A DNA stretch of 64,000 nucleotides, from NCBI RefSeq assembly GCF_019649055.1, contig NW_026570225.1:3410001-3474000 (forward strand), in the 5' to 3' direction. The DNA is from Paramacrobiotus metropolitanus (Eukaryota; Tardigrada; Eutardigrada; Parachela; Macrobiotidae). The notes under the pieces were generated by a model. It saw only the letters and a list, made by a program, of their open reading frames with translations. It did no database searches and had not been told where the DNA came from. Made by a program: the position numbers and the translations under genes. Below, piece after piece: positions 1-64,000 of the stretch (positions are counted from its first letter, which is position 1; the number at the start of each line of letters is the position of its first letter).

Positions 1-490
1 CCCACGGGACTAAACAATTGCGCCGGGGCGTCTGCCATCGGTCCGTAATGTAGCAAATGTAAGTAGCAAGCAGCTATTTTTCAGTGCCCGCTGATGGGAA
101 ACCGCGCGGATGTGACTTAAAGCCGCTTCCGGCTTGCGACCCCGACGTTTCGCAACCTGAAGCGTACGGTAGACCCTTCGAGCTAGTCACTCGAGTGTCA
201 CACTGTCACCCTAGGGCCTAGGCGATTAGTGGTGATGTAAACGTCTAGAAGTACAAGGCTACAAGCCATCCATGATTTGTCGCTAATTACAAAGATTTGA
301 TCGATATAGTCGCTAATTATGTCGTCGATTTCTGAGAGATGCGGTTGGACGCGTTTCCAGCCATGCCCGTTTCGTTCGGTGTGAACTCCAGGAGAGGGCT
401 TGGGTCGCTTGACTAAATATAGCGAACCCTGGCTACCGAGAGCAACGCTTCCACCGTGACTCCAGTGACCGGTTCACGTGTTTTGGTGCG
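1..490. other. Left edge, no supported gene
   Basis: The first 48 bases are open on the plus strand and end in TAA at 46-48, so they could be the tail of a gene that starts outside the window, but sixteen codons are too few to judge. From 49 to 490 I see no motif, repeat or RNA. An ATG at 318 opens a short frame (MSSISERCG...) that could splice to the exon at 558, which is a guess. Confidence 0.3.
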
Positions 491-557
491 TTGGGATTCA
501 GATTTCGCGAGGTTATCTCTCGTCACTCGCTGCTAATTTTGTTTGGCTCCGCAATAG

Positions 558-967
558 TGCTTCCGTCCTCACCTAAGTCGCATGTTTTCAAGTCAACGGA
601 GCCACTGAGTAAGGGATCCGAGGCCAAAAAGGCCAGGAGGGTGACCCTCTCAGGGGTCAGAATTTCGAAACCGCCTTTTGCAACCGGAAATGGCGCCACG
701 TCCGTATCGTTTCCGTCGCCCTCAGATATTAGCGCTTGTGGAAAGGCAGTAACCACTCAGTCTGTCAATTTGTCCAATTCATACTACCGGAAATCCGACT
801 GGAAGCGAGATCAAAATCATAATAAATTGAAAATTGAATTACCGAACCCATTTTGCAGTTACAATCAGACGTATGTACAGCCTCCGGAATATGTTGCCAA
901 TGTTGTTGGGTCGTTGCAAACTCAGTATAGCATCAAAAGCCGGGTCATTCTCCTTGTGGGCAGCTGA
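558..967 (+). CDS. Hypothetical protein, possible terminal exon
   Basis: I do not recognise this product. The frame is open from 413 to the TGA at 965-967 but has no ATG upstream of its body, so if real it must be a spliced exon. A good acceptor (CAATAG) ends at 557 and would give an exon of about 136 codons. The peptide is rich in Ser, Lys and Asn with a basic patch (KGSEAKKARRV) near its start and no membrane segment. An ATG exon at 318-342 with a phase-1 donor would join in frame, but this is inferred. The same stretch is also partly open on the minus strand, so it may not be coding at all. Confidence 0.22.
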
Positions 968-1708
968 TGCAGCGACGACTGAGTCACCATTCCTCGACCG
1001 CATTCGCGCTGTGGTGGTGCGCTAACCGTAAGCAACTCCCGCAAGCCGCTTACCCGGTTACAAGACCTGCTGCCGGTTTGTAACGGTTCTTTGGATACCA
1101 TGGCCGCTACATACGTGAGCACCTTGCGAGATTCGCGACTTTGTACGTACTTATTAAAACTATATAAATTATTATTTATTTTGATTTCGGAAGTATAGAC
1201 TTTCTGAGTCCGTTCTCAGCTTGTCTGTACAGTATCACTGCCAATGTTATAATTTTCTTAAACACAGCTGTTTTTGATAATGATATTTAATTTCGGAATT
1301 TCCAAACGTTTTGGATAACCCTAATACGTCAGCACGAACAATCCCACCAATCTCACAAATTTCCCAAGTATTTCACAGCACGCTTCTGGACAGTTCTCGC
1401 AACATGTCAAACTAAACCGTGGCATTACAAAAACATATAAAAACGAGACATGTAAAACCATTCCGATTTCAATACTGCTAACTACTTGCTAGTTCAACGA
1501 CATCCATCAGGCGTCCAAGGTACAATCCGAGGAATTTGTTGTTATCACCGCCAATCACCTACGAAATGGAAGACCTCACGCTCAAACACACTGCACAACA
1601 TTACGTTCTGATTGTAGTGGAGTCATGCAATGTGAACTTGAGTAATGTACAATACGATATAATGCGCGAACGCGAAAGATCCTTTTGTTTAACAAGCGTC
1701 AAGTCTAG
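968..1708. other. Intergenic spacer 3' of NUP205
   Basis: AT-rich spacer that must hold the 3' UTR of the minus-strand NUP205 gene. No other gene, repeat or RNA seen. Confidence 0.4.
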
Positions 1709-4700
1709 TTAACATCCACACACCTTATACAAGTCTGCCAGCGGTGCCAGGAAGTCGTCAGTAATGAACTCGCGCACATTGGTCTTAAAATGACGATATT
1801 CATCATACGGTGTCGTGGGCATTTCCTGCTCCAGAGCGGGAAGCAGGGCTCGGCGCATACTGGCCGGAAGCGGAGTTTGCTGTGCATCTGCTAGGAATAC
1901 GCTGCACACGTGCTCCAGGTGAGTCACCAAGATCATTAGCAAGCATTCTTCGATATCTAGAAAGTGAACAAAGTTGTACACAAACACCACATCTATATTT
2001 AGTAAGCGCGTTAACCAATGAAAATATCTCAACAAAAATTCAAAAGTTACAGGTAACTGCATCATTAACCCACTTAAAAGCTGTCGAACTTCCACCATAA
2101 TATCACATTCTTGCTCTTTTATGAACAGTCTATAGAAGTTTTCCCTATCTTCTCGTCGAGCTGGAAGAAGATCCGAATCGAGGACCTACAAAAATCATTG
2201 TAACGCAGCCAAATTAAGTTTACTGATTATCTTGGAAATGGTTTCAAATCAGGCAAAATGCAGAGTAGCACACAATTTTACAACAAGAAATCGTTTGCAG
2301 AATAACCTTTTTCCATATTTTTGACTATGACTGTGAGCGACAGCTATCCGAACTGTTTCCTTAAAAATCAGTTTATAATTTAACCGTCCATTTAGTAACG
2401 TTTTTACTTCTTGAAGTCAATTATAAGAAAGATCACTTTAAAGTAGCTAGAGTCGCAGTTCTGCTGTGTTCTCTGTAAAAGTGGCATACCAATTTCAGAT
2501 CGCTTTCTGAGATAGAACCACTGTTTCGCTGACCAACCATCCTTATGTCCTCGAACACTTTTAACCGATCCAGCACGGCTTGGCCAAATGACCGAATATG
2601 TTCCAATAAATCTCCGTAGGACAATGTAACCGTTCCAACTGTTAGTTCTAGAATAGCAAGATTTGATTAACATTAGTATTATCAAAACTCTCTTACTGCG
2701 TTTAACGTTGAAAGTTTGAAATTTGCAAAATTTTACACTGAATTTCTGGAACATTACCTTTTCGGCCAAATACGTTGGACCGAGCAAAAACGGGACGAAT
2801 AGCATTTGCGTTGATAATGCCGGAACCATCGAATACAATCTGCCTGAGATATCTGAGCAAGTTACCAGTAAGTCGTAAAGAGCGCGAACGTCGGCGGGAA
2901 GATTGATAATAATCTTTATAATTTCCTTTGGGAGGCGGCAGTACCAACGTATTTAAATTCTGAAGTAAACGGCTAAGTTTCAGTTCGATAGCAAACATTT
3001 CCGCTGGTATTTCTGTGCACGTCGGGTCCGCAAGCTTTTGCGAGAAACCTGTAAATATGCACGCAAATGATTACAGTTCTACACAAGCTCTACTATGTAG
3101 TTACCCTATCAGTGTAAGCGCGCAGTTTTAAGGAAAACATCCCGGCTTGAAATAACACATTTAGTGCTGTCATTAATAAAAAAGAAAACCACACAGGTCG
3201 ACTTTATAATTATTCTGATAGCTATTAATAAACTCCATGAATAAATACTAACCCTGACGGCCGACCAAAGAAATCAGTTCCACAGTGCGGTCAATATCGT
3301 CCCACGCAGGATCGTCAGTATCAGAAGGTTCCCGAAGAAAATCCGATAAAACCACTCCGTATACTTCGACGTACTGATAAACTTTCGTAAGTAGATGTCG
3401 AAATGCAGGTCGCAGGCGGGCTTGGTGTAAGACAGCAATAAGGAAATCCACAATTTTACGAAAGATGCGAATGCAATAGCCATAGACCGACGAGCTAGTG
3501 CCGGCAATCCAAGCTCGCTGGACTGGGTTCAGGGAATTTCTACAACCGCATGCAGAGAATTTATTTTCCAACGTAAAATTCACTCTTACAACCATTACCT
3601 GGCGTCTTTTATCACATTCAACGCGCGCATCACATCAAAAAGCAAAATAGTCTGAACTGCAGTATGGAAAGGCGCAGATTCATGTTGGTCAGAAAGTTGA
3701 GTTCGCGGAGATGAAATCCAAGAAATAAGCGCGCTCTACAAGATTTAATAGTATGCAAAGACTACAAATACTGCAGTTAGGACTTACATCCACAATCGTT
3801 ATCGGTAAAAGCATCCATTAACCATGCGACTTAACCAATACCGGGGTAGGTAACCGGAGTGAAAAAACCCAACGGCTGCAAGAACAGTTAAGGAGCGTTA
3901 CCATTTTCGTCTCAAAGCTCACAAGGACATCGTCGTTATCCGTCTGGGCAGCGATACACTGGGCAAGTTTCTGATTATCCTTGGCAAGGGTCGTCATCAT
4001 TTGAGACAGAACAGAAAAGTTTCCATATGTGAAGAAATTGCCCTCCAACTCGAACAGTTTCCACAGCGCGTTTAAAGTCTGGACAATGGTGGCCTACTCG
4101 ACAAAAAGCTAAGGATGAATACCGGCAGACAAATAAAGAACGAGATATCGCCACTGTGGGAAATGTAGGTCGCATACCTCTCTGGGTCCATTTACGGATA
4201 TTAATCCATCTAGCAGGAGCCTAAGTAACTCATCAAAGTGTCCTGAGAATGCATTTCGCACATGGCTGCGTATTGCTCCTGCAGAGGTCTGGACACTTTG
4301 GGAATACCCCGCGCTAGCATCTGTTTAAAGAAAAAAGATATACCGAAACCACGGCAAAAAATAGGTAATTATACCGACGATGATAACAGTCTACTCCAAC
4401 CAAAGATACATGTACTTGTGCCTTGTGGAACAACAACTATCAACAAGTGCAGTTACCGCTAACATGCAAGTGAGAACGCACTCCACCGCATACCTTCATA
4501 ATTTGCGTAGTCCCAGTCGGCCCATTTCAGTAAAAGGAGCAGGTTAACACAACAGTATTGTTTCTCCATAACTGTTGAGGCTACAAAAAAATTCAACGAT
4601 GAAAGAAGGCCGCCGATATACTGCACGACGATTTGCACAATAAACGACCGAGAATGCAGAATGAGTTGTTTTTACCTTTCCTCAGTGCCACAATACTCAA

Positions 4701-7700
4701 GTTTCCAATTACTTCCGTGATAAATGTACTTGATGTACGCAAAATAACGCTTTTGTAGTCCACAAGTAACGCTTTCATGGCAAAGCCTTCGACATTGAAG
4801 CTATCCCAATTACTCGCACCGCGTCGCACCGGTCCAGAGAAGCGTACAAAGGCTGACAGCAGCGAAAATACTGTCTCAAATGACAAAATCATTTCTGAAG
4901 CCGGCATTCCAGCAGCGATCTGTAGGAAGAAAACAGGATGATCTACGAACCGTAGGCTATTAACATCTATTAGAGAGCTCAATGGACTCACCTCTTTACT
5001 GAGGAGTGCACTTAGCTGGATCATGAACGATGGTACAGATGGAAATGGGAAGGATTCCCAACCCAAACTCTCCACGATAACGCTAATCAAAACAGTCCAC
5101 GCTTCATAGCAGTCTCTTCGAGCCCGTATCAATCCCACTTGCAACGTCTCTTGCTCGATGTAGTCACAAATCGTTTTGAAGTCCTATAAACAGCGTCAAC
5201 CAATTCACCCAAATACCGATCATGAACAGTGGAACACAGGGTACACTGTGGAGCACTGAATCTAGTCTTAATACAGTGCTTTCATGACGTACGTGAACCA
5301 TATCAGCTCGACCCATTCCGTTTTCTTCGTATCCGTGGAGCAGTTCCCGAAGATACATCAGCGTTAAAGATGCATCATGGAGCACATGCCCGTCATCTGT
5401 GGTAATGCGAGAAGAATTCAAGGCGTCCTCTACATTAGCATAGTCCAAAAACTCCAGATTTAAGGAGCGCACCGATGCCGGTGGAGGCAGGGATAGCGTG
5501 ACCACCGACAGAAGCTGGCATGCCATGGAAGAATTGAATTCCTGCTGTCTGTTAACCTGTTCCGACGTCGACATACCACTTTCTGCAGTACTGGGGAAAG
5601 AACATAACCGAGATATCAATACGTTGGCAGATGGGATCATATATTCATCGATTAGGATACGGATCTCTTTGGCGACGATATGTAAAATGGCCTTCTGGTG
5701 ACGAAGCAGTGAATGGGTCGCATTATCACCTGCGTAATAAAAAAAATCGAAAAACACGAATGTCTTAAGACAGTCTTTGACTTTTCATTTCCATACAAAA
5801 TTACCATTGTCGACGAGCGGAAGCTGGCCGAGAAGCTTTTCCACACATAAATCACCAGCCCAATCATTTCTTAGGTAGCGAAGCACGTAAACACCGGTAG
5901 CTTGCTTTTGGCACAGAAAATCCAATATGTCGAGAGCTGTTTCAGTTACTGTCGGAATGAGTTCAAATAATACTCTGCCAGGTTCGATAAGCTCGAATAT
6001 TCGTGGTAGTGCAGCACTGGAAATGTTTTTTCCTAGTAGAAAACAGAGTAAGTTCACACTCGCAATAAATTAGCCTCAGTCATTTTTACCGAGTGACGAC
6101 GGTTGTACCGAACCATTTTGAAGGGGAAAACCCCAACAGCACTTGCGCCAAATTTGGAAATGAGCAGTTTTTTAGATTTCCTAGAATCATCTTTAGGGCG
6201 TCTTGCACCAGTTTGACAGATTCTAAAGCAAAAATATTAAGGCAAATATATCTGATAAATAATGCGGATTAACTAGCGATTATATACCGACAGATTCCAA
6301 GCGCCTGTTTTCTTGTTGAGTAGATTCCGGATCGATCACAATACAGCCGGCAAAGTTAGCAATCACCGTATTGTACAATCCCTAAAATACCCAAACTGAC
6401 CGAATTCACAACGTAAGGAGTTCTTTTACGTCATCATCCAAAATGTTAACAGTTTTCAGTACAAACTAAAGTATTAAAATGCACTAAATTTTCGTTGACC
6501 TGACCTCATCGTAGTACAGCACAGAGATCCAGTCCTTATGGTCTTGAACTCGACAAGTAACGAAACTGATAATTTCCAGAGCCAACTGAGCGATGCTCAA
6601 CCTTTTCGATCTGTACTTTAACAATCTGAAAAGCAAAAATAATCGAGGTAAGCAAGCTGAATTCAAAACTGAATTACGTAATAGCATACTTCATGAAAGT
6701 GAAAATAAAATCCTTTCTGGCAGACCGGTTGTTGATGGTCGTAGCAATGAGCGTGTCCAGTCCTACAGCCGAAGCATTGCGGTCGTGCTGTTTGAGGAAA
6801 TTCAAAAAGCCATCATGGTTATGGATCACACTGCAGAATATTTTAAGAATGCAGGAGACAACATCTTCCAAGCGACGGTGAACTAAACGTAAAAAAAATT
6901 CGAACACTGAAGTACCGAAGTTAAAATAATTCAAATATGGACTTCTTACCTCCATCGCTGTGGCTTTTATCGTACTCTTCCGAACAAACAGACAACCAGT
7001 TCAGCAACTGTAAGACAGACATCCGATTTATTAAAATTAGTACGTGCTAAAATAACCAAAGAACGCATGATTTATTCACATACTGCGAATAAATCGGACA
7101 TTTATTATTTTAAGTAACCCAGCTCCATACTTTATCAAAAAAAGTATGCCCTTCCAAAATCCTTTGTCGCAGAACGTAACCAGGATGCGTCGTTAACGCC
7201 GGAATGATGACGAAGCTCAGTTCATTCAAAGATGTGAGACATTTTTCAAAAAGTTGCAAACAGGATAGCAAGACGTCTAACTACAATCAAAGAACACAAA
7301 TATTAGCCCGGGATATGAGCGCAGAGAAGACATCATCTTAGACATGGGTAACGAGTAGCTGCTATAACGTTGCGCACTTACATGCTCTTGGGGGGTAGAA
7401 AAGCTTCTTTCATCCACTTTAGGAAAAAACAGCTTCATGAATGTATGAAGTGAACTCCTGGAACTGTTGCAGGAAATCGGGAGCTACAAGACACCGATGA
7501 TAAACGCAGCAATTCGCTGTGCAAGGAATTATACAAGAACCAAACTATCGTTGTACCTAATGCATGATCGGATAAGCTGCCAAAAATGCGCAACATGAGG
7601 AGAATTATAGCTTTCGTCACGGGATATTCACGATAGCGCACTTCCATTTCTTCTAGCTCTAGCTACAAAGACGGCAATGGAGAACATGGAGAGTTTCGAC

Positions 7701-8738
7701 TGCAGGCGCAGCATTTACGTTTTTTAAACCGTAGACATTTGATTACTTTACCTTTAAACCTTGTTTAGGACCCGCGACTGTTAAAGGTGCCAACTGAAAA
7801 ATATTAAAGACACTTAAACCAACAGCGCAGCGTACTAGTGTACGGAAACAAAAACTTCTCACCACTGCACCCATGTACTGCCATATTAGTGTAGCAGGTC
7901 CTGTGGACTTTGCGAAAGACGCCAGCGTAAGAAGAATTGTAGCTTTCATCGTCGTGGGAATTCCACAGCTAACCAGGGTAGCTAGAATATGCAGTGGATG
8001 ATTCCAATCGGGATTGTCGGCGATATGTAATCTGCTGCTTTCATCCTATCGCGAAAAGACGGTGCAAGATTTAGATTTACGAAAAACACAATCAATGAAT
8101 GAATACGAGTGTTTATTTTTATTAATTATGCCATGCATATTTGAAATCGGTAAGCTGCTGGCAGCAGCGATATTTTCAGTGCATTTACAAAAACTAAAAC
8201 ATACTTACATATTCGGCAATTTTTCCAATGAGTTCCACCAGTGCGTCAAATGTTTCGTAGTCTTCGGGAGAACACTCTTCGCCCTCTGTGCGCGACCGCC
8301 ATCCGAGAGACGCACCGTTCCATATTTTATGTCGAAAATCGCTCAACGCCCGAAAAAAATTTTCATAGCTCAGAATCCCTAAAACGCCAAAGCTTCAACT
8401 CCGACGAAATTTTACAAAGACGCGTTTAGCCATACTCGAGCGTCTTGATCGAAGGTAGTTGTTAACCAGCTTAGCGAGATCGTCGTTAGTAATCGAACGG
8501 GAAATTTGGCGTAATGTCTCTATCAGAGCAGTGGCTTCTGGCTGCTGCTCTTCACCGACACGGCGTAGCAGACGGTGCAAGGAATCCTAAAATTACGGCA
8601 ACCTTAAGAAACCGTACAGATACTTGATTACGTCGCCCTACTCACTGCTTGTGGGTCATCAATGCTGATTCCGCGATCCAGAGGACTTGCTCGACGGTTC
8701 CTGGAATCTTGTCTTAGAATCCCCGACGGACGAGCCAT
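1709..8738 (-). CDS. NUP205: Nuclear pore protein NUP205 homologue, N-terminally short
   Basis: Scaffold nucleoporin of the inner ring of the nuclear pore complex (Nup192/Nup205 family, alpha-helical solenoid). Many exons read on the minus strand. The clearest matches to animal NUP205 are near 7.9 kb (DWNHPLHILATLVSCGIP, then MKATILLTLASFAKS), at 7.6 kb (RYREYPVTKAIILLML), at 5.8-6.0 kb (ELIPTVTETALDILDFL, VYVLRYLRNDW), at 5.2-5.7 kb (SVRSLNLEFLDYANVED) and the last exon (IEECLLMILVTHLEHVC, ending KVCGC with TAA at 1709-1711). The first exon, 8646-8738, starts at ATG 8738 (MARPSGILRQ) and joins in phase 0 to an exon starting at 8586. Odd: the match begins at about residue 850 of the 2012-residue human protein, and only 0.6 kb separates this ATG from LSM7, so the N-terminal half has no room here. 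Not all internal exon borders were resolved. Confidence 0.85.
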
Positions 8739-9364
8739 GACTTTGAGCACTCGCAAACGTAGAATTAGCGCTCCAGCGTTTAACAGTAATTAAAGTACGA
8801 CAAAGTTAAGCAGCGTCACATCTCGGAATTTAAGGCTGGATAGGGTCTAGAAGAGAAGAAAAACAGATGAGGATTCAGAAACCTCAAACGTAAATAATTT
8901 TGCCACTTTTAAGAGCTGCTGGTTCATGATAAAACTCATAAAACGGTAAAACCGTAAAACATGTAGAAACAGTAAATCACAAAATATTGCGGGCTTTGAC
9001 ATAGAGGAATCCCCACTGGGAGAGTTGTTACTTGCATAGTTTGCTGTTTTCGCCGTCGTCAATTCGTCATCGCGTCGGTATGTATGTTGTGTACTATGTA
9101 TACCACAATTATTAAAGGTACGAGTATGGTCCATACTACTTTCGGCTAAAAATTAAAAGACCAAAACAAAAATTTATTATGAAAACAGAAAGACCAAAAC
9201 AGAAATGGAGTTAGTGAAGACGTGAAGGCGTTTTTTTCTGAAAAGTTATATTTTCTGGAAGTTCTGACCTTTACTCAGTCTCTCGTGGCCAGATTTCTGG
9301 TGCTGCAGCGGAAAAAATCGTTTGAATAACGTCGCCTTGCCTTTCGTTGTTCGCAGTGGCCAAT
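8739..9364. promoter_or_regulatory. Shared divergent promoter region of NUP205 and LSM7
   Basis: About 0.6 kb between the start codons of two genes transcribed away from each other, so it must carry both promoters and 5' UTRs. I see no TATA box in a sensible position and no repeat. A minus-strand open stretch at 8847-9134 has no recognisable content. Confidence 0.4.
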
Positions 9365-9742
9365 ATGTCAAAGCCTCAAGTAAGCATCCTAACCGAAGGG
9401 GGAATTAAGTTGTGACGATTTCAAAATTGCGGAAATAGATCTAGTGCATTGTTGGTGATGGTTCCGTTACCATTCTATCGGTTGCTTGAGTCAGCTGTAT
9501 AAACAATAAGTTAAAATTTCAGTCGGCACCATCGGCGCCTCCAGGATCCAGCGCGCATGCGCAGAATCGCGGCGGCGAGCCAGAAAAACGCAGACCTAAA
9601 GAAACACTGTTTGAATTGGGTCGGTATCTGGACAAAATAATACATGTCAAATTCGTTGGTGGTCGCGAAGCCAGTGGGGTGCTAAAAGGGTACGATGCCT
9701 TGCTAAATCTTGTCCTGGATGAAACCGTGGAATATCTCAGAG
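9365..9742 (+). pseudogene. LSM7: LSM7 homologue, truncated after the Sm1 motif
   Basis: U6 snRNA-associated Sm-like protein, a subunit of the LSM1-7 (mRNA decay) and LSM2-8 (U6 snRNP) rings. Exon 1 is 9365-9379 (MSKPQ), exon 2 is 9523-9742 and joins in phase 0. Exon 2 gives a Gly/Ala/Pro-rich N-terminus, then an unmistakable LSM7 Sm1 region (LGRYLDKIIHVKFVGGREAS, GVLKGYDALLNLVLDETVEY). The frame then runs into TAG at 9757 unless GTAATA at 9743 is used as a donor. The missing part, including the Sm2 motif of the LVVCRGT type and the C-terminal tail, was looked for by eye on the plus strand to 19.38 kb and not found; the space is filled with transposons. Either the gene was broken by insertion or the last exons lie beyond them. 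The reading frame that remains shows no decay, which fits a recent break, a distant exon or an assembly fault. Confidence 0.7.
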
Positions 9743-9909
9743 GTAATACGGTAGAGTAGGATCTGGGACGCGATTGCCGAATCCTGAAAACTTACGTCCG
9801 CTTTACGGGTAAATCCCATTTTAAGTTTATAGACAAGTTTATCTAAAGACTTATAAGCGTAATTTACGAATTTTTTTAAGGTCAGAATCGTCATCGCAAG
9901 TTTTCTATT

Positions 9910-10575
9910 CCATGACACATTATTTACTATTGGAAATTGGAGATGACGAGAAATGGAGCGAAGACGAAAGAAAAAAGTTTGTTTTAGCATATGATGACAT
10001 ATGCCACGTTGATGGATTGCTGCAAGCAAGAAACGATCTACCGTTTACCGGCAATGGAGCGAATTTATGGAGGAACGCAGTCAAAATTATTGACCGATTC
10101 CACATAGGAAATCACAAGAAAACTTGTCAAGAGCCAGTGGCGAATTTAAGGGGGTGCTCCCGGGGCTAATGCCCCCCGTAACTCGGATGTGAAAAAAATT
10201 CTCAAGAGGGGGGTACATTGCAAATTTTTTTTCGGCAGAGGTCGCCAAAAAACCGAGAGAATACTCCCCCCTTGGTATGAGTTCTCTAGCCCCCCCGCGA
10301 AGCCCGCCTAGATTCGCCACTGTCAAGAGCAGTACAACCCGTCAAAGCTATCGAAATTTCACGGACAGAATTGTACCTTCAACACTGAAAACTTGTGAAC
10401 AAATTTTCTCTAAATTCGGAAAGTACAAACAGAGCGCTTTCATGATGACTAAACATCGTCAAGAATTTTTCATAAACAGACTCGTTAAGATTCATAATTC
10501 TGTAGTCGAACGGTCTTTAACGGAAGAAAAGGAACTGTTTCATTTCAACGGGCGGCGCAGATGTAATGCTTTTTA
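9910..10575 (+). pseudogene. Decayed transposase, KDZ-like (Kyakuja-Dileera-Zisupton)
   Basis: Remnant of a DNA-transposon protein in two pieces separated by the MITE at 10135-10322. The left piece carries FVLAYDDICHVDGLLQAR and AVKIIDRFHIGNHKKTCQE, and reading straight across the excised MITE gives QYNPSK. This resembles the region of KDZ-type transposases with the pattern DxxC, KIIDxxHxxNH, CHEQYNP. After about 20 more codons a further frame shift is needed to continue as CEQIFSKFGKYKQSAF to the TAG at 10573-10575. An AATAAA follows near 10660. The family name is from memory of the motif pattern and is moderately sure; that the gene is dead is clear from the shift and the insertion. Confidence 0.55.
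10127..10330. mobile_element. hAT-type MITE with 8-bp target duplication
   Basis: A 188-bp non-autonomous element at 10135-10322. It starts CAGTGGCGAATTTA and ends TAGATTCGCCACTG, imperfect inverted repeats of about 15 bp with the CAGTGGCG ends typical of hAT elements. It is flanked by an exact 8-bp direct duplication TCAAGAGC (10127-10134 and 10323-10330). Its interior has runs of G and C (GGGGGG, CCCCCCC) and no coding potential. The KDZ-like frame continues across the empty site, which confirms both ends. Confidence 0.88.
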
Positions 10576-10749
10576 GAGTCACATTTTACGCGACATTTAC
10601 TCTTTTGGTTTGTATGTCTAGTGCCTTTTATTTTTTTATTTGGCGATTTACTTCTTGTAATAAAACGTTCTGGCATTATTGAATAAAGGGACAAGTAGCG
10701 GCATGTAAAGGCAGTCAGTTGCATTCAAAGTTTTATTAGCTGCATATAA

Positions 10750-11085
10750 AGGACAGTAGCGGTGGATAATCGCCATTAGCGGTGGAGAAAGGTCGATAAA
10801 GGCCAGTAACGGTAGACAAAGGCCAGTAGCGATGGACAGAGACCAGTAGCGGTGAATAAAGGCCGATAGATACCAGTAGCGGTGAATAAAGACTAATAGC
10901 GGTGGATAAAGGCCAATAAAGGCCAGTAGCGGTGGATAGAGACCAGTAGCGGTGGATAGAGACCAGTAGCGGTGGATAGAGACCAGTAGCGGTGGATAGA
11001 GACCAGTAGCGGTGGATAAAGGCTAATAGCGTTGGATAAACGCCAATAAAGGCCAGTAGCGGTGGATAGAGACCAGTAGCGGTCT
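10750..11085. repeat. 20-bp minisatellite
   Basis: Tandem array with unit AGTAGCGGTGGATAGAGACC and the variant with GGATAAAGGCC. About fifteen units can be seen; the left ones are diverged and a run around 10930-11020 is nearly exact, which fits recent expansion by slippage or unequal exchange. No coding potential. Confidence 0.85.
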
Positions 11086-11099
11086 GAAGGCTTACTTAA

Positions 11100-12108
11100 A
11101 TACTATTTCAAAAAATTCGGTAGCGTGAAACTTGTATTTTTTGTCATTACAGGTTAAGTTCTTTTTATGTCCTGTACTTTGCTTTACTACTATTTGTTCT
11201 CCTTTACTATGTACTTTCTTAAAATGACTGCCCTTAAAATGACTTTTCCTCCAAATGTCTGCTATGGTCACTACTATGTATAGGAGGTAGTAAAATATTA
11301 AGATACAAACAGAAAGTACTAACAGTAACTAATGGTAATACAAGTAGTTTGGCTAGTACTACCAGACCAGCTTTGTTTGAGGTATGGAAGGATGAAAAAA
11401 ATACAAAATATACTCGTACGTCGTAACAGCAGTAAAAAAATTTTGAGAAATATTTCAAATATAAAACCTCTGCGAGGCCAGCTACGAAAATATTTTAAAC
11501 ATTTAGAAATGTGGAAAGTTTATTGGTTTTCAAGCTTTCCGGTTAAATTCGACCAGTTTTATGAAAACTGTGAAAGCCTCCGTAATTTTTTTTTCATGGT
11601 TCTTTTTAACGTTTTTAATGGAACTTTATACTGCCGATCTAAAGTACTGAAAACTTGAATTTTTGGTACGACAGATAATATTTAAACAGTGATAAAATGG
11701 TAGAGTGGGATCATTTACACGATGCCCATAAAAAACCATTTTTCAGCGCAGAATTAATGGAAACTTGTGGGGAACAGTTAACGGTCGCCCAAGGTGACCT
11801 CACATCACACCCAAGGTGACCTCATTTGCTACTACTGTAATTGTAAGATTTTTCAGCCATCAGTCAAGCTCTTCAGTATTTATCAAAATAAAATAAATAC
11901 ATATTTAGCAGATTTCGAGGTTAGTGAATGCCCAAGCTGTCACCAGTATCACAGAGCCGTACGAGAGTGAATACAAAAACAGACCGCGAACCGGCATTTA
12001 GATATTTAGAAATTACATATAAATTAGACAATTAAGACCGTGAGATATTGAGGTACTCAGACATTCCTAGACATTTTTAAAATTTCGAAACTCTGGAGGC
12101 TCAAAAAA
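11100..12108. other. AT-rich non-coding stretch
   Basis: No gene recognised. It holds a short tandem duplication of CCCAAGGTGACCTCA (near 11788 and 11811) and a weak match to the sequence at 9750 (GTAGAGTGGGATC), which may mark old transposon ends. Confidence 0.3.
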
Positions 12109-12160
12109 TTAGAGGTAACGGCCCCGCTGCGCGGGGCCGAGTCGAAATATTTAGAAATGT
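12109..12160 (-). mobile_element. Helitron-type 3' terminus
   Basis: Read on the minus strand: a GC-rich hairpin (GGCCCCGCGCAGCGGGGCC), then eight bases and CTAA followed by T. A hairpin 10-12 bases before CTRR and an insertion next to T are the hallmarks of a Helitron 3' end. The element body would lie at higher coordinates; I could not fix its 5' end. Confidence 0.45.
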
Positions 12161-12462
12161 TTAGAAATTCTTGAAATGTAAAAGCTTTGGAGGCGACTTT
12201 GATGGAAATATTTATAGTTAAGTATTTGGATGTATCCGAACGTGTTTTAAAAGCACCTTAAAGGTTTCAAGAATTTAAAAAAAATTATAATTTTGATGGA
12301 ATTGACAATTTAAATAACTATACAGATCTGTAGTTAGGTTGCTAAGCTGCGAAACTTGTATTTCCTTATTCGATACGTTTCCAGAATTTACTGGAAATTT
12401 CTATGAACTTGAAACGCTAAGTACAGGAAGTTTGAAAGGGTTTTTGAAAACGTTTCGGAAAC

Positions 12463-12750
12463 CAAAATTTTTTTTCCAAGTTGCAGGTAGGAAGCTTTGA
12501 ATGGTGCTCTATTTTATAAAATTAACAACTTAATGGAAAAATCAAAGTTGATTTAGGAGATAATTTCCAAAAGTAACAACCTTTAAGTACTAACTATCGT
12601 TAAGTACTACAACTTCTAAAATTTTTCTAAACCTTCAAAACTCAAAATTTTTTTGAAGATAAAGGTAGGAACGTTTCTGCAATGCTCTATTTTATAAAAT
12701 TATCAACTTATTGAAAAAATCGATCTTGATTTAGGAGATAATTTCCAAAA
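12463..12750. repeat. Diverged direct repeat of about 110 bp
   Basis: Copies at 12463-12572 and 12642-12750 share GCTCTATTTTATAAAATTA and GATTTAGGAGATAATTTCCA with scattered differences. Possibly internal to the Helitron ending at 12109. No coding potential. Confidence 0.65.
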
Positions 12751-13655
12751 AATAAGGACGTAAGGATATATGAATCTATTGATAATTGTAAGATAATAAA
12801 TTCACAGAAAATATAGTGCTCCCTGAACTACAACAAGTTACTAATATCAACGACTGCGCTCTGATTGTACGTAAGTAAGAAATACTCTAATGTAGAAAAC
12901 GTAGCTACTAGAGGCTTTGAGCAGAAAACACCATAACCATACCTTAACCATCCCTTATCGTGTAGTTGGACGACCGCCATCGAGGTAGCAGTGTACAAAG
13001 TACTCAGCGAAGGCGCATAGCTGACTCTGGGTCCCTTCAGATTTAATTTGTTTTCTCGCACTGCGTGAAACGATCTCTTTCCAAAAAATTACATTTACAT
13101 TCAAAAATGTTTTCTCTATTCAAAAAGTGTATATCTGGGGAAGTTAAATTGGGCAGGTGTTAAGGGGAGCCTTTGAAAGTCCATCACCATACGACACGTT
13201 TGTATGGTATTCACACTTACCATACGCTCGCACTTAACCATATAGTATGGTTAAGTGTATGGCTATGGTTAAGTGGAGCAGTTGCTCACTAGAAGCTTTC
13301 GGCAAACGCTCCGCTTAACCATACCCATACACTAACCATACTGTATGGTTAAGTGCGAGCGTATGGTAAGTGCGGATACCATACAAACGCGTCGTATGGT
13401 GGTCGACTTCCAACGACTCCCCTTAACATTTGTGCAATCAAATTGCACTATATGTGCTTTTTTATAATACAGAAAACATTATTGAATACAAATATAATTT
13501 TTTCGATTGATGTCGTGCCATGTAGTGCGAGAGAAAAAATAAAACCTGAAGGCACTTAGAAGTCAGCAGCGCGATTTTGCTGAGTGTCTCATACACTGCC
13601 ACCTCCATGGCGGTCTACCACGACTTGATAAGAGATGGTTAAGGGATGGTTACGG

Positions 13656-16600
13656 GTACGCGTGTTATTACTATGCGATGAGGCGGAAATTCGATTTATG
13701 GCAAGCAATTACATTCGCAGCGTAAAATTAAGCTGTGGCTTGGCTGTCACCAGGCACACTACTTACGGGTGTTGACATTTTCAACTGAAAGTTTCATCTG
13801 CTATGAATTGCTAGGCTGGCCGAATTTTATTTTCGTAATAAATTGCTTATAGTATACCGACGTTTTTTTCATTTCTCAGTAGTACCATAATTTTCATTCC
13901 ACGCGAAGCTCCCTATCTTATCGCGGCATTATATCTACCGCACCTGCATCGATAGACAATCGAACCCACTTAACCTCTTTTTTTATTCTGTTTCAACTTT
14001 GCCAATTTGGCAGGTTGTTCAGACATTTTTTCCGGTCGCTTTTTTCCAAACTTATAATCAAAAAAGTCATCACGTTTGTTTTTAACATAATTTTTGAACA
14101 GTAAATTAAATACCTTGCGCAACAGATTATATTCTACCTCTACATAAGACTTACAGGGACAAAGATCTTACAACGGGTGAAAATCACTCAGATTCATTTT
14201 TAAGAGCATCAATTTGAGTATCACCGCTAAATGCGATTTACTTTTCACAAACGCTGGAATCTCTGTTACTTTTATAAATAAAGTGTAAGCGCGAGAGCAG
14301 AGGGTAAATGCTTGCTTTCGTGGTAAACAAAGCCCACCATACTCCGCGCGGCTTCTTGCACCAACATAAGCTGCACCAGGTAGCTCACTTCCTGAGGAGA
14401 AAACTTCCACTAACTGTCCACGACAACTATCACATTTCGACTTTTGGTCCGCAGTTCTAGCTAGCGCCGCGGTAACGTCAGCAATCGCGTTGTTAAACAG
14501 TCCAGCCAAACCAGCATCAGTATTTGTATCGTCTGAAATCAGATAAGGCAATCATCACAGACCGACATGAAAACGATTTTAATAATAATCATTCTTTTTA
14601 GCTATAAAATTCACGGTTTACCTAAAGTTTCCCAAGGGCACAGCACAATCTGTAGCATTTCCGAACAAATCCACAGCTTTCTGTCTTCACGCATCAACCT
14701 TTAAAATTAAAAAAAAACCGGAGATCAATTAAAGCATTTAAAAAATCAACGCTACCATACTTCTCCGTCCTGTCTTCAACAGGACAGGGCTCGGGGTCTC
14801 GAATAATTTCCAGTTCGTTTGAAAACGAAAAACAATAATCGCGAAGTGGGTGCCGGGATGTGCGCTGACGCTTAGGCAGCGGCTCATCAGAAATCTCGAT
14901 GATCCGTTTTCGGGTTTTGTAGCGGCTCCCAACATTCGGACTTTCGGTAAGCTGCTGGTAAGCTTCGATATGAGAAATATTCTGCCGTACTGTGGCCGCG
15001 GTAAGCTTCGTCGTTCCGAACTTAATCGCAGCATTCAGTTCCTGGAAAAGCTGAGTAATGTGTACATGACAATTTTGAAACATTAGTGTGAGAAATTAAA
15101 AAATTCATGCCACATGTTGCATAAAATTATTATCCACACAATAATTTCAGATAAATTTAAACAATTTACTTACTTCTATAGGATCGCTGCATTGTTTCCT
15201 GGCAAGTATGTACTCTGCGCCCGCTTCAAGAGAAATACGTGATATCTCCCTTATTCCATGTATAGTTGCATTCAAACCCAACCACGTTTGCCGGGGAAGT
15301 GACTGCAGAATACAATCAGGGTGGGGGCCAATGCCACTTAACGACTCCAACATCTCCTAAAAAACAAAAACATGAGAACGGTGAAAAAAACGGAAGCTTT
15401 GTTTATTTATAATAGTGTAATAAGCACACTTACATCAAATTTCGTATCAATATTGTTGAGAGTAATCACTTCAAAAAGAGGCTGCCTGAAACGCTGAGCT
15501 TGCTGGATTGAGGACGTCGTTAGAGGGTAATAAAAGCCCCGAACGAAATTGGCAAAGTTCAAAATTACTTGCAGTCCAAACCTAACAGCGTTCACGTCCT
15601 CTCGCCGAATTTCGGCGATTTTTATAAGCAACGGATGGTCTGGAGACTGAGTTGTCAGCATTGTCAGCGCCCCAACTGTGCGGTCTGTGAACAACTAAAA
15701 ACGCCAAAAAAGAGGAGATGACATAATTACTACTAAGTGCAATTATTACTATGTAATGTAACTACCACTAAATGCAGAAAGCCCCATTCACATAAATTTC
15801 TAAATTTGCGTATCGTTAAAACCTGCATTATTTAATTAACAAACAATTACTTACACCTTCCGCCGTTCTGGTACACATTTTTTCAAATGTGTTCGGCCAC
15901 AAAACTTTTCGTGTGATATCCGGAGCGTACTTAACTGGGGAACATCGTTCGATTTCAAAAAGTGTTTGGAGTAACGTGATATCAAAAATCCAGGATCCGA
16001 ACTAACATAAAAATAACACGAAATAGTACTGTAGTACGATGCACCATGTAAACACTAATTACACAATATATTATTAAGAATTGTCACCGTACTTACACAT
16101 AACCTTCCACCATTGGAAATTCGCAGGATATTCGCCCATATCCGTTTCAGCAAATGACTGATATCTAAAATAATAATTACGAACTGTTCCGGAAATAGCG
16201 GGTGTCTGAATCGCCAAGGAAACGTATTATCAACCACTCCCAGTATGCCACGGCATCCCGCGTTCTCAGCTCCGTGATCTGAGCACAGTCCATTAGCTCT
16301 GAATTTTGTATGCTGTCCGAGTAACCGAAGATTTCGAAGTAATATTTTGGCTAAGTCGCTTCCTTTCAAATTTTTGACAAAGTGATAGGATACTATCTTT
16401 CGCACGTTGCCGACTACGCTTTGGATAATGAATATAAGTACATTTTTTGCCGGTATCACTTCGTCATTGTTTTCAGCCAGTCCAATCACCGATCCATTGA
16501 TGTATTCAACTTGCTCCGTTTGATACGTAGCATCACAAATTAAATTAACATCGCGATTACTGTCCGGAATAGTTTCACAAAATTCGCCCAGTTTTATCAT

Positions 16601-19141
16601 ATGCTCAATATCTTCACCATCCTCAATATCCCACTGAGCGGTGTGATCACGCAGTGTGCGACTGTGAGGTAGAGCTGCACCTAAAACGCGGCGTAAAAAG
16701 CCATAACAGCCAGATGACAAATTTCGTGCCACAGCACACAGTCGTTTCATCCATGGTGAATAACGCCGCTGAGACGACTTTGTGGATGCGGAATTTATTA
16801 TTTCCTTTGCGAAGCGAGCAACCGAATGGATTTGCTGTTTGAGGATAAAATCAGTCTCCTCAGAACTTGCTTCTTCGTCTTCAGCACTTTCCCCATGAGC
16901 TTCAAAATCATAATTGGCGGATTCCGGTTCACTTTTGATCAGCTTCATCAGCTGATCACACTTAGTGTTGACGGCGCGACAATGATGCAGAATTTCTCGC
17001 TTCAATTCCTTGAAATTAAACATCAAGAGTTTTGTCAAACAACGACTGCTGGAAACATTCGAACAACCAATGCACTCCGTCACATCCGATGTTAGCACGG
17101 TGACGCCATTAAAACAAACAGCGGGAATCAAGTCTGACCGCATCCGTAAAACAAGTGCGTCTGTCGCAAAATTTTCATTTGCAGGCTCTGTCACGGTAAC
17201 CTTGCCCAACAGAATTTCGCTGTCGGAGCGAACCAGAACAGCAAATCCATGCTGATTGATCAGTTGATCATACCTAGCGTCGCAAAGGTTTTTCCAGAAT
17301 TTTCCTGCTATAATCTTTTCCTGTTCTTTGGCTGTGGATCGACCAATATCCCGTCTGGTGTTCTGCGAAATTTTAGTAAAATATGGCGATCCAGGGTGCT
17401 TCGTTGGTACAGCTGTTGGCTTCATTCTCGGGTATTTTCCGCGTAAAGATATATCACTTCGACGAAAATGCGCACTGCATATGTGGTGACTGGTGAGAAA
17501 GCCAGATTGTTCTAAATCTTTGCGTCCGCAAAATGCAAAAAAGGCTTTGTACCGCGCATCATTTTTATCCGGAACTTGGAAATAGGAAACGTCTTTTGAC
17601 TTGTCAGAGCGATTACTGCAGCCAAATACAACACAGATATACCCTCCGCGAACTACGGGTTCCGATTCCCGCTCGTAGTGATAAGGATTTATGCAGATTT
17701 CGCCTTTTTCCACGCAACACGTCTTTCTTTGTATAAGTTGCAACCCTGGCCCTCTGAAAGACCTTATGACTGCCTGATGCAGCGGAATTTCCCGATTATT
17801 GTGCTGAAAAATTATTTTGGTCAGATTAAGTTTACAATAAAACAAAATCAGATCGAATAGATTTATTGTCAGTATTGCAATATATATTATTCCACTTACA
17901 AAATTATGAGGTTTTGAAACTCGCAAATTACCACTTACTCGGATATAAAGGTCGTCGCCGCACGCAACACAACTGGTATCTAACGAATCTCCAGTCGCCA
18001 CGGCAGCGTACATCTTCTGCAGCATTTCCGAATCGGTTTTAAAAATCCGCACCAAATATTTTGACACTTTTTTAGCATAAGCAGTATGAACGTGCTGAGA
18101 TCGATGCAGGAAAAGTTTCTCAAACGGAGCCACATTTTCTGTAAACGACAAATGATTTTAAATGGTTAACTACCTCTCTTGAACACTTAATTGTAGGCAG
18201 TACATTGTCTTACCAAAAATGCCACATTGTTTTTCCTTTTCGATTTTTTCCTTAGCCAGTTTTCGGTCCAGTTTCTTTTTAGCTGAGCGTTTCTGACAGT
18301 ACTGCGACTTCTGCAATAATATTACAGTACAATAGCAATCGTACCTCGAACATACTGTCAGTACCTCCGTAGACCGTGCACTGGTGAAGAAGTAAGCAAT
18401 ATTGTGTATAGATTTACAATCGAATAACACGACAGTCGGTGGACAAAATCCATGGTAGTACCTTTTGTAAATCCAGTTCTGCGCGCTTCTCCTTGATGCG
18501 CTTCACTTGCTCTTCTGGTGCAGTTTTTAAATAATAGCTTTGCTGAAGGTGAGATAAGGAAAAGAATTCTTCGTCACTAATAAACTCACACTCATCAACT
18601 GTGGGCCGTAACTCTGCACTTGGCTCCTCCATACTGGCCACTGACGATTATTAGGCAGCAGATAAATTGGAATAAATTAAGATCGGAAATAGATATCTCG
18701 AATGCAAGCACCAAGTCAAAATAAGCCAGCATCCAGAAAACACGCAAGGGAGAAGCCGATATCGTCCGGCTGTGGCGTGTGTGCCATGCCCGAGCTAACA
18801 ACACGGATCAATCTGCAAAACCCACTCAGCTGATCAAGAAAGATGGCAGAGATAAGCAGAGGAAGGAGATGAAATATTACATCTTTACAACTCTGTGTAG
18901 AAATCAAATTACGTTCAAACTGAAAGTAAGACGAGGATACGAAAACGAAAATCTAAGAACCTTAGAACAGATAAAAATGTTCGATTTAATTTAAAAAACC
19001 AATATCCCTTCTCTGGCAGTATTGACACCCGTAGGTAGTATGCCTGGTGACAGCCAAGCCACAGCTTAATTTTACGCTGCGAATGTAATTGCTTGCCATA
19101 AATCGAATTTCCGCCTCATCGCATAGTAATAACACGCGTAC
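13656..19141. mobile_element. Intact P-superfamily DNA transposon, 5486 bp
   Basis: Terminal inverted repeats of 117 bp (13656-13772 and 19025-19141) start GTACGCGTGTTATTACTATG and differ at only two positions that I can see. The element is flanked by the direct repeat GTTACGG (13649-13655 and 19142-19148). Seven bases is one less than the usual 8 bp of P elements, so one copy may have lost its last match. Inside is one gene, a nine-exon transposase on the minus strand with no stop or frame break. Near-identical ends plus an open gene suggest a young element that may still be active. Confidence 0.88.
14168..18632 (-). CDS. P-element-type transposase with MH1 and THAP domains
   Basis: Nine exons: 18462-18632, 18214-18310, 17939-18138, 16097-17803, 15855-16001, 15434-15694, 15174-15356, 14699-15050, 14168-14532; they join in phase to 1160 aa. 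ATG 18632 is the first in frame. Residues 1-89 are acidic then Lys/Glu-rich. Residues 93-203 match the SMAD MH1 domain in order: AYAKKVSKYLVRIFK (helix), TSC146, NREIPLHQAVIRSFRGPGL, TCC (185-186), then EIC193INPYH198YERE, almost the SMAD VCVNPYHYERV. A THAP finger follows at about 212-290 (C212 x4 C217, HHICSAHF, TAVPT). The rest is a P-type RNase H-like core with insert: CDATYQTEQVEYINGSVIGL and SDHGAEN hold candidate catalytic Asp residues, and the last exon has GGLCLPRKQAFTLCSRA as in THAP9/P C-termini. By family it cuts and pastes the element using GTP; the MH1 domain probably adds DNA contacts, which is inference. Confidence 0.88.
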
Positions 19142-19170
19142 GTTACGGTGTCGTTTGCCGAAAGCCTCTA

Positions 19171-19382
19171 CTGTAATACGAGTAGGTTATAACAGTAACG
19201 TTATGTTATATTGTTATTGCACTGTGCGGTGTACTACTATTTTTGGAGTAATAATACAGATTAGTTATTAGTTCGTTATGACTTGTGAAGATTATCTGAA
19301 AGTCTGCAACAATGGGATTTACTCAATAGCTTACTATTAGTATTAGTTAATCGTTTTGCGTTTGCCATAGGATTGCTTAAAA
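19171..19382. other. Short spacer 5' of the SNAPC5-like gene
   Basis: Spacer between the transposon cluster and the next start codon; presumably promoter and 5' UTR. No motif assigned. Confidence 0.35.
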
Positions 19383-19929
19383 ATGAGTGCATCAAAAGCC
19401 GACGAAGATCCCATTCCCGACAGCTCCGTGGATAGAAATCGTCTTAGATTTCTGGCGGAATTGAAGAAGCTAATGATCGAGAAGGGTACTCTTGAGTCAA
19501 TGCGAGAGGAAATTAAGGAACAGCTGAGAAAACTGCAGGTAGGAAGCCGTACCTCTGGGAAATTCCAACAGCATTTCTTCATGGTCACATGAATATTGCG
19601 CAATGCTTGCTTCATCATTGACCCGTATTAAAATTATTTCACTGTACTGATTGTCAATCAGTGATTGTTGTTTAAAGATTTAAAAGTGAACACCCTAACA
19701 AGTAAGGTGCGGAATGCGGATCCCGTGTTAGCTCTTCCGCGGCGCCTTGCGCAATAAATTTTATGTTTATGTTATTTACTTTTAACAGCACGAACAGCGT
19801 TATGCAACAGATCTGCTCAACTGCATCAACCGGATACCGAATATTCCAAAATCCGTTGATACGCCGAATTCACAAAAGACGTACGACGATCATGTGGATT
19901 TTCTGGAACTCGACGACCCACTTATCTGA
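19383..19929 (+). CDS. Small coiled-coil protein, SNAPC5-like
   Basis: Two exons (19383-19538 and 19789-19929, phase 0) give 98 aa. Residues 19-60 form a heptad-rich helix (RFLAELKKLMIEKGTLESM, EEIKEQLRKLQHEQRYATD) and the C-terminus is acidic (HVDFLELDDPLI). Length, the position of the helix and the acidic tail resemble SNAPC5, the small subunit of the snRNA-activating complex that serves snRNA promoters. The likeness is weak and other small coiled-coil adaptors fit too. Start chosen as the only upstream ATG in frame; the donor is CAG/GTAGG. Confidence 0.6.
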
Positions 19930-20662
19930 TCCTGTAGATGTGGGCCATCTGGAGCTCTTTGTGGTCCGGGATACTTTCGGGAACTGGAAGGTGTATATTG
20001 TGATCGCTCTTTTGCTGGAATGGAATACTTTGTGAGCTTTCGTTGCCTTGTGATGTTGCCCACTGAACCAGACTAAATTTATGTATTACAAAAATCTGTG
20101 ATTAGTTTCATTTTCATTAGTGAGTAGTCTCACAAATTGAAATTGGTATGTATCTCTAAAAAACTCTATAGCTTTGTTATAGAACATGCTTTGTTATAGA
20201 ACATATACGTAACTGCATCATGGAAAATTTGAAAGCCCAGAAAATTGACATAAAAACTTTAATGGAATGAAGTCTTTCGCGTCGGCGTATGGAACAGACA
20301 TGTTAAATACAATAACTCGCCACCAACGATTCGCTCATGATGATTCACGGAACTGTTCTCGTAGTTAAAATTGTTGTTATAAATAAATAACTAAACATAA
20401 TAAGGATGTTAACTGTTAAGTAATATTAACCCGACAAAACATTACGAGACAATGGAGACAGGGATTTGCAGTCGTCAGCGGCTCAGCCTCATGTCATATC
20501 GGTTTTGTCAATTAAGTGGCAACTGGGCATTAAATCATTAACCAATAACTTCATTTCACATACTACAGCGAACGCCTACACGAAATATAATGAAAACTTT
20601 TCTGCTTATCATTCCCCGATAAAAACATTTTTCCCGGAGTCGTGTCGCCAAATAGTGATGCA
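19930..20662. other. Intergenic spacer
   Basis: AT-rich, between convergent genes, so it must hold both 3' UTRs. No repeat or RNA recognised. Confidence 0.4.
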
Positions 20663-20923
20663 TCAGGAATGTCCAACGCGATCGCGGGGGATCAAGCGCA
20701 GATCACTTCCATGCTTGAGAAAAACGTTCCCGGCGCTCTGAGCAGGGTTAATTCCAATGCCATCATTAGTAATAACTGCGCTAGTAGCAGGCGGCACCTT
20801 GAATTCTTCCGCAGCAAATTTCACTACTGCCGTAAATGGCGTCTCTTCTGGAACTGATAGCACTTTGAAAGGCAATTTCGGATCGGACGTCAATGTTATC
20901 TTAAACGTAACTTTCGATGCCAT
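20663..20923 (-). CDS. UFM1: Ubiquitin-fold modifier 1
   Basis: Ubiquitin-like modifier conjugated by UBA5, UFC1 and UFL1, acting mainly at the endoplasmic reticulum and on ribosomal protein uL24 (RPL26). The 86-aa product starts [20 protein letters not shown] and is colinear with animal UFM1 throughout, including [20 protein letters not shown] and [20 protein letters not shown]. It ends RDRVG followed by His-Ser, so the conserved Gly that is exposed by UFSP processing is present at residue 84 with a two-residue propeptide. The start is the ATG at 20923, which matches the family; in-frame codons upstream do not. No intron is needed in the coding part, unlike in vertebrates. Confidence 0.97.
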
Positions 20924-22248
20924 GAGGAAACACGAATGGTTCAAGAACCGACTCAGTTCTGAATGTACCAACGTGATCGGTAAAAAATTATCACTCTTCT
21001 GCCTCACTCTGCCTAAAAATCTTAGCGTAGGATGAGAAAACGATGAGAAAACAAAAGATAAAAAAGCACACGAACTTCGATGAATTCTTTGCAGTCTGCT
21101 GTTTGCACAGAGGATTGCGTCCCGTACTGTATCTGGAGAAAAATGACGTGGAGGTTTTGAAGCGATAAAATGCCATCCGAGGGTGGTTAGTCAATAGTCA
21201 GACGATAGATGTCCGAAGTCTAACTATTACAGTACTTACTTTACGGCAGTACCTGTTAGTCTAATACGAAGAAATAATTATACGGTTCACAAATAATTTT
21301 CTCTTGCCAATACCGTTACGGCGCAAAAATTTTGACGTTTATACGTACCTCACTGGCAGTAACTGATACAACATAAAAGAAGGAACCACTTGTATCTTAT
21401 GTGAACTTCTAGAATATTGCCACAGAAGGTCACAAAACCGCTTGGGTTCTGATCGCGTATGCTTTCCAGTTTCCGGCCAAGGAGTTCAAGTTGCCGACTT
21501 ATCCAACTGAAAGCTTTCATCCAAGTTATCCGTATGCCAAAAGAAACACAATGATAATTTATTTCCAATATAATACAAAAACAAAAATCAGAAAAGATCT
21601 CGAAAACTGTTCAAAAAGCCAACTTCTTACAGTCCCAGACTAGAGAGCAAAGGATTCATCAGCCAGAGACGAAAGAAGGTAACTTATGGACACGGTTTTG
21701 GCATCGCAAAGCGTTAAACAAGACATTAAACCAAAGAATCCACTTCGTGGAAGAGTTTTGGTAATAAAGAAAGTTCAAATTTCAGAAAACGCCGGCATAA
21801 GCAAGACCATCGTAGAGCTTCCAAAATGGACACGCACAATCTTTAAAATAAACCAAAGGAACTGAGTTTTCTTGAAGATTCGAGCAATCTAGTTTTTCTC
21901 GTATTGCCATGCAGGAACTGCTGGTGGTCGTCCAATGATGGAAAACTCTTTGCCAGACGTAAATGGGAGTTTCGTCAGTTTGTGGGTAATTGGGAAAAAT
22001 CATGAATTCACAACCATGTGATTAAGTGCGAAAAAGCCACAATCCTAGTAATTCAGTCAAATGTGGATGCTTCAAAAAACGCTGAGACATCCATCCGTTA
22101 AGATCGCCGAATGATATGAGAACCGACGAAAAAATGAAAAACCGACTCTAAAGCGCAACCTGAAATAAAGACAGTATTCTATTGAAACAAAATAAAAAAA
22201 ATAACGATAAATGCTCATACCGTATTATCGCTTGCAGATGGTAACGAG
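20924..22248. other. Intergenic region, 1.3 kb
   Basis: Holds the upstream region of UFM1 and the 3' side of the FMR1/FXR gene. Short open stretches at 21350-21568 and 21782-22003 on the minus strand have no recognisable content and no consistent splice pattern. No repeat seen. Confidence 0.35.
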
Positions 22249-23961
22249 TCACTGAGACAGTTCACCAATTCTGTGTCTCAGCGGCATGTTGATCGTTGTC
22301 GCCAGAAGATTTGCCTCCTCTCGATCACCCGGAGCGTCCTCAAAAACTGTTTTCTGGTTATCGGTGACACGCCTTCGGCCATCTCCACTCCCGGCTCCAC
22401 CCTGAAACTCACCAGAGCCACGACCTCGCCCACCTCCGCGCCCATCCCCACCGCGACGACCGCGTCCACCTGGACGGCCACGACCGCCACGTTGTCCGTC
22501 ACCTCGAGTACGATCAGTGTCGGCGTACCGATTACCACCATCATTTTCGTAACCGTTTACCCTTTCCTGGCCATTAAACGACTCGCCATGTGGTGGACCT
22601 TGATTCCGAGGAGCCCCGCCGCCCCGACCACCGCGTCCCGGCACACCACCACCGCGTCCCATAGGAACTCCAGGACCCGCTCCCCGGCCACCTCGAAAGC
22701 CACCGCGATTCATCCCGCGAGGACCTGACATCATACCCAAATCATTGTCCGACATGTAATCCGATGGGCCATGATTTATACGTGGCCCCATTCCATCTCC
22801 GGGAACCATTTTCAACGATCGCAACTGCTGGTTTAATTCGCTGGATTCTTGTCGCAGCTGTTCCAGTTCACGCAGATGAGTCAGATGAAATTCCAGTAAC
22901 ATGCGAGCGTTGGCAATGGCTTCAGCCAAACCGACAAACACAAACGGAATATGCCCCTCCAGGCGATGCGCTGTGTTTGGTTCGTTTTCGCCCTCCACTT
23001 TAACGCGTACGACGCCTGAACCATCTACGATTTCTTGAATCAGATGTCCATTCTTGCCGATAACTTTTCCAACCATAGGAGCTGGAATCTGTACGACGTC
23101 TTCGCAAAATTCCAACAGGGCACGGGCTTTTTTCACCCCTTCTTCGGTTTCGCCTCGCACGGTGAACGTACCTGTACTATCGTCCAAATCAACCCAGACA
23201 TCCTTAATGCGGCGTGCTGTTTTGATATTACTTCCTTCCGCTCCGATAGCCAAACCCATGAGATCTATGGGGACAGTGAAGACCTCCACAAATTTGGCGG
23301 TAGACGGTTGGCGTGAATAATCTGTCATCTTTTTCACGGTATCATCCCGTTTGCTCATGAGCATTTGTTTCTGTTTCATGCTTCGAAAGAACAACGGAGC
23401 CAACATACTTGCGCGCTTCAGTGTATTTTCATTGGAGGAAATAACAATAAGGCTTTTAGCGTTGGGCTTGTCGTCAAATCGCACCACACCGGCTTTCGTT
23501 CGTTCCTGGAATTCACGCAACGTTTCAGGCCGCTTAGCGATATCCACTACCTCTTCTGGCAATTCGATGGGCAGTTTCTTGAAGCTGTTCGATGAGATGA
23601 CTGAACGATGGGGGAGCAGGCGCCGCACTGACTCATTAGGAACGATTTCTTGACGCACTTCCGCATCGGATATCTTAATGTCGACCACAAGAAATTCGCC
23701 TTTGACAATTTTGACATGAGCGCGGTACCATCCGCTGGGCTCCTGTTCTGAAGGTCGAAAGAACACTTCGACATCCTCGCCAGCCTGGATGTTGGGAGTG
23801 GGGGCTTTCAGTGGAAGATACACTTCACTGAACGGGACGATCTGGTCCGGCTTCCAGTTGTTCTCATAGGACAACAGGACCCCGTTCGGAAGAATATCCA
23901 CAACGGAGGCACGATAGAGAACTCCGTTGGCACCCACCACTTCCACGCTCAAGTCTTCCAT
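22249..23961 (-). CDS. FMR1/FXR family RNA-binding protein, coding region without introns
   Basis: Cytoplasmic translational regulator that binds mRNA and ribosomes. One uninterrupted frame of 570 aa from ATG 23961. Two N-terminal Agenet/Tudor repeats (about 1-120; [17 protein letters not shown] and [20 protein letters not shown]) are followed by KH1 (about 222-285; GxxG loop GAEG at 240-243) and KH2 (about 287-360; GKNG at 302-305, then [15 protein letters not shown]). A Leu-rich helix at 355-384 ([18 protein letters not shown]) fits the nuclear export region. Residues 410-560 are Gly/Arg-rich, with many RGG/GRG units (the RGG box). The KH2 Ile equivalent to human Ile304 is present (residue 308). 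Vertebrates have three paralogues and flies one; I cannot say which is closest. The absence of introns is odd for this family. Confidence 0.95.
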
Positions 23962-25447
23962 GGTGATGAAGTCCAGAATTGTGAGTTGATAGGATACTAC
24001 ACTCAACCTAACGTCATACAAAACTTCAAACATACAGCGCCGGATCAAGTAATCAGGGCAATTTTTCAAAAGCAGCGTATCAGAAAAGACTAAGGCTTTA
24101 TAATACAAAAATCCTCTTATATTCAGGAAATGAAAACTATTTCAAGTTTACCTACTTTACCATTTAGTCACTTTGTGCACCGATATTAAACTCGATACTA
24201 CAAAGTAAAAAACAAACGCGGAACCTTAAACGTCAAACTTCTATTTTTATGAGCCAATAGATAGCTTATAACTGTCACTGGCTTTGTAAGCCCTTTTATC
24301 ATTAGTGCTGGTTGCTGAATAACTTTCAGTCTTCACAAAAAAGTATGAAATACGTACGCTCTAGCGCTGTACTATAAGAAGTCCAGCAGAGATCATAATG
24401 CAGAAAACCAGCAGAGATCATAATGCGCAATGAGCAGAAAACCTATTACCGCGTGAACTGACTGCAAATCTGTAACAAAATTAAACTGCTACTTAGCTAT
24501 TAAAGTCAAAATCCCAGATTCTGTTGGCGCAGCGCACTTCTCATTTCACTGTTAAAGTTCGCCGATACAGCACATTGGAAGAACTTCAGCATCATACTTT
24601 ATAGCTCGATTACGATCACTACTCGAACCTAGCTTTACAGCGTGAAGTTACACTGATCTAAAGCTAATGAACGAATTAAAAAAATCGGAATCCCCCAGTT
24701 CACTTACCGTTGTGATGGAAATTATATCAGCAAGGTTGAGGTATTTTGAGAAGGTCCCGAAAGATGGAAAATCCGAAAACTCGTCAGATTTTTAAATGAG
24801 GAGTGCTCCACAGTCTCAAAAGCAGCAGCACGACTATCGTCCACATTGACCTCGGTTCGGGATGGCACGGCTCACGGGTCGGTCAGCTTCGCTCCTTCCG
24901 GCGTTTTCCAGCTGCAGTTCCAAAATTTAGCTAGCGAGTTATGAATAGTTAGCTCATTTGCGCACCCTATAAACGACCAGCAACACTACTTAAATCATAT
25001 TAAATGGCACTTCGATTTCATTAATCAAGTTAACAGTGTTAACTCCATTAATTTTTTTTAAGATTTGAGTTTTGTTGTACTTTGTATTGATATAATGATA
25101 TTGATGGTTAATAACTTATGATACCGGCTAAGTTACAAATTCGGTCTCATCGGCGACCGGAAACCGACTGACCGTTTCTCGGCGCTTACGACAGTAGTAA
25201 GGTAACTATGGTAGCTCGCGCCTCCTGGATCAGTCAGCGTTGAAATCTACTGCCCCCTCCCCATCAGTCGAAATTACTGAAGCCATGAAGCGATTTCAAT
25301 TTTGAATTTTTTTATTCTGTGCCGTATGGTATTCGAGCTGATTGTAAAATTAGTGATCATCTGCGCTCACTAAATCAGCTGATCACTGTTATTCGTTTGC
25401 TCAGTATTTTTTAATTCGGTATCAGCCGTAGGACGGTTTAGGAAAAA
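23962..25447. other. Intergenic region, 1.5 kb
   Basis: Divergent spacer between the FMR1/FXR gene (minus) and CCDC86 (plus), so it must hold both promoters. Around 24389-24440 a 25-bp piece with GCAGAGATCATAATGC occurs twice in tandem. No gene seen. Confidence 0.4.
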
Positions 25448-28144
25448 ATGGGAGAATCTGATGAAGATATATTGCTAGTAGATGAGGATGATGATACTGC
25501 TAGCTCAGTTCGCGGAAAACCGAAGTCTGGAAGATCGTGGAAAACTGCAAAAAACCGGTAAGATGTGGACTGTGAACTGTGAATCCGTGATTTAAAGTTT
25601 AAACCGTAGTTATTTTGTTTCCTGTCCTTAGGATGAGTAATCCGGAATAATTTGGTGGTATGGGAATTAAGTTCTGGCCGAGAGTCCTTCTTCACTGTAT
25701 ACTTATACTTACAGTATAAGATTTTATAATATTAGTGCATCGGATTTATCATTTACTGTTTATTTTTAGATGATGCGGCATTGATGCCTTACAATGTTAG
25801 CAACTAAGCACGCACAGCCATTTGTAAATTAATAGTACTGAATTGTTTACCAAACATCCAATTATTAAAGTGATTGATCAGATGTTCTGATTTATCTTAC
25901 ACGAAAATGTTTTTCAGGTATTCCTCCATGAATAAGGTGAAGCCTTTGCGTTCCTCATGGCAGGACAAGATGAAAAGAAGCAGGCTTTAAAATTAGTTAA
26001 AGAACAGGAATCTCAATTCAAGGAGGAGAAAAAGAGAAAAAAAGAAGTAAGGCATAGCCGTAAATTACCCGAAATGAGCCCATGTTGTTAAGTATTCGTG
26101 AATTGTGATGATACTGCAAAAAGCGCTGTTACGAAAGCAAGCACTCATCGTTAAATAGCAGGAATTCTAATAGCATTTTATATACGAAGAATACGCTAGA
26201 TTTACTACTGTACTATAGGCCGTTTTACTCGCCTTTTCTGCTTAAAATTTTAAAGCTTAATTTTTGCATTGTCCTTTTAATTTTACGACAAAATAAACTA
26301 TATATACTAATAATAATCTCTATATAATAATCGCGTAAGCCTTAATCTTTGTTGAGTCCGTCAGCTCGACGCACTGATCGAAACTGCCATGACTATGTAT
26401 CATTCGATAGCCCTTAAAGTGTACATTAGCCATCACAAATCAGTTTTCGAAGAAAAAAATAAGTTTGAAAGAAAATGTTCACAAACATTAATATACTAAG
26501 TCTATGGGAAAACCTAAGAACCCATCACTGCTAAACTGACCACCCCATCACTGTCTCAAGAGCGCTTTTTCGACAGTTTCGCGCAGCTGCCAGCTTGATC
26601 AATTTTACGTCCCATAACAGATAATGCTCCATCGTCCTAAGTTTGTATATTTCTCTTCAAAATTTGGTTTTAAGAAAGAAAATAAAACGAAAAAAAGAAA
26701 GAAGACAAATATAGCGGAGGAGATTCTGCGACTGTGGGACGGCTCTGAAGTCTGTTTTGAAGTAGCTGACGCCCGGAGTGGTTTATTTAGTTTTCGCTTA
26801 ACTATACTGTAAACTGTAAAGAGCCTTCCCGGCGGCGCGGTTGCCTTTGTTGCGATGGAATTGTGAAGACCAATTTTTTCGAAAATTGCTGTCGTTTTCG
26901 ACAGAAAGTTGAGGTACTCGTAGTATTTGAGACAGGCAAGTGGGGCAATTTGGAATCTTCAAGATTTCCTTCGAAGCACAGCAAGCTGTTTTCTCCGCAT
27001 GGTACGTGCGGTCTGGAATAAAAAACGATTGATACGTTCTACATTGGTTGATTTATATAAATAAATAAATGATTAATATGTAACACAGTGCTTTTATCTG
27101 TACAAGGTACATCATATTCGGTTTAAAAACGGGTGGATGGAGTTGGATGTAGCAAGAACTGCATGATATTAGTTGGAATGCTTCAATTAAGTTCAATATA
27201 AGTGCCAAGGAACAAATAATTTTTTCTGTTCGCTGCAGAGGGTATTGGAAGGCGCCGAGCTGCGGCGCGAGCAGAGCTCGCGTAGCCGCAAGAATGTCAG
27301 AAACGCCGCTTAACAGTTGCCGATTTTGAAGGAGAGCTAAAGCGCGGAATGAAACGCAACGAAAGGCTTTATTTATTTTACCTGTGGTCAAGCAGTAGTA
27401 AAAAGGAGTAGCAGCAACAAGTAGAGCAATTACTCTCTTAGCAATTTGGTTGTTCAGCTGGGATAATATGACGGGCACCAGTGGTGTTAGTGGTCGAACT
27501 GGGGATTTAAAGTACAGTCAATAAACTGTTATTGGATAGTTTACACTTTACAGCTTGAAAAGCGCAGAATTGCAAAAAAGCAGGAAGGGAGAATAACTTC
27601 TAACAAATTACAGAGTGCATACGCAGGAGCTGCACAAAATTTAGGCAAGTAATTGGTTGCTGATTCGGAAATCAAGAAATAAGTCAGAAACTAATGAGAA
27701 AAAGTATTCGCTTTTGGGGAAAATTTCGCATTTCAGGTTTAAGGTTATCTCTGCAGTTAAGGAGACAAGCATATTTTCCATTAGATGATATCGTCATTAA
27801 TTTTGCGGACTTCGGTATATTATAGCATTTACGCTTCGTCCCTAAAACCTACCCTTTACCTGCAGACTGTAGTCACGAGTTTTAATTTTTGCACTAGGCT
27901 ATGATTTGACCATCGCATTAATTATTCCGCGCAATTTGCGCGGGGTCTGCTAGTAATATTATGATTGTCATTTGTCAGTAGTTTGAAATTTTTTGTTGCG
28001 CAGGAAGCCAGGATACGAATAGAAGAAAGAAAAAAACGAGAAGAAGAAAATGCACGACGCGCTGAAATTGTTCAACCCATTAAGAACACTGCCAAGATAA
28101 GAAGAATGAAACGGAAGCAACTGCGTACACTGGAGAAGCGCTGA
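25448..28144 (+). CDS. CCDC86: CCDC86/Cgr1-family nucleolar protein with a one-base frame break
   Basis: Cgr1/CCDC86 proteins are nucleolar and in yeast act in pre-rRNA processing. Three exons: 25448-25557, 25918-26046, 28004-28144. Exon 1 gives an acidic start then [16 protein letters not shown]; exon 2 [19 protein letters not shown] and [20 protein letters not shown]; exon 3 the basic coiled-coil end [20 protein letters not shown] with QLRTLEKR before TGA. Both splice joints keep phase, and the order matches human CCDC86. Within exon 2 the first half reads in one frame to a TAA and the second half in another. The change falls at the short A run near 25972 (GATGAAAAGAAG), where one base appears to be missing. 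This is a sequencing or assembly slip, a mutant allele or a young pseudogene; the intact rest favours the first two. AATAAA at 28531. Confidence 0.8.
26317..27953 (+). mobile_element. Probable non-autonomous Helitron in intron 2 of CCDC86
   Basis: The 3' end is clear: a perfect 8-bp stem (CCGCGCAA/TTGCGCGG), then GGTCTG and CTAG at 27950-27953 followed by T. A fitting 5' end is TCTCTATATAATAATCGCG at 26317, preceded by A, as Helitrons insert between A and T. That makes 1637 bp. No Rep or helicase motif is present inside, so it would depend on another copy. The 5' end is less sure than the 3' end. Confidence 0.65.
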
Positions 28145-29043
28145 AAATGATCTGTGTGTCATTGTGTCTGAAGGGATGTGTCCAGTGCAAGACTGCAACG
28201 ATACTCGTAGGGTGCGTCTCCAATTCAAAGCGAATGTAGCTTTGGGACGGTTGCTCAACCGCACGAGGTGACTGTATGCAGTGGCCACGCCTACAGATAC
28301 GGTACGCGAAGCCACCTCGCGAGGTGGAGTTGCTGTATCGAAACAAGATTCGCTTCGAATTCGGGACGAGGCCGTAGTGGCACAGAGAATGATACTGTAA
28401 CTGGTTATCGTTCTCTGTTGTGTTTACAGGCTAAATCTGTATTGTATTATTATAATTTGTATACATCAGTGATTAGTACATGCATAAACATTGTCCACTC
28501 TTCTCTGGGTTCTTTGACAAAACTTACTGGAATAAAATCAGAAGCTCTTGAATCCTGATCCTGTCGTTGTACTTGTACACTGGAATAGCTTTGCTTACTG
28601 CACATTTAGGGGCAATTGCGCTGAGAAAAGTTAAACTAAAACTGTGGGGGTAGCAAAAACTGAACACTGGGTGGTGCACTTCGTCTCGCCACGATTACCC
28701 CTTAAATGAATAAAGCGGGACAGCCGACAGCAGTTCTTCATAAAAGACCAACCAATGTTATACTGTATTTTATAACTTTTAACTTTATTAATGTGTAAGT
28801 ACTCCTTTTACAGTGATTTCGAAGCTTTAGCGTTTAGGTAATTTTGAGATTTGATTGTTTAAGTTAGCGATTAGCCTTGCATTTTTTAATTGATCATTTC
28901 ACTTTGAAGTTTTGAGCCTTTCATTTTGAAAAATGTGACTCTGCTGAAGCCTGAAACCCATAACCTAATTGTGTGAGCAACGGTGGCCACTGTCGATCAA
29001 TCAAGACTCATAAGCGATAATCAAAGAAGTTGTATCTTTTACA
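28145..29043. other. Spacer between CCDC86 and PRIM2
   Basis: CCDC86 3' UTR with AATAAA at 28531-28536, then the upstream region of PRIM2. Nothing else recognised. Confidence 0.45.
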
Positions 29044-31255
29044 ATGGAGCAGATTGGATCAGCAAAAAAAGCTATCCGAAATAAACATCCAGTCTATGAT
29101 GAGGAAGTTCTTCCTTACGACACCAATTTTTTCATGGAGCCCCCTTATGAAGCTATCACTACTCTTCAGGATTTCGAGGAGTACGCTCAGGAACGACTGA
29201 AAGTTCTTCGTGCTGTTGAGAATGTGGGCGTCAAATGTCGGAAATTTTCACAGCAGTACTATGAGCAAATAAACAACGATCTTACAAAAGAATTAAGAAA
29301 CCGCTATATACGTATGACTAACAAGGATTCTGTGGAAATCGTTCTTCAGGAGAGGCAGCGAGATGCGTTATCTCACTTCATTTTGCAGATGGTTTTCAGC
29401 AGAAACGAGGTACTTACTAACTTACAGTAACTTACTTTTCACAAAATATTTTATTTACCTTGCGTTTTTTCATAAAATAAAAATCTTTCCTCTTCGCCAG
29501 CTACGGAGTCCAAATCTTGCTGCGTACTTTTCGCATATTCCACAATTTTATTTCATAATTAATTATTGTGATTTTTAGGACCAGCGGCGTTGGTTTATAC
29601 AGCAGGAGAGCGAGCTGTTTCGATTGCGGTTGGGCTTGGAAACTGCACCAGCTCTGAGTCGATTTATTAGTGACAATGCACTGGGATACACCGCCCTACC
29701 GGACGAAGAGTGGAAAAACCTGCGAGATATATTGCAGGGTTCCACTTTCAATGGACAGACTGAGTCGGAATTCTACAAGATGGATTGGGTGGAAAGTCTG
29801 AATCAAGTCAGACAACGTCATGTCTTCGTAAATCAGGGATATGCGTATGTTCCGCGTAAACACTTGGTTGATGTTATTGCGGCTCGATTTCGGGAGCACT
29901 TGTCACACCAAATGGCCAAATTGGTGCGCATTATGACGGAAACGCAGGAGAACACGCGGTTGTTTCCGCTTTTTGCTAGACTGGTGACCGGTTACTCGGG
30001 AAAAGATTACAGGTAAAGTTTTTTGCAAGTACTAGGTGTTTTCTGTGCTAGTTTTCACAAGAAAATAACGATTCCGAGGCAGTATTTACGAGGTGTTGTC
30101 TTTTTGAATACATTTGCTCCGATATTTCATTAGAAGTTTTGTGCAAAGGAACAAAATTTGCCTGTCTGCCAATTTCTTGTAATGTTTCAGTTACCTTAAC
30201 TTTTCATGAAATTTGATTATGAATTTACATTTGGAATACTCGCACATTCATCGTGATAATTTCATAGAAGACACTGTAATTTGCTTCTGTTCGGCACTTG
30301 TTCGATCGTGCCGGCCGATCACGTTTTAGATGTCTTCATATTTCCTTGATACAGTATATATATTTATACGACTTTTTCGTGGACTATTGAAGATCTGTAG
30401 GCCAAGTATGTATTGGACAGTGGGCGTCTGATACCAGTTTCTACAGCATCTTAAGGTTTTGTCGATTGCAGTGTGAATGAAACCGATTTCGGCATAAATT
30501 TGGACAACTTGAACCAGTTGGCCGTGGAATCATTTCCCGTTTGTGCGCGCCATATGCACGAAAATTTCCGGCGCGATCATCATTTGAGACACTGGGCGCG
30601 CCTTCAGTACTGGCTGTTTTTGAAAGGTATCGGCCTTCCAATGGATGACACCATCAAGTTGACCCGACTGGAGTTTTCTCGGCATGGTTTGAATGAAAGT
30701 CAGTTGAAGAACATGGATTATGGTGTGCGCCATTCGTATGGGCGAGAAGGCCGCCGTGCGAATTACAACCCTCCATCGTGCATGAAGATTATTACGCAGA
30801 ATCCTCCAGGTCAGGGCGAGCATCATGGCTGTCCTTTCAAGCATTTTAGTGAAGGGATGCTCCGGCAAAAGTTGACGACGTACGGTATGAACAGTGACGA
30901 AGCGAAGCAGATAATGGACCTGAAAGTGCAGAACCATTACCAACATGCGTGTACCCGCTATTTTGAATTGTTTCATGCCAAACACGATAAGCCGGTCTTG
31001 GGTATGCCGACCATTGAACATCCGAATCAGTATTTCGAAGAGAGCCGGCGACTCTTGCATCCGGAAAGTGTAAAAGACAAACCACCGGTTTTTTCCCGCC
31101 GTTCATCCGCGCCAGATGCAGATGGGAATTTTTCCATGACTCTTGCCCGGGAAAATTTTAATGATTGTGAGATGTCGGAAATGGATATCCCTATCGATGA
31201 TGACTTAATGCGATCCTATGAAACCGTTATGGAAAAAGAAAGCGCATCGCAGTGA
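29044..31255 (+). CDS. PRIM2: DNA primase large subunit
   Basis: Regulatory subunit of DNA polymerase alpha-primase; with PRIM1 it makes the RNA primer at origins and on the lagging strand in the nucleus. Three exons (29044-29409, 29579-30012, 30472-31255) join in phase to 527 aa; human PRIM2 has 509. The N-terminal helical domain is recognisable (KVLRAVENVGVKCRKFSQQY, RRWFIQQESELFRLRLGLE), with RQRHVFVNQGYAYVPRK in the middle. The C-terminal 4Fe-4S domain keeps all four cysteines, C291 (SFPVC), C370 (NPPSC), C387 (HHGC) and C427 (QHAC), and the helices around HHLRHWARLQYWLFLKGIGL and VRHSYGREGRR that hold template and primer. The last 45 residues are acidic and variable, as in other species. 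Nothing looks broken. Confidence 0.97.
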
Positions 31256-31773
31256 AACTGACGGATGCCTTTGCATCGTATTTTGTAATTGTAAATATTG
31301 TCTTTTTTAATTAACACATTTTTATTGATCCCATCAGCCTCCCTAGATTGTTTTCACAAGAAGCATCGTAAACCGCTAACGAGCACTACTCGTACTCCAG
31401 TACTGCTCCAGTAGTACAGAGTACTCGTAGTGTTAAACTGTTTCTACACGTTTTGCGAACTCCGAATTGCGAGTAAATTGCAGACGATTCTACACAAAGA
31501 TGTCAATGTTGAATTACTAACGACGCTGCTTTAATTGATTTCAGACTCTGGGAAGCGCAATAATCATTATCGCAAAAGCATCTTAATTTAAACAGGAAGA
31601 AAACAGCCCAAAACGAAACACGGAAAACTGCAAAACCACAGTTAAAATTGACAAAAACCAAAACCGTCCTGTATTTAGAACCGGAACTTGACCACAAAGT
31701 GTCGAAAGCCAGCAGTGCAATTTTGATAGCGTTTTCATCACCAAATTAAGAAACTAAATCGTGAGACAAGCGT
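31256..31773. other. Convergent 3' spacer of PRIM2 and aldolase
   Basis: Both 3' UTRs lie here. TTTATT near 31320 can serve as AATAAA for aldolase on the minus strand. A loose palindrome built on ACTCGTACT/AGTACTCGTAGT sits at 31382-31435. Confidence 0.4.
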
Positions 31774-33914
31774 TTAATAAGCATGCTTTTCAACATACAG
31801 CGATTCAGCAGCATTTGCCCCCGCTTCACCACCTTGGTACTGGCCCTGGCAGGCAAGTCCATTAGCCTGCAAAGAGATCCACCTTTAATATATGTCTTTT
31901 GAAAAGACTGTTTCAAGCAACAGTAAAGTAAGAAGACAGTCGATACTGACCTTGGCGCGCTTAACCAGTTCTTCCTGAGCCTGTTTGTAGTTTTCTTTCT
32001 TGCCAGCCCAAGTTTTGAGAACAGATGCCTGCAGAGCTCGACCGAATGAGAAGGTCAGCTTCCACGGCTTTTTGCCCTGATAGGTATTGATGGCGTTAAG
32101 ATTGACCGTCGCTTCCTCTTCAGACTGTCCACCAGAGAGAAATACAACACCTGCAAAACTTCCCATCAGATTTCTGGAAACTAAAGTAAACAAAAACTTT
32201 CATTTCTTCTTTTTACCGGGAACAGCAGCCGGAACAGTACGGTTGAGAGCTGTCACAGTGGCACGTCCAATTTCCTGGGCCGAATACTTCTTCGGGCACT
32301 GCTGTCCAGCGGTGACCATGTTGGGCTTCAGCAAAGTGCCTTCCAAGAAAACGTGGTGGTCTGCGAGAGCTTTGTATTGGGCTGCAAGCACCTACAGTAA
32401 AAGGCAAACAGATCAGTAACATGCCACATACAGCATATTTAACGGTCACTATGAGTAGAAATGTTCCTAGAAAATACGCGAAATCACAGACCAAAGCCAC
32501 AGAACGGCAGCAAACTTCTGTGATTACACGACGGCTTTCTCATCAATCATGCGTACACAGTACTGCACACATTAATTTTATTATAATACTTATACATAAC
32601 TGCATCGCTGATATCTTTTGGTTTTATCAAAGTCTCTAAGCAAATTTCGCCAAGACAACCATACGAATGACATGACACGTAGATTAAGTACAGTACCTGC
32701 TCAGTGATATATTGGGCGCGTTCCAGATCATGATCGCCATCTGGCAAAACTTCCGGCTCGACGATAGGGACCAAACCGTTCTGTTGGCAAATGCTGGCAT
32801 AACGCGCGAGCACATTGCAGTTCTCCATGATGGACAGCGCCGATGGAGTACGGGGTCCAATTTGCAAGACGCAGCGCCATTTGGCGAAATCAGCCCCGTC
32901 CTTTTTATACTGTGCGCATCGCTCGGCCAAACCGTCCAGACCTGCGCAAGCAACATGAAGTTCAAACAAACAAACCAAAGTAAATCTTGCAAATTTTCAG
33001 AAACGACTGTGTACACTGTAAGCATTATTACGAACATAACTAATGAAGTAGTAAAACGAAATTCATTCTAAATTGACACCTGCCTGAGAAAACGTTTTAC
33101 GTCAATACAGAAATAGATACTTACCCTGAGTGGTTGTTTCTCCTTCCGTTCCAGCCAACGGTACCACACCTTTGTCAACCTTGATGCCGACGATGATTCC
33201 AGCATCCTTAAGGACTTGCACAAAAGTGCGTCCATCATCAGCCTTCTGGTACATAGTTTCATGGAACAGAATCACACCACCCAAATTCTGAGACAGCTGA
33301 TTGGCATCTCCAGCGGTGAACAGGCACTGACGGTACATGCGCCGGTTCTCCTCGGTGTTCTCCACATTGATCGATGCCAGACGTTTTGCGATGCTGCCTA
33401 CATAAAGAAATATGAACTCAATTAAATAAATTCTACAAACTAAGTATCAGTGAACTGATTAGCAGAACGTGAAGATAATGGTACGAAATGACAACCGGTG
33501 ATAGATAAAACGGAGCACCGACAAAACCCATCAGGTATAGTACTGTAATGAAAAGTAATATGCTTACCAATACTGCAGCAAAATACACGCTCAAATTCAA
33601 GAAAATATAAAATTTCGAAACTCCTTTAATTACAAGAATATCTATAGCAGTAATTTACTTATACTTTTGCGACTAATAGAATTATAGAAGCCTACTGAGC
33701 AGAATTCTGCAACATGTTACAACACCAATTTACACCATCAACTGTTGAAAAGCTGGACCAACACGACACTCGACTTCCTGGTGGACGCACGGCGCGTGAC
33801 CTTACCAGTGCTTTCGTCAGCAGCGAGAATTCCCTTGCCCTGGGCGACAATACGGTTGGCGATGTCAGCCAGCTCTTTCTTTTGCGCTTCCGTAAGATAT
33901 TGTGGAACCGACAT
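31774..33914 (-). CDS. Fructose-bisphosphate aldolase, class I
   Basis: Cleaves fructose 1,6-bisphosphate to dihydroxyacetone phosphate and glyceraldehyde 3-phosphate in cytosolic glycolysis. Six exons: 33806-33914, 33125-33397, 32941-32697, 32391-32217, 32150-31951 and 31866-31774 (minus strand), in phase, 364 aa, the usual length. Visible hallmarks: [11 protein letters not shown] in exon 1; the active-site stretch [13 protein letters not shown], with the Lys that forms the Schiff base; [20 protein letters not shown]; and the C-terminal Tyr (KHAY) needed for full activity. Animal type (ALDOA/B/C clade); invertebrates usually have one gene, so I give no letter. A TATA box lies about 450 bp upstream, so part of the 5' UTR is probably an upstream exon. 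Confidence 0.97.
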
Positions 33915-36900
33915 TCTCTGTAAGAACAAAATTCACAACTACGTTTTACCGCCAAACAATAAAACTGTGAACACAATATTGCCGAACTCAATGGTTAATC
34001 AGAACCGCGGTATGTTCTTAAAAAACACCACTGTTAAGAAAATTTGAGAATCTCTTAAACAAAACCAGAAACACTAACATTGGCCATTTTGTAAAAAATC
34101 CGAGACAGTATCCTGAGGTCGGGCAAAGCGACGAATGAGGTACGTAATACAACAGTCAAAACAAAATTTAATTCTAAGAGAGGTATGGATTGAATTACTT
34201 ATTTCATCAGTGCGATGTCGAACAGATTTTTAATACCAATAATATAATTCACGGTTGTTACATACAGAAAACTGCAGTAGAAATTTACAGTACTATCAGA
34301 ATGAGAAATCACATTAAGGCGCTATTCCAGTTCTTCATGCATTTGTCTACTATTCGCTGCTCCTTTATATACCACCGCTGCTCATGCATAGCGTAAAAGG
34401 GCGATCCATGACAACATCCGATCTTGAAGTTGGCACGTCATCCCAAACTGCTTGATCAGCACAGATACGACACGGGGAAAGGGAGCATGCAGAATTATGA
34501 GTTCAATCCTCTGTGTTATTTTTTAGAAAATCTTTCATCATTCATCGAGCAAAAGTAATTCGCTGTCATTTGTTGTGAGACTATAATATATTTCAGATAC
34601 GCACACTTTCGTTAATATATCGCCCATCTCCGGGCTGCAGTGTGGATACAAAGATACTAATAGTTACAGTACCTAAAAGAAGTCAAAGGGCGACAGGAAA
34701 AAATCCCTTTCTACGATTTCATCTGATTTAGGGAGGCTTCAATGCGCTCAACGGCCCTCCAAATCTGCTGTACACTTACCGACTTCTAGTACGACTCGCT
34801 GGGAAAGGAAAACGCTAAAAGATAACAGGATCCTCAAGAAAATGTGCGATCTATGCAAAGGGAATTCGTCGGTCTACTGACTTCCGCTAGACTACAGCTG
34901 ACTTGCTTTTGGCACCTTGAAAACTGATCGCGTGTGCGGCGTTTTTGCTGGATGTCAGCGCATCTAGGGTTTCAAAACTGCTAAATGGTCCCACCCCATC
35001 CGCGTTTCATTCTACCAATCACCGAGCGCAGCCTGCAGCTTCCGGTTGCTTAAAAATATGCAGTATATTTCATCCGGCTGTGAGTAACACTCGGCTTGGG
35101 TGGAAGGGCCATCTTGGAAACTTCACTTTGGCATGCGTACGAACTTACCGCCCTCAGGCATTCGTGCCACTGCCTTCGAAATCAGCCAATGGTTTCCGAT
35201 TTACTGATTTTACACGCCAGAAAACACAGAAACATTACCAGAATTTTAAAACCATGTACCAGTTTTGAGGTTATGATTTCTGCAAACTGGTGATGCGGCA
35301 CTAATGCCGTTGCGACTGTCCTTGTTGTTGGCTTACAGATTTAATGAAAACACCAAACATTCTGGAACGAAACGCTTTCCACTGACCAATAATGACGCAT
35401 ATCAGGCATTTCCTTTCCTGAAAACCACGTTCCGTTGTCGCAGAGCTGAAAGAGACTGGCATCCTCCAAACGCATATTTCAAATAACCTTTCAGAACTTT
35501 CTTGCAGTCAAAGAAACTGATTGAAGAAGTTACATAATCATAATCTACAAATATTCCAAGATTTTCTTCAGATTCCCAGTTTAAATGAACACGTGAAGCT
35601 GTCAGGAAAATAAATTCACGGTCGCTGTAATTGTTGCATTAAGTAACGCCTTTTAGAGCCTCTAACTATGCAGTATACATAAGTCCTGAAATTTCAAGTA
35701 ATTCCATTGATCTGTCATTTCTATACTACAAAACTTAATATAAGTTATAAGTTCCAAACCAATGAATAATGTTATGTAAAAAGCACCTGAATTCAAACCA
35801 AAAACTACCAACAAACAGCTGCACACTGGAATGTATACTAGTAGTATCCACCTTTGACCTTTACGACCTTCGTTACTTAAGGTCCAACTTAAAATACTTA
35901 ATTTTCAAAAAAAACGATAAATCAAAGTACAATACTTACTTCAATACAGAGTCTGAATGCAGTGTTGCACACATAGATATAGATATTTGATGTACGAGTA
36001 CAGCTGTTATTCACCAACTTTTAATAAAAGAATAATGCTTTTTTTCGCCTCCCAGTTCCTGCAGTACTCTTCTGATTAGTTATGGAGAAGCTAGTTCATA
36101 TTCAAACACATATTTTTCTACTCAGATAGCAATTCAAACAGGTCAAACAAAAGGTAAGGAGCTGGCAACCAATCCTCTTAACAGTAACAGTACTAAGTAC
36201 CGTAGCAGTTGTAGTTTGTTCGGCTCAGAAATTTAACGTATTTACTATGCGCGTTGCACGTAAATATTTTTAGTACGAACAACTAATGGCTAGATTTTTA
36301 TAATAAAATGTAAACAAATCTTAATGCAGTGCATAGTCAAGAGAGCTAAATCTAGTAACTCTTGTCTTACATCCAAAATCTTTTGGTAAAATATGAACTA
36401 CAACCAGCAAATTAAGAACACTGGCGTAAAAGACCAGTAACGCAACAACGGTCAGATAATGCTATATGATTATTTCGATGGATCACAAGGCTGCAGTAGT
36501 GCTGCGTAGCTTAGTTTTTTTTAAAATTATGACACTGGTTATACAATACGGCATATCACCATCAAAATCAGGAAAATGTCAAATTTCTAGGAACTGATCA
36601 TAAAGCACGAAATCGATAAACGTTTACTGATCATAAAGAATAAAACTAGGAAACATCTAAACTCAAGTAAAATCTGATAACAAGATGTACAAACTATTAC
36701 AATTCTCAGATTTTTAAGTGCCGGTAGATGAAAACACTGTTCCACAAAATCTATCGCTGTCGTACTCGTATTTGCCGGGTCTTGCTGAAGAGAGACACCT
36801 ATTAATGAAACATAAAGCTGTAGTTTCAAGCGGAAACAAAATCTAGCAGAACTGCAGAAGTTGTTCGAAAATGCTACTCACAGTCAGTATCTCCATCTAT

Positions 36901-37262
36901 TCGTACAGTAAGAATTAATACCGAATACTTTACCGTAAGTATAGATATAAACATATGAATACCGAATACGTAAATACCTATTCATTTAAGAACGACTGAA
37001 TGATAAATTTCATGCTTATTTTGCAACAGTACCCATACTGTAATGAGTGTAATTTGTCACCTCTTGAGTAGGCTACAACTACGAGCAGAATAAAATAAGA
37101 ATATCAAGAGCATTAAGAAAACCAATCAACATATCTTTGTGATCAGCGGTAACAAACAGAATCATCTCGTTTCATATCCGAATTAATCTACGTTAATTTG
37201 CTTCAATCATGCTTCCCGGAAAGTAGTTTATCTTTTGTACCTTATCATGTCTGACTTCAGCA
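33915..37262. other. Gene-poor stretch, 3.3 kb
   Basis: Upstream region and probable 5' UTR exon of aldolase, then AT-rich sequence to the SPT small subunit gene. The open stretches in it are short, scattered over both strands and not joined by sensible splice sites. No transposon end, RNA gene or tandem array recognised. Confidence 0.4.
34364..34371 (-). promoter_or_regulatory. TATA box, probably of aldolase
   Basis: Minus-strand TATATAAA with GC-rich flanks (GGTGG before it, GGAGCAGC after). It predicts a start site near 34335 and a 5' UTR that reaches ATG 33914, likely with an intron. Consistent with a strongly expressed glycolytic gene. Confidence 0.5.
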
Positions 37263-37508
37263 TCAGGACTGAGAGACCTCTTGTGGGTTCAAATATGAAC
37301 GGAATAAATCCCACATATGTAGTCCATATGCCGGAAAATAGGCGGCAAAGGCGTAAGCGATCATGGAGAATATCCCGATGAAAACCACATCGGCAATTCT
37401 TCTCTCCCAAGGGTCAAGCATGTATGTGCATGTCACCAGCGTCCACTGAAAATACATCCATCGCAGCTTCTGCAAGAAGGATAAATCGTCCTTCTTAGGG
37501 TTCACCAT
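37263..37508 (-). CDS. Small subunit of serine palmitoyltransferase (SPTSSA/B-like)
   Basis: Small activating subunit of serine palmitoyltransferase, the first enzyme of sphingolipid synthesis, in the endoplasmic reticulum membrane. 81 aa from ATG 37508; longer in-frame upstream codons do not match the family. The family signature is clear: MYFQWTLVTCTYMLDPWERR (residues 20-39; compare the YYQY...LEPWER pattern of SPTSSA/B), with the first membrane helix, followed by a second hydrophobic helix (VVFIGIFSMIAYAFAAYFPA). Human SPTSSA is 71 aa and SPTSSB 76 aa. I cannot decide between A and B; invertebrates generally have one. Confidence 0.9.
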   Translation of the reverse strand: MVNPKKDDLSFLQKLRWMYFQWTLVTCTYMLDPWERRIADVVFIGIFSMIAYAFAAYFPAYGLHMWDLFRSYLNPQEVSQS

Positions 37509-38151
37509 CGTGCTGCGCTCAGGTACGGTGGAGCTATCCAAAGGACGAGACGAAATTCTCAACATGTTGTAGACGATCCGAAGAATGCAGCGAATTAAAC
37601 CACCACGATAAGGAGGTGAGCGACCGAAGTTCCGATAAATGTAGCAGTAAGACTGCAAGACTTATTTTTATCAGACTCGCTTCAGGGGGGAAGGGGGGCT
37701 GGTTTCCAACGTACTCCACAACTTTCAGATTTGATCCTCGAGCCGTAAATCGTAAAATATGTCAATCCTTTCGATCTTGATGCTGGATTTGATTAAATTC
37801 TATAAACGAAAGCTGACAATCAGGAGACAGTGTCTAAACTATCGAATCATGGTTACAGCAATCGCTGCTTTTAGATTTACTGTACAGTGCGTTCACAATA
37901 TCACATACCTTTTTCCATTCCGGATTCCTACCAACAACTGCAATAAAAGGCCAAATACGTATACTTATATATTTTAGATAATTTAAATTACCTCGACCTT
38001 TTTCGATTTTTCTCCTCAAGTAGGCTTCTTGGGAAAAATCCAGTATGAAATCCGTTCACAAAACAACAGTGTAGTGCACATATACAGTACCGTATGCGCA
38101 AAAAAATTAATACGGGTAAACGGGGAAGCCGTCTGAGGACTACCTACAATA
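37509..38151. other. Upstream region of the SPT small subunit gene
   Basis: Presumed promoter and 5' UTR. A G-run (GGGGGGAAGGGGGGC) lies at 37684-37698. No gene seen. Confidence 0.35.
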
Positions 38152-39432
38152 GTAAGTACCAGACCTGGGCAGTTATGGAAATTTCACCCATAGTTATAGT
38201 TACGAGTTCACTGCAGCACGCGAGTTACGTTACGAGTTACGCTATTCAATTTAACTGGAGTTATGAGCTATAACGCGAGTTACGCTACAATAAAAATTTT
38301 TACTTTATTAATAATTTTCAAGTTATCTCTTACCGGTATTACGTACATTACCAGATTGAAACACACATCGTTATTAACTTTGCAAAATAGCTGATTTTCA
38401 GAATTCAGAAGTTGTCGTTAGTGGATGCCACCCACAAGTGCTGTCTCAGATTTGAAAAGTTTGCTTTTCTCTTCACTGTTTGCACTTTGCATACGAGTAT
38501 TTTACGCAAAATTTTTTCACTGTATTAAGTAACACTAGTACTTGATTCACTTGAAGTATGTACATATCTCCCTCTAAGAAAGTCTTCACTTACATTCAGT
38601 CTGTTCACACTATTTCTAAAAAATGCAGAAAAGTTTTTTATTGTGGAAAGTAGAAAGCTTGTAAGTAAAAAGTTTAAGGAGAAACGAAAATAATATCAAA
38701 GCTTTTCCGCTTTTCCGTTTAGCATATTCCTGTTTGTTTTGCGGACAGTTTGCCATACGCTTGTGTGCTAAGTGCAATCAATTTATTTAAAAAACAAATC
38801 ATATTATTTTTGAGATCTCGTTTCTTCGGAATGTTTTTACTTGCAAACGTTTTGTTTTCCATAAGATTTTCTTCTGCGTTTTTTATGCTATAAGCTGAAC
38901 AGACTGAACGATACTGAAGGCTTTCGAAAAATCCTGAACCTGGAGCGGCTACCCGGTAAACAGCACACTTGGCACAACTAACTTGGCGCACATAAGTATA
39001 TTTTTTCGTAGCTGACCTGAGTGACTCTACTGGAACACAATGTACTAGTGGGCGCCGCTGATATCGCATCGCCATACATCGCAGTGGCCGCACAGACGTC
39101 AGTAATGCCTATGGCGGTCGTGGTGTACTAGCAGTAGGAGCTGTTTTGTGCGTGCCTGCTTGTAGAAGTATCGAAACTCAGTGCGACCCAAGTCGAAAAA
39201 TATAACTTTCATTTTAAGATTTTCTATACTTTTAAGTTAATAATTTTATTAGTAACTTGAAACCACAGAGTTACGCTACAGTTACGTTGCGTTAAAATGT
39301 TTTCGAGTTACGCTAGAGTTAAGTTTTCGTCCTAGCGAGTTACGCTCCAGAGTTACGTTAAAACTCGATAACTCGAAAATAACTCGCGTTAAGTTATGAG
39401 TTAAGTTATAACTGCCCAGGTCTGGTAAGTAC
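38152..39432. mobile_element. hAT element, 1265 bp, with subterminal repeats
   Basis: Element at 38160-39424 with inverted ends CAGACCTGGGCAGTTAT / ATAACTGCCCAGGTCTG and an exact 8-bp flanking duplication GTAAGTAC (38152-38159 and 39425-39432). Both subterminal regions are filled with GAGTTACG-type repeats (about 38205-38292 and 39268-39410) in opposite orientation, as in transposase-binding zones of hAT elements. A minus-strand open stretch at 38719-39093 (124 codons) sits inside; I see no BED finger or hAT dimerisation motif, so the element is probably non-autonomous. Confidence 0.9.
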
Positions 39433-40055
39433 TGTAATAGCAGTTACTCAACGCTAGAAGGTTGGCTGCTATTCTAGCATGAACATTGAGTTGGACAATT
39501 ATTCACTTAATATTAAAACCAATTATTGTTTATTGACATCAGCACATCATGGACCATGGTCATCAGTACAATTAAATCATAATTAATTACCTATTATAAA
39601 GTCATAACTGGTAAAAAGTACTTAAAAAATGCTAATGCTATTAGCAAGTATTACTTAACCGAATCAACGAGTCAGCGCACACCGCATACGCGTACTCTCT
39701 AAAAGTTTCAGAATCTTTTTGCGTTGAAAAACGCAATATCTGCACAAGCAATTTCTGGTTGATTTGGAAGGTGGATTACAAGACAGTAGACGATAAAAAT
39801 GGAACATACGAATCGGCGGCAAATAGTTGTTTAAAACTAATGGCACGCTTGACAGCCATTAGCCGACACAGTGACACAGAATACCAATCTAATGAATCTA
39901 CTATGTACGTATATTAATACTTAACCAAATTACATAACAGAAAATCATGCCGAACGGCCCGAGCCCATGCAAATAACCCAAGAAAGCTAATGCGGTTATG
40001 AACTCGGCAAACTAACAAAATAAAAGCCGTCCCGTGTCCGGATAAAATCAGTCCA
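39433..40055. other. 3' side of VTA1
   Basis: AT-rich spacer with the VTA1 3' UTR; no other feature recognised. Confidence 0.4.
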
Positions 40056-41024
40056 TCACTCTTCCCGTCCCGTTTTCAGTAATCGCAGCGTTCTCTCCAG
40101 TAAGTCGATAGCAGTGGCCGCATCGTCGAACTGCAATGCACTTCCAGCATGTTTCATGTTTTTCTGCGCTCGAGCTATGTCGTCTGAAGATAACGGAATT
40201 CCCGCTGGGTTAGTTACCACTGATACATGGCCTCTTCGTTCAGCAGAAGGTGATGGTGTCTGAACAGACGCTCTTGGAGGAGCAACCGGCAATGTGCTAG
40301 GTGGTTTAGCAGGCGGAAAATCCGTTCGGAACGTACTGGGATTAGCGGAATTCCCGAAATCACTGCCATATGTCGGACCAGGCGGGAAAGATGGCTTCTC
40401 CGGGGATGGCATGCTTCCTCCAGTGGAAAACGATGGGACATTCTGACCCGGGATTTGTGATGACGGCACATTAACATTAATGGAACCAGGATCTTCGTTC
40501 GCTTCCCCGTCACCGCCTTCAGCCAACGGTCCGGGAACGGGGACTTCCCCGTTTTTCAGACAATTATGAATATAAGCGGCTTTCCATTTCGCATACTTCT
40601 GCTGACGAGCGACATCATCACTTACTTCTCCCCAAACCGCCAGCACATCAAACAATAACCCGGCAGTGTAAAACGCCTTGATAACATTTTTGTCAAAATG
40701 TCCAGCGCGGTCCTGTGCATCCGCCCAACTAAACAGCTTTAGCGCGTAGTTTTCGATGTGCGCCTGAGCTACCATGTCATTAGTGATGGCTTCATTACCT
40801 TTCTGAGATTTCTTAGTGCTTTCCAGATGGTTCAGCACACCGGATATAAACAAGCTGGCTGGTTTACTTTTGCTGTCGATACGAATGCCCAGCTGCACAG
40901 CATGATAGCGCAACCAGTAGGCTACAACAGGATCGCGGTTGTCGTGCTCCACAGCTGCTTTGATGTAGTGCAGCATGGGTTTTAAATTATCCGGGCACGC
41001 AGGTAAATTCGCCAAAGCTGCCAT
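40056..41024 (-). CDS. VTA1: VTA1 (LIP5) homologue, ESCRT-III/VPS4 cofactor
   Basis: Cofactor that stimulates the VPS4 ATPase during multivesicular body formation and ESCRT-III disassembly. One exon, 322 aa (human 307). The N-terminal tandem-MIT-like domain is recognisable: KPMLHYIKAAVEHDNRDPVV, YWLRYHAVQLGIRIDSKSK and LKLFSWADAQDRAGHFDKNV, then KAFYTAGLLFDVLAVWGEV. A Pro/Ser-rich linker (about 170-275) follows. The C-terminal VTA1 domain (IARAQKNMKHAGSALQFDDA, TAIDLLERTLRLLKTG) binds VPS4. ATG 41024 matches the family start. Without introns in the coding part, which is unusual for this gene in vertebrates. Confidence 0.96.
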   Translation of the reverse strand: MAALANLPACPDNLKPMLHYIKAAVEHDNRDPVVAYWLRYHAVQLGIRIDSKSKPASLFISGVLNHLESTKKSQKGNEAITNDMVAQAHIENYALKLFSWADAQDRAGHFDKNVIKAFYTAGLLFDVLAVWGEVSDDVARQQKYAKWKAAYIHNCLKNGEVPVPGPLAEGGDGEANEDPGSINVNVPSSQIPGQNVPSFSTGGSMPSPEKPSFPPGPTYGSDFGNSANPSTFRTDFPPAKPPSTLPVAPPRASVQTPSPSAERRGHVSVVTNPAGIPLSSDDIARAQKNMKHAGSALQFDDAATAIDLLERTLRLLKTGREE

Positions 41025-42116
41025 TTGTTATTGTAGCCTGTCAGTAACCTGTGCCTGCAAAATAACATGACAATGTCAACTTTCTGGTTCTTCAACATGA
41101 AACACGAAAGGACAGTGAGTATTCATCCTAAAAATCACTACCTCGTATTAGTATTCACTAATACAGTAATACTTAACTATAGATATGTAGGTACGAGGTA
41201 TGTACAGCAATAGGTAAATACAGTACTTAAAAAATTTACAGTCAAGTCATTCACATTCCCCTGTCACATAAAACATTCTTTAGAATCTTCGATTCGGGGA
41301 GTACAATCACTACAATGTACTGCTGTACAGGTTACTTTTAATTCTGCAGTTAAGAGTTTCTTTTGCACTTACGGTAATCCCTTTCCCAGTTTCCTTGCAG
41401 TTTTTGATACCAAGAAACCAACTAACAGTCCAAAATCTTAATTCTTAAGACAGGTTCTAAAACTTCTAATACCATCAAACCTTTAAACGAAACAGAAATT
41501 AAAAGGTTCTTATTTTTCCGCAAAACACAATGCCACTAAAGCTCGCAGCCCAACAAATCGCGAAAACACTTTTACTCCATGCTGTCACGTGAACTCCGGA
41601 CACAAGCGAATTAAAATAGGAGCAACAGTAACATCACTTCAAAGTTCTAACTGGGAAAATCAATTAATTTTTATTAAAATTGAAAGTTGATCGGATGAGT
41701 CAACTGAATGAGGTAGCTTCCTAGCACACCACACTACAGACCATGGTGTAGTCTACACTTGGAGGAGGTTGATACTTGAAAGGTTTCTCACTGGTCAGTG
41801 TGCGTAGCACGTACTCGCAGACAACTTCGATGTTTAATAGCACGGATACATCATCGCGGAATGTGCAGTACTGTACTTATAAATTCCAGAATTCCAGTGC
41901 ACGTGCAATCTCACTAGACTGAGTAGATTCATAGAACTGGAAGATATCTGGAAGCAGTAAGTTTTGAACTCGAAAGTTCGAAGGTAGATAAAGTTCAAAA
42001 GTTATGCACCACGTACGTTTTCATAGGCGGCTCAATCACGAAAGCAGGAAACTGGGAAAACAACAAAACGCCGGCGCATGCGTAACATTGTTACGTACTA
42101 CCCGTAGTAACTAAAG
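41025..42116. other. Divergent spacer, VTA1 to the dehydrogenase gene
   Basis: Must hold the VTA1 promoter. No gene or RNA recognised. Confidence 0.35.
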
Positions 42117-42544
42117 TTAATAGGGAATTTTAGATTTCACATGGTTTAGGCTCCGTCCACTAGAAACTACCGCGTCACATAAACAGTACGTTTGCAGACT
42201 GAAAATCGTTTAAAATGCTTGTACGGATGCACACTTGCAGTGACGTACAGCTGAAAAATAAATCGAATCGAGAGTGCCGAGAGCGTGACCAACCTGCTCT
42301 CGGGGAGGCGGTTAGAGCACACAAAAAAGATCCACAGGCAGCATACGCTGGCTTATTGCTCAGCCATATGGCTGAGCCGTTGCACAGTTCCACGTAAGGC
42401 AGATAGTTTTTACGCGTCAGCCAACGACGTTGGGTTACGGCGCCTTACGTCGCGAACGGACGTAAATCAACCCGTAACGCCAACTTCTATCCGAACGTCG
42501 AACTGCACGTAACTTGTTTTGTGAAATCTAAAATTCGCTAATAA
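42117..42544. mobile_element. Small inverted-repeat element (MITE-like)
   Basis: Ends TTAATAGGGAATTTTAGATT and its near-exact reverse complement (AATCTAAAATTCGCTAATAA); the 25-bp repeats differ at two positions. Inside is a perfect palindrome GGCTCAGCCATATGGCTGAGCC around 42356-42377 (one flank base differs) and a smaller CGAGAGC/GCTCTCG hairpin. No target duplication could be fixed, so the superfamily is open. Confidence 0.6.
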
Positions 42545-42854
42545 TATGCTGTTTGTTGATGCTGTCATTGCTGTGTAATGCTTCAGTTTTGTTGATGCTG
42601 TGTGATGCAGCTGATGCTTCAGTTTTCCTTGTTAATCAATAATATTTTCTGAACTAAAAACCACACTGATTGGAAAAAGTTAATGATTAGTTGTTAACCG
42701 TTAACGTAACAATTTTTATGGTTACAGACTTACAGCCACCCCCACAGGTAAACTTTCGCACTATTACCGTACCAATTTTGTCAACTTTGCAACTATTGCA
42801 ATAATTAATCAGAACTATTATAGGTGACTCGGAGGTGAGACTGAGCACTGAGCG

Positions 42855-44521
42855 ATGAGCCGCAAATGGTTGATATACTCCAGTGCAATCGGCACACTTG
42901 TCGGTGGAACTGTTATTTTCAAAGAAATTTTACAAGGATGCCTCTACAAAGGCGCAGAGAATTTATCTGGGAGGACTGTGATCATAACGGGTGCGGCTGT
43001 TACAGTTAGATTATACGCTGTGTTATACTCCTGGGTTTATCAGGCTTTGGTAAGTGTATGCCTTGTTTTGCAAATGCGTATCTGGTTTCGTTTAGGAGCC
43101 AATACGGGAATAGGCAAAGCGACGGCAACGGAGTTCGCAAAGCGAGGAGCTCGAGTGATTATGGCATGCAGAGATATGGATCGCTGTAAGAAAGCCAGAC
43201 GCGACGTTATCACCGCTGCGCGACCTGTTTTAGCGAAAATGAGAGACTCTTCGGGAAAACCTATGCGGACGAATGTCAAATGCGAAAGTTTAGACTTGGC
43301 ATCTTTTGCGTCAATTCGAGCATTCGCAGGTGGGTCGCTACGCTGTAAAATAAATAGATGATCTTACCTATAGATATCATATTTATATGTATAAATATGA
43401 ATGCTTGAAGTAACAAATCTAATGCTTTCTGCTTTTCATATTATTTCAATGATCGATCAGAATTGATACTGGTGAGGTACACTTACAGGATAAAGGCGCG
43501 AAGTGTAAAAGTCGTTGAAGACGATTTACCGACCTTACAGTGTCATCGCTAACACGATGCGCGTATGTTAGCCTTATGACGGCTTATCCATTTCCCATAT
43601 TCCATCACTAGACTACAATGCTTTGTTTTAAAAATACACATTGTTATTAGTATATATTAGGTATTATTTGGCTTTAATTTCGCTACGCAGATATTCTCGT
43701 ATCTTGAAGATGTTTGTTTACAACGTATTTTCTGCTGCGAAGGCACAGCCTAGGAGTATAGTATACCATTTTTGAAGCTTTCGCCAGTTTATTCTCTGAC
43801 GAATGGACATAATTAACATGGACGTTCGATTGTCCAACAGTTTGGTAATCATGTTATTTCAGATATAGTGAAGGAAGAACCTAAAATCAATTACCTAATT
43901 AACAATGCCGCCACAATGAAAGACCCGGAACGGAAATTAACAGCCGATGGACTGGAGCGGCAGATGGGGATAAATCATTTTGGACATTTTTTGTTGACAA
44001 ATTTACTGCTCCCTAAATTGAGGGCGACGGTTGAAAGTCGTATTGTGGTGGTCAGCTGTGTGACGCACAAGTCAGGAAGCATCGATTTTGAAAATCTGAA
44101 CGCCGACAAGGATTATTCCGCCAACGATGTCTATGCTGCCAGTAAACTGGCCAATGTTCTCTTCGGAAAGCAGCTAGCGCGCAACTTGCAGGATGCCGGC
44201 ACTGGTGTTTTCATAGTCGATCCGGGTCTGACCTTTACGCAACTGAGTAGAAATCTCCCTGTGATGCAGTCCGTGTCCAGATTTATTTTCAGACCAGTAA
44301 TGTGGTTGTTTTTGAAAACACCTCAGAGAGCTGCTCAGCCCGTTATGTACGCAGCACTTAGTCCGGAGCTGAATAACTGCTCAGGAGAATACATTGTGAA
44401 GTGTACTGTTGGAGACAACTCGCCCGCGGCTAACGAGGAGCATCTCGCAAAGAAATTGTGGCTTGTAAGCGAACGTTGGACGAGAACAACAGCTTCCCCA
44501 GATAGCACGATATCTTACTGA
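42855..44521 (+). CDS. Short-chain dehydrogenase, retinol dehydrogenase 11-14 type
   Basis: NADP(H)-dependent oxidoreductase of the classical SDR family, membrane-anchored; relatives reduce retinal or lipid aldehydes. Three exons (42855-42990, 43096-43329, 43863-44521), in phase, 342 aa. Residues 5-22 form an N-terminal membrane anchor ([18 protein letters not shown]). The cofactor motif TGANTGIG (45-52) is rebuilt exactly by the first splice (donor ACGG/GTGCGG), followed by [10 protein letters not shown], whose basic residues suggest NADP. The NNAA motif is at 137-140, the catalytic region has Ser188 and Y214xxxK218 ([13 protein letters not shown]), then DPGLTFTQL. The gene is complete. The exact substrate cannot be read from sequence; RDH12 or RDH13/14 are nearest in pattern. 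Confidence 0.93.
43485..43632 (+). repeat. Dispersed repeat, copy 1 (intron 2 of the dehydrogenase gene)
   Basis: About 148 bp starting ACAGGATAAAGGCGCGAA and ending near AATGCTTTGTTTTA, shared in the same orientation with 55881-56035 and about 93% alike by eye. It has no coding potential. It is probably a small transposable element or a piece of one. Confidence 0.85.
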
Positions 44522-45251
44522 TGCGCGGACGGAGTTGATACTTTAAATACTTACTCTTATGTACAATACAATCATAATAACAAATTAATGATCGCTCATT
44601 TCCGTGTTTTATTGTCCTTCGGATTCTGTGAATTTTGGTGGCAATAAAGACGAAATCTTCAAATCTACGAGTAGCATTTAATATATCCATGTTTCACGAA
44701 AGAATTCTCTGTTTTTGTTAAACAGATAGCTGTTATTGTGCAACACCTGCAACCCAGGAAAGTTACTGTTGCACTAATAGAAAGGCATCTCGAGGAGTCA
44801 AGGGTTATAAACTTTTTTGGTTGAAACTGCTTTTCATTATGAAATTACATAATTATTATTTCCTTATGAATGGAAATCTGCCGCATATTATCGAAGGCTG
44901 TGATTAAGCTGCATGAAATCAAACCATAACTAGTTTTAACAGGTAGCTTTATTCAGTATGTTTAACAACAGCAATGCCTTGAGTTCACATCATGTACAGA
45001 AAAGTGAACGAAAATGAAAAATAAATCGTTATCGTTTTATAAATAATTATTTATTGTTTCCATTTAAGTGAAACAACAACTTGTAACTTTGTAAGTACCT
45101 CTAGTATAAGAATTACGAAATCACCGTAAACGTGAGATTCACTATTTCCCACCACAGGAACCATGCATACATATTTCTGTTGAGCATCGGGGTTATAAGT
45201 TATAACCGTGTCATCAAAGCACGAACTTAAATCCAGCTTAACTACTGTGAT
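44522..45251. other. Convergent 3' spacer
   Basis: 3' UTRs of the dehydrogenase (plus) and the chromo-like gene (minus). Nothing else recognised. Confidence 0.4.
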
Positions 45252-47750
45252 TTAAGACATGCGCGATTTATTTTGGTTAAATTCTTCCATGTACTTTGTC
45301 CAAGATAACTCGAGCTCAACCTCTTTCTCTCGTTTTTGTCGCTTGGACATTTCCAGAGTTTCGCATGGTTCCAGGTTAGCCGCTTTATATTTTTCTTTCA
45401 AAGCTTCATCGACTTGCCCCTCTTCTAACCACTCATTGTTACCAGCAGGTTGTCGGACCTATAACATACTAACAGTTGTAACTTGTAAGTACTGCAAGGG
45501 CAATACTATTAGAACACCGTTAAAGTTTTCCACATGCAACTACTGCAGCCAAGCATGGGAGTTATGATAAAGCACATTCACAAAGAACGATGAGTACGAT
45601 TTCAGAAAGAAAACTCGCTCAAAAAGCAGAATACAACTCTACGAGTCTAAGAGAGAAAATGAACACATTACCAAGAAAAAGAGCCTGCAGTGTGCGACGC
45701 GATGACCAAGTATTTCCTTGGCTTTCGAGCGTGGACGGTGCCCTGCAGTGCAACAGTTCACATAATAGATACAGTAAGTTGGTTGTGACAAATGAAATGC
45801 CCATCGAACTTTGTTTTCGGAAAAGTACATACAGGCGCGCCGTTGATTTGCGTCGTCGCCGATCCCAATTCCCAAAGTTTCTAGAGAAGAAATTTTAATA
45901 TAAAAACGCCCATAAAATACATTATTATCATGCAGTTAGAGCTTCGTCAATGTAACGATTTGGAACTACAGTAATACGGATACGCACCATCAAGCGCTTG
46001 ATTGTCTAACAAAAGCTTGCTGATACGCCTTTCTGACTGTCTTGATGGGAACATATTTAATTGTGCGTCCAGTTTCTTGAACCGCACATCTGAGTCATGG
46101 TCATCTGCGCAAGCAACGAGACAATAAGGTCACATGTTTTCATACCAGATTGTTTTGCAGTTTTCAAAACATCGAAGTAAATTGAAGCTACCTAATTCCG
46201 TACGAAGCTGCAGAGGAAATTATTCAGTAACAAGTGTAAACAGTAAAGTTATAGCTATACAGAGCTATGCAATACCTTAGTACCTACCTAAAACTGTTTC
46301 AGCGTTTCTAAAGACTAGAACACAAACAGAAAAGCAAACCTTTACCGAATTTGTTTTTCTTTCGGCAAGACTTCTGCAGACCTGTGGACATTGGCAACGA
46401 GAGAGCTGAAAAATTCGTACAAAAACAGTAACGATTTCATCATGATTCGTAAAGATGGCGTTTAAAGTTTTTTACCGCGCGCAGCCGCCCGAGATGCTAC
46501 AATGGATTTTTCGATTCTCGTCTTTGCTGATCCGGTAGATTTGGCACAATACAGAGCCTTTCGAGATTCTGTCGCATAAATCACATGCACGAAAAATAAA
46601 ATTAGAGATCCTCACACACTATTAATGCAAATCGTAACGTTTAAATCGCAAAGCAAAGCTTTCAATTACCAGACGGTTCACTCAGAGACGCTGCTGATGA
46701 CACTTGACCAGTAACCATATGAGCACTTTCAGAGTTTTTCTTTTCTGACACAGCGGACACAGGCACAGCGATCTGCTCATCGTTTGCGCTTGCACTGCCA
46801 TCAGACGTGACCACTGGATTTCTTAAAAACACTGATGATGATGCATTTGCAGGCTCGAAGTCGAACCGCGTAACTCCTTCCTGAACCGTGAAACAGCCAA
46901 CAGTTTCAATAGAATGGCTATTTTTGTTCGCCGATGCCGCTTGTGATCCTAAAGGCGGTTTTTGTTTTCGTTTTCGAGGTGCTGCTGGCGTTCCTAGTGC
47001 AGCTGCAAACATACAGAAACACAGATTCAACTGCCAGCGTAAAACTCACAAAATAATCAGCAACTCTCGGTTATCCGAACTGCAAGCGCAAGTGATGCTC
47101 TCGTAGTTGTAACAGACTTGAGGGGTGCGGGTCACGACTTACAGTATCATGGATTCCGCTCTGGGCCGCTCGAATAATATGATTTCAAGAAGTACGTTTT
47201 AAGTAATTATTTGCATTCAGAATCAATTGATAATCAACATACAACGCATAATTTCAACAGCTAATAGTAACAAAACAAAAACAGGAAACTAAATTAAATC
47301 TAAATTCAACCGGCTACGGTACCTGTGCGAACTAGTTCAACGAAAGCCTTCATGTAGTCCTCGGCAAACAGATCCTCCAAACCTGGAGGGAGGGACTTCT
47401 TGCTATCGGTTATGTCTATTCGACGGTTATCTGTTATCAAAACGAATTCGGACATTAACGTTAGCGGTGCTGTAAAAACTGAATATTGACTATTGAGCAA
47501 TGTGCAAATGGTCAGCTGTCCCTGTCCGCAGAAGCTTACTGGAAAGGGGCACACCAAAGGTATTCTTTGCGGAGTTGTAGACCACGCAACTTCCAATTGG
47601 GGGAAAAGCGTCGTTGTCTTCTTCGCAAGCCGCTCTTCCTGATCGGCTGAGGCGAGTGGAAGCTGAACCTGAAGAAGGCTTGGGATCTGAATGGGAGTTC
47701 GTTTGCTTCGCATTTCGACCCCGTGCCTGGATCAGCTCATCGTCCATCAT
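45252..47750 (-). CDS. Uncharacterised nuclear protein with a chromodomain-like C-terminus
   Basis: Nine exons can be joined in phase from ATG 47750: 47540-47750, 47323-47469, 46670-47002, then short exons near 46.5, 46.4, 46.05, 45.85 and 45.7 kb, and the last at 45252-45458. The N-terminal part is low complexity (Ser/Gly/Asp), followed by LPPGLEDLFAEDYMKAFVEL, a basic cluster PRKRKQKPPLG that may be a nuclear signal, and KSCRKKNKF. Near the C-terminus AKEILGHRVAHCRLFFL, joined by splicing to VRQPAGNNEWLEEGQVDEAL and KEKYKAAN, has the spacing of a chromodomain (hydrophobic strands, NxxWLEE in place of NTWEPEE, final helix). The last 40 residues are a charged helix ending in KSRMS. I do not recognise the family; the domain call is by pattern only. 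Confidence 0.6.
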
Positions 47751-48934
47751 GATCAATCAGTGCGCCTTTCGGTAACCAGTCAACAAGAGGACAAACCTGC
47801 TACATGATGCCAATCTGGCAGTGCAAAACCGAATCTTATTCCACGTTCTAGTTGAAGTACGGTTACGGCTCAAGGAAATAGTCACATGGCACTATAATTA
47901 ATTACGATTCTAGGTACTGTATATCCAGTATAGGTACAAATTGACAGCGTGATGTTGATACTGCCATATGCAAAGTGATCTAGCAACAAGAGTTCGCAAG
48001 AACTGTTTGAACGATTTTACGCACTTTTACTTGTTAAATGAATGCACCAGCTGACCAGCCGCGGCTGAAGCAAGAGCATCTTGTGCCAAAGGCAACCGCA
48101 CACGGGGTACATTTTAGTGAATTCATTTTAAAATTTAGTTTTTTAAAAATTTAAACAGAAATTTGAAATGCAGTAGTATACTCGTACCAATTACTAGTGT
48201 ACCATCACTTATTATCGGGAATATGCGAATACCTATATTCCACCTACGCGGTCGATGGACAATGGACGCTGGCCGTAAGATGATTTTACGACATTCGTGA
48301 AAAAAACCAACAAAAAACTGCCGACCGACCGACAATCACTTAGGTTAAGGTACTAGTCGTAGTAGTCTTTTAGATTCTAAGTAGTTGTTGCTGTGATGGT
48401 TTCTTTTGTCGGTCCCCTGAAGAGCTTCCGGTGTGCAGTCCTCACCGCATAATTTTTTACAGTACTGTAATAGCAAAGTGAGTACAAAGGAAAAAATGAA
48501 CTAAAAGCGCAATTTCCACAAAATCCACTCTGGCAGACGCTTCTTTCTTTACTGCACTGTAATACAAGCGACCTCTACAGGCAAAAGCTCAGTATGAAAT
48601 TATTACAGTACTTAATTTCTCGTTTTATAAGTTAAATACTGCGGTAAGTATGACCTGATACACGAATTTCAAAACGTCTGCAGTGCATGCACTTTCGAAA
48701 TAGCATCAAAAGATCATAGAAAAATTAACACAAAGATGAATTACTCAGAATCTCTAACAAAAAAACTCCAAAGGCCAATTATGGAATCTTTTGAATACAG
48801 AGTAATATGGTATGGATATCCACGATTCCAACAAACGAAAAAATGTGCCACTTTTAATTCCCACAACTCAGCACGCTTTATCAAAATATTTAACACGTAA
48901 AAAGGCCCATATTCCATAAAATTCCAGATCCAAG
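47751..48934. other. Intergenic region, 1.2 kb
   Basis: Upstream of the chromo-like gene and downstream of UBL5. No gene, repeat or RNA recognised. Confidence 0.4.
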
Positions 48935-49603
48935 TCACTGATAGTAGAGCTCCAAATTCATTCCGTCATGAATTTCGTCTGCAAGGCAAAACATGGTGCA
49001 TAAGTTTGGTGGTTGAACAGCAAAAAGAGCACAAAAAATCCGCGATCAAGCAGGCGAGTTGACCGGAAGCCTCCGAGTACACTCAGAATTTTTTGTAAGC
49101 ACTTAAGCAAAAACGTCTGCATTTCTTAATGATCTGTAAGTATCACAACTCTGTATTCTAACAATAAAAATAATTATGCTGTAGCAAACACTTACAATCT
49201 TCCAAAGTTATATGGTCCTTGTAGATGGTGTACCATTTCTTTAGAACAATTTTTTCCCAGTGCGTTCCCGTTTGGGCAGCTATCAATTTCTTCAGGTCAC
49301 CAACTGTATCATCGGAACTAGAAAACATAACTCTCCATCTTTATTAAAATACAAAGTATAACGCTTACGCATCAATGAACATTATAAACCTAAACAGATA
49401 AAAAGATCACACAACCCAAACTTGAAACCTTATCGATGTTTGGCAGTTTTTATAGTCCCGTCTCGTTAACAGTTTTCCATATTATAAGTCACGACTCACG
49501 ACAAAATAATTCGTGGTCCTTTAGCCCTCACCAAATCCAAAACTTACTTGCATTTCACGCGGATTTTCTTTCCCAAACGATCGTTGCAAGTAATTTCAAT
49601 CAT
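48935..49603 (-). CDS. UBL5: Ubiquitin-like protein 5 (Hub1)
   Basis: Ubiquitin-like protein that does not conjugate through a di-Gly tail but binds spliceosomal SNU66/SART1-type partners and supports splicing; in worms it also acts in the mitochondrial unfolded-protein response. Three exons: 49548-49603, 49196-49317, 48935-48978, in phase, exactly 73 aa as in human. The sequence is almost the family consensus: [18 protein letters not shown], then [40 protein letters not shown] and [13 protein letters not shown] with the typical YYQ end. All exons are shorter than 125 bp, so none shows up as a long open frame. Confidence 0.97.
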
Positions 49604-50382
49604 TTTAATTACGTGCAGTAATTTGTGAACTCCGAAACAAATTATTAAACCATAAGCCGAGCCGCAGAGGCACTGGCGCTAGTGACGAAGGAAATACCTA
49701 AACCAACTTCGCAGACTCCAAAGACGATGAAGACATCAAATACTTTAATATTGTACGCGATATAATAATATTAATCTTATGGTTAGAAACAATTCATTTG
49801 CCTTTTATGGCTTCACAAAAGATCCAAAAAGGAACTTTTTTCGGTTTTTTTTAGTAGAAGTATGTTTAATGTTTACCGTCGCGCTCGCCAGCATCGCACT
49901 ATTAGAAATATGAGCTGCCGTAGACTCGCAGTACTTACTAGTTACTACCTCCTTCCTCGGATTGCAGTCCAGGGGCAACGGCGTATACTCGAGCGGTTAT
50001 CATGCTACTGCAGAGATGCTTTTCGATTTCTTGGACATCTTCTGACTCTTCTCTTTGACAAAAGATTCATTTTTCCAGCTGGCCGTCAGATCCTTTCTCT
50101 TGACATTTTTCATAATAAATTTATTTATTTTTAGGAAAACCGAGACCCTGAGCATTTTGCGCTGTGATGAAAAAACCGTGGACTGCGTAAAACGGTTGAA
50201 CTTCGATTTGAATTTTAGTGGTTACACCGTTACAGTCGCCATCTCTTTGTCTTCCAGTGTCTCCATGAATTCCGCTTTGATCAGTGTGAGGTGATTTGCC
50301 TGCCCCTGCGATCTGTGAAGCATTTTTTGTAATTATTATAGCATTTGAACAAAACAGTTTGCAAGAACTTTTGGAATGAGCC
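49604..50382. promoter_or_regulatory. Divergent spacer between UBL5 and the AT-hook gene
   Basis: About 0.8 kb between two start codons pointing away from each other, so both promoters must lie here. Open stretches inside show no recognisable content. No TATA box placed with confidence. Confidence 0.35.
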
Positions 50383-53300
50383 ATGGCATCGAACCCTGTA
50401 CAATTACAAGCACATCAGCCTGTTGGAAATGCCGTTGTGTCAGAAACCCGTAACGGGAGCGGAACGGATCGCTACGAAGCTATTCTGAGACAGACGGAGG
50501 ATCAAATGCAGTATCGAAATGTGCTAAATTTGTTTGGACACCTTGCACAAAAGGTGACGGAGTTCGGGAAAGATGGTGAAGAAATTGACTGGTAGGTTTC
50601 CAGACGCAGAGACTGTTGGTTAACTTTTGTAATTTCATTGTGGTAAGTCGTGAGACTGTAGCAGATGCGCCTTAAGGGACTTGACTGGTGCAAAATTTTG
50701 CTCGGTTAACCACTGCAGTTCAGAACCCTGGCAATGGCCTACGTTTTGAAATTCCAGGGTGAAAATTGCAGCGATAATGAAAGACGAATTCCATGTGGAC
50801 GAACGAAGCCCTTGGGCTACTATTTTCCATTCCAGCGGACAGGTTCGATTATTTCAGTTAATTTACCCCTTCATCGTATGTTAATCTGTTTCTTTTTGTA
50901 GCCTATCAAGGAAATGTATAAGAAGCTGTGGGATAACCACAGGTAGGCAGATAATCTGGGGTGGGGATGTTGTAATGCGTATCCCCACAGACTGCAATCC
51001 TGCTTTGTGCATTGCCAGCATTGGTTCAGTTTTTGGTTGTCTTTTTATGACAGAACGCAGGTTTCTACTATTCGACTGCATCGAGAATATGAGACTGCAA
51101 CGGATGCCAAATGTTTGGAGCTGGTGTTGATATCCAAGTATAAAGAATGGGACCGGATGGAGAAGGAAGAAGGGAAACGAGATTATTTTGACGGGTTTGT
51201 TGCGAAATTAATTCAGTGAATTAAATCCCAAACATTCGTTGTTTGTAAGTTCTGTCATTTTATATCCATCTGATATAGCTGGAGAGGATTCCTTCGCGAT
51301 GCCATCGCTAGGCGGGATACGAGAGAAGACATTGCGGAAAAGCTGAACGATTTGACCCAAGTGCTGCAAGAGTTTTGCAAGTGAGATAGTAACTTCATCC
51401 TGCTGAACCTGTCATGCAATTACTGTACTGTGTTTTTTTCTTGATTAGGGGAGGCTTGCATAATAAGTATAAGGACGTTGTGAAGACATATTTTCCTTAC
51501 TTCAAGGAGATATATTGCGACTATGGCATGGAGCTGCCAGAAGCGCTGAAATCTCTAAACATAGAAGAACGCATCCAGCCGCAGTCTCAGAACGTTTCTC
51601 CGGGTAAAGTTATGGACCAGCCGGCGAACTCGTTGCCAATCACGGCTGTCGCCGTAACGGTCGATAAGGTGCAAATTGCTATGGGTTAAAAAGCACTTTT
51701 CATCATCGAAATGCGTCGTTGCTTTACTCGAATTTTATTTTAGGGCAGTAATGATGGTGTCGCTGTTGGGACCATGGCGGTTCCGAAACCTTCGAACGCG
51801 GCAAAGCCTTTGACGCCGATTGTCGAAACGCAGGCGCCACCGGTTCGCGCTGCAGAACCTGTGCCTCTTGACCCTACACCTATTGTGTCTTTGGTATGGA
51901 ATCTGTTGGTTGTTCATATGCCGATATACTGGTTTCATCAACGTTTAATCGGCGCGATACATGATTTTTCTTGAAATAGGCTGCGAATTCTGGCATTGCC
52001 CCAACCGAGCAGTCTAAATCGGAGCCATCAGTTTCGTCACCTGAGGCGACTAATGCGACAGAACAAGCTCATGCTGTGCCTCAACCTGTGCCGATCTCTT
52101 CCCAAGAAGCACCGGTGGAATCGGCTCCTTCAAAAGAAATAAAAAATGAAGCCGCGCCAGCAGCACCGCCAGTCACCACTGGCATTAAACGACCAGGACG
52201 ACCACCTGGAAGACCTGGTTTGCCGTCAATGCTTAATCCACCGCAAAATATCATTCTGAAACCAGAGCAGAGAAATAAGGATATTATGGGAAAGGACAGC
52301 ACTAATACGATTGCTCCCGTACCGTCGCAGGATAACGCGAAACAACCAGAGCCCAAGTATTTTTACTTGTTACTGTTAATCCCTGGAATAGGTCTATTTC
52401 TTGTTAGCTTTCACAATCAGATTAGTGTCCGGCGATATATTCTGGCTTTGTTATTTATTCTTTTTTGGTTTGTATATTATTCTTTCGCTGATAGGAAAAG
52501 GAAGGTTCAACCGAAAGGAGAAGAAATTTCTGCAGCAACAAATGCTGCCACAGATGATCAGGAAATGCGGTGGAAAAATTTCGAAAACTTGTGCAACACA
52601 GAAGGGTAAGGTTTTATAGTTTACAGTCCACTTCAGAAGTAGTGGAGTTGTGTTCGTTATTCTTTTGTAGGAAATTGAGCAACGATGATTTGATTGCAAT
52701 GAAAAGAGGATTGCTTGTGTCGTTGTTCTCTATTTCTCCGACCGAGTAAGTTACTTCAGAACTTCTTCATCAGTTTTACAGTTAGCATTTTTAGTGATGT
52801 GATAACCTGTACGAGATAATTTGCAGCATGGTGGACTATGATCCATTCAAGCTACCTGTGTCGGATTTGACGGCAGCGAAATATGATCAGTACATCCGGA
52901 GGTAAGCATTTAAATGTGCTTTGCGCTTAATAATTTCTTCGTTTATCGTGGAGTTTGTGTTTCTCTAGCCCGAAAAGTATCGAAGCGCTGCTGAACGAAA
53001 ACATTGAACATAAGGGCTCTACCGACGCTGATCTCACTGAGTTGATGCTGATTCCGCTGAATGCCTTAGTGTTCAATAGCTTTCCAGCTGAGATCCTCAA
53101 CGGCAGCGTCGATTTGTTATCATTTCTGACCAAATTTCAAAAGGTACAAAGGGTTCACCAGGACGCTGTTTAGTTTTATTTCAATTTTTCATTCAGACCT
53201 TCATATTTTTGCATACATGCTGTCTGAAAGGTATGATAGTGCGCATTTGGTAACTGCAAACAAAAGATGCATTAATTCCGAGTCATATGTTTAGAATGCG

Positions 53301-53537
53301 ATTGGGCACCACTTGGCGGAAGGGAATCCCGGTAGTGCAGATTTGGCCGCCCTAGCGGAAGAACTTTCGCAAACTTTCGGAGACCGTAATCGCCCACCGT
53401 TAGATCAAGATAAACCTATCATTTTGCAAGAAGGGAAAGTTGTTCGCAGAGGACTACCGGCCGCGCAGCCAGTCGTCAAAAGCGTGAATCATCCCCCAGT
53501 TGGTACAAGAAACGTTAGAGGAACGCGCAAACCATAA
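50383..53537 (+). CDS. Uncharacterised nuclear protein with AT-hook and NLS
   Basis: About a dozen short exons with good GT-AG borders, starting ATG 50383 (exon 1 to 50591, exon 2 from 50758) and ending TAA at 53535-53537. The N-terminal 220 residues are helical and charged (RYEAILRQTEDQMQYRNVLN, WVKIAAIMKDEFHVDERSPW, LISKYKEWDRMEKEEGKRDY, LHNKYKDVVKTYFPYFKEI). A Pro/Ala/Ser-rich middle carries an AT-hook-like KRPGRPPGRPG (52189-52221). Splicing from 52358 over a 136-bp T-rich intron (52359-52494) makes EPKKRKVQPKGEE, a classical nuclear signal. The C-terminal part includes DLIAMKRGLLVSLFSISPTE and ELMLIPLNALVFNSFPAEIL and ends in an Arg-rich tail (RNVRGTRKP). DNA binding in the nucleus is likely; I do not recognise the family. 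Confidence 0.65.
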
Positions 53538-53995
53538 GGATTACTTTACCGGAGCAGTTGACGTTTGTTGCTCATTAGAATAGTTTCGTTGTTGGTTTCT
53601 TTATTTTTCTTTAACACTTGCTTGAGTAAGTGGAACGATATAAATTTGTTATGTACAGATATACTGATTTGCCGATCCTTCTTTGTTGCTATATGGGTTT
53701 TTTTGTTAGAAGTTGATCGTTGAGATTGTCACGGAAATTCATGACAATGAGAATAGTACTATAATACTATTTATAGTTCTTAATTACTGTCGACAAGTTA
53801 GAAAAACAACCACCGAGCATTTTGACCGGTTTCTGCACACAGTACTTGATTAACAGTTACGCCAACCGTCTGGTAGTGCACAGGCACAGTTTTTTGTAAT
53901 ACCCGTAAGTGCATAACAACAACAACATTAATACAGTTCACTAAGAACTCGTGAGTCCACTAACCCCTTAGAGGATTCCACTGGTCGCTGCAAGA
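53538..53995. other. Convergent 3' spacer
   Basis: 3' UTRs of the AT-hook gene and of the minus-strand PHD-SAM gene. Nothing else recognised. Confidence 0.4.
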
Positions 53996-55832
53996 CTAGA
54001 ACGTGATTTTGCGCCATTTGCAAATCGCTCCAAACATTTTCAGATTCTTTCCAATACTCAGACCAAAAAGCTTCGCAAACTGTGCCCGAGAAATCAACAT
54101 AAGTGACGATCCAAGCAGCTCCTACAAAGAAAATGAAAAAAATTTTAAGCACAGTTTATCTCAGCAAAACTAAAATGCAGGCTTTACATGTCTGCTGATT
54201 AAATCCGCCAGCTCCGGCTGAGAATCAATAAAATAAGCAGCACACTGCTCCACACTCCACATCGCTAAGTCCTGACGAAGTTCCCGCTCTTCATTAGTGA
54301 TGCCCTCAATAGTCCGATCTAGCGGTCGGAGCCTGTTGCTGGATCTCACTATCACCGGCCTGTGTAACAATACTCTTTAAACTGATGTGTTATAGTGTTA
54401 TGGTTAACGTTATAAATTTCTCTTGTAAATCTTCAAGTTTGTGATGTCTGTATTACCTCTGAGAGCGCACCTCTTCACCCATATTTTTCTGAACGGCTAA
54501 TGCCGTAGGAGTCATAATTTCAACAGAGGGTGCCCTGCTACTGTCTTGGTCATCTAAAATGAAAAACTTTAACGAAGTCCTAACGACAATGGTAACCACT
54601 TAGACGCATGCGCTCAGTACAAAATCGCATGCCGAAAACATACCCGCATATTCCTCGTCGATTTGCGAACTCTGTGACTCTGGTTCAAGAATATGAGCTT
54701 CCGTAGTGCTCAGATTATTCAATTTACCCTCGTCACCCCCAGCTTTTGTACATGCCGAACACTGCCATCCTGTAAAAAACACCGTGATTCAGCTAAACGG
54801 AAAACCTTCAAGTGATGAAAAAGAAGCGCTACTACGAACACCAAAATGTTTTCGGTTACCAGGAAGAGAAGACATTCGTGTCCCCCAGTTTTCAACCGAC
54901 TCAGGGTCCACTGGCGGTGAATGGCAACCGAGATGGTATACTTGAAAGCAATTCAAGCACTGAATCAACCTCTGCAAAACGAACAAACAATTATGTTCGG
55001 TTATCACAAATCAACAATGGTTACTGAAAAACAATTCAAATGCGCACGACATTATAAGATGAAGCAGTCCCTTACACTATTCTTCCGCGTTTTCCCAGAC
55101 TGGCATACCGCACAAATTTTGCAGTCTTCGCAGCGGAAAGTCGTTTCCGGTTCGCCAGACCCACAGATTCCGGTGCATCCAGCATGCGCTTTAATACATT
55201 AAAACCAATCGTCCAAATTTGTAATTACTGATTATTTTAAAAATAAACACCACCCAAGTATTTACCGGTGTATGGACATTCTGGATTACTGCACCGTATA
55301 AAACGGCGTTCTGTGCTGGAATAAGCAGGAAAATTTCCCGAAGCTAGGTGACACTCCGCACACACAGGCGTGTTGTCCGCATCGCGCTCCGGTGTGGTTT
55401 CGGGCTTGTCAATTTCGCCTCGCAGTTTCAAGCGTTCATGTCTGGCACTCAAACGCAAAGCTCGGCGGTACGCAGCTGTATTCGACAAGTTGTTATTGGA
55501 TATCGCAACAGTGCTTCGACTAGATCCAGGATAGTAATCCGTAACGAAATCAGGGCCAATGCTTTTTGCTGTGCGCTGTCAACACAAGAAAAGCAAAGTC
55601 AGGGAAAAAAGCAAAGCAAAGTCTTGGTTATAAGAAAAACGATCATAATATAAAGACACTATGGGAACATTTTACTGAAATTATGATTTATTTAGGAACA
55701 ATTTTCTTCGTCCACGAGTGGCTCCAAGACTTCAAGACTGTATCATCGTGCACGAACCTTGCGTCGACTAGCTTGACGAGTTGGTAGAGCACTGGTCGCG
55801 GTCGTAGGGAGCACTTCGTCGTCAATATCCAT
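53996..55832 (-). CDS. Double PHD finger and SAM domain protein, copy A
   Basis: Eight exons: 55758-55832, 55266-55575, 55076-55188, 54860-54971, 54644-54769, 54457-54553, 54188-54359, 53996-54121; all phases agree, 376 aa. Residues 97-220 form a tandem PHD unit of the DPF/KAT6 type: VCAECHL, RRFIRCSNPECPYT, HAGC, TTFRCEDCKICAVCQ, LIQCLNCFQVYHLGCHSPPV, GWQCSAC. Such tandem fingers read acylated or unmodified histone H3 tails. Residues 311-372 are a SAM domain (MWSVEQCAAYFIDSQPELA, ELLGSSLMLISRAQFAKLFG), as in Polycomb-type proteins, usually for self-assembly. The start ATG 55832 is chosen because its 25-codon exon parallels that of copy B. A chromatin adaptor is the likely role (inference). 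Confidence 0.85.
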
Positions 55833-56864
55833 CCAGTCTGAAGATTCAAACCGTTTTGCAGATTGAACCACTAAAAACTGACAGGATAAAGGCGCGAAAT
55901 GTAAGTAAAAGTCGTTGAAGACGATTTACCGACCTTACAGTGTCATCGCTAACGCGATGCGTGTATGTTAGCCTTATGACGGCTTATCCATTTCCCATAT
56001 TCCATCACTAGACCACAATTAATGCTTTGTTTTAACACAAAACAACAACACAAGTAACTTGGTGATGTGAAATTATACGCAGGAGAGTCTGTTTTCCTCT
56101 TCCATTCAACATCTTTAAGGAACGCGAATTCTTTAGCATGTTTTCTTAAATCGTAAGTAATGAGATGTTGTTTGTGTTGTAACTTGTCCATGGTCCACAC
56201 TATTTACCACAACACACGTTGCGTACTAGCTTACGTCAGTCGTGGCGGTGCGTATCGCTATTTGTCCGACAGTAAGAAACTATTTGTCCGTAATTTCGGA
56301 TTGTGGATTTGTTTCCTGGTCAACGATAACGCAAATGAGTTGGACGTCATAACAATGAAAAGTGTTTTACATATATTGTAACTGTGCCAAAAAGTTAAAC
56401 GAAAAAGATAAACACAAACAGTTCCGCATGATATGCGAATGCAAAACTAAAACTTTGTCCTCATAAGTCTCGTAACGATACCACGTAAGTACGTAGCACG
56501 CATCAATACGTACCGCGCAACGTGCCTTTTTTGTATGGCACCGCAGCGATTCGAAATGCGAGGCATGCGACCAGCACTTGCTGCCGTATATAAAATGCTT
56601 CTCGGCACAGCCAGCGTGATACCGCACGTACAGAGACTGTAACAATACCAGAATTTTTCTTCTTTTAGTATCTTGATATTCATTCAGGTCACATCCAGAA
56701 ATCGTTGAGGAGTTCTAATTGAATTCAAGTTTCGTTTGTCGTGAAAGTTGTTGCCAGAGAGAGCGTCGGGAGAGCAGGTGACCCCTTCTGGCAGTACTCG
56801 GACACTGCACCAGCAGTACGTATTTCTTGTTATACTTGTACCGAAGTATTGGGTGATCCAGAAA
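55833..56864. promoter_or_regulatory. Divergent promoter region of the PHD-SAM pair
   Basis: 1.03 kb between the two start codons. It contains copy 2 of the dispersed repeat next to copy A. Open stretches at 56160-56905 on both strands are short, overlap each other and have no recognisable content. Confidence 0.4.
55881..56035 (+). repeat. Dispersed repeat, copy 2
   Basis: Second copy of the 150-bp sequence at 43485-43632, in the same orientation. It differs by a few base changes and two small insertions (GTAA after GAAATGTAA, TTA before ATGCTTTG). It lies 49 bp upstream of the start codon of PHD-SAM copy A, so it may fall in its 5' UTR or promoter. Confidence 0.85.
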
Positions 56865-59813
56865 ATGGATGTCCTGCCGTCGCCATCATTGGACGTGATG
56901 TCCACTCTGGCGCCCCCGGCGCTTCGCGAAAGCTCTCGAAAAGTATGTTAAAATTTTTATTTAACATTTTTTCGCTGTAATAAACTGGTTTTCTTTCAGC
57001 GAGTGCGTAAAACGTTGGGGCCTGACTTTGTTGATTTCTCGGGGCCCGTACGTTTTCGCGCGCAGGCAGTAGTGCTTTCGGATGAAGCCACGGTGCGAAA
57101 AGTAACGCCAAAACGACTCATACTCTCGGATTCCAAGCTTCCGAAGAGAGATGGCGCTAAACGGAATGGGTTTAAGAAGCGCAGATCCGCAAAGTCACAG
57201 CGGAAGGCGCTGGCAGTGCCAGCTGCCATTATTCCGATTGCGCCCGATACAGGAGCAGAACACACAACGGACCTTGCGGACATTGATGCGTTCTGCAATG
57301 TGTGCGGACTTCGAGTTCATAAACTGCTCAGAAATGGCTTTAGAGGTGGAGACAGTGAAGGCCTGGCTGTTCGCTGTACTGGAGAACGGTGTAATTATAC
57401 AGGTGCGTGGTCGCTGGACTGGTCCATATTTGCGTACCGTGTTATGAGTACGGTTTGTGGATCCTGCGCGTAACTGTCAGCAGCCGCTTTGTCACTTGAC
57501 TCGCTAAAATTAATTTTACTATAGTCTGTTTTTCTTGAATCGGTTTGATGACCTTGAAAAGTGGAACTTTCGATCATTTCGTCTTGGGTGATGGCTAGGG
57601 TCAGCTGATAGTACTTCGCTTTCGATTCCGGATGTGCTGCATGTTAGGAGAAACTTGCAGTTTGAGGTTAATCGGGAACAGGTTACGTAGTTTCATGCAT
57701 TTCGACAGGTATAACTGAACATGTCGTACCGCATCAGGCTAACCGTGAACACCGAAGTGGTGTCTTCCCTTATGATTCGTGTTAGCCTACCCATTAAAGC
57801 GTGTTGTGGAGGCGAAAGTTTGCACTTATGCTGATCCCGGTTACGTAACGACCAGACCTGCCGTTTGTGCAGTTCCCTCAAGATTTTTTACTCGCAATAA
57901 ATCAGAGGCTTTGCATTCATCATTGTGCACAGCTGGGCTCACTTTTCTCATATTATGTTTAAATATTTTCTTGAAGGACGTATCCGCCATGTTAGTGACG
58001 CTGTATTTATACGTTATAAAAGGGGCGACTCTGTCGAAGTTGTGTTACCTTGGGCTCGAGTCGGAAATGGAACTATAGCTAGGTCTTTCGTCATATATTA
58101 CCATAGTTTGTTTAGTTAGTAATAATATATACGTACACGATACACCGTAGTTCTATCTCGGCTTCCTTCGGAGCTTTCGTCAAAGTGGACGCACGTTTAG
58201 GGTTCCCGTCGACTAATGAGGATTAGGTCACCGCTCTTTGGGAGGCAGTTAAGCGGTACTACAGAGGTCGATCGCGATGCGGACCACCCTTACTAGGTTG
58301 ATTTGCTAAGACCGTTACGAAGGTCGAAGTCTGGATAGATCAGTAAATCTCCGTTAATTTCAATTATTGAAAATTAATTTAAAATAGTTCTAGGGCTCAA
58401 ATCTTCTGTAATGGATTTCGCCTTTTTAGGCCATGTTAGCTGCTTGCCCAATACAGCGGACATCAAATCTTTTCGATGCGCCGATTGCGCTAAAAAGCAG
58501 TGTGTTGTCTGCGAAAAGGGAAATGTTTCCACCCAGCCGGATGTAGGTGGCACATTGTTTGTCTTGCAGGATTTTAAACGTTTTATAATATTTTCATATT
58601 CGTACAGGACATGGTTAGGTGCTGTCGATGTAAAAAAGCGTTCCATCTTGATTGCCATGTCCCGCCTGTGGACCGGCGTAAGCGAAAATCACCCGCCGGA
58701 ATTTTGCGACGTGCGTTTTGCGACGTACTTCCAGTTTATATTTTAAATTAAGATTACCTTGAGTTTTTATTTTTCAGCTTGGTGTTGCAAGACGTGTAGA
58801 ACAATCAGACGACGTATAAAGAAGCCGTCGCGCGTCAAACCGGCATCTCCTCAAGCCTCGCATCCGACCTTGGTCCCTTGTCTCACAACTCATTCGGACC
58901 TACCTGATCATAGTACGTTAGCGTTACATTTTCGGTGGACTTACCTCGTTTATTATCACAGGGTTTGACGTTTTAATAGCTTCTGCAGGTTATGCGTTAC
59001 CCTCAAATCCGCCGCTGCTTTCTCCCGCATTGGTTGGTCCCACATTATACAGACCGCATGCCGAACTGGTTGATGCTTTCAGTGCAACCAAAACGTCGGG
59101 AATGGATAATAGGTAACTTATTCGAATTTTATCTTGACTCATACCAGCTTTTTGGCGATTGCTTGAGTTCCGAATTGAGGCAAAAGAGACCTCATGTATG
59201 TACGTATGCAGTGACTATGCACCTTTTTAGCTGTCCTATAGATTTGAAATTGTTTAATAAGAGTTATTTGCGTGCAGTTGAACATGCCTTTTTTGGTTAA
59301 TAAATACCGGTACATACTTCTGTACATAGAGTTTTGTACGAAAATACTATGATTATGCGATCCGCTTTAGTGGCGAGGACGATAATGCCGACAAAGGTGA
59401 GGCAAGTGACGCTGCCTTGGTTCCGCTGTTAATGCCGGGCCAGCCTTTTGATCCAATACTGGTTCCGGACTCCATGATTATATTTGGCAAAACTACCGAA
59501 AAGGTGCGGGAGCGAATCGAGCGCGATAGAGAACTGCGTCAGGATTTGGCATGGTGGAGCGTGGAACAATGCGCTGCGTATTTTCAGGATTCCGATCCGG
59601 ATTTAGCTCAGCTTATAATTGACCATGTATGTAGTTTTTGCTCAGTGACCGCTACCACAACCTGCTAATTTTCTGCTTTTTTTATAGGAATTACTAGGGT
59701 GTGCGCTTCTGCTCATAACACGGTCCCAGTTTCTGGATTTATTTCAGTTACCCGTCGGAAAGGCACTGCGGATGCATGCTGCCGTATGTCGATGTAGGCG
59801 TATGTACTTTTGA
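56865..59813 (+). CDS. Double PHD finger and SAM domain protein, copy B
   Basis: Eight exons: 56865-56942, 57000-57402, 58430-58542, 58608-58677, 58778-58912, 58989-59112, 59371-59626, 59688-59813; phases agree, 434 aa. After a basic region (KKRRSAKSQRKALAVPAA), residues about 126-225 hold the tandem PHD unit: FCNVCGL, VRCTGERCNYTG, HVSCL, SFRCADCAKKQCVVCEKG, MVRCCRCKKAFHLDCHVPPV, PWCCKTC. The SAM domain (368-425) reads LAWWSVEQCAAYFQDSDPDL and ELLGCALLLITRSQFLDLFQ. Exon 3 has the same length (113) as in copy A, exons 1-3 share phases and the last exon is 126 nt in both, so the two are duplicates. Intron 2 is 1.03 kb. An AATAAA lies at 60139. Role probably the same as copy A, with diverged linkers. 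Confidence 0.87.
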
Positions 59814-61293
59814 ACGAAGGGATAAAGGATTACCATTTCTTGAACTAATTTGCTGGGGTAATCTGCGTTCTTTGAGATTCTGCTCATTTGCAGAATTGTG
59901 CGTGATGGGCGTAATATGCCCGTTGATTTAACTTACTGGAAGTTTGTTTCCTCGATGTGGCAGTGGGATAGTTTGGTTGTTTAAGATTTTAAATTTCCCG
60001 TGGAATGTGTTTTGGGCTGAGCTGTTTAAAGGTTATACTTATTGCTATTTCAAACGTATAAGCGTGCAAGGTATATGCTATGGCGAAATATTTACTTTTA
60101 AAAACGTAGGAACGTTCTACTTCTCTGAGGCATGACTAAATAAAGACATGATTTTCGTACATTTTTTCATGTGATTACGCGTTAATGAATGGAATCGAAA
60201 TAAAAAACGAAGGGCGAAGAAATTATTGCCGTGATCATATAAGACGGATCATAGTGACAACATGTTAAACAAAATGGTTACGCACGGAAATGAATGTTTT
60301 GTTAAAATTGTGCAGTGCAGGCTATTATCAATACAGCTGGTTTAGCCGCTCAATCAGGAAGGCCCTATCTAACCTTTTCTATATCTGTATTCCTTAATTA
60401 ATTGTGGTACTCGTACATGAAAACGTTGAAACGTGTCATCTGCAAAAACAACACACAAATTTTTGTAAACTGTAAACACTTCGTTGGAAACACCGATCCA
60501 GTGCATGGTGCGCTTTACGTGGTCTACCCTGGTGTACAAAATAACAAATTAAACAAAATTTTGACTGGTTAGTTTTGTATGTTCTAAAAATCAGGACACT
60601 ATTTGATTTTGTCAGACGTTAAAGTTACCCGGCTGCAGGGACAGAATACAATAAAATTATACTTACTAGTTCTATGGTTTGTGCGTAGTCTTCAATAACC
60701 GATGATGAGTAAGACTTCAGAATTGAGTCAGCCAAATAAGTAGCTCGGATTATAGGGTGATCGGACAGGCGCATGCACTGCAGCTATTGATCGATGGATA
60801 TATGACGGAAGACAACCTGCTCCCGGGATGGATTACGGGAGCACTGAACTAACGTAATGCAGTGCATATTGAGTGCAGGCCAAACAGGTACACACTGCAT
60901 ATATTGCCACAGCCCCCAAATGGTCGACAAACTGGAGTTGCAGCAGTTCTCTGCTTACACTTATGTTTTGAAAGACAAATTCGGACTGGTTATTCGCTTT
61001 CGCGTTCTTCTTGTTGTATTGTGCGCTTATTTGCAGAAGCTATAGTCCACGAAACCCGAGGCCGGTTGATGTATCGGTTCATATATTATTGTATTAATTG
61101 TTATGAATAGTGTAACCGAGCAGTTTTCACAAATTTTTTCACGGGCACTCGATCACCAGCTTGCTTCAGGATATTCGCAATTCGTACTTATTACACTACT
61201 GGAATGCATGCAGAATTTTAATTATGGAGGATCACTGACGACTGTGGGAAAGACTGAAGTTAATCCAAATTCCTATCTAGCCGGGATGCAGTA
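59814..61293. other. Intergenic region, 1.5 kb
   Basis: 3' UTR of PHD-SAM copy B (AATAAA at 60139-60144), then the upstream region of the last gene. A 64-codon open stretch directly before ATG 61294 (61103-61294) has no recognisable content. No repeat seen. Confidence 0.4.
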
Positions 61294-64000
61294 ATGGACA
61301 AGCGTTCGGACATTGGGACGCCTATCAAAAATGGACATTCTTCTCATCACCACCATCATAGTCACTCACGATCTCCGACAATGCAAGTAAGCACAAGGCA
61401 ATATTCAGAACAAGAAAAATGTAACAGCATCTTCGTGACATTTAACAGCTGGCTGTACGACAGCCCACGTATATAAACATTATAGTGTATTCGTACGTAT
61501 AAGTATATTATATAGATCAAAGTGTAAAGAAAATTTTGAATAATGAAATTTCTTTGAAATTTACAGGTGCATTAGATTCTTTATTCGCTTTATGAACCTT
61601 GTACGCTTAACGTACTTGTACATCAATTTGTACATACAGTCTGTCAACGTATCGTATCCAAAAATACACCGTGTCGATTAAACCATTATTTCTTTTAGAT
61701 CGGTGACAGCCCGGCGCATTCCCGCGGCTCGACCCAGTTTGAAAGCGAGGAGTCGCCTAGCACACCGGCTTCCGACCCGAAGACTTCCCGCCGATCTTCC
61801 AATGATATACAAAAGTCAGTGTTGTCACTGCCAGGAGTGAACAATCATGAAGTAAGATAATTACGCTGGACAATTTAGACAACCGCTTTGTGAAGTATTC
61901 GTTCGTTTTTCCCAGTTGATGAACGCTAACTTTATAAGATCACTCGCAGCTACATGCGTACTTTAGCATCATAAAATACGGTATTTAATATGCGGCAGGT
62001 TTACTGGAACACAGTGTAGCACGTAGTAAAAGTACTTAGATTAATGTGTTATCAACTTTGCGTTTTTTGCTCTGCATAATAAATTATACTCGTACAGTGC
62101 CTGCATACGATAACGGTGTAATACGCTGCGGGTAATTTTCTAGGCTGCCGCTTTACGAAAACACATCAAAATCCTCGAAGAACGCCTTCGAAATGAACGT
62201 CATTCCCATGCAGTCAAATTTTCTGAACTGGAAAAACAGCTCATCCAAGAAAATGCCCAGCTCAAGGTAGTGACTTACAAAAATAAAACAAAGCAACTAC
62301 AAAGTCTGCGATTAAATAAAAAGACACTTAATCATTTAGACCCTCATAATTATGTAATCATTTTATGTCTTTTGTTGTTACATAATTTTGTTTTTCATAT
62401 AGAAAAGATTTATTATGTGAGTCGTGCATTTTAACATGCTGCACCGAGTTACTACAGTTTGCTGCCTTACGCAGAGAGCGAAACAGTTCTGCGTTTCCAA
62501 AAATATATATTATTGCACTTTTTTCAATTTTGCAAACGCCAATTCGGCCACCGTACTACGGTATTTACCTTCTTTACTTATAATTAAGGTCTCAACAAAT
62601 GCATTACAAAGGCAAATTAAGCGGGAACAACAGCTGGTGCAAGACCATGAACAGGAGCTGAGCAAACTGCGCAAAGGTGAACGGAAGAGCAAACTGTCCA
62701 ACATTACCAGCGGAATTGCGCGGAGTTTCAGCGATGCCACACTGGAAGACATGGAAATGAAGGTTTCACGCGTTGCACTAGCCTTTTAATCTCTATCCAG
62801 ACACCGAAAGAAGATTTTTATCACATCTATTTCAGGAAACATCGGCAAAACAAACTGATAACACTACTGAGTCGGAGGTGGTGCGCATGCTCAAGGAGCG
62901 TTTAGACGACTCTGAAAAAGACCGCCGCGAAGCCGAAGCAATATTTAATCAGTAAGCTGTGACATTTCGGCTGATCACACTGCAGCGCATAAAAATTTGG
63001 TAATAATTACTTATGCAATTTGCACAATAATACGGCAGGGAGCACATTCAATGTGTACCAATAACAATGTACAGTACAGTAAGTATTTGTACTTAGATGG
63101 CATTCACAAAGCAACGCTGATAAAACGCAATTAAAACTTGTAGGAGAGTGTAAGTACGAGCATATGAATACGCAAATCATATAATATTATTAGTTTATTA
63201 GTTACGAATGTTTTGAATAGACGCATCTCCACTTTGCTGCGCGAACGCAACGTCCAGAGAGTCCAGATGCAAAGTGCCGAAGAAAACATTCTCAAATTCA
63301 GCGGCGAGAACGAAGCGCTAAGGCAAACTGCCTACGAATACCGTCAACAGATGGAAGCCATTGGCAACGGAAATCCTTTCAACGACAATCAGCTGGCCTT
63401 GATCAAGCGCGACAACCAGCAGCTGCGCGAAGAACTGGATGCCCTACACCGTGAGAAACAGAAACTCTTGTTCGATCTAGAGAATCTGTCGGAAGAATTA
63501 GCCCTGCTCAAGGCTAATGAGCGCCAGAATCACGAAAACAATCAACTGGCCACTAATTTGAAAGACCGCATCGACACCCTTCGCAACCAGCTCTCTTCGC
63601 TGGAAAGGAGAAACAGCCAAAGAAACGGAAACGCGAGTGGAGAAAGTTCAGCTGTGGATCTGTCATCCAGCGAACCAACGCCCAGGAACGACAGTGACAT
63701 TCGGCGGCAGGCGGAGCTAGAAGAGCAGTTGCTACAGTACCAGCGCCAATTAGCGGAAACCAATCAGAAGTTAGGCCGCGTTTTGGAGATGAGTCAGCGT
63801 TACGAATCACATTGCTACAAACTGGAAAAGGAACTGTACAAAATCTACGGAAATAGCTACCAATTTGTCCAGACAGATTGGCGGCACAAAGATCAGGATT
63901 TCATAAAAAATCTTAAAAAAACTACCGCTACTCGGTCTCTTCCTAATTATGCGCAAATGCCGGCTAGAAAATCAACAGGTGTTTCTGTAACGACCCAAAC
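61294..64000 (+). CDS. Coiled-coil protein, cut by the right edge
   Basis: Six exons so far: 61294-61386, 61699-61851, 62144-62266, 62589-62762, 62836-62951, 63221-64000 (open at the edge), in phase, at least 479 codons. The N-terminus is disordered with a His run (HSSHHHHHSHSRSP) and Ser-rich segments typical of phosphorylation sites. From about residue 85 on it is nearly all heptad coiled coil (KHIKILEERLRNERHSHAVK, QRQIKREQQLVQDHEQELSK, QLREELDALHREKQKLLFDL). A conserved-looking island lies near the right edge (LYKIYGNSYQFVQTDWRHKD). Overall layout recalls Golgi or centrosome scaffold proteins, but I do not recognise the family. Start chosen as the first ATG in the frame of exon 1. Confidence 0.75.

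Follow-up and report, generated by a model that had tools for sequence, protein, structure and literature searches.

The LOC129580814 Locus and Its Product

The window analyzed here is a stretch of 64,000 nucleotides of the Paramacrobiotus metropolitanus genome (assembly GCF_019649055.1, contig NW_026570225.1, positions 3,410,001 to 3,474,000). Its minus strand carries a ten-exon gene, the spliced model of which is identical to isoform X1 (1162 aa) of the RefSeq gene LOC129580814; both the hand splice model of exons 1-4 and the full spliced alignment match this isoform (Table 1). RefSeq also lists isoform X2 of 457 aa, in which exon 3 is spliced to exon 7. An earlier note on this DNA had given the product 1160 rather than 1162 residues, and had set the limits of two exons (17939-18138 and 16097-17803) where the RefSeq protein has them. 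The gene is enclosed by terminal inverted repeats (TIRs) and a 7-bp target duplication, and its product combines a THAP finger with an RNase H domain of the P type, in which a candidate DDE triad is present; by these features, LOC129580814 is assigned to a DNA transposon of the P superfamily.

Table 1. Features of the transposable element and of gene LOC129580814, with positions in the window
Feature	Positions	Strand	Basis or remark
Complete P-superfamily element, 5486 bp	13656..19141	- (gene strand)	TIRs and target duplication
Left target-site duplication GTTACGG, 7 bp	13649..13655	.	flank comparison
Left terminal inverted repeat, 117 bp, starts GTACGCGTG	13656..13772	+	repeat comparison
Right terminal inverted repeat	19025..19141	-	115/117 identical to left
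Right target-site duplication GTTACGG	19142..19148	.	flank comparison
Exon 1	18462..18632	-	start codon at 18632; exons 1 and 2 encode the Maf-like segment (borderline), aa 19-83
Exon 2	18214..18310	-	spliced alignment
Exon 3	17939..18138	-	18073-17939 encodes the first half of MH1, including zinc ligand C146
Intron inside MH1, phase 0	17804..17938	-	host SMAD4 intron position; splice as in RefSeq protein
Exon 4	16097..17803	-	second MH1 half 17803-17669 and THAP 17635-17399 in one open frame
RNase H N-terminal part (in exon 4)	16591..16253	-	D580 and D665; same open frame
Exon 5	15855..16001	-	spliced alignment
Exon 6	15434..15694	-	spliced alignment
Exon 7	15174..15356	-	ends with the codon of E922, which is proposed as the third catalytic residue
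Exon 8	14761..15041	-	spliced alignment
Exon 9	14622..14698	-	spliced alignment
Exon 10	14168..14532	-	stop codon 14170-14168

In the Pfam scans, the THAP finger (aa 213-291) scored 50.7-52.1 bits in the RefSeq protein and a 725-aa spliced model (cut-off 23.9), the P-type RNase H N-terminal domain PF21787 (aa 561-673) scored 34.8-36.2 bits (cut-off 24.6), and the P-element helix-turn-helix domain PF12017 reached 19.1-21.4 bits in the window protein, the cut-off being 23. Neither a GTP-binding domain nor an MH2 domain was matched in the 1162-aa RefSeq protein at E 0.1; having no MH2 match, the window protein is therefore not a SMAD. The families PF21788, PF21789, and PF22824 are listed for the THAP9-type matches found outside the species, and it is presumably among these three that the GTP-binding part lies.

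Two further features of the window were observed outside the element. An open frame on the minus strand at 22249-24141 resembles FMR1 (KH-type and Tudor-like sequence, judged by eye) and represents a host gene adjoining the element. A tandem repeat at about 10650-11100 can be read as TGLYPPLL-type peptides in several frames.

An MH1 Domain Precedes the THAP Finger

Residues 112-201, in front of the THAP finger, match the MH1 family (PF03165) at 29.5 bits in the 725-aa spliced model and at 28.6 bits in the 1162-aa RefSeq protein, the two sequences that were scored (cut-off 25). The presence of an MH1 domain before the THAP finger of a P-element transposase had been claimed in the earlier note, which proposed a profile search of the product against both families; with both domains above their Pfam cut-offs and an RNase H domain after them, the claim holds, while the interval proposed for the domain, 17750-18140, proved too short for its two coding parts (Table 1). 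The zinc ligands of the CCCH type (C146, C185, C193, and H198) are present in the window copy and kept in all four modeled copies, with the five-residue spacing between the last Cys and the His (C193 to H198) that the earlier note had given, and the segment EICINPYHYERE is encoded at 17701-17666.

Compared with the sequences in the PDB, the MH1 region of the window protein matches the MH1 domains of SMAD3 and SMAD4 (E about 5e-4). At E <=0.1, a profile built from seven element-type MH1s found 14 different sequences in the PDB, all of them SMAD MH1 domains; the best match (E 4e-15) is named only 'Mothers against decapentaplegic homolog', and the second and third are human SMAD4. The profile-profile comparison of the same seven MH1s with five host SMADs gave 99.4%. 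The spliced MH1 scan covered five copies beyond the window, with C17, C21, C89, and C29 left out (C-numbers denote contigs of the same P. metropolitanus assembly, C5 being that of the window). Since all five outscore the window copy (C155, 36.0-36.2 bits; C370, 39.6; C99, 47.3-47.8; C20, 48.8-49.0; C1, 49.6), its own match is beyond chance.

Two AlphaFold models of low confidence were compared with known folds, namely a full-length model (nine alignment rows, mean pLDDT 35.8) and a 224-residue model (12 rows, SMAD rows excluded, mean pLDDT 40.1). Foldseek returned no match at E 0.001 for either of them, and SMADs were absent among the fold matches listed (the best 50 of 95 in one search); the predicted order of helices and strands is MH1-like and was given no weight. 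Because these models are poor and lack fold matches, it is on sequence and not on fold that we identify the region before the THAP finger as an MH1 domain.

Two Families of MH1-THAP Loci in the Assembly

Searches of the same assembly revealed ten loci with an MH1 adjoining a THAP finger, which constitute two diverged families, family A (the window copy on C5, C17, C370, C21, and C155) and family B (C99, C89, C20, C29, and C1). A search of the assembly with MH1 gave 24 matches, including five from family B and two in PR-domain genes; the rest are SMAD-type genes among those inspected, some having been left out. Family A is missing from these genomic matches because an intron splits its MH1. Transposase sequence lies downstream in six of the ten loci (C5, C370, C21, C99, C20, and C29); it is truncated and contains a stop in C21 and is interrupted by stops in C29. 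The C89 copy is an internal deletion of the C99 element, a frameshift interrupts exon 3 of the C17 copy, and the stretches examined at C17, C155, and C1 contained no transposase sequence.

Seven elements have both ends readable, including a short piece on C18 described below; perfect 7-bp duplications flank six of them, and in C20 six of the seven bases agree. In C370, C99, and C20, the open frame could be traced as far as the C-terminal end that the copies share, in models with first exons that are hand-set or unsettled and, for C20, with a path routed round a frame difference from C29. Together with the window protein, these models align over their length, and the three candidate acidic residues (D580, D665, and E922 in the window protein), a triad assigned by alignment and not by structure, are kept in all four. 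In the region C155:110500-120000, at an offset of about 5027-6304, we observed four open exons for a protein with a Maf-like segment, MH1, and THAP, and a stop soon after the THAP finger, while the 3.2 kb downstream contained no transposase; the C155 locus is a candidate domesticated transcription factor.

Additional Segments in Front of MH1

The two families differ in the segment that precedes MH1. As judged by Pfam scores well above the cut-off of 21.1 bits (C99, 37.8-39.9; C20, 53.8-55.3; C1, 54.7), family B has the zinc finger of the nuclear-receptor DNA-binding domain (zf-C4) before MH1, and the window copy has none of that kind; a receptor ligand-binding domain was not seen in the Pfam scans made. 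The N-terminal segment of family A resembles the extended homology and basic regions of Maf proteins, and no leucine zipper was matched. The bZIP_Maf score of this segment, for which the cut-off is 22 bits, is 14.2-17.3 in the window copy, and in C155 it depends on the model (18.3 for exon 1 alone, 20.2 for a 297-aa model, 22.8 with the aligner's junction, and 24.5 with a hand-set junction); the Pfam scan gave no match in C17 or C370. When a four-copy profile of the segment was compared with the PDB, Maf chains were the best six of 19 rows (E 4.7e-4 to 4.3e-3). The likeness of family B to nuclear receptors is thus carried by zf-C4, and that of family A to Maf bZIP proteins is borderline at best. 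Genome searches gave 63 matches for zf-C4 and six for bZIP_Maf.

Origin of the MH1 Domain

The host gene on C2 corresponds to SMAD4 (E 2e-54 to human SMAD4 versus 3e-33 to other named SMADs) and contains a phase-0 intron inside its MH1. A phase-0 splice at this position is available in all seven element-type MH1s and in both PR-gene MH1s, and in both types the intron is separated from a conserved basic residue by the same 14 codons as in host SMAD4, whereas in the host R-SMADs on C34 and C4 the MH1 intron lies nine codons further on. The SMAD4-position splice is the only or best-scoring site in five of the nine sequences (C12, C370, C20, C99, and C1) and is tied in three (window, C166, and C155), where the RefSeq proteins use it for the window and C166 genes; in C21 it ranks second, after an intron of 31 bp, an implausibly small size. 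The intron of the window copy measures 135 bp and is in frame and stop-free, so that a transcript retaining it would encode an MH1 hairpin longer by 45 residues.

On the phylogenetic tree, the MH1s of the elements and of the PR genes cluster together (support 99/98) outside the R-SMADs (93/97), although a placement with the R-SMADs was not rejected by the AU test (p 0.32). The element MH1 shares with that of SMAD4 the CCCH zinc ligands, the NPYHYER motif, and the phase-0 intron position. The shared intron, SMAD4 as the nearest of the named matches, and the tree position outside the R-SMADs, which is not decisive, together favor capture from a SMAD4-type gene; most likely, the MH1 was acquired as genomic DNA with its intron.

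Element-type MH1s also occur in two host PR-domain genes, located on C12 and C166. The C12 gene, as spliced by the aligner, encodes in one frame MH1 (41.5 bits), a clear THAP (30.1 bits), and the PR domain (74.3 bits). The C166 RefSeq protein, annotated as 'PR domain zinc finger protein 4-like', scores 32.1 bits for MH1 and 61.7 bits for PR; THAP was not found in scans of this protein and reaches 25.3 bits only when the locus is read across a frameshift.

The PR-domain (PRDM2_PR) matches in the assembly are mostly clustered, on contigs C17, C12, C73, and C104. One cluster on C12 contains the MH1-THAP-PR gene and a SMAD4-like gene with a single-exon MH1 (C12:1832082), and the broken MH1-THAP fragment on C17 sits between two PR matches.

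Most simply, the PR genes would have gained their MH1 by exaptation from an element of this type, as their MH1s lie among the element MH1s on the tree. The reverse order, in which a host gene, for example one of the PR genes on C12 and C166, first brought MH1 and THAP together and P elements took up the ready-made piece, would fit the SMAD4-like VAGRK/ISGKK that the PR genes keep after the intron, the position of their MH1s beside family A (90/87), and the abundance of clustered PR-domain genes (85 matches). We consider this order unlikely, since THAP is native to P-superfamily transposases, as indicated by PMC4168063 and by the THAP9 matches, and since the PR-gene MH1s lie among those of the elements, although an MH1 clade of elements without the PR genes was not rejected (AU test, p 0.156).

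Another alternative concerns the present state of LOC129580814, which might be a domesticated host gene and no longer a working transposon. The assembly searches gave a single full-length copy with the TIRs of the window, and RefSeq lists the locus as a gene with two isoforms, which would fit domestication. However, near-identical TIRs and an exact target duplication flank the gene, the acidic triad is intact in the four protein models, and a derivative is found at a second site. The genome search with the 117-bp repeat gave four matches, namely the two ends in the window and a pair of arms that face each other on C18, which belong to a piece of 430 bp (C18:209423-209852) with the duplication CTTCAAC on both sides. 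One part of this piece corresponds to the terminal 291 bases of the element on the side of the gene 3' end (97.9%), and the other repeats the terminal 135 bases in inverted orientation (100%); the piece is interpreted as a derivative that a transposase of the window type has moved. With traces of mobility that comprise derivative copies as well as target duplications, domestication of the window gene appears improbable.

Whether the MH1 domain was captured from a SMAD gene or was itself of transposon origin had been left open by the earlier note, and the intron position, the matches, and the tree favor the former, with a SMAD4-type donor. A birth of MH1 in transposons, followed by its transfer to SMAD4, is very hard to credit: SMADs presumably occur throughout animals and MH1 transposases were met in this species only, within limited searches, and the element and PR-gene MH1s have seven residues between the second and third Cys, fewer than SMAD4 and compared with at least 11 in the seven SMAD rows of the tree. 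In its favor is the transposon origin of several DNA-binding domains of regulators, described in PMC10027918.

The least credible alternative, that the reader and the gene predictor joined exons of two neighboring genes, could appeal to the intron that splits MH1, and is practically dismissed by the 1707-bp open exon 4 of the window with the second MH1 half, THAP, and the RNase H part. In nine of the ten loci, the frameshifted C29 being the exception, a single open frame runs from the second MH1 half to the C..HF ligands of THAP, which excludes a splicing artifact for that part. In four of the five family-B loci (C20, C99, C89, and C1), one open frame also covers the first half of MH1 together with the second module of zf-C4.

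Thus, we conclude with considerable confidence that the window contains a complete tardigrade transposon of the P superfamily, the transposase of which has gained a SMAD4-derived MH1 domain before its ancestral THAP finger.

Selective Constraint and DNA-Contact Residues

Pairwise dN/dS ratios between copies were calculated by the Nei-Gojobori method. For MH1, the ratios are 0.14 for the window copy and C17 (second half only), 0.41 for C370 and C21, 0.21 for C20 and C1, and 0.54 for C99 and C89, where with six differences constraint is not evident; three of the four usable pairs therefore show constraint on MH1. The THAP ratios in six pairs range from 0.07 to 0.24. For zf-C4, we obtained 0.23 for C20 and C1, and 1.09 for C99 and C89, a pair with five differences in which constraint is not evident. 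The comparisons of the window copy with C155 (MH1) and of C20 with C99 (MH1 and zf-C4) are saturated and give no ratio.

The residues by which the MH1 hairpin of SMAD3 contacts DNA (R74, Q76, and K81) are not conserved in the aligned elements, and the element domain thereby differs from that of SMAD4 in its contact residues as well. With the hairpin residues changed, the site of the element MH1 need not be SMAD-like. The binding words of SMAD, Maf, and nuclear receptors are nearly absent from the left TIRs of five elements, where the C99 repeat has one Maf-like TGCTGA, and those of C370 and C21 have a single GCGCC apiece.

Comparison with Known Systems and Proposed Mechanism

No description of a transposase with an MH1 domain was found among the titles and abstract openings listed from the open-licence PMC literature, and SMAD MH1 domains and transposases appear as separate families in PMC3472317. 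A set of 5.8 billion proteins gave nine matches outside the species, of which eight are named THAP9 and one has no name, and MH1 is not among the Pfam domains listed for any of them; these searches need shared words, cap the number of candidates, and have length limits, and the profile search missed the window's own protein. Like the P element/Galileo/1360, THAP9, and Pdre2, the element of the window combines a THAP finger, an RNase H-type transposase, and TIRs; unlike them, it has an MH1 domain before THAP, preceded in family B by a receptor-type finger. Long TIRs and mostly 7-bp duplications are reported for Galileo in PMC3688188 and PMC4168063, and 8-bp duplications for the zebrafish Pdre2 in PMC10983969. 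According to the former account of Galileo (PMC3688188), its THAP domain binds sites inside the element ends, several of which occur in the long repeats, and specificity is suggested there to arise from the large number of short sites.

We propose that the MH1-THAP transposase would bind its long TIRs via both domains together, which would create a composite site and a higher specificity, MH1 adding a second contact within the repeats of 94 to 143 bp that occur in the family. The bound transposase would then cut and paste the element with its RNase H-type DDE domain.

Implications for Domain Exchange between Transposons and Host

Transposases are a known source of domains for host transcription factors, THAP included. 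In the host-transposase fusion genes reportedly described by Cosby et al. in 2021, as in the case presented here, DNA-binding domains of transposases and host domains are joined. Unlike in these fusions, a host DNA-binding domain has probably entered a transposase in the window, and the PR-domain genes may represent the return trip. Co-option of THAP in host genes is covered by PMC10027918.

A broader reading, which we put forward tentatively and consider less likely than not, is that this P-element lineage is a collector of DNA-binding domains of host regulators, with the SMAD4 MH1 as a standing part of the transposase, receptor- or Maf-type domains added before it in separate families, and the MH1-THAP unit returned to PR genes. 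If so, the element ends would be recognized by a multi-domain code, or the added domains might steer the transposase to places that SMAD, Maf, or receptor proteins occupy, and integration could then be tied to host signaling.

For the MH1 domain itself, SMAD4, a core signaling factor, would be the source and a transposase the recipient, the intron marking the donor, and the PR genes may have received the domain in turn. The tardigrade elements may thus offer a testable case of the exchange of DNA-binding domains between transposons and their host, and of whether stacked domains sharpen the recognition of transposon ends.
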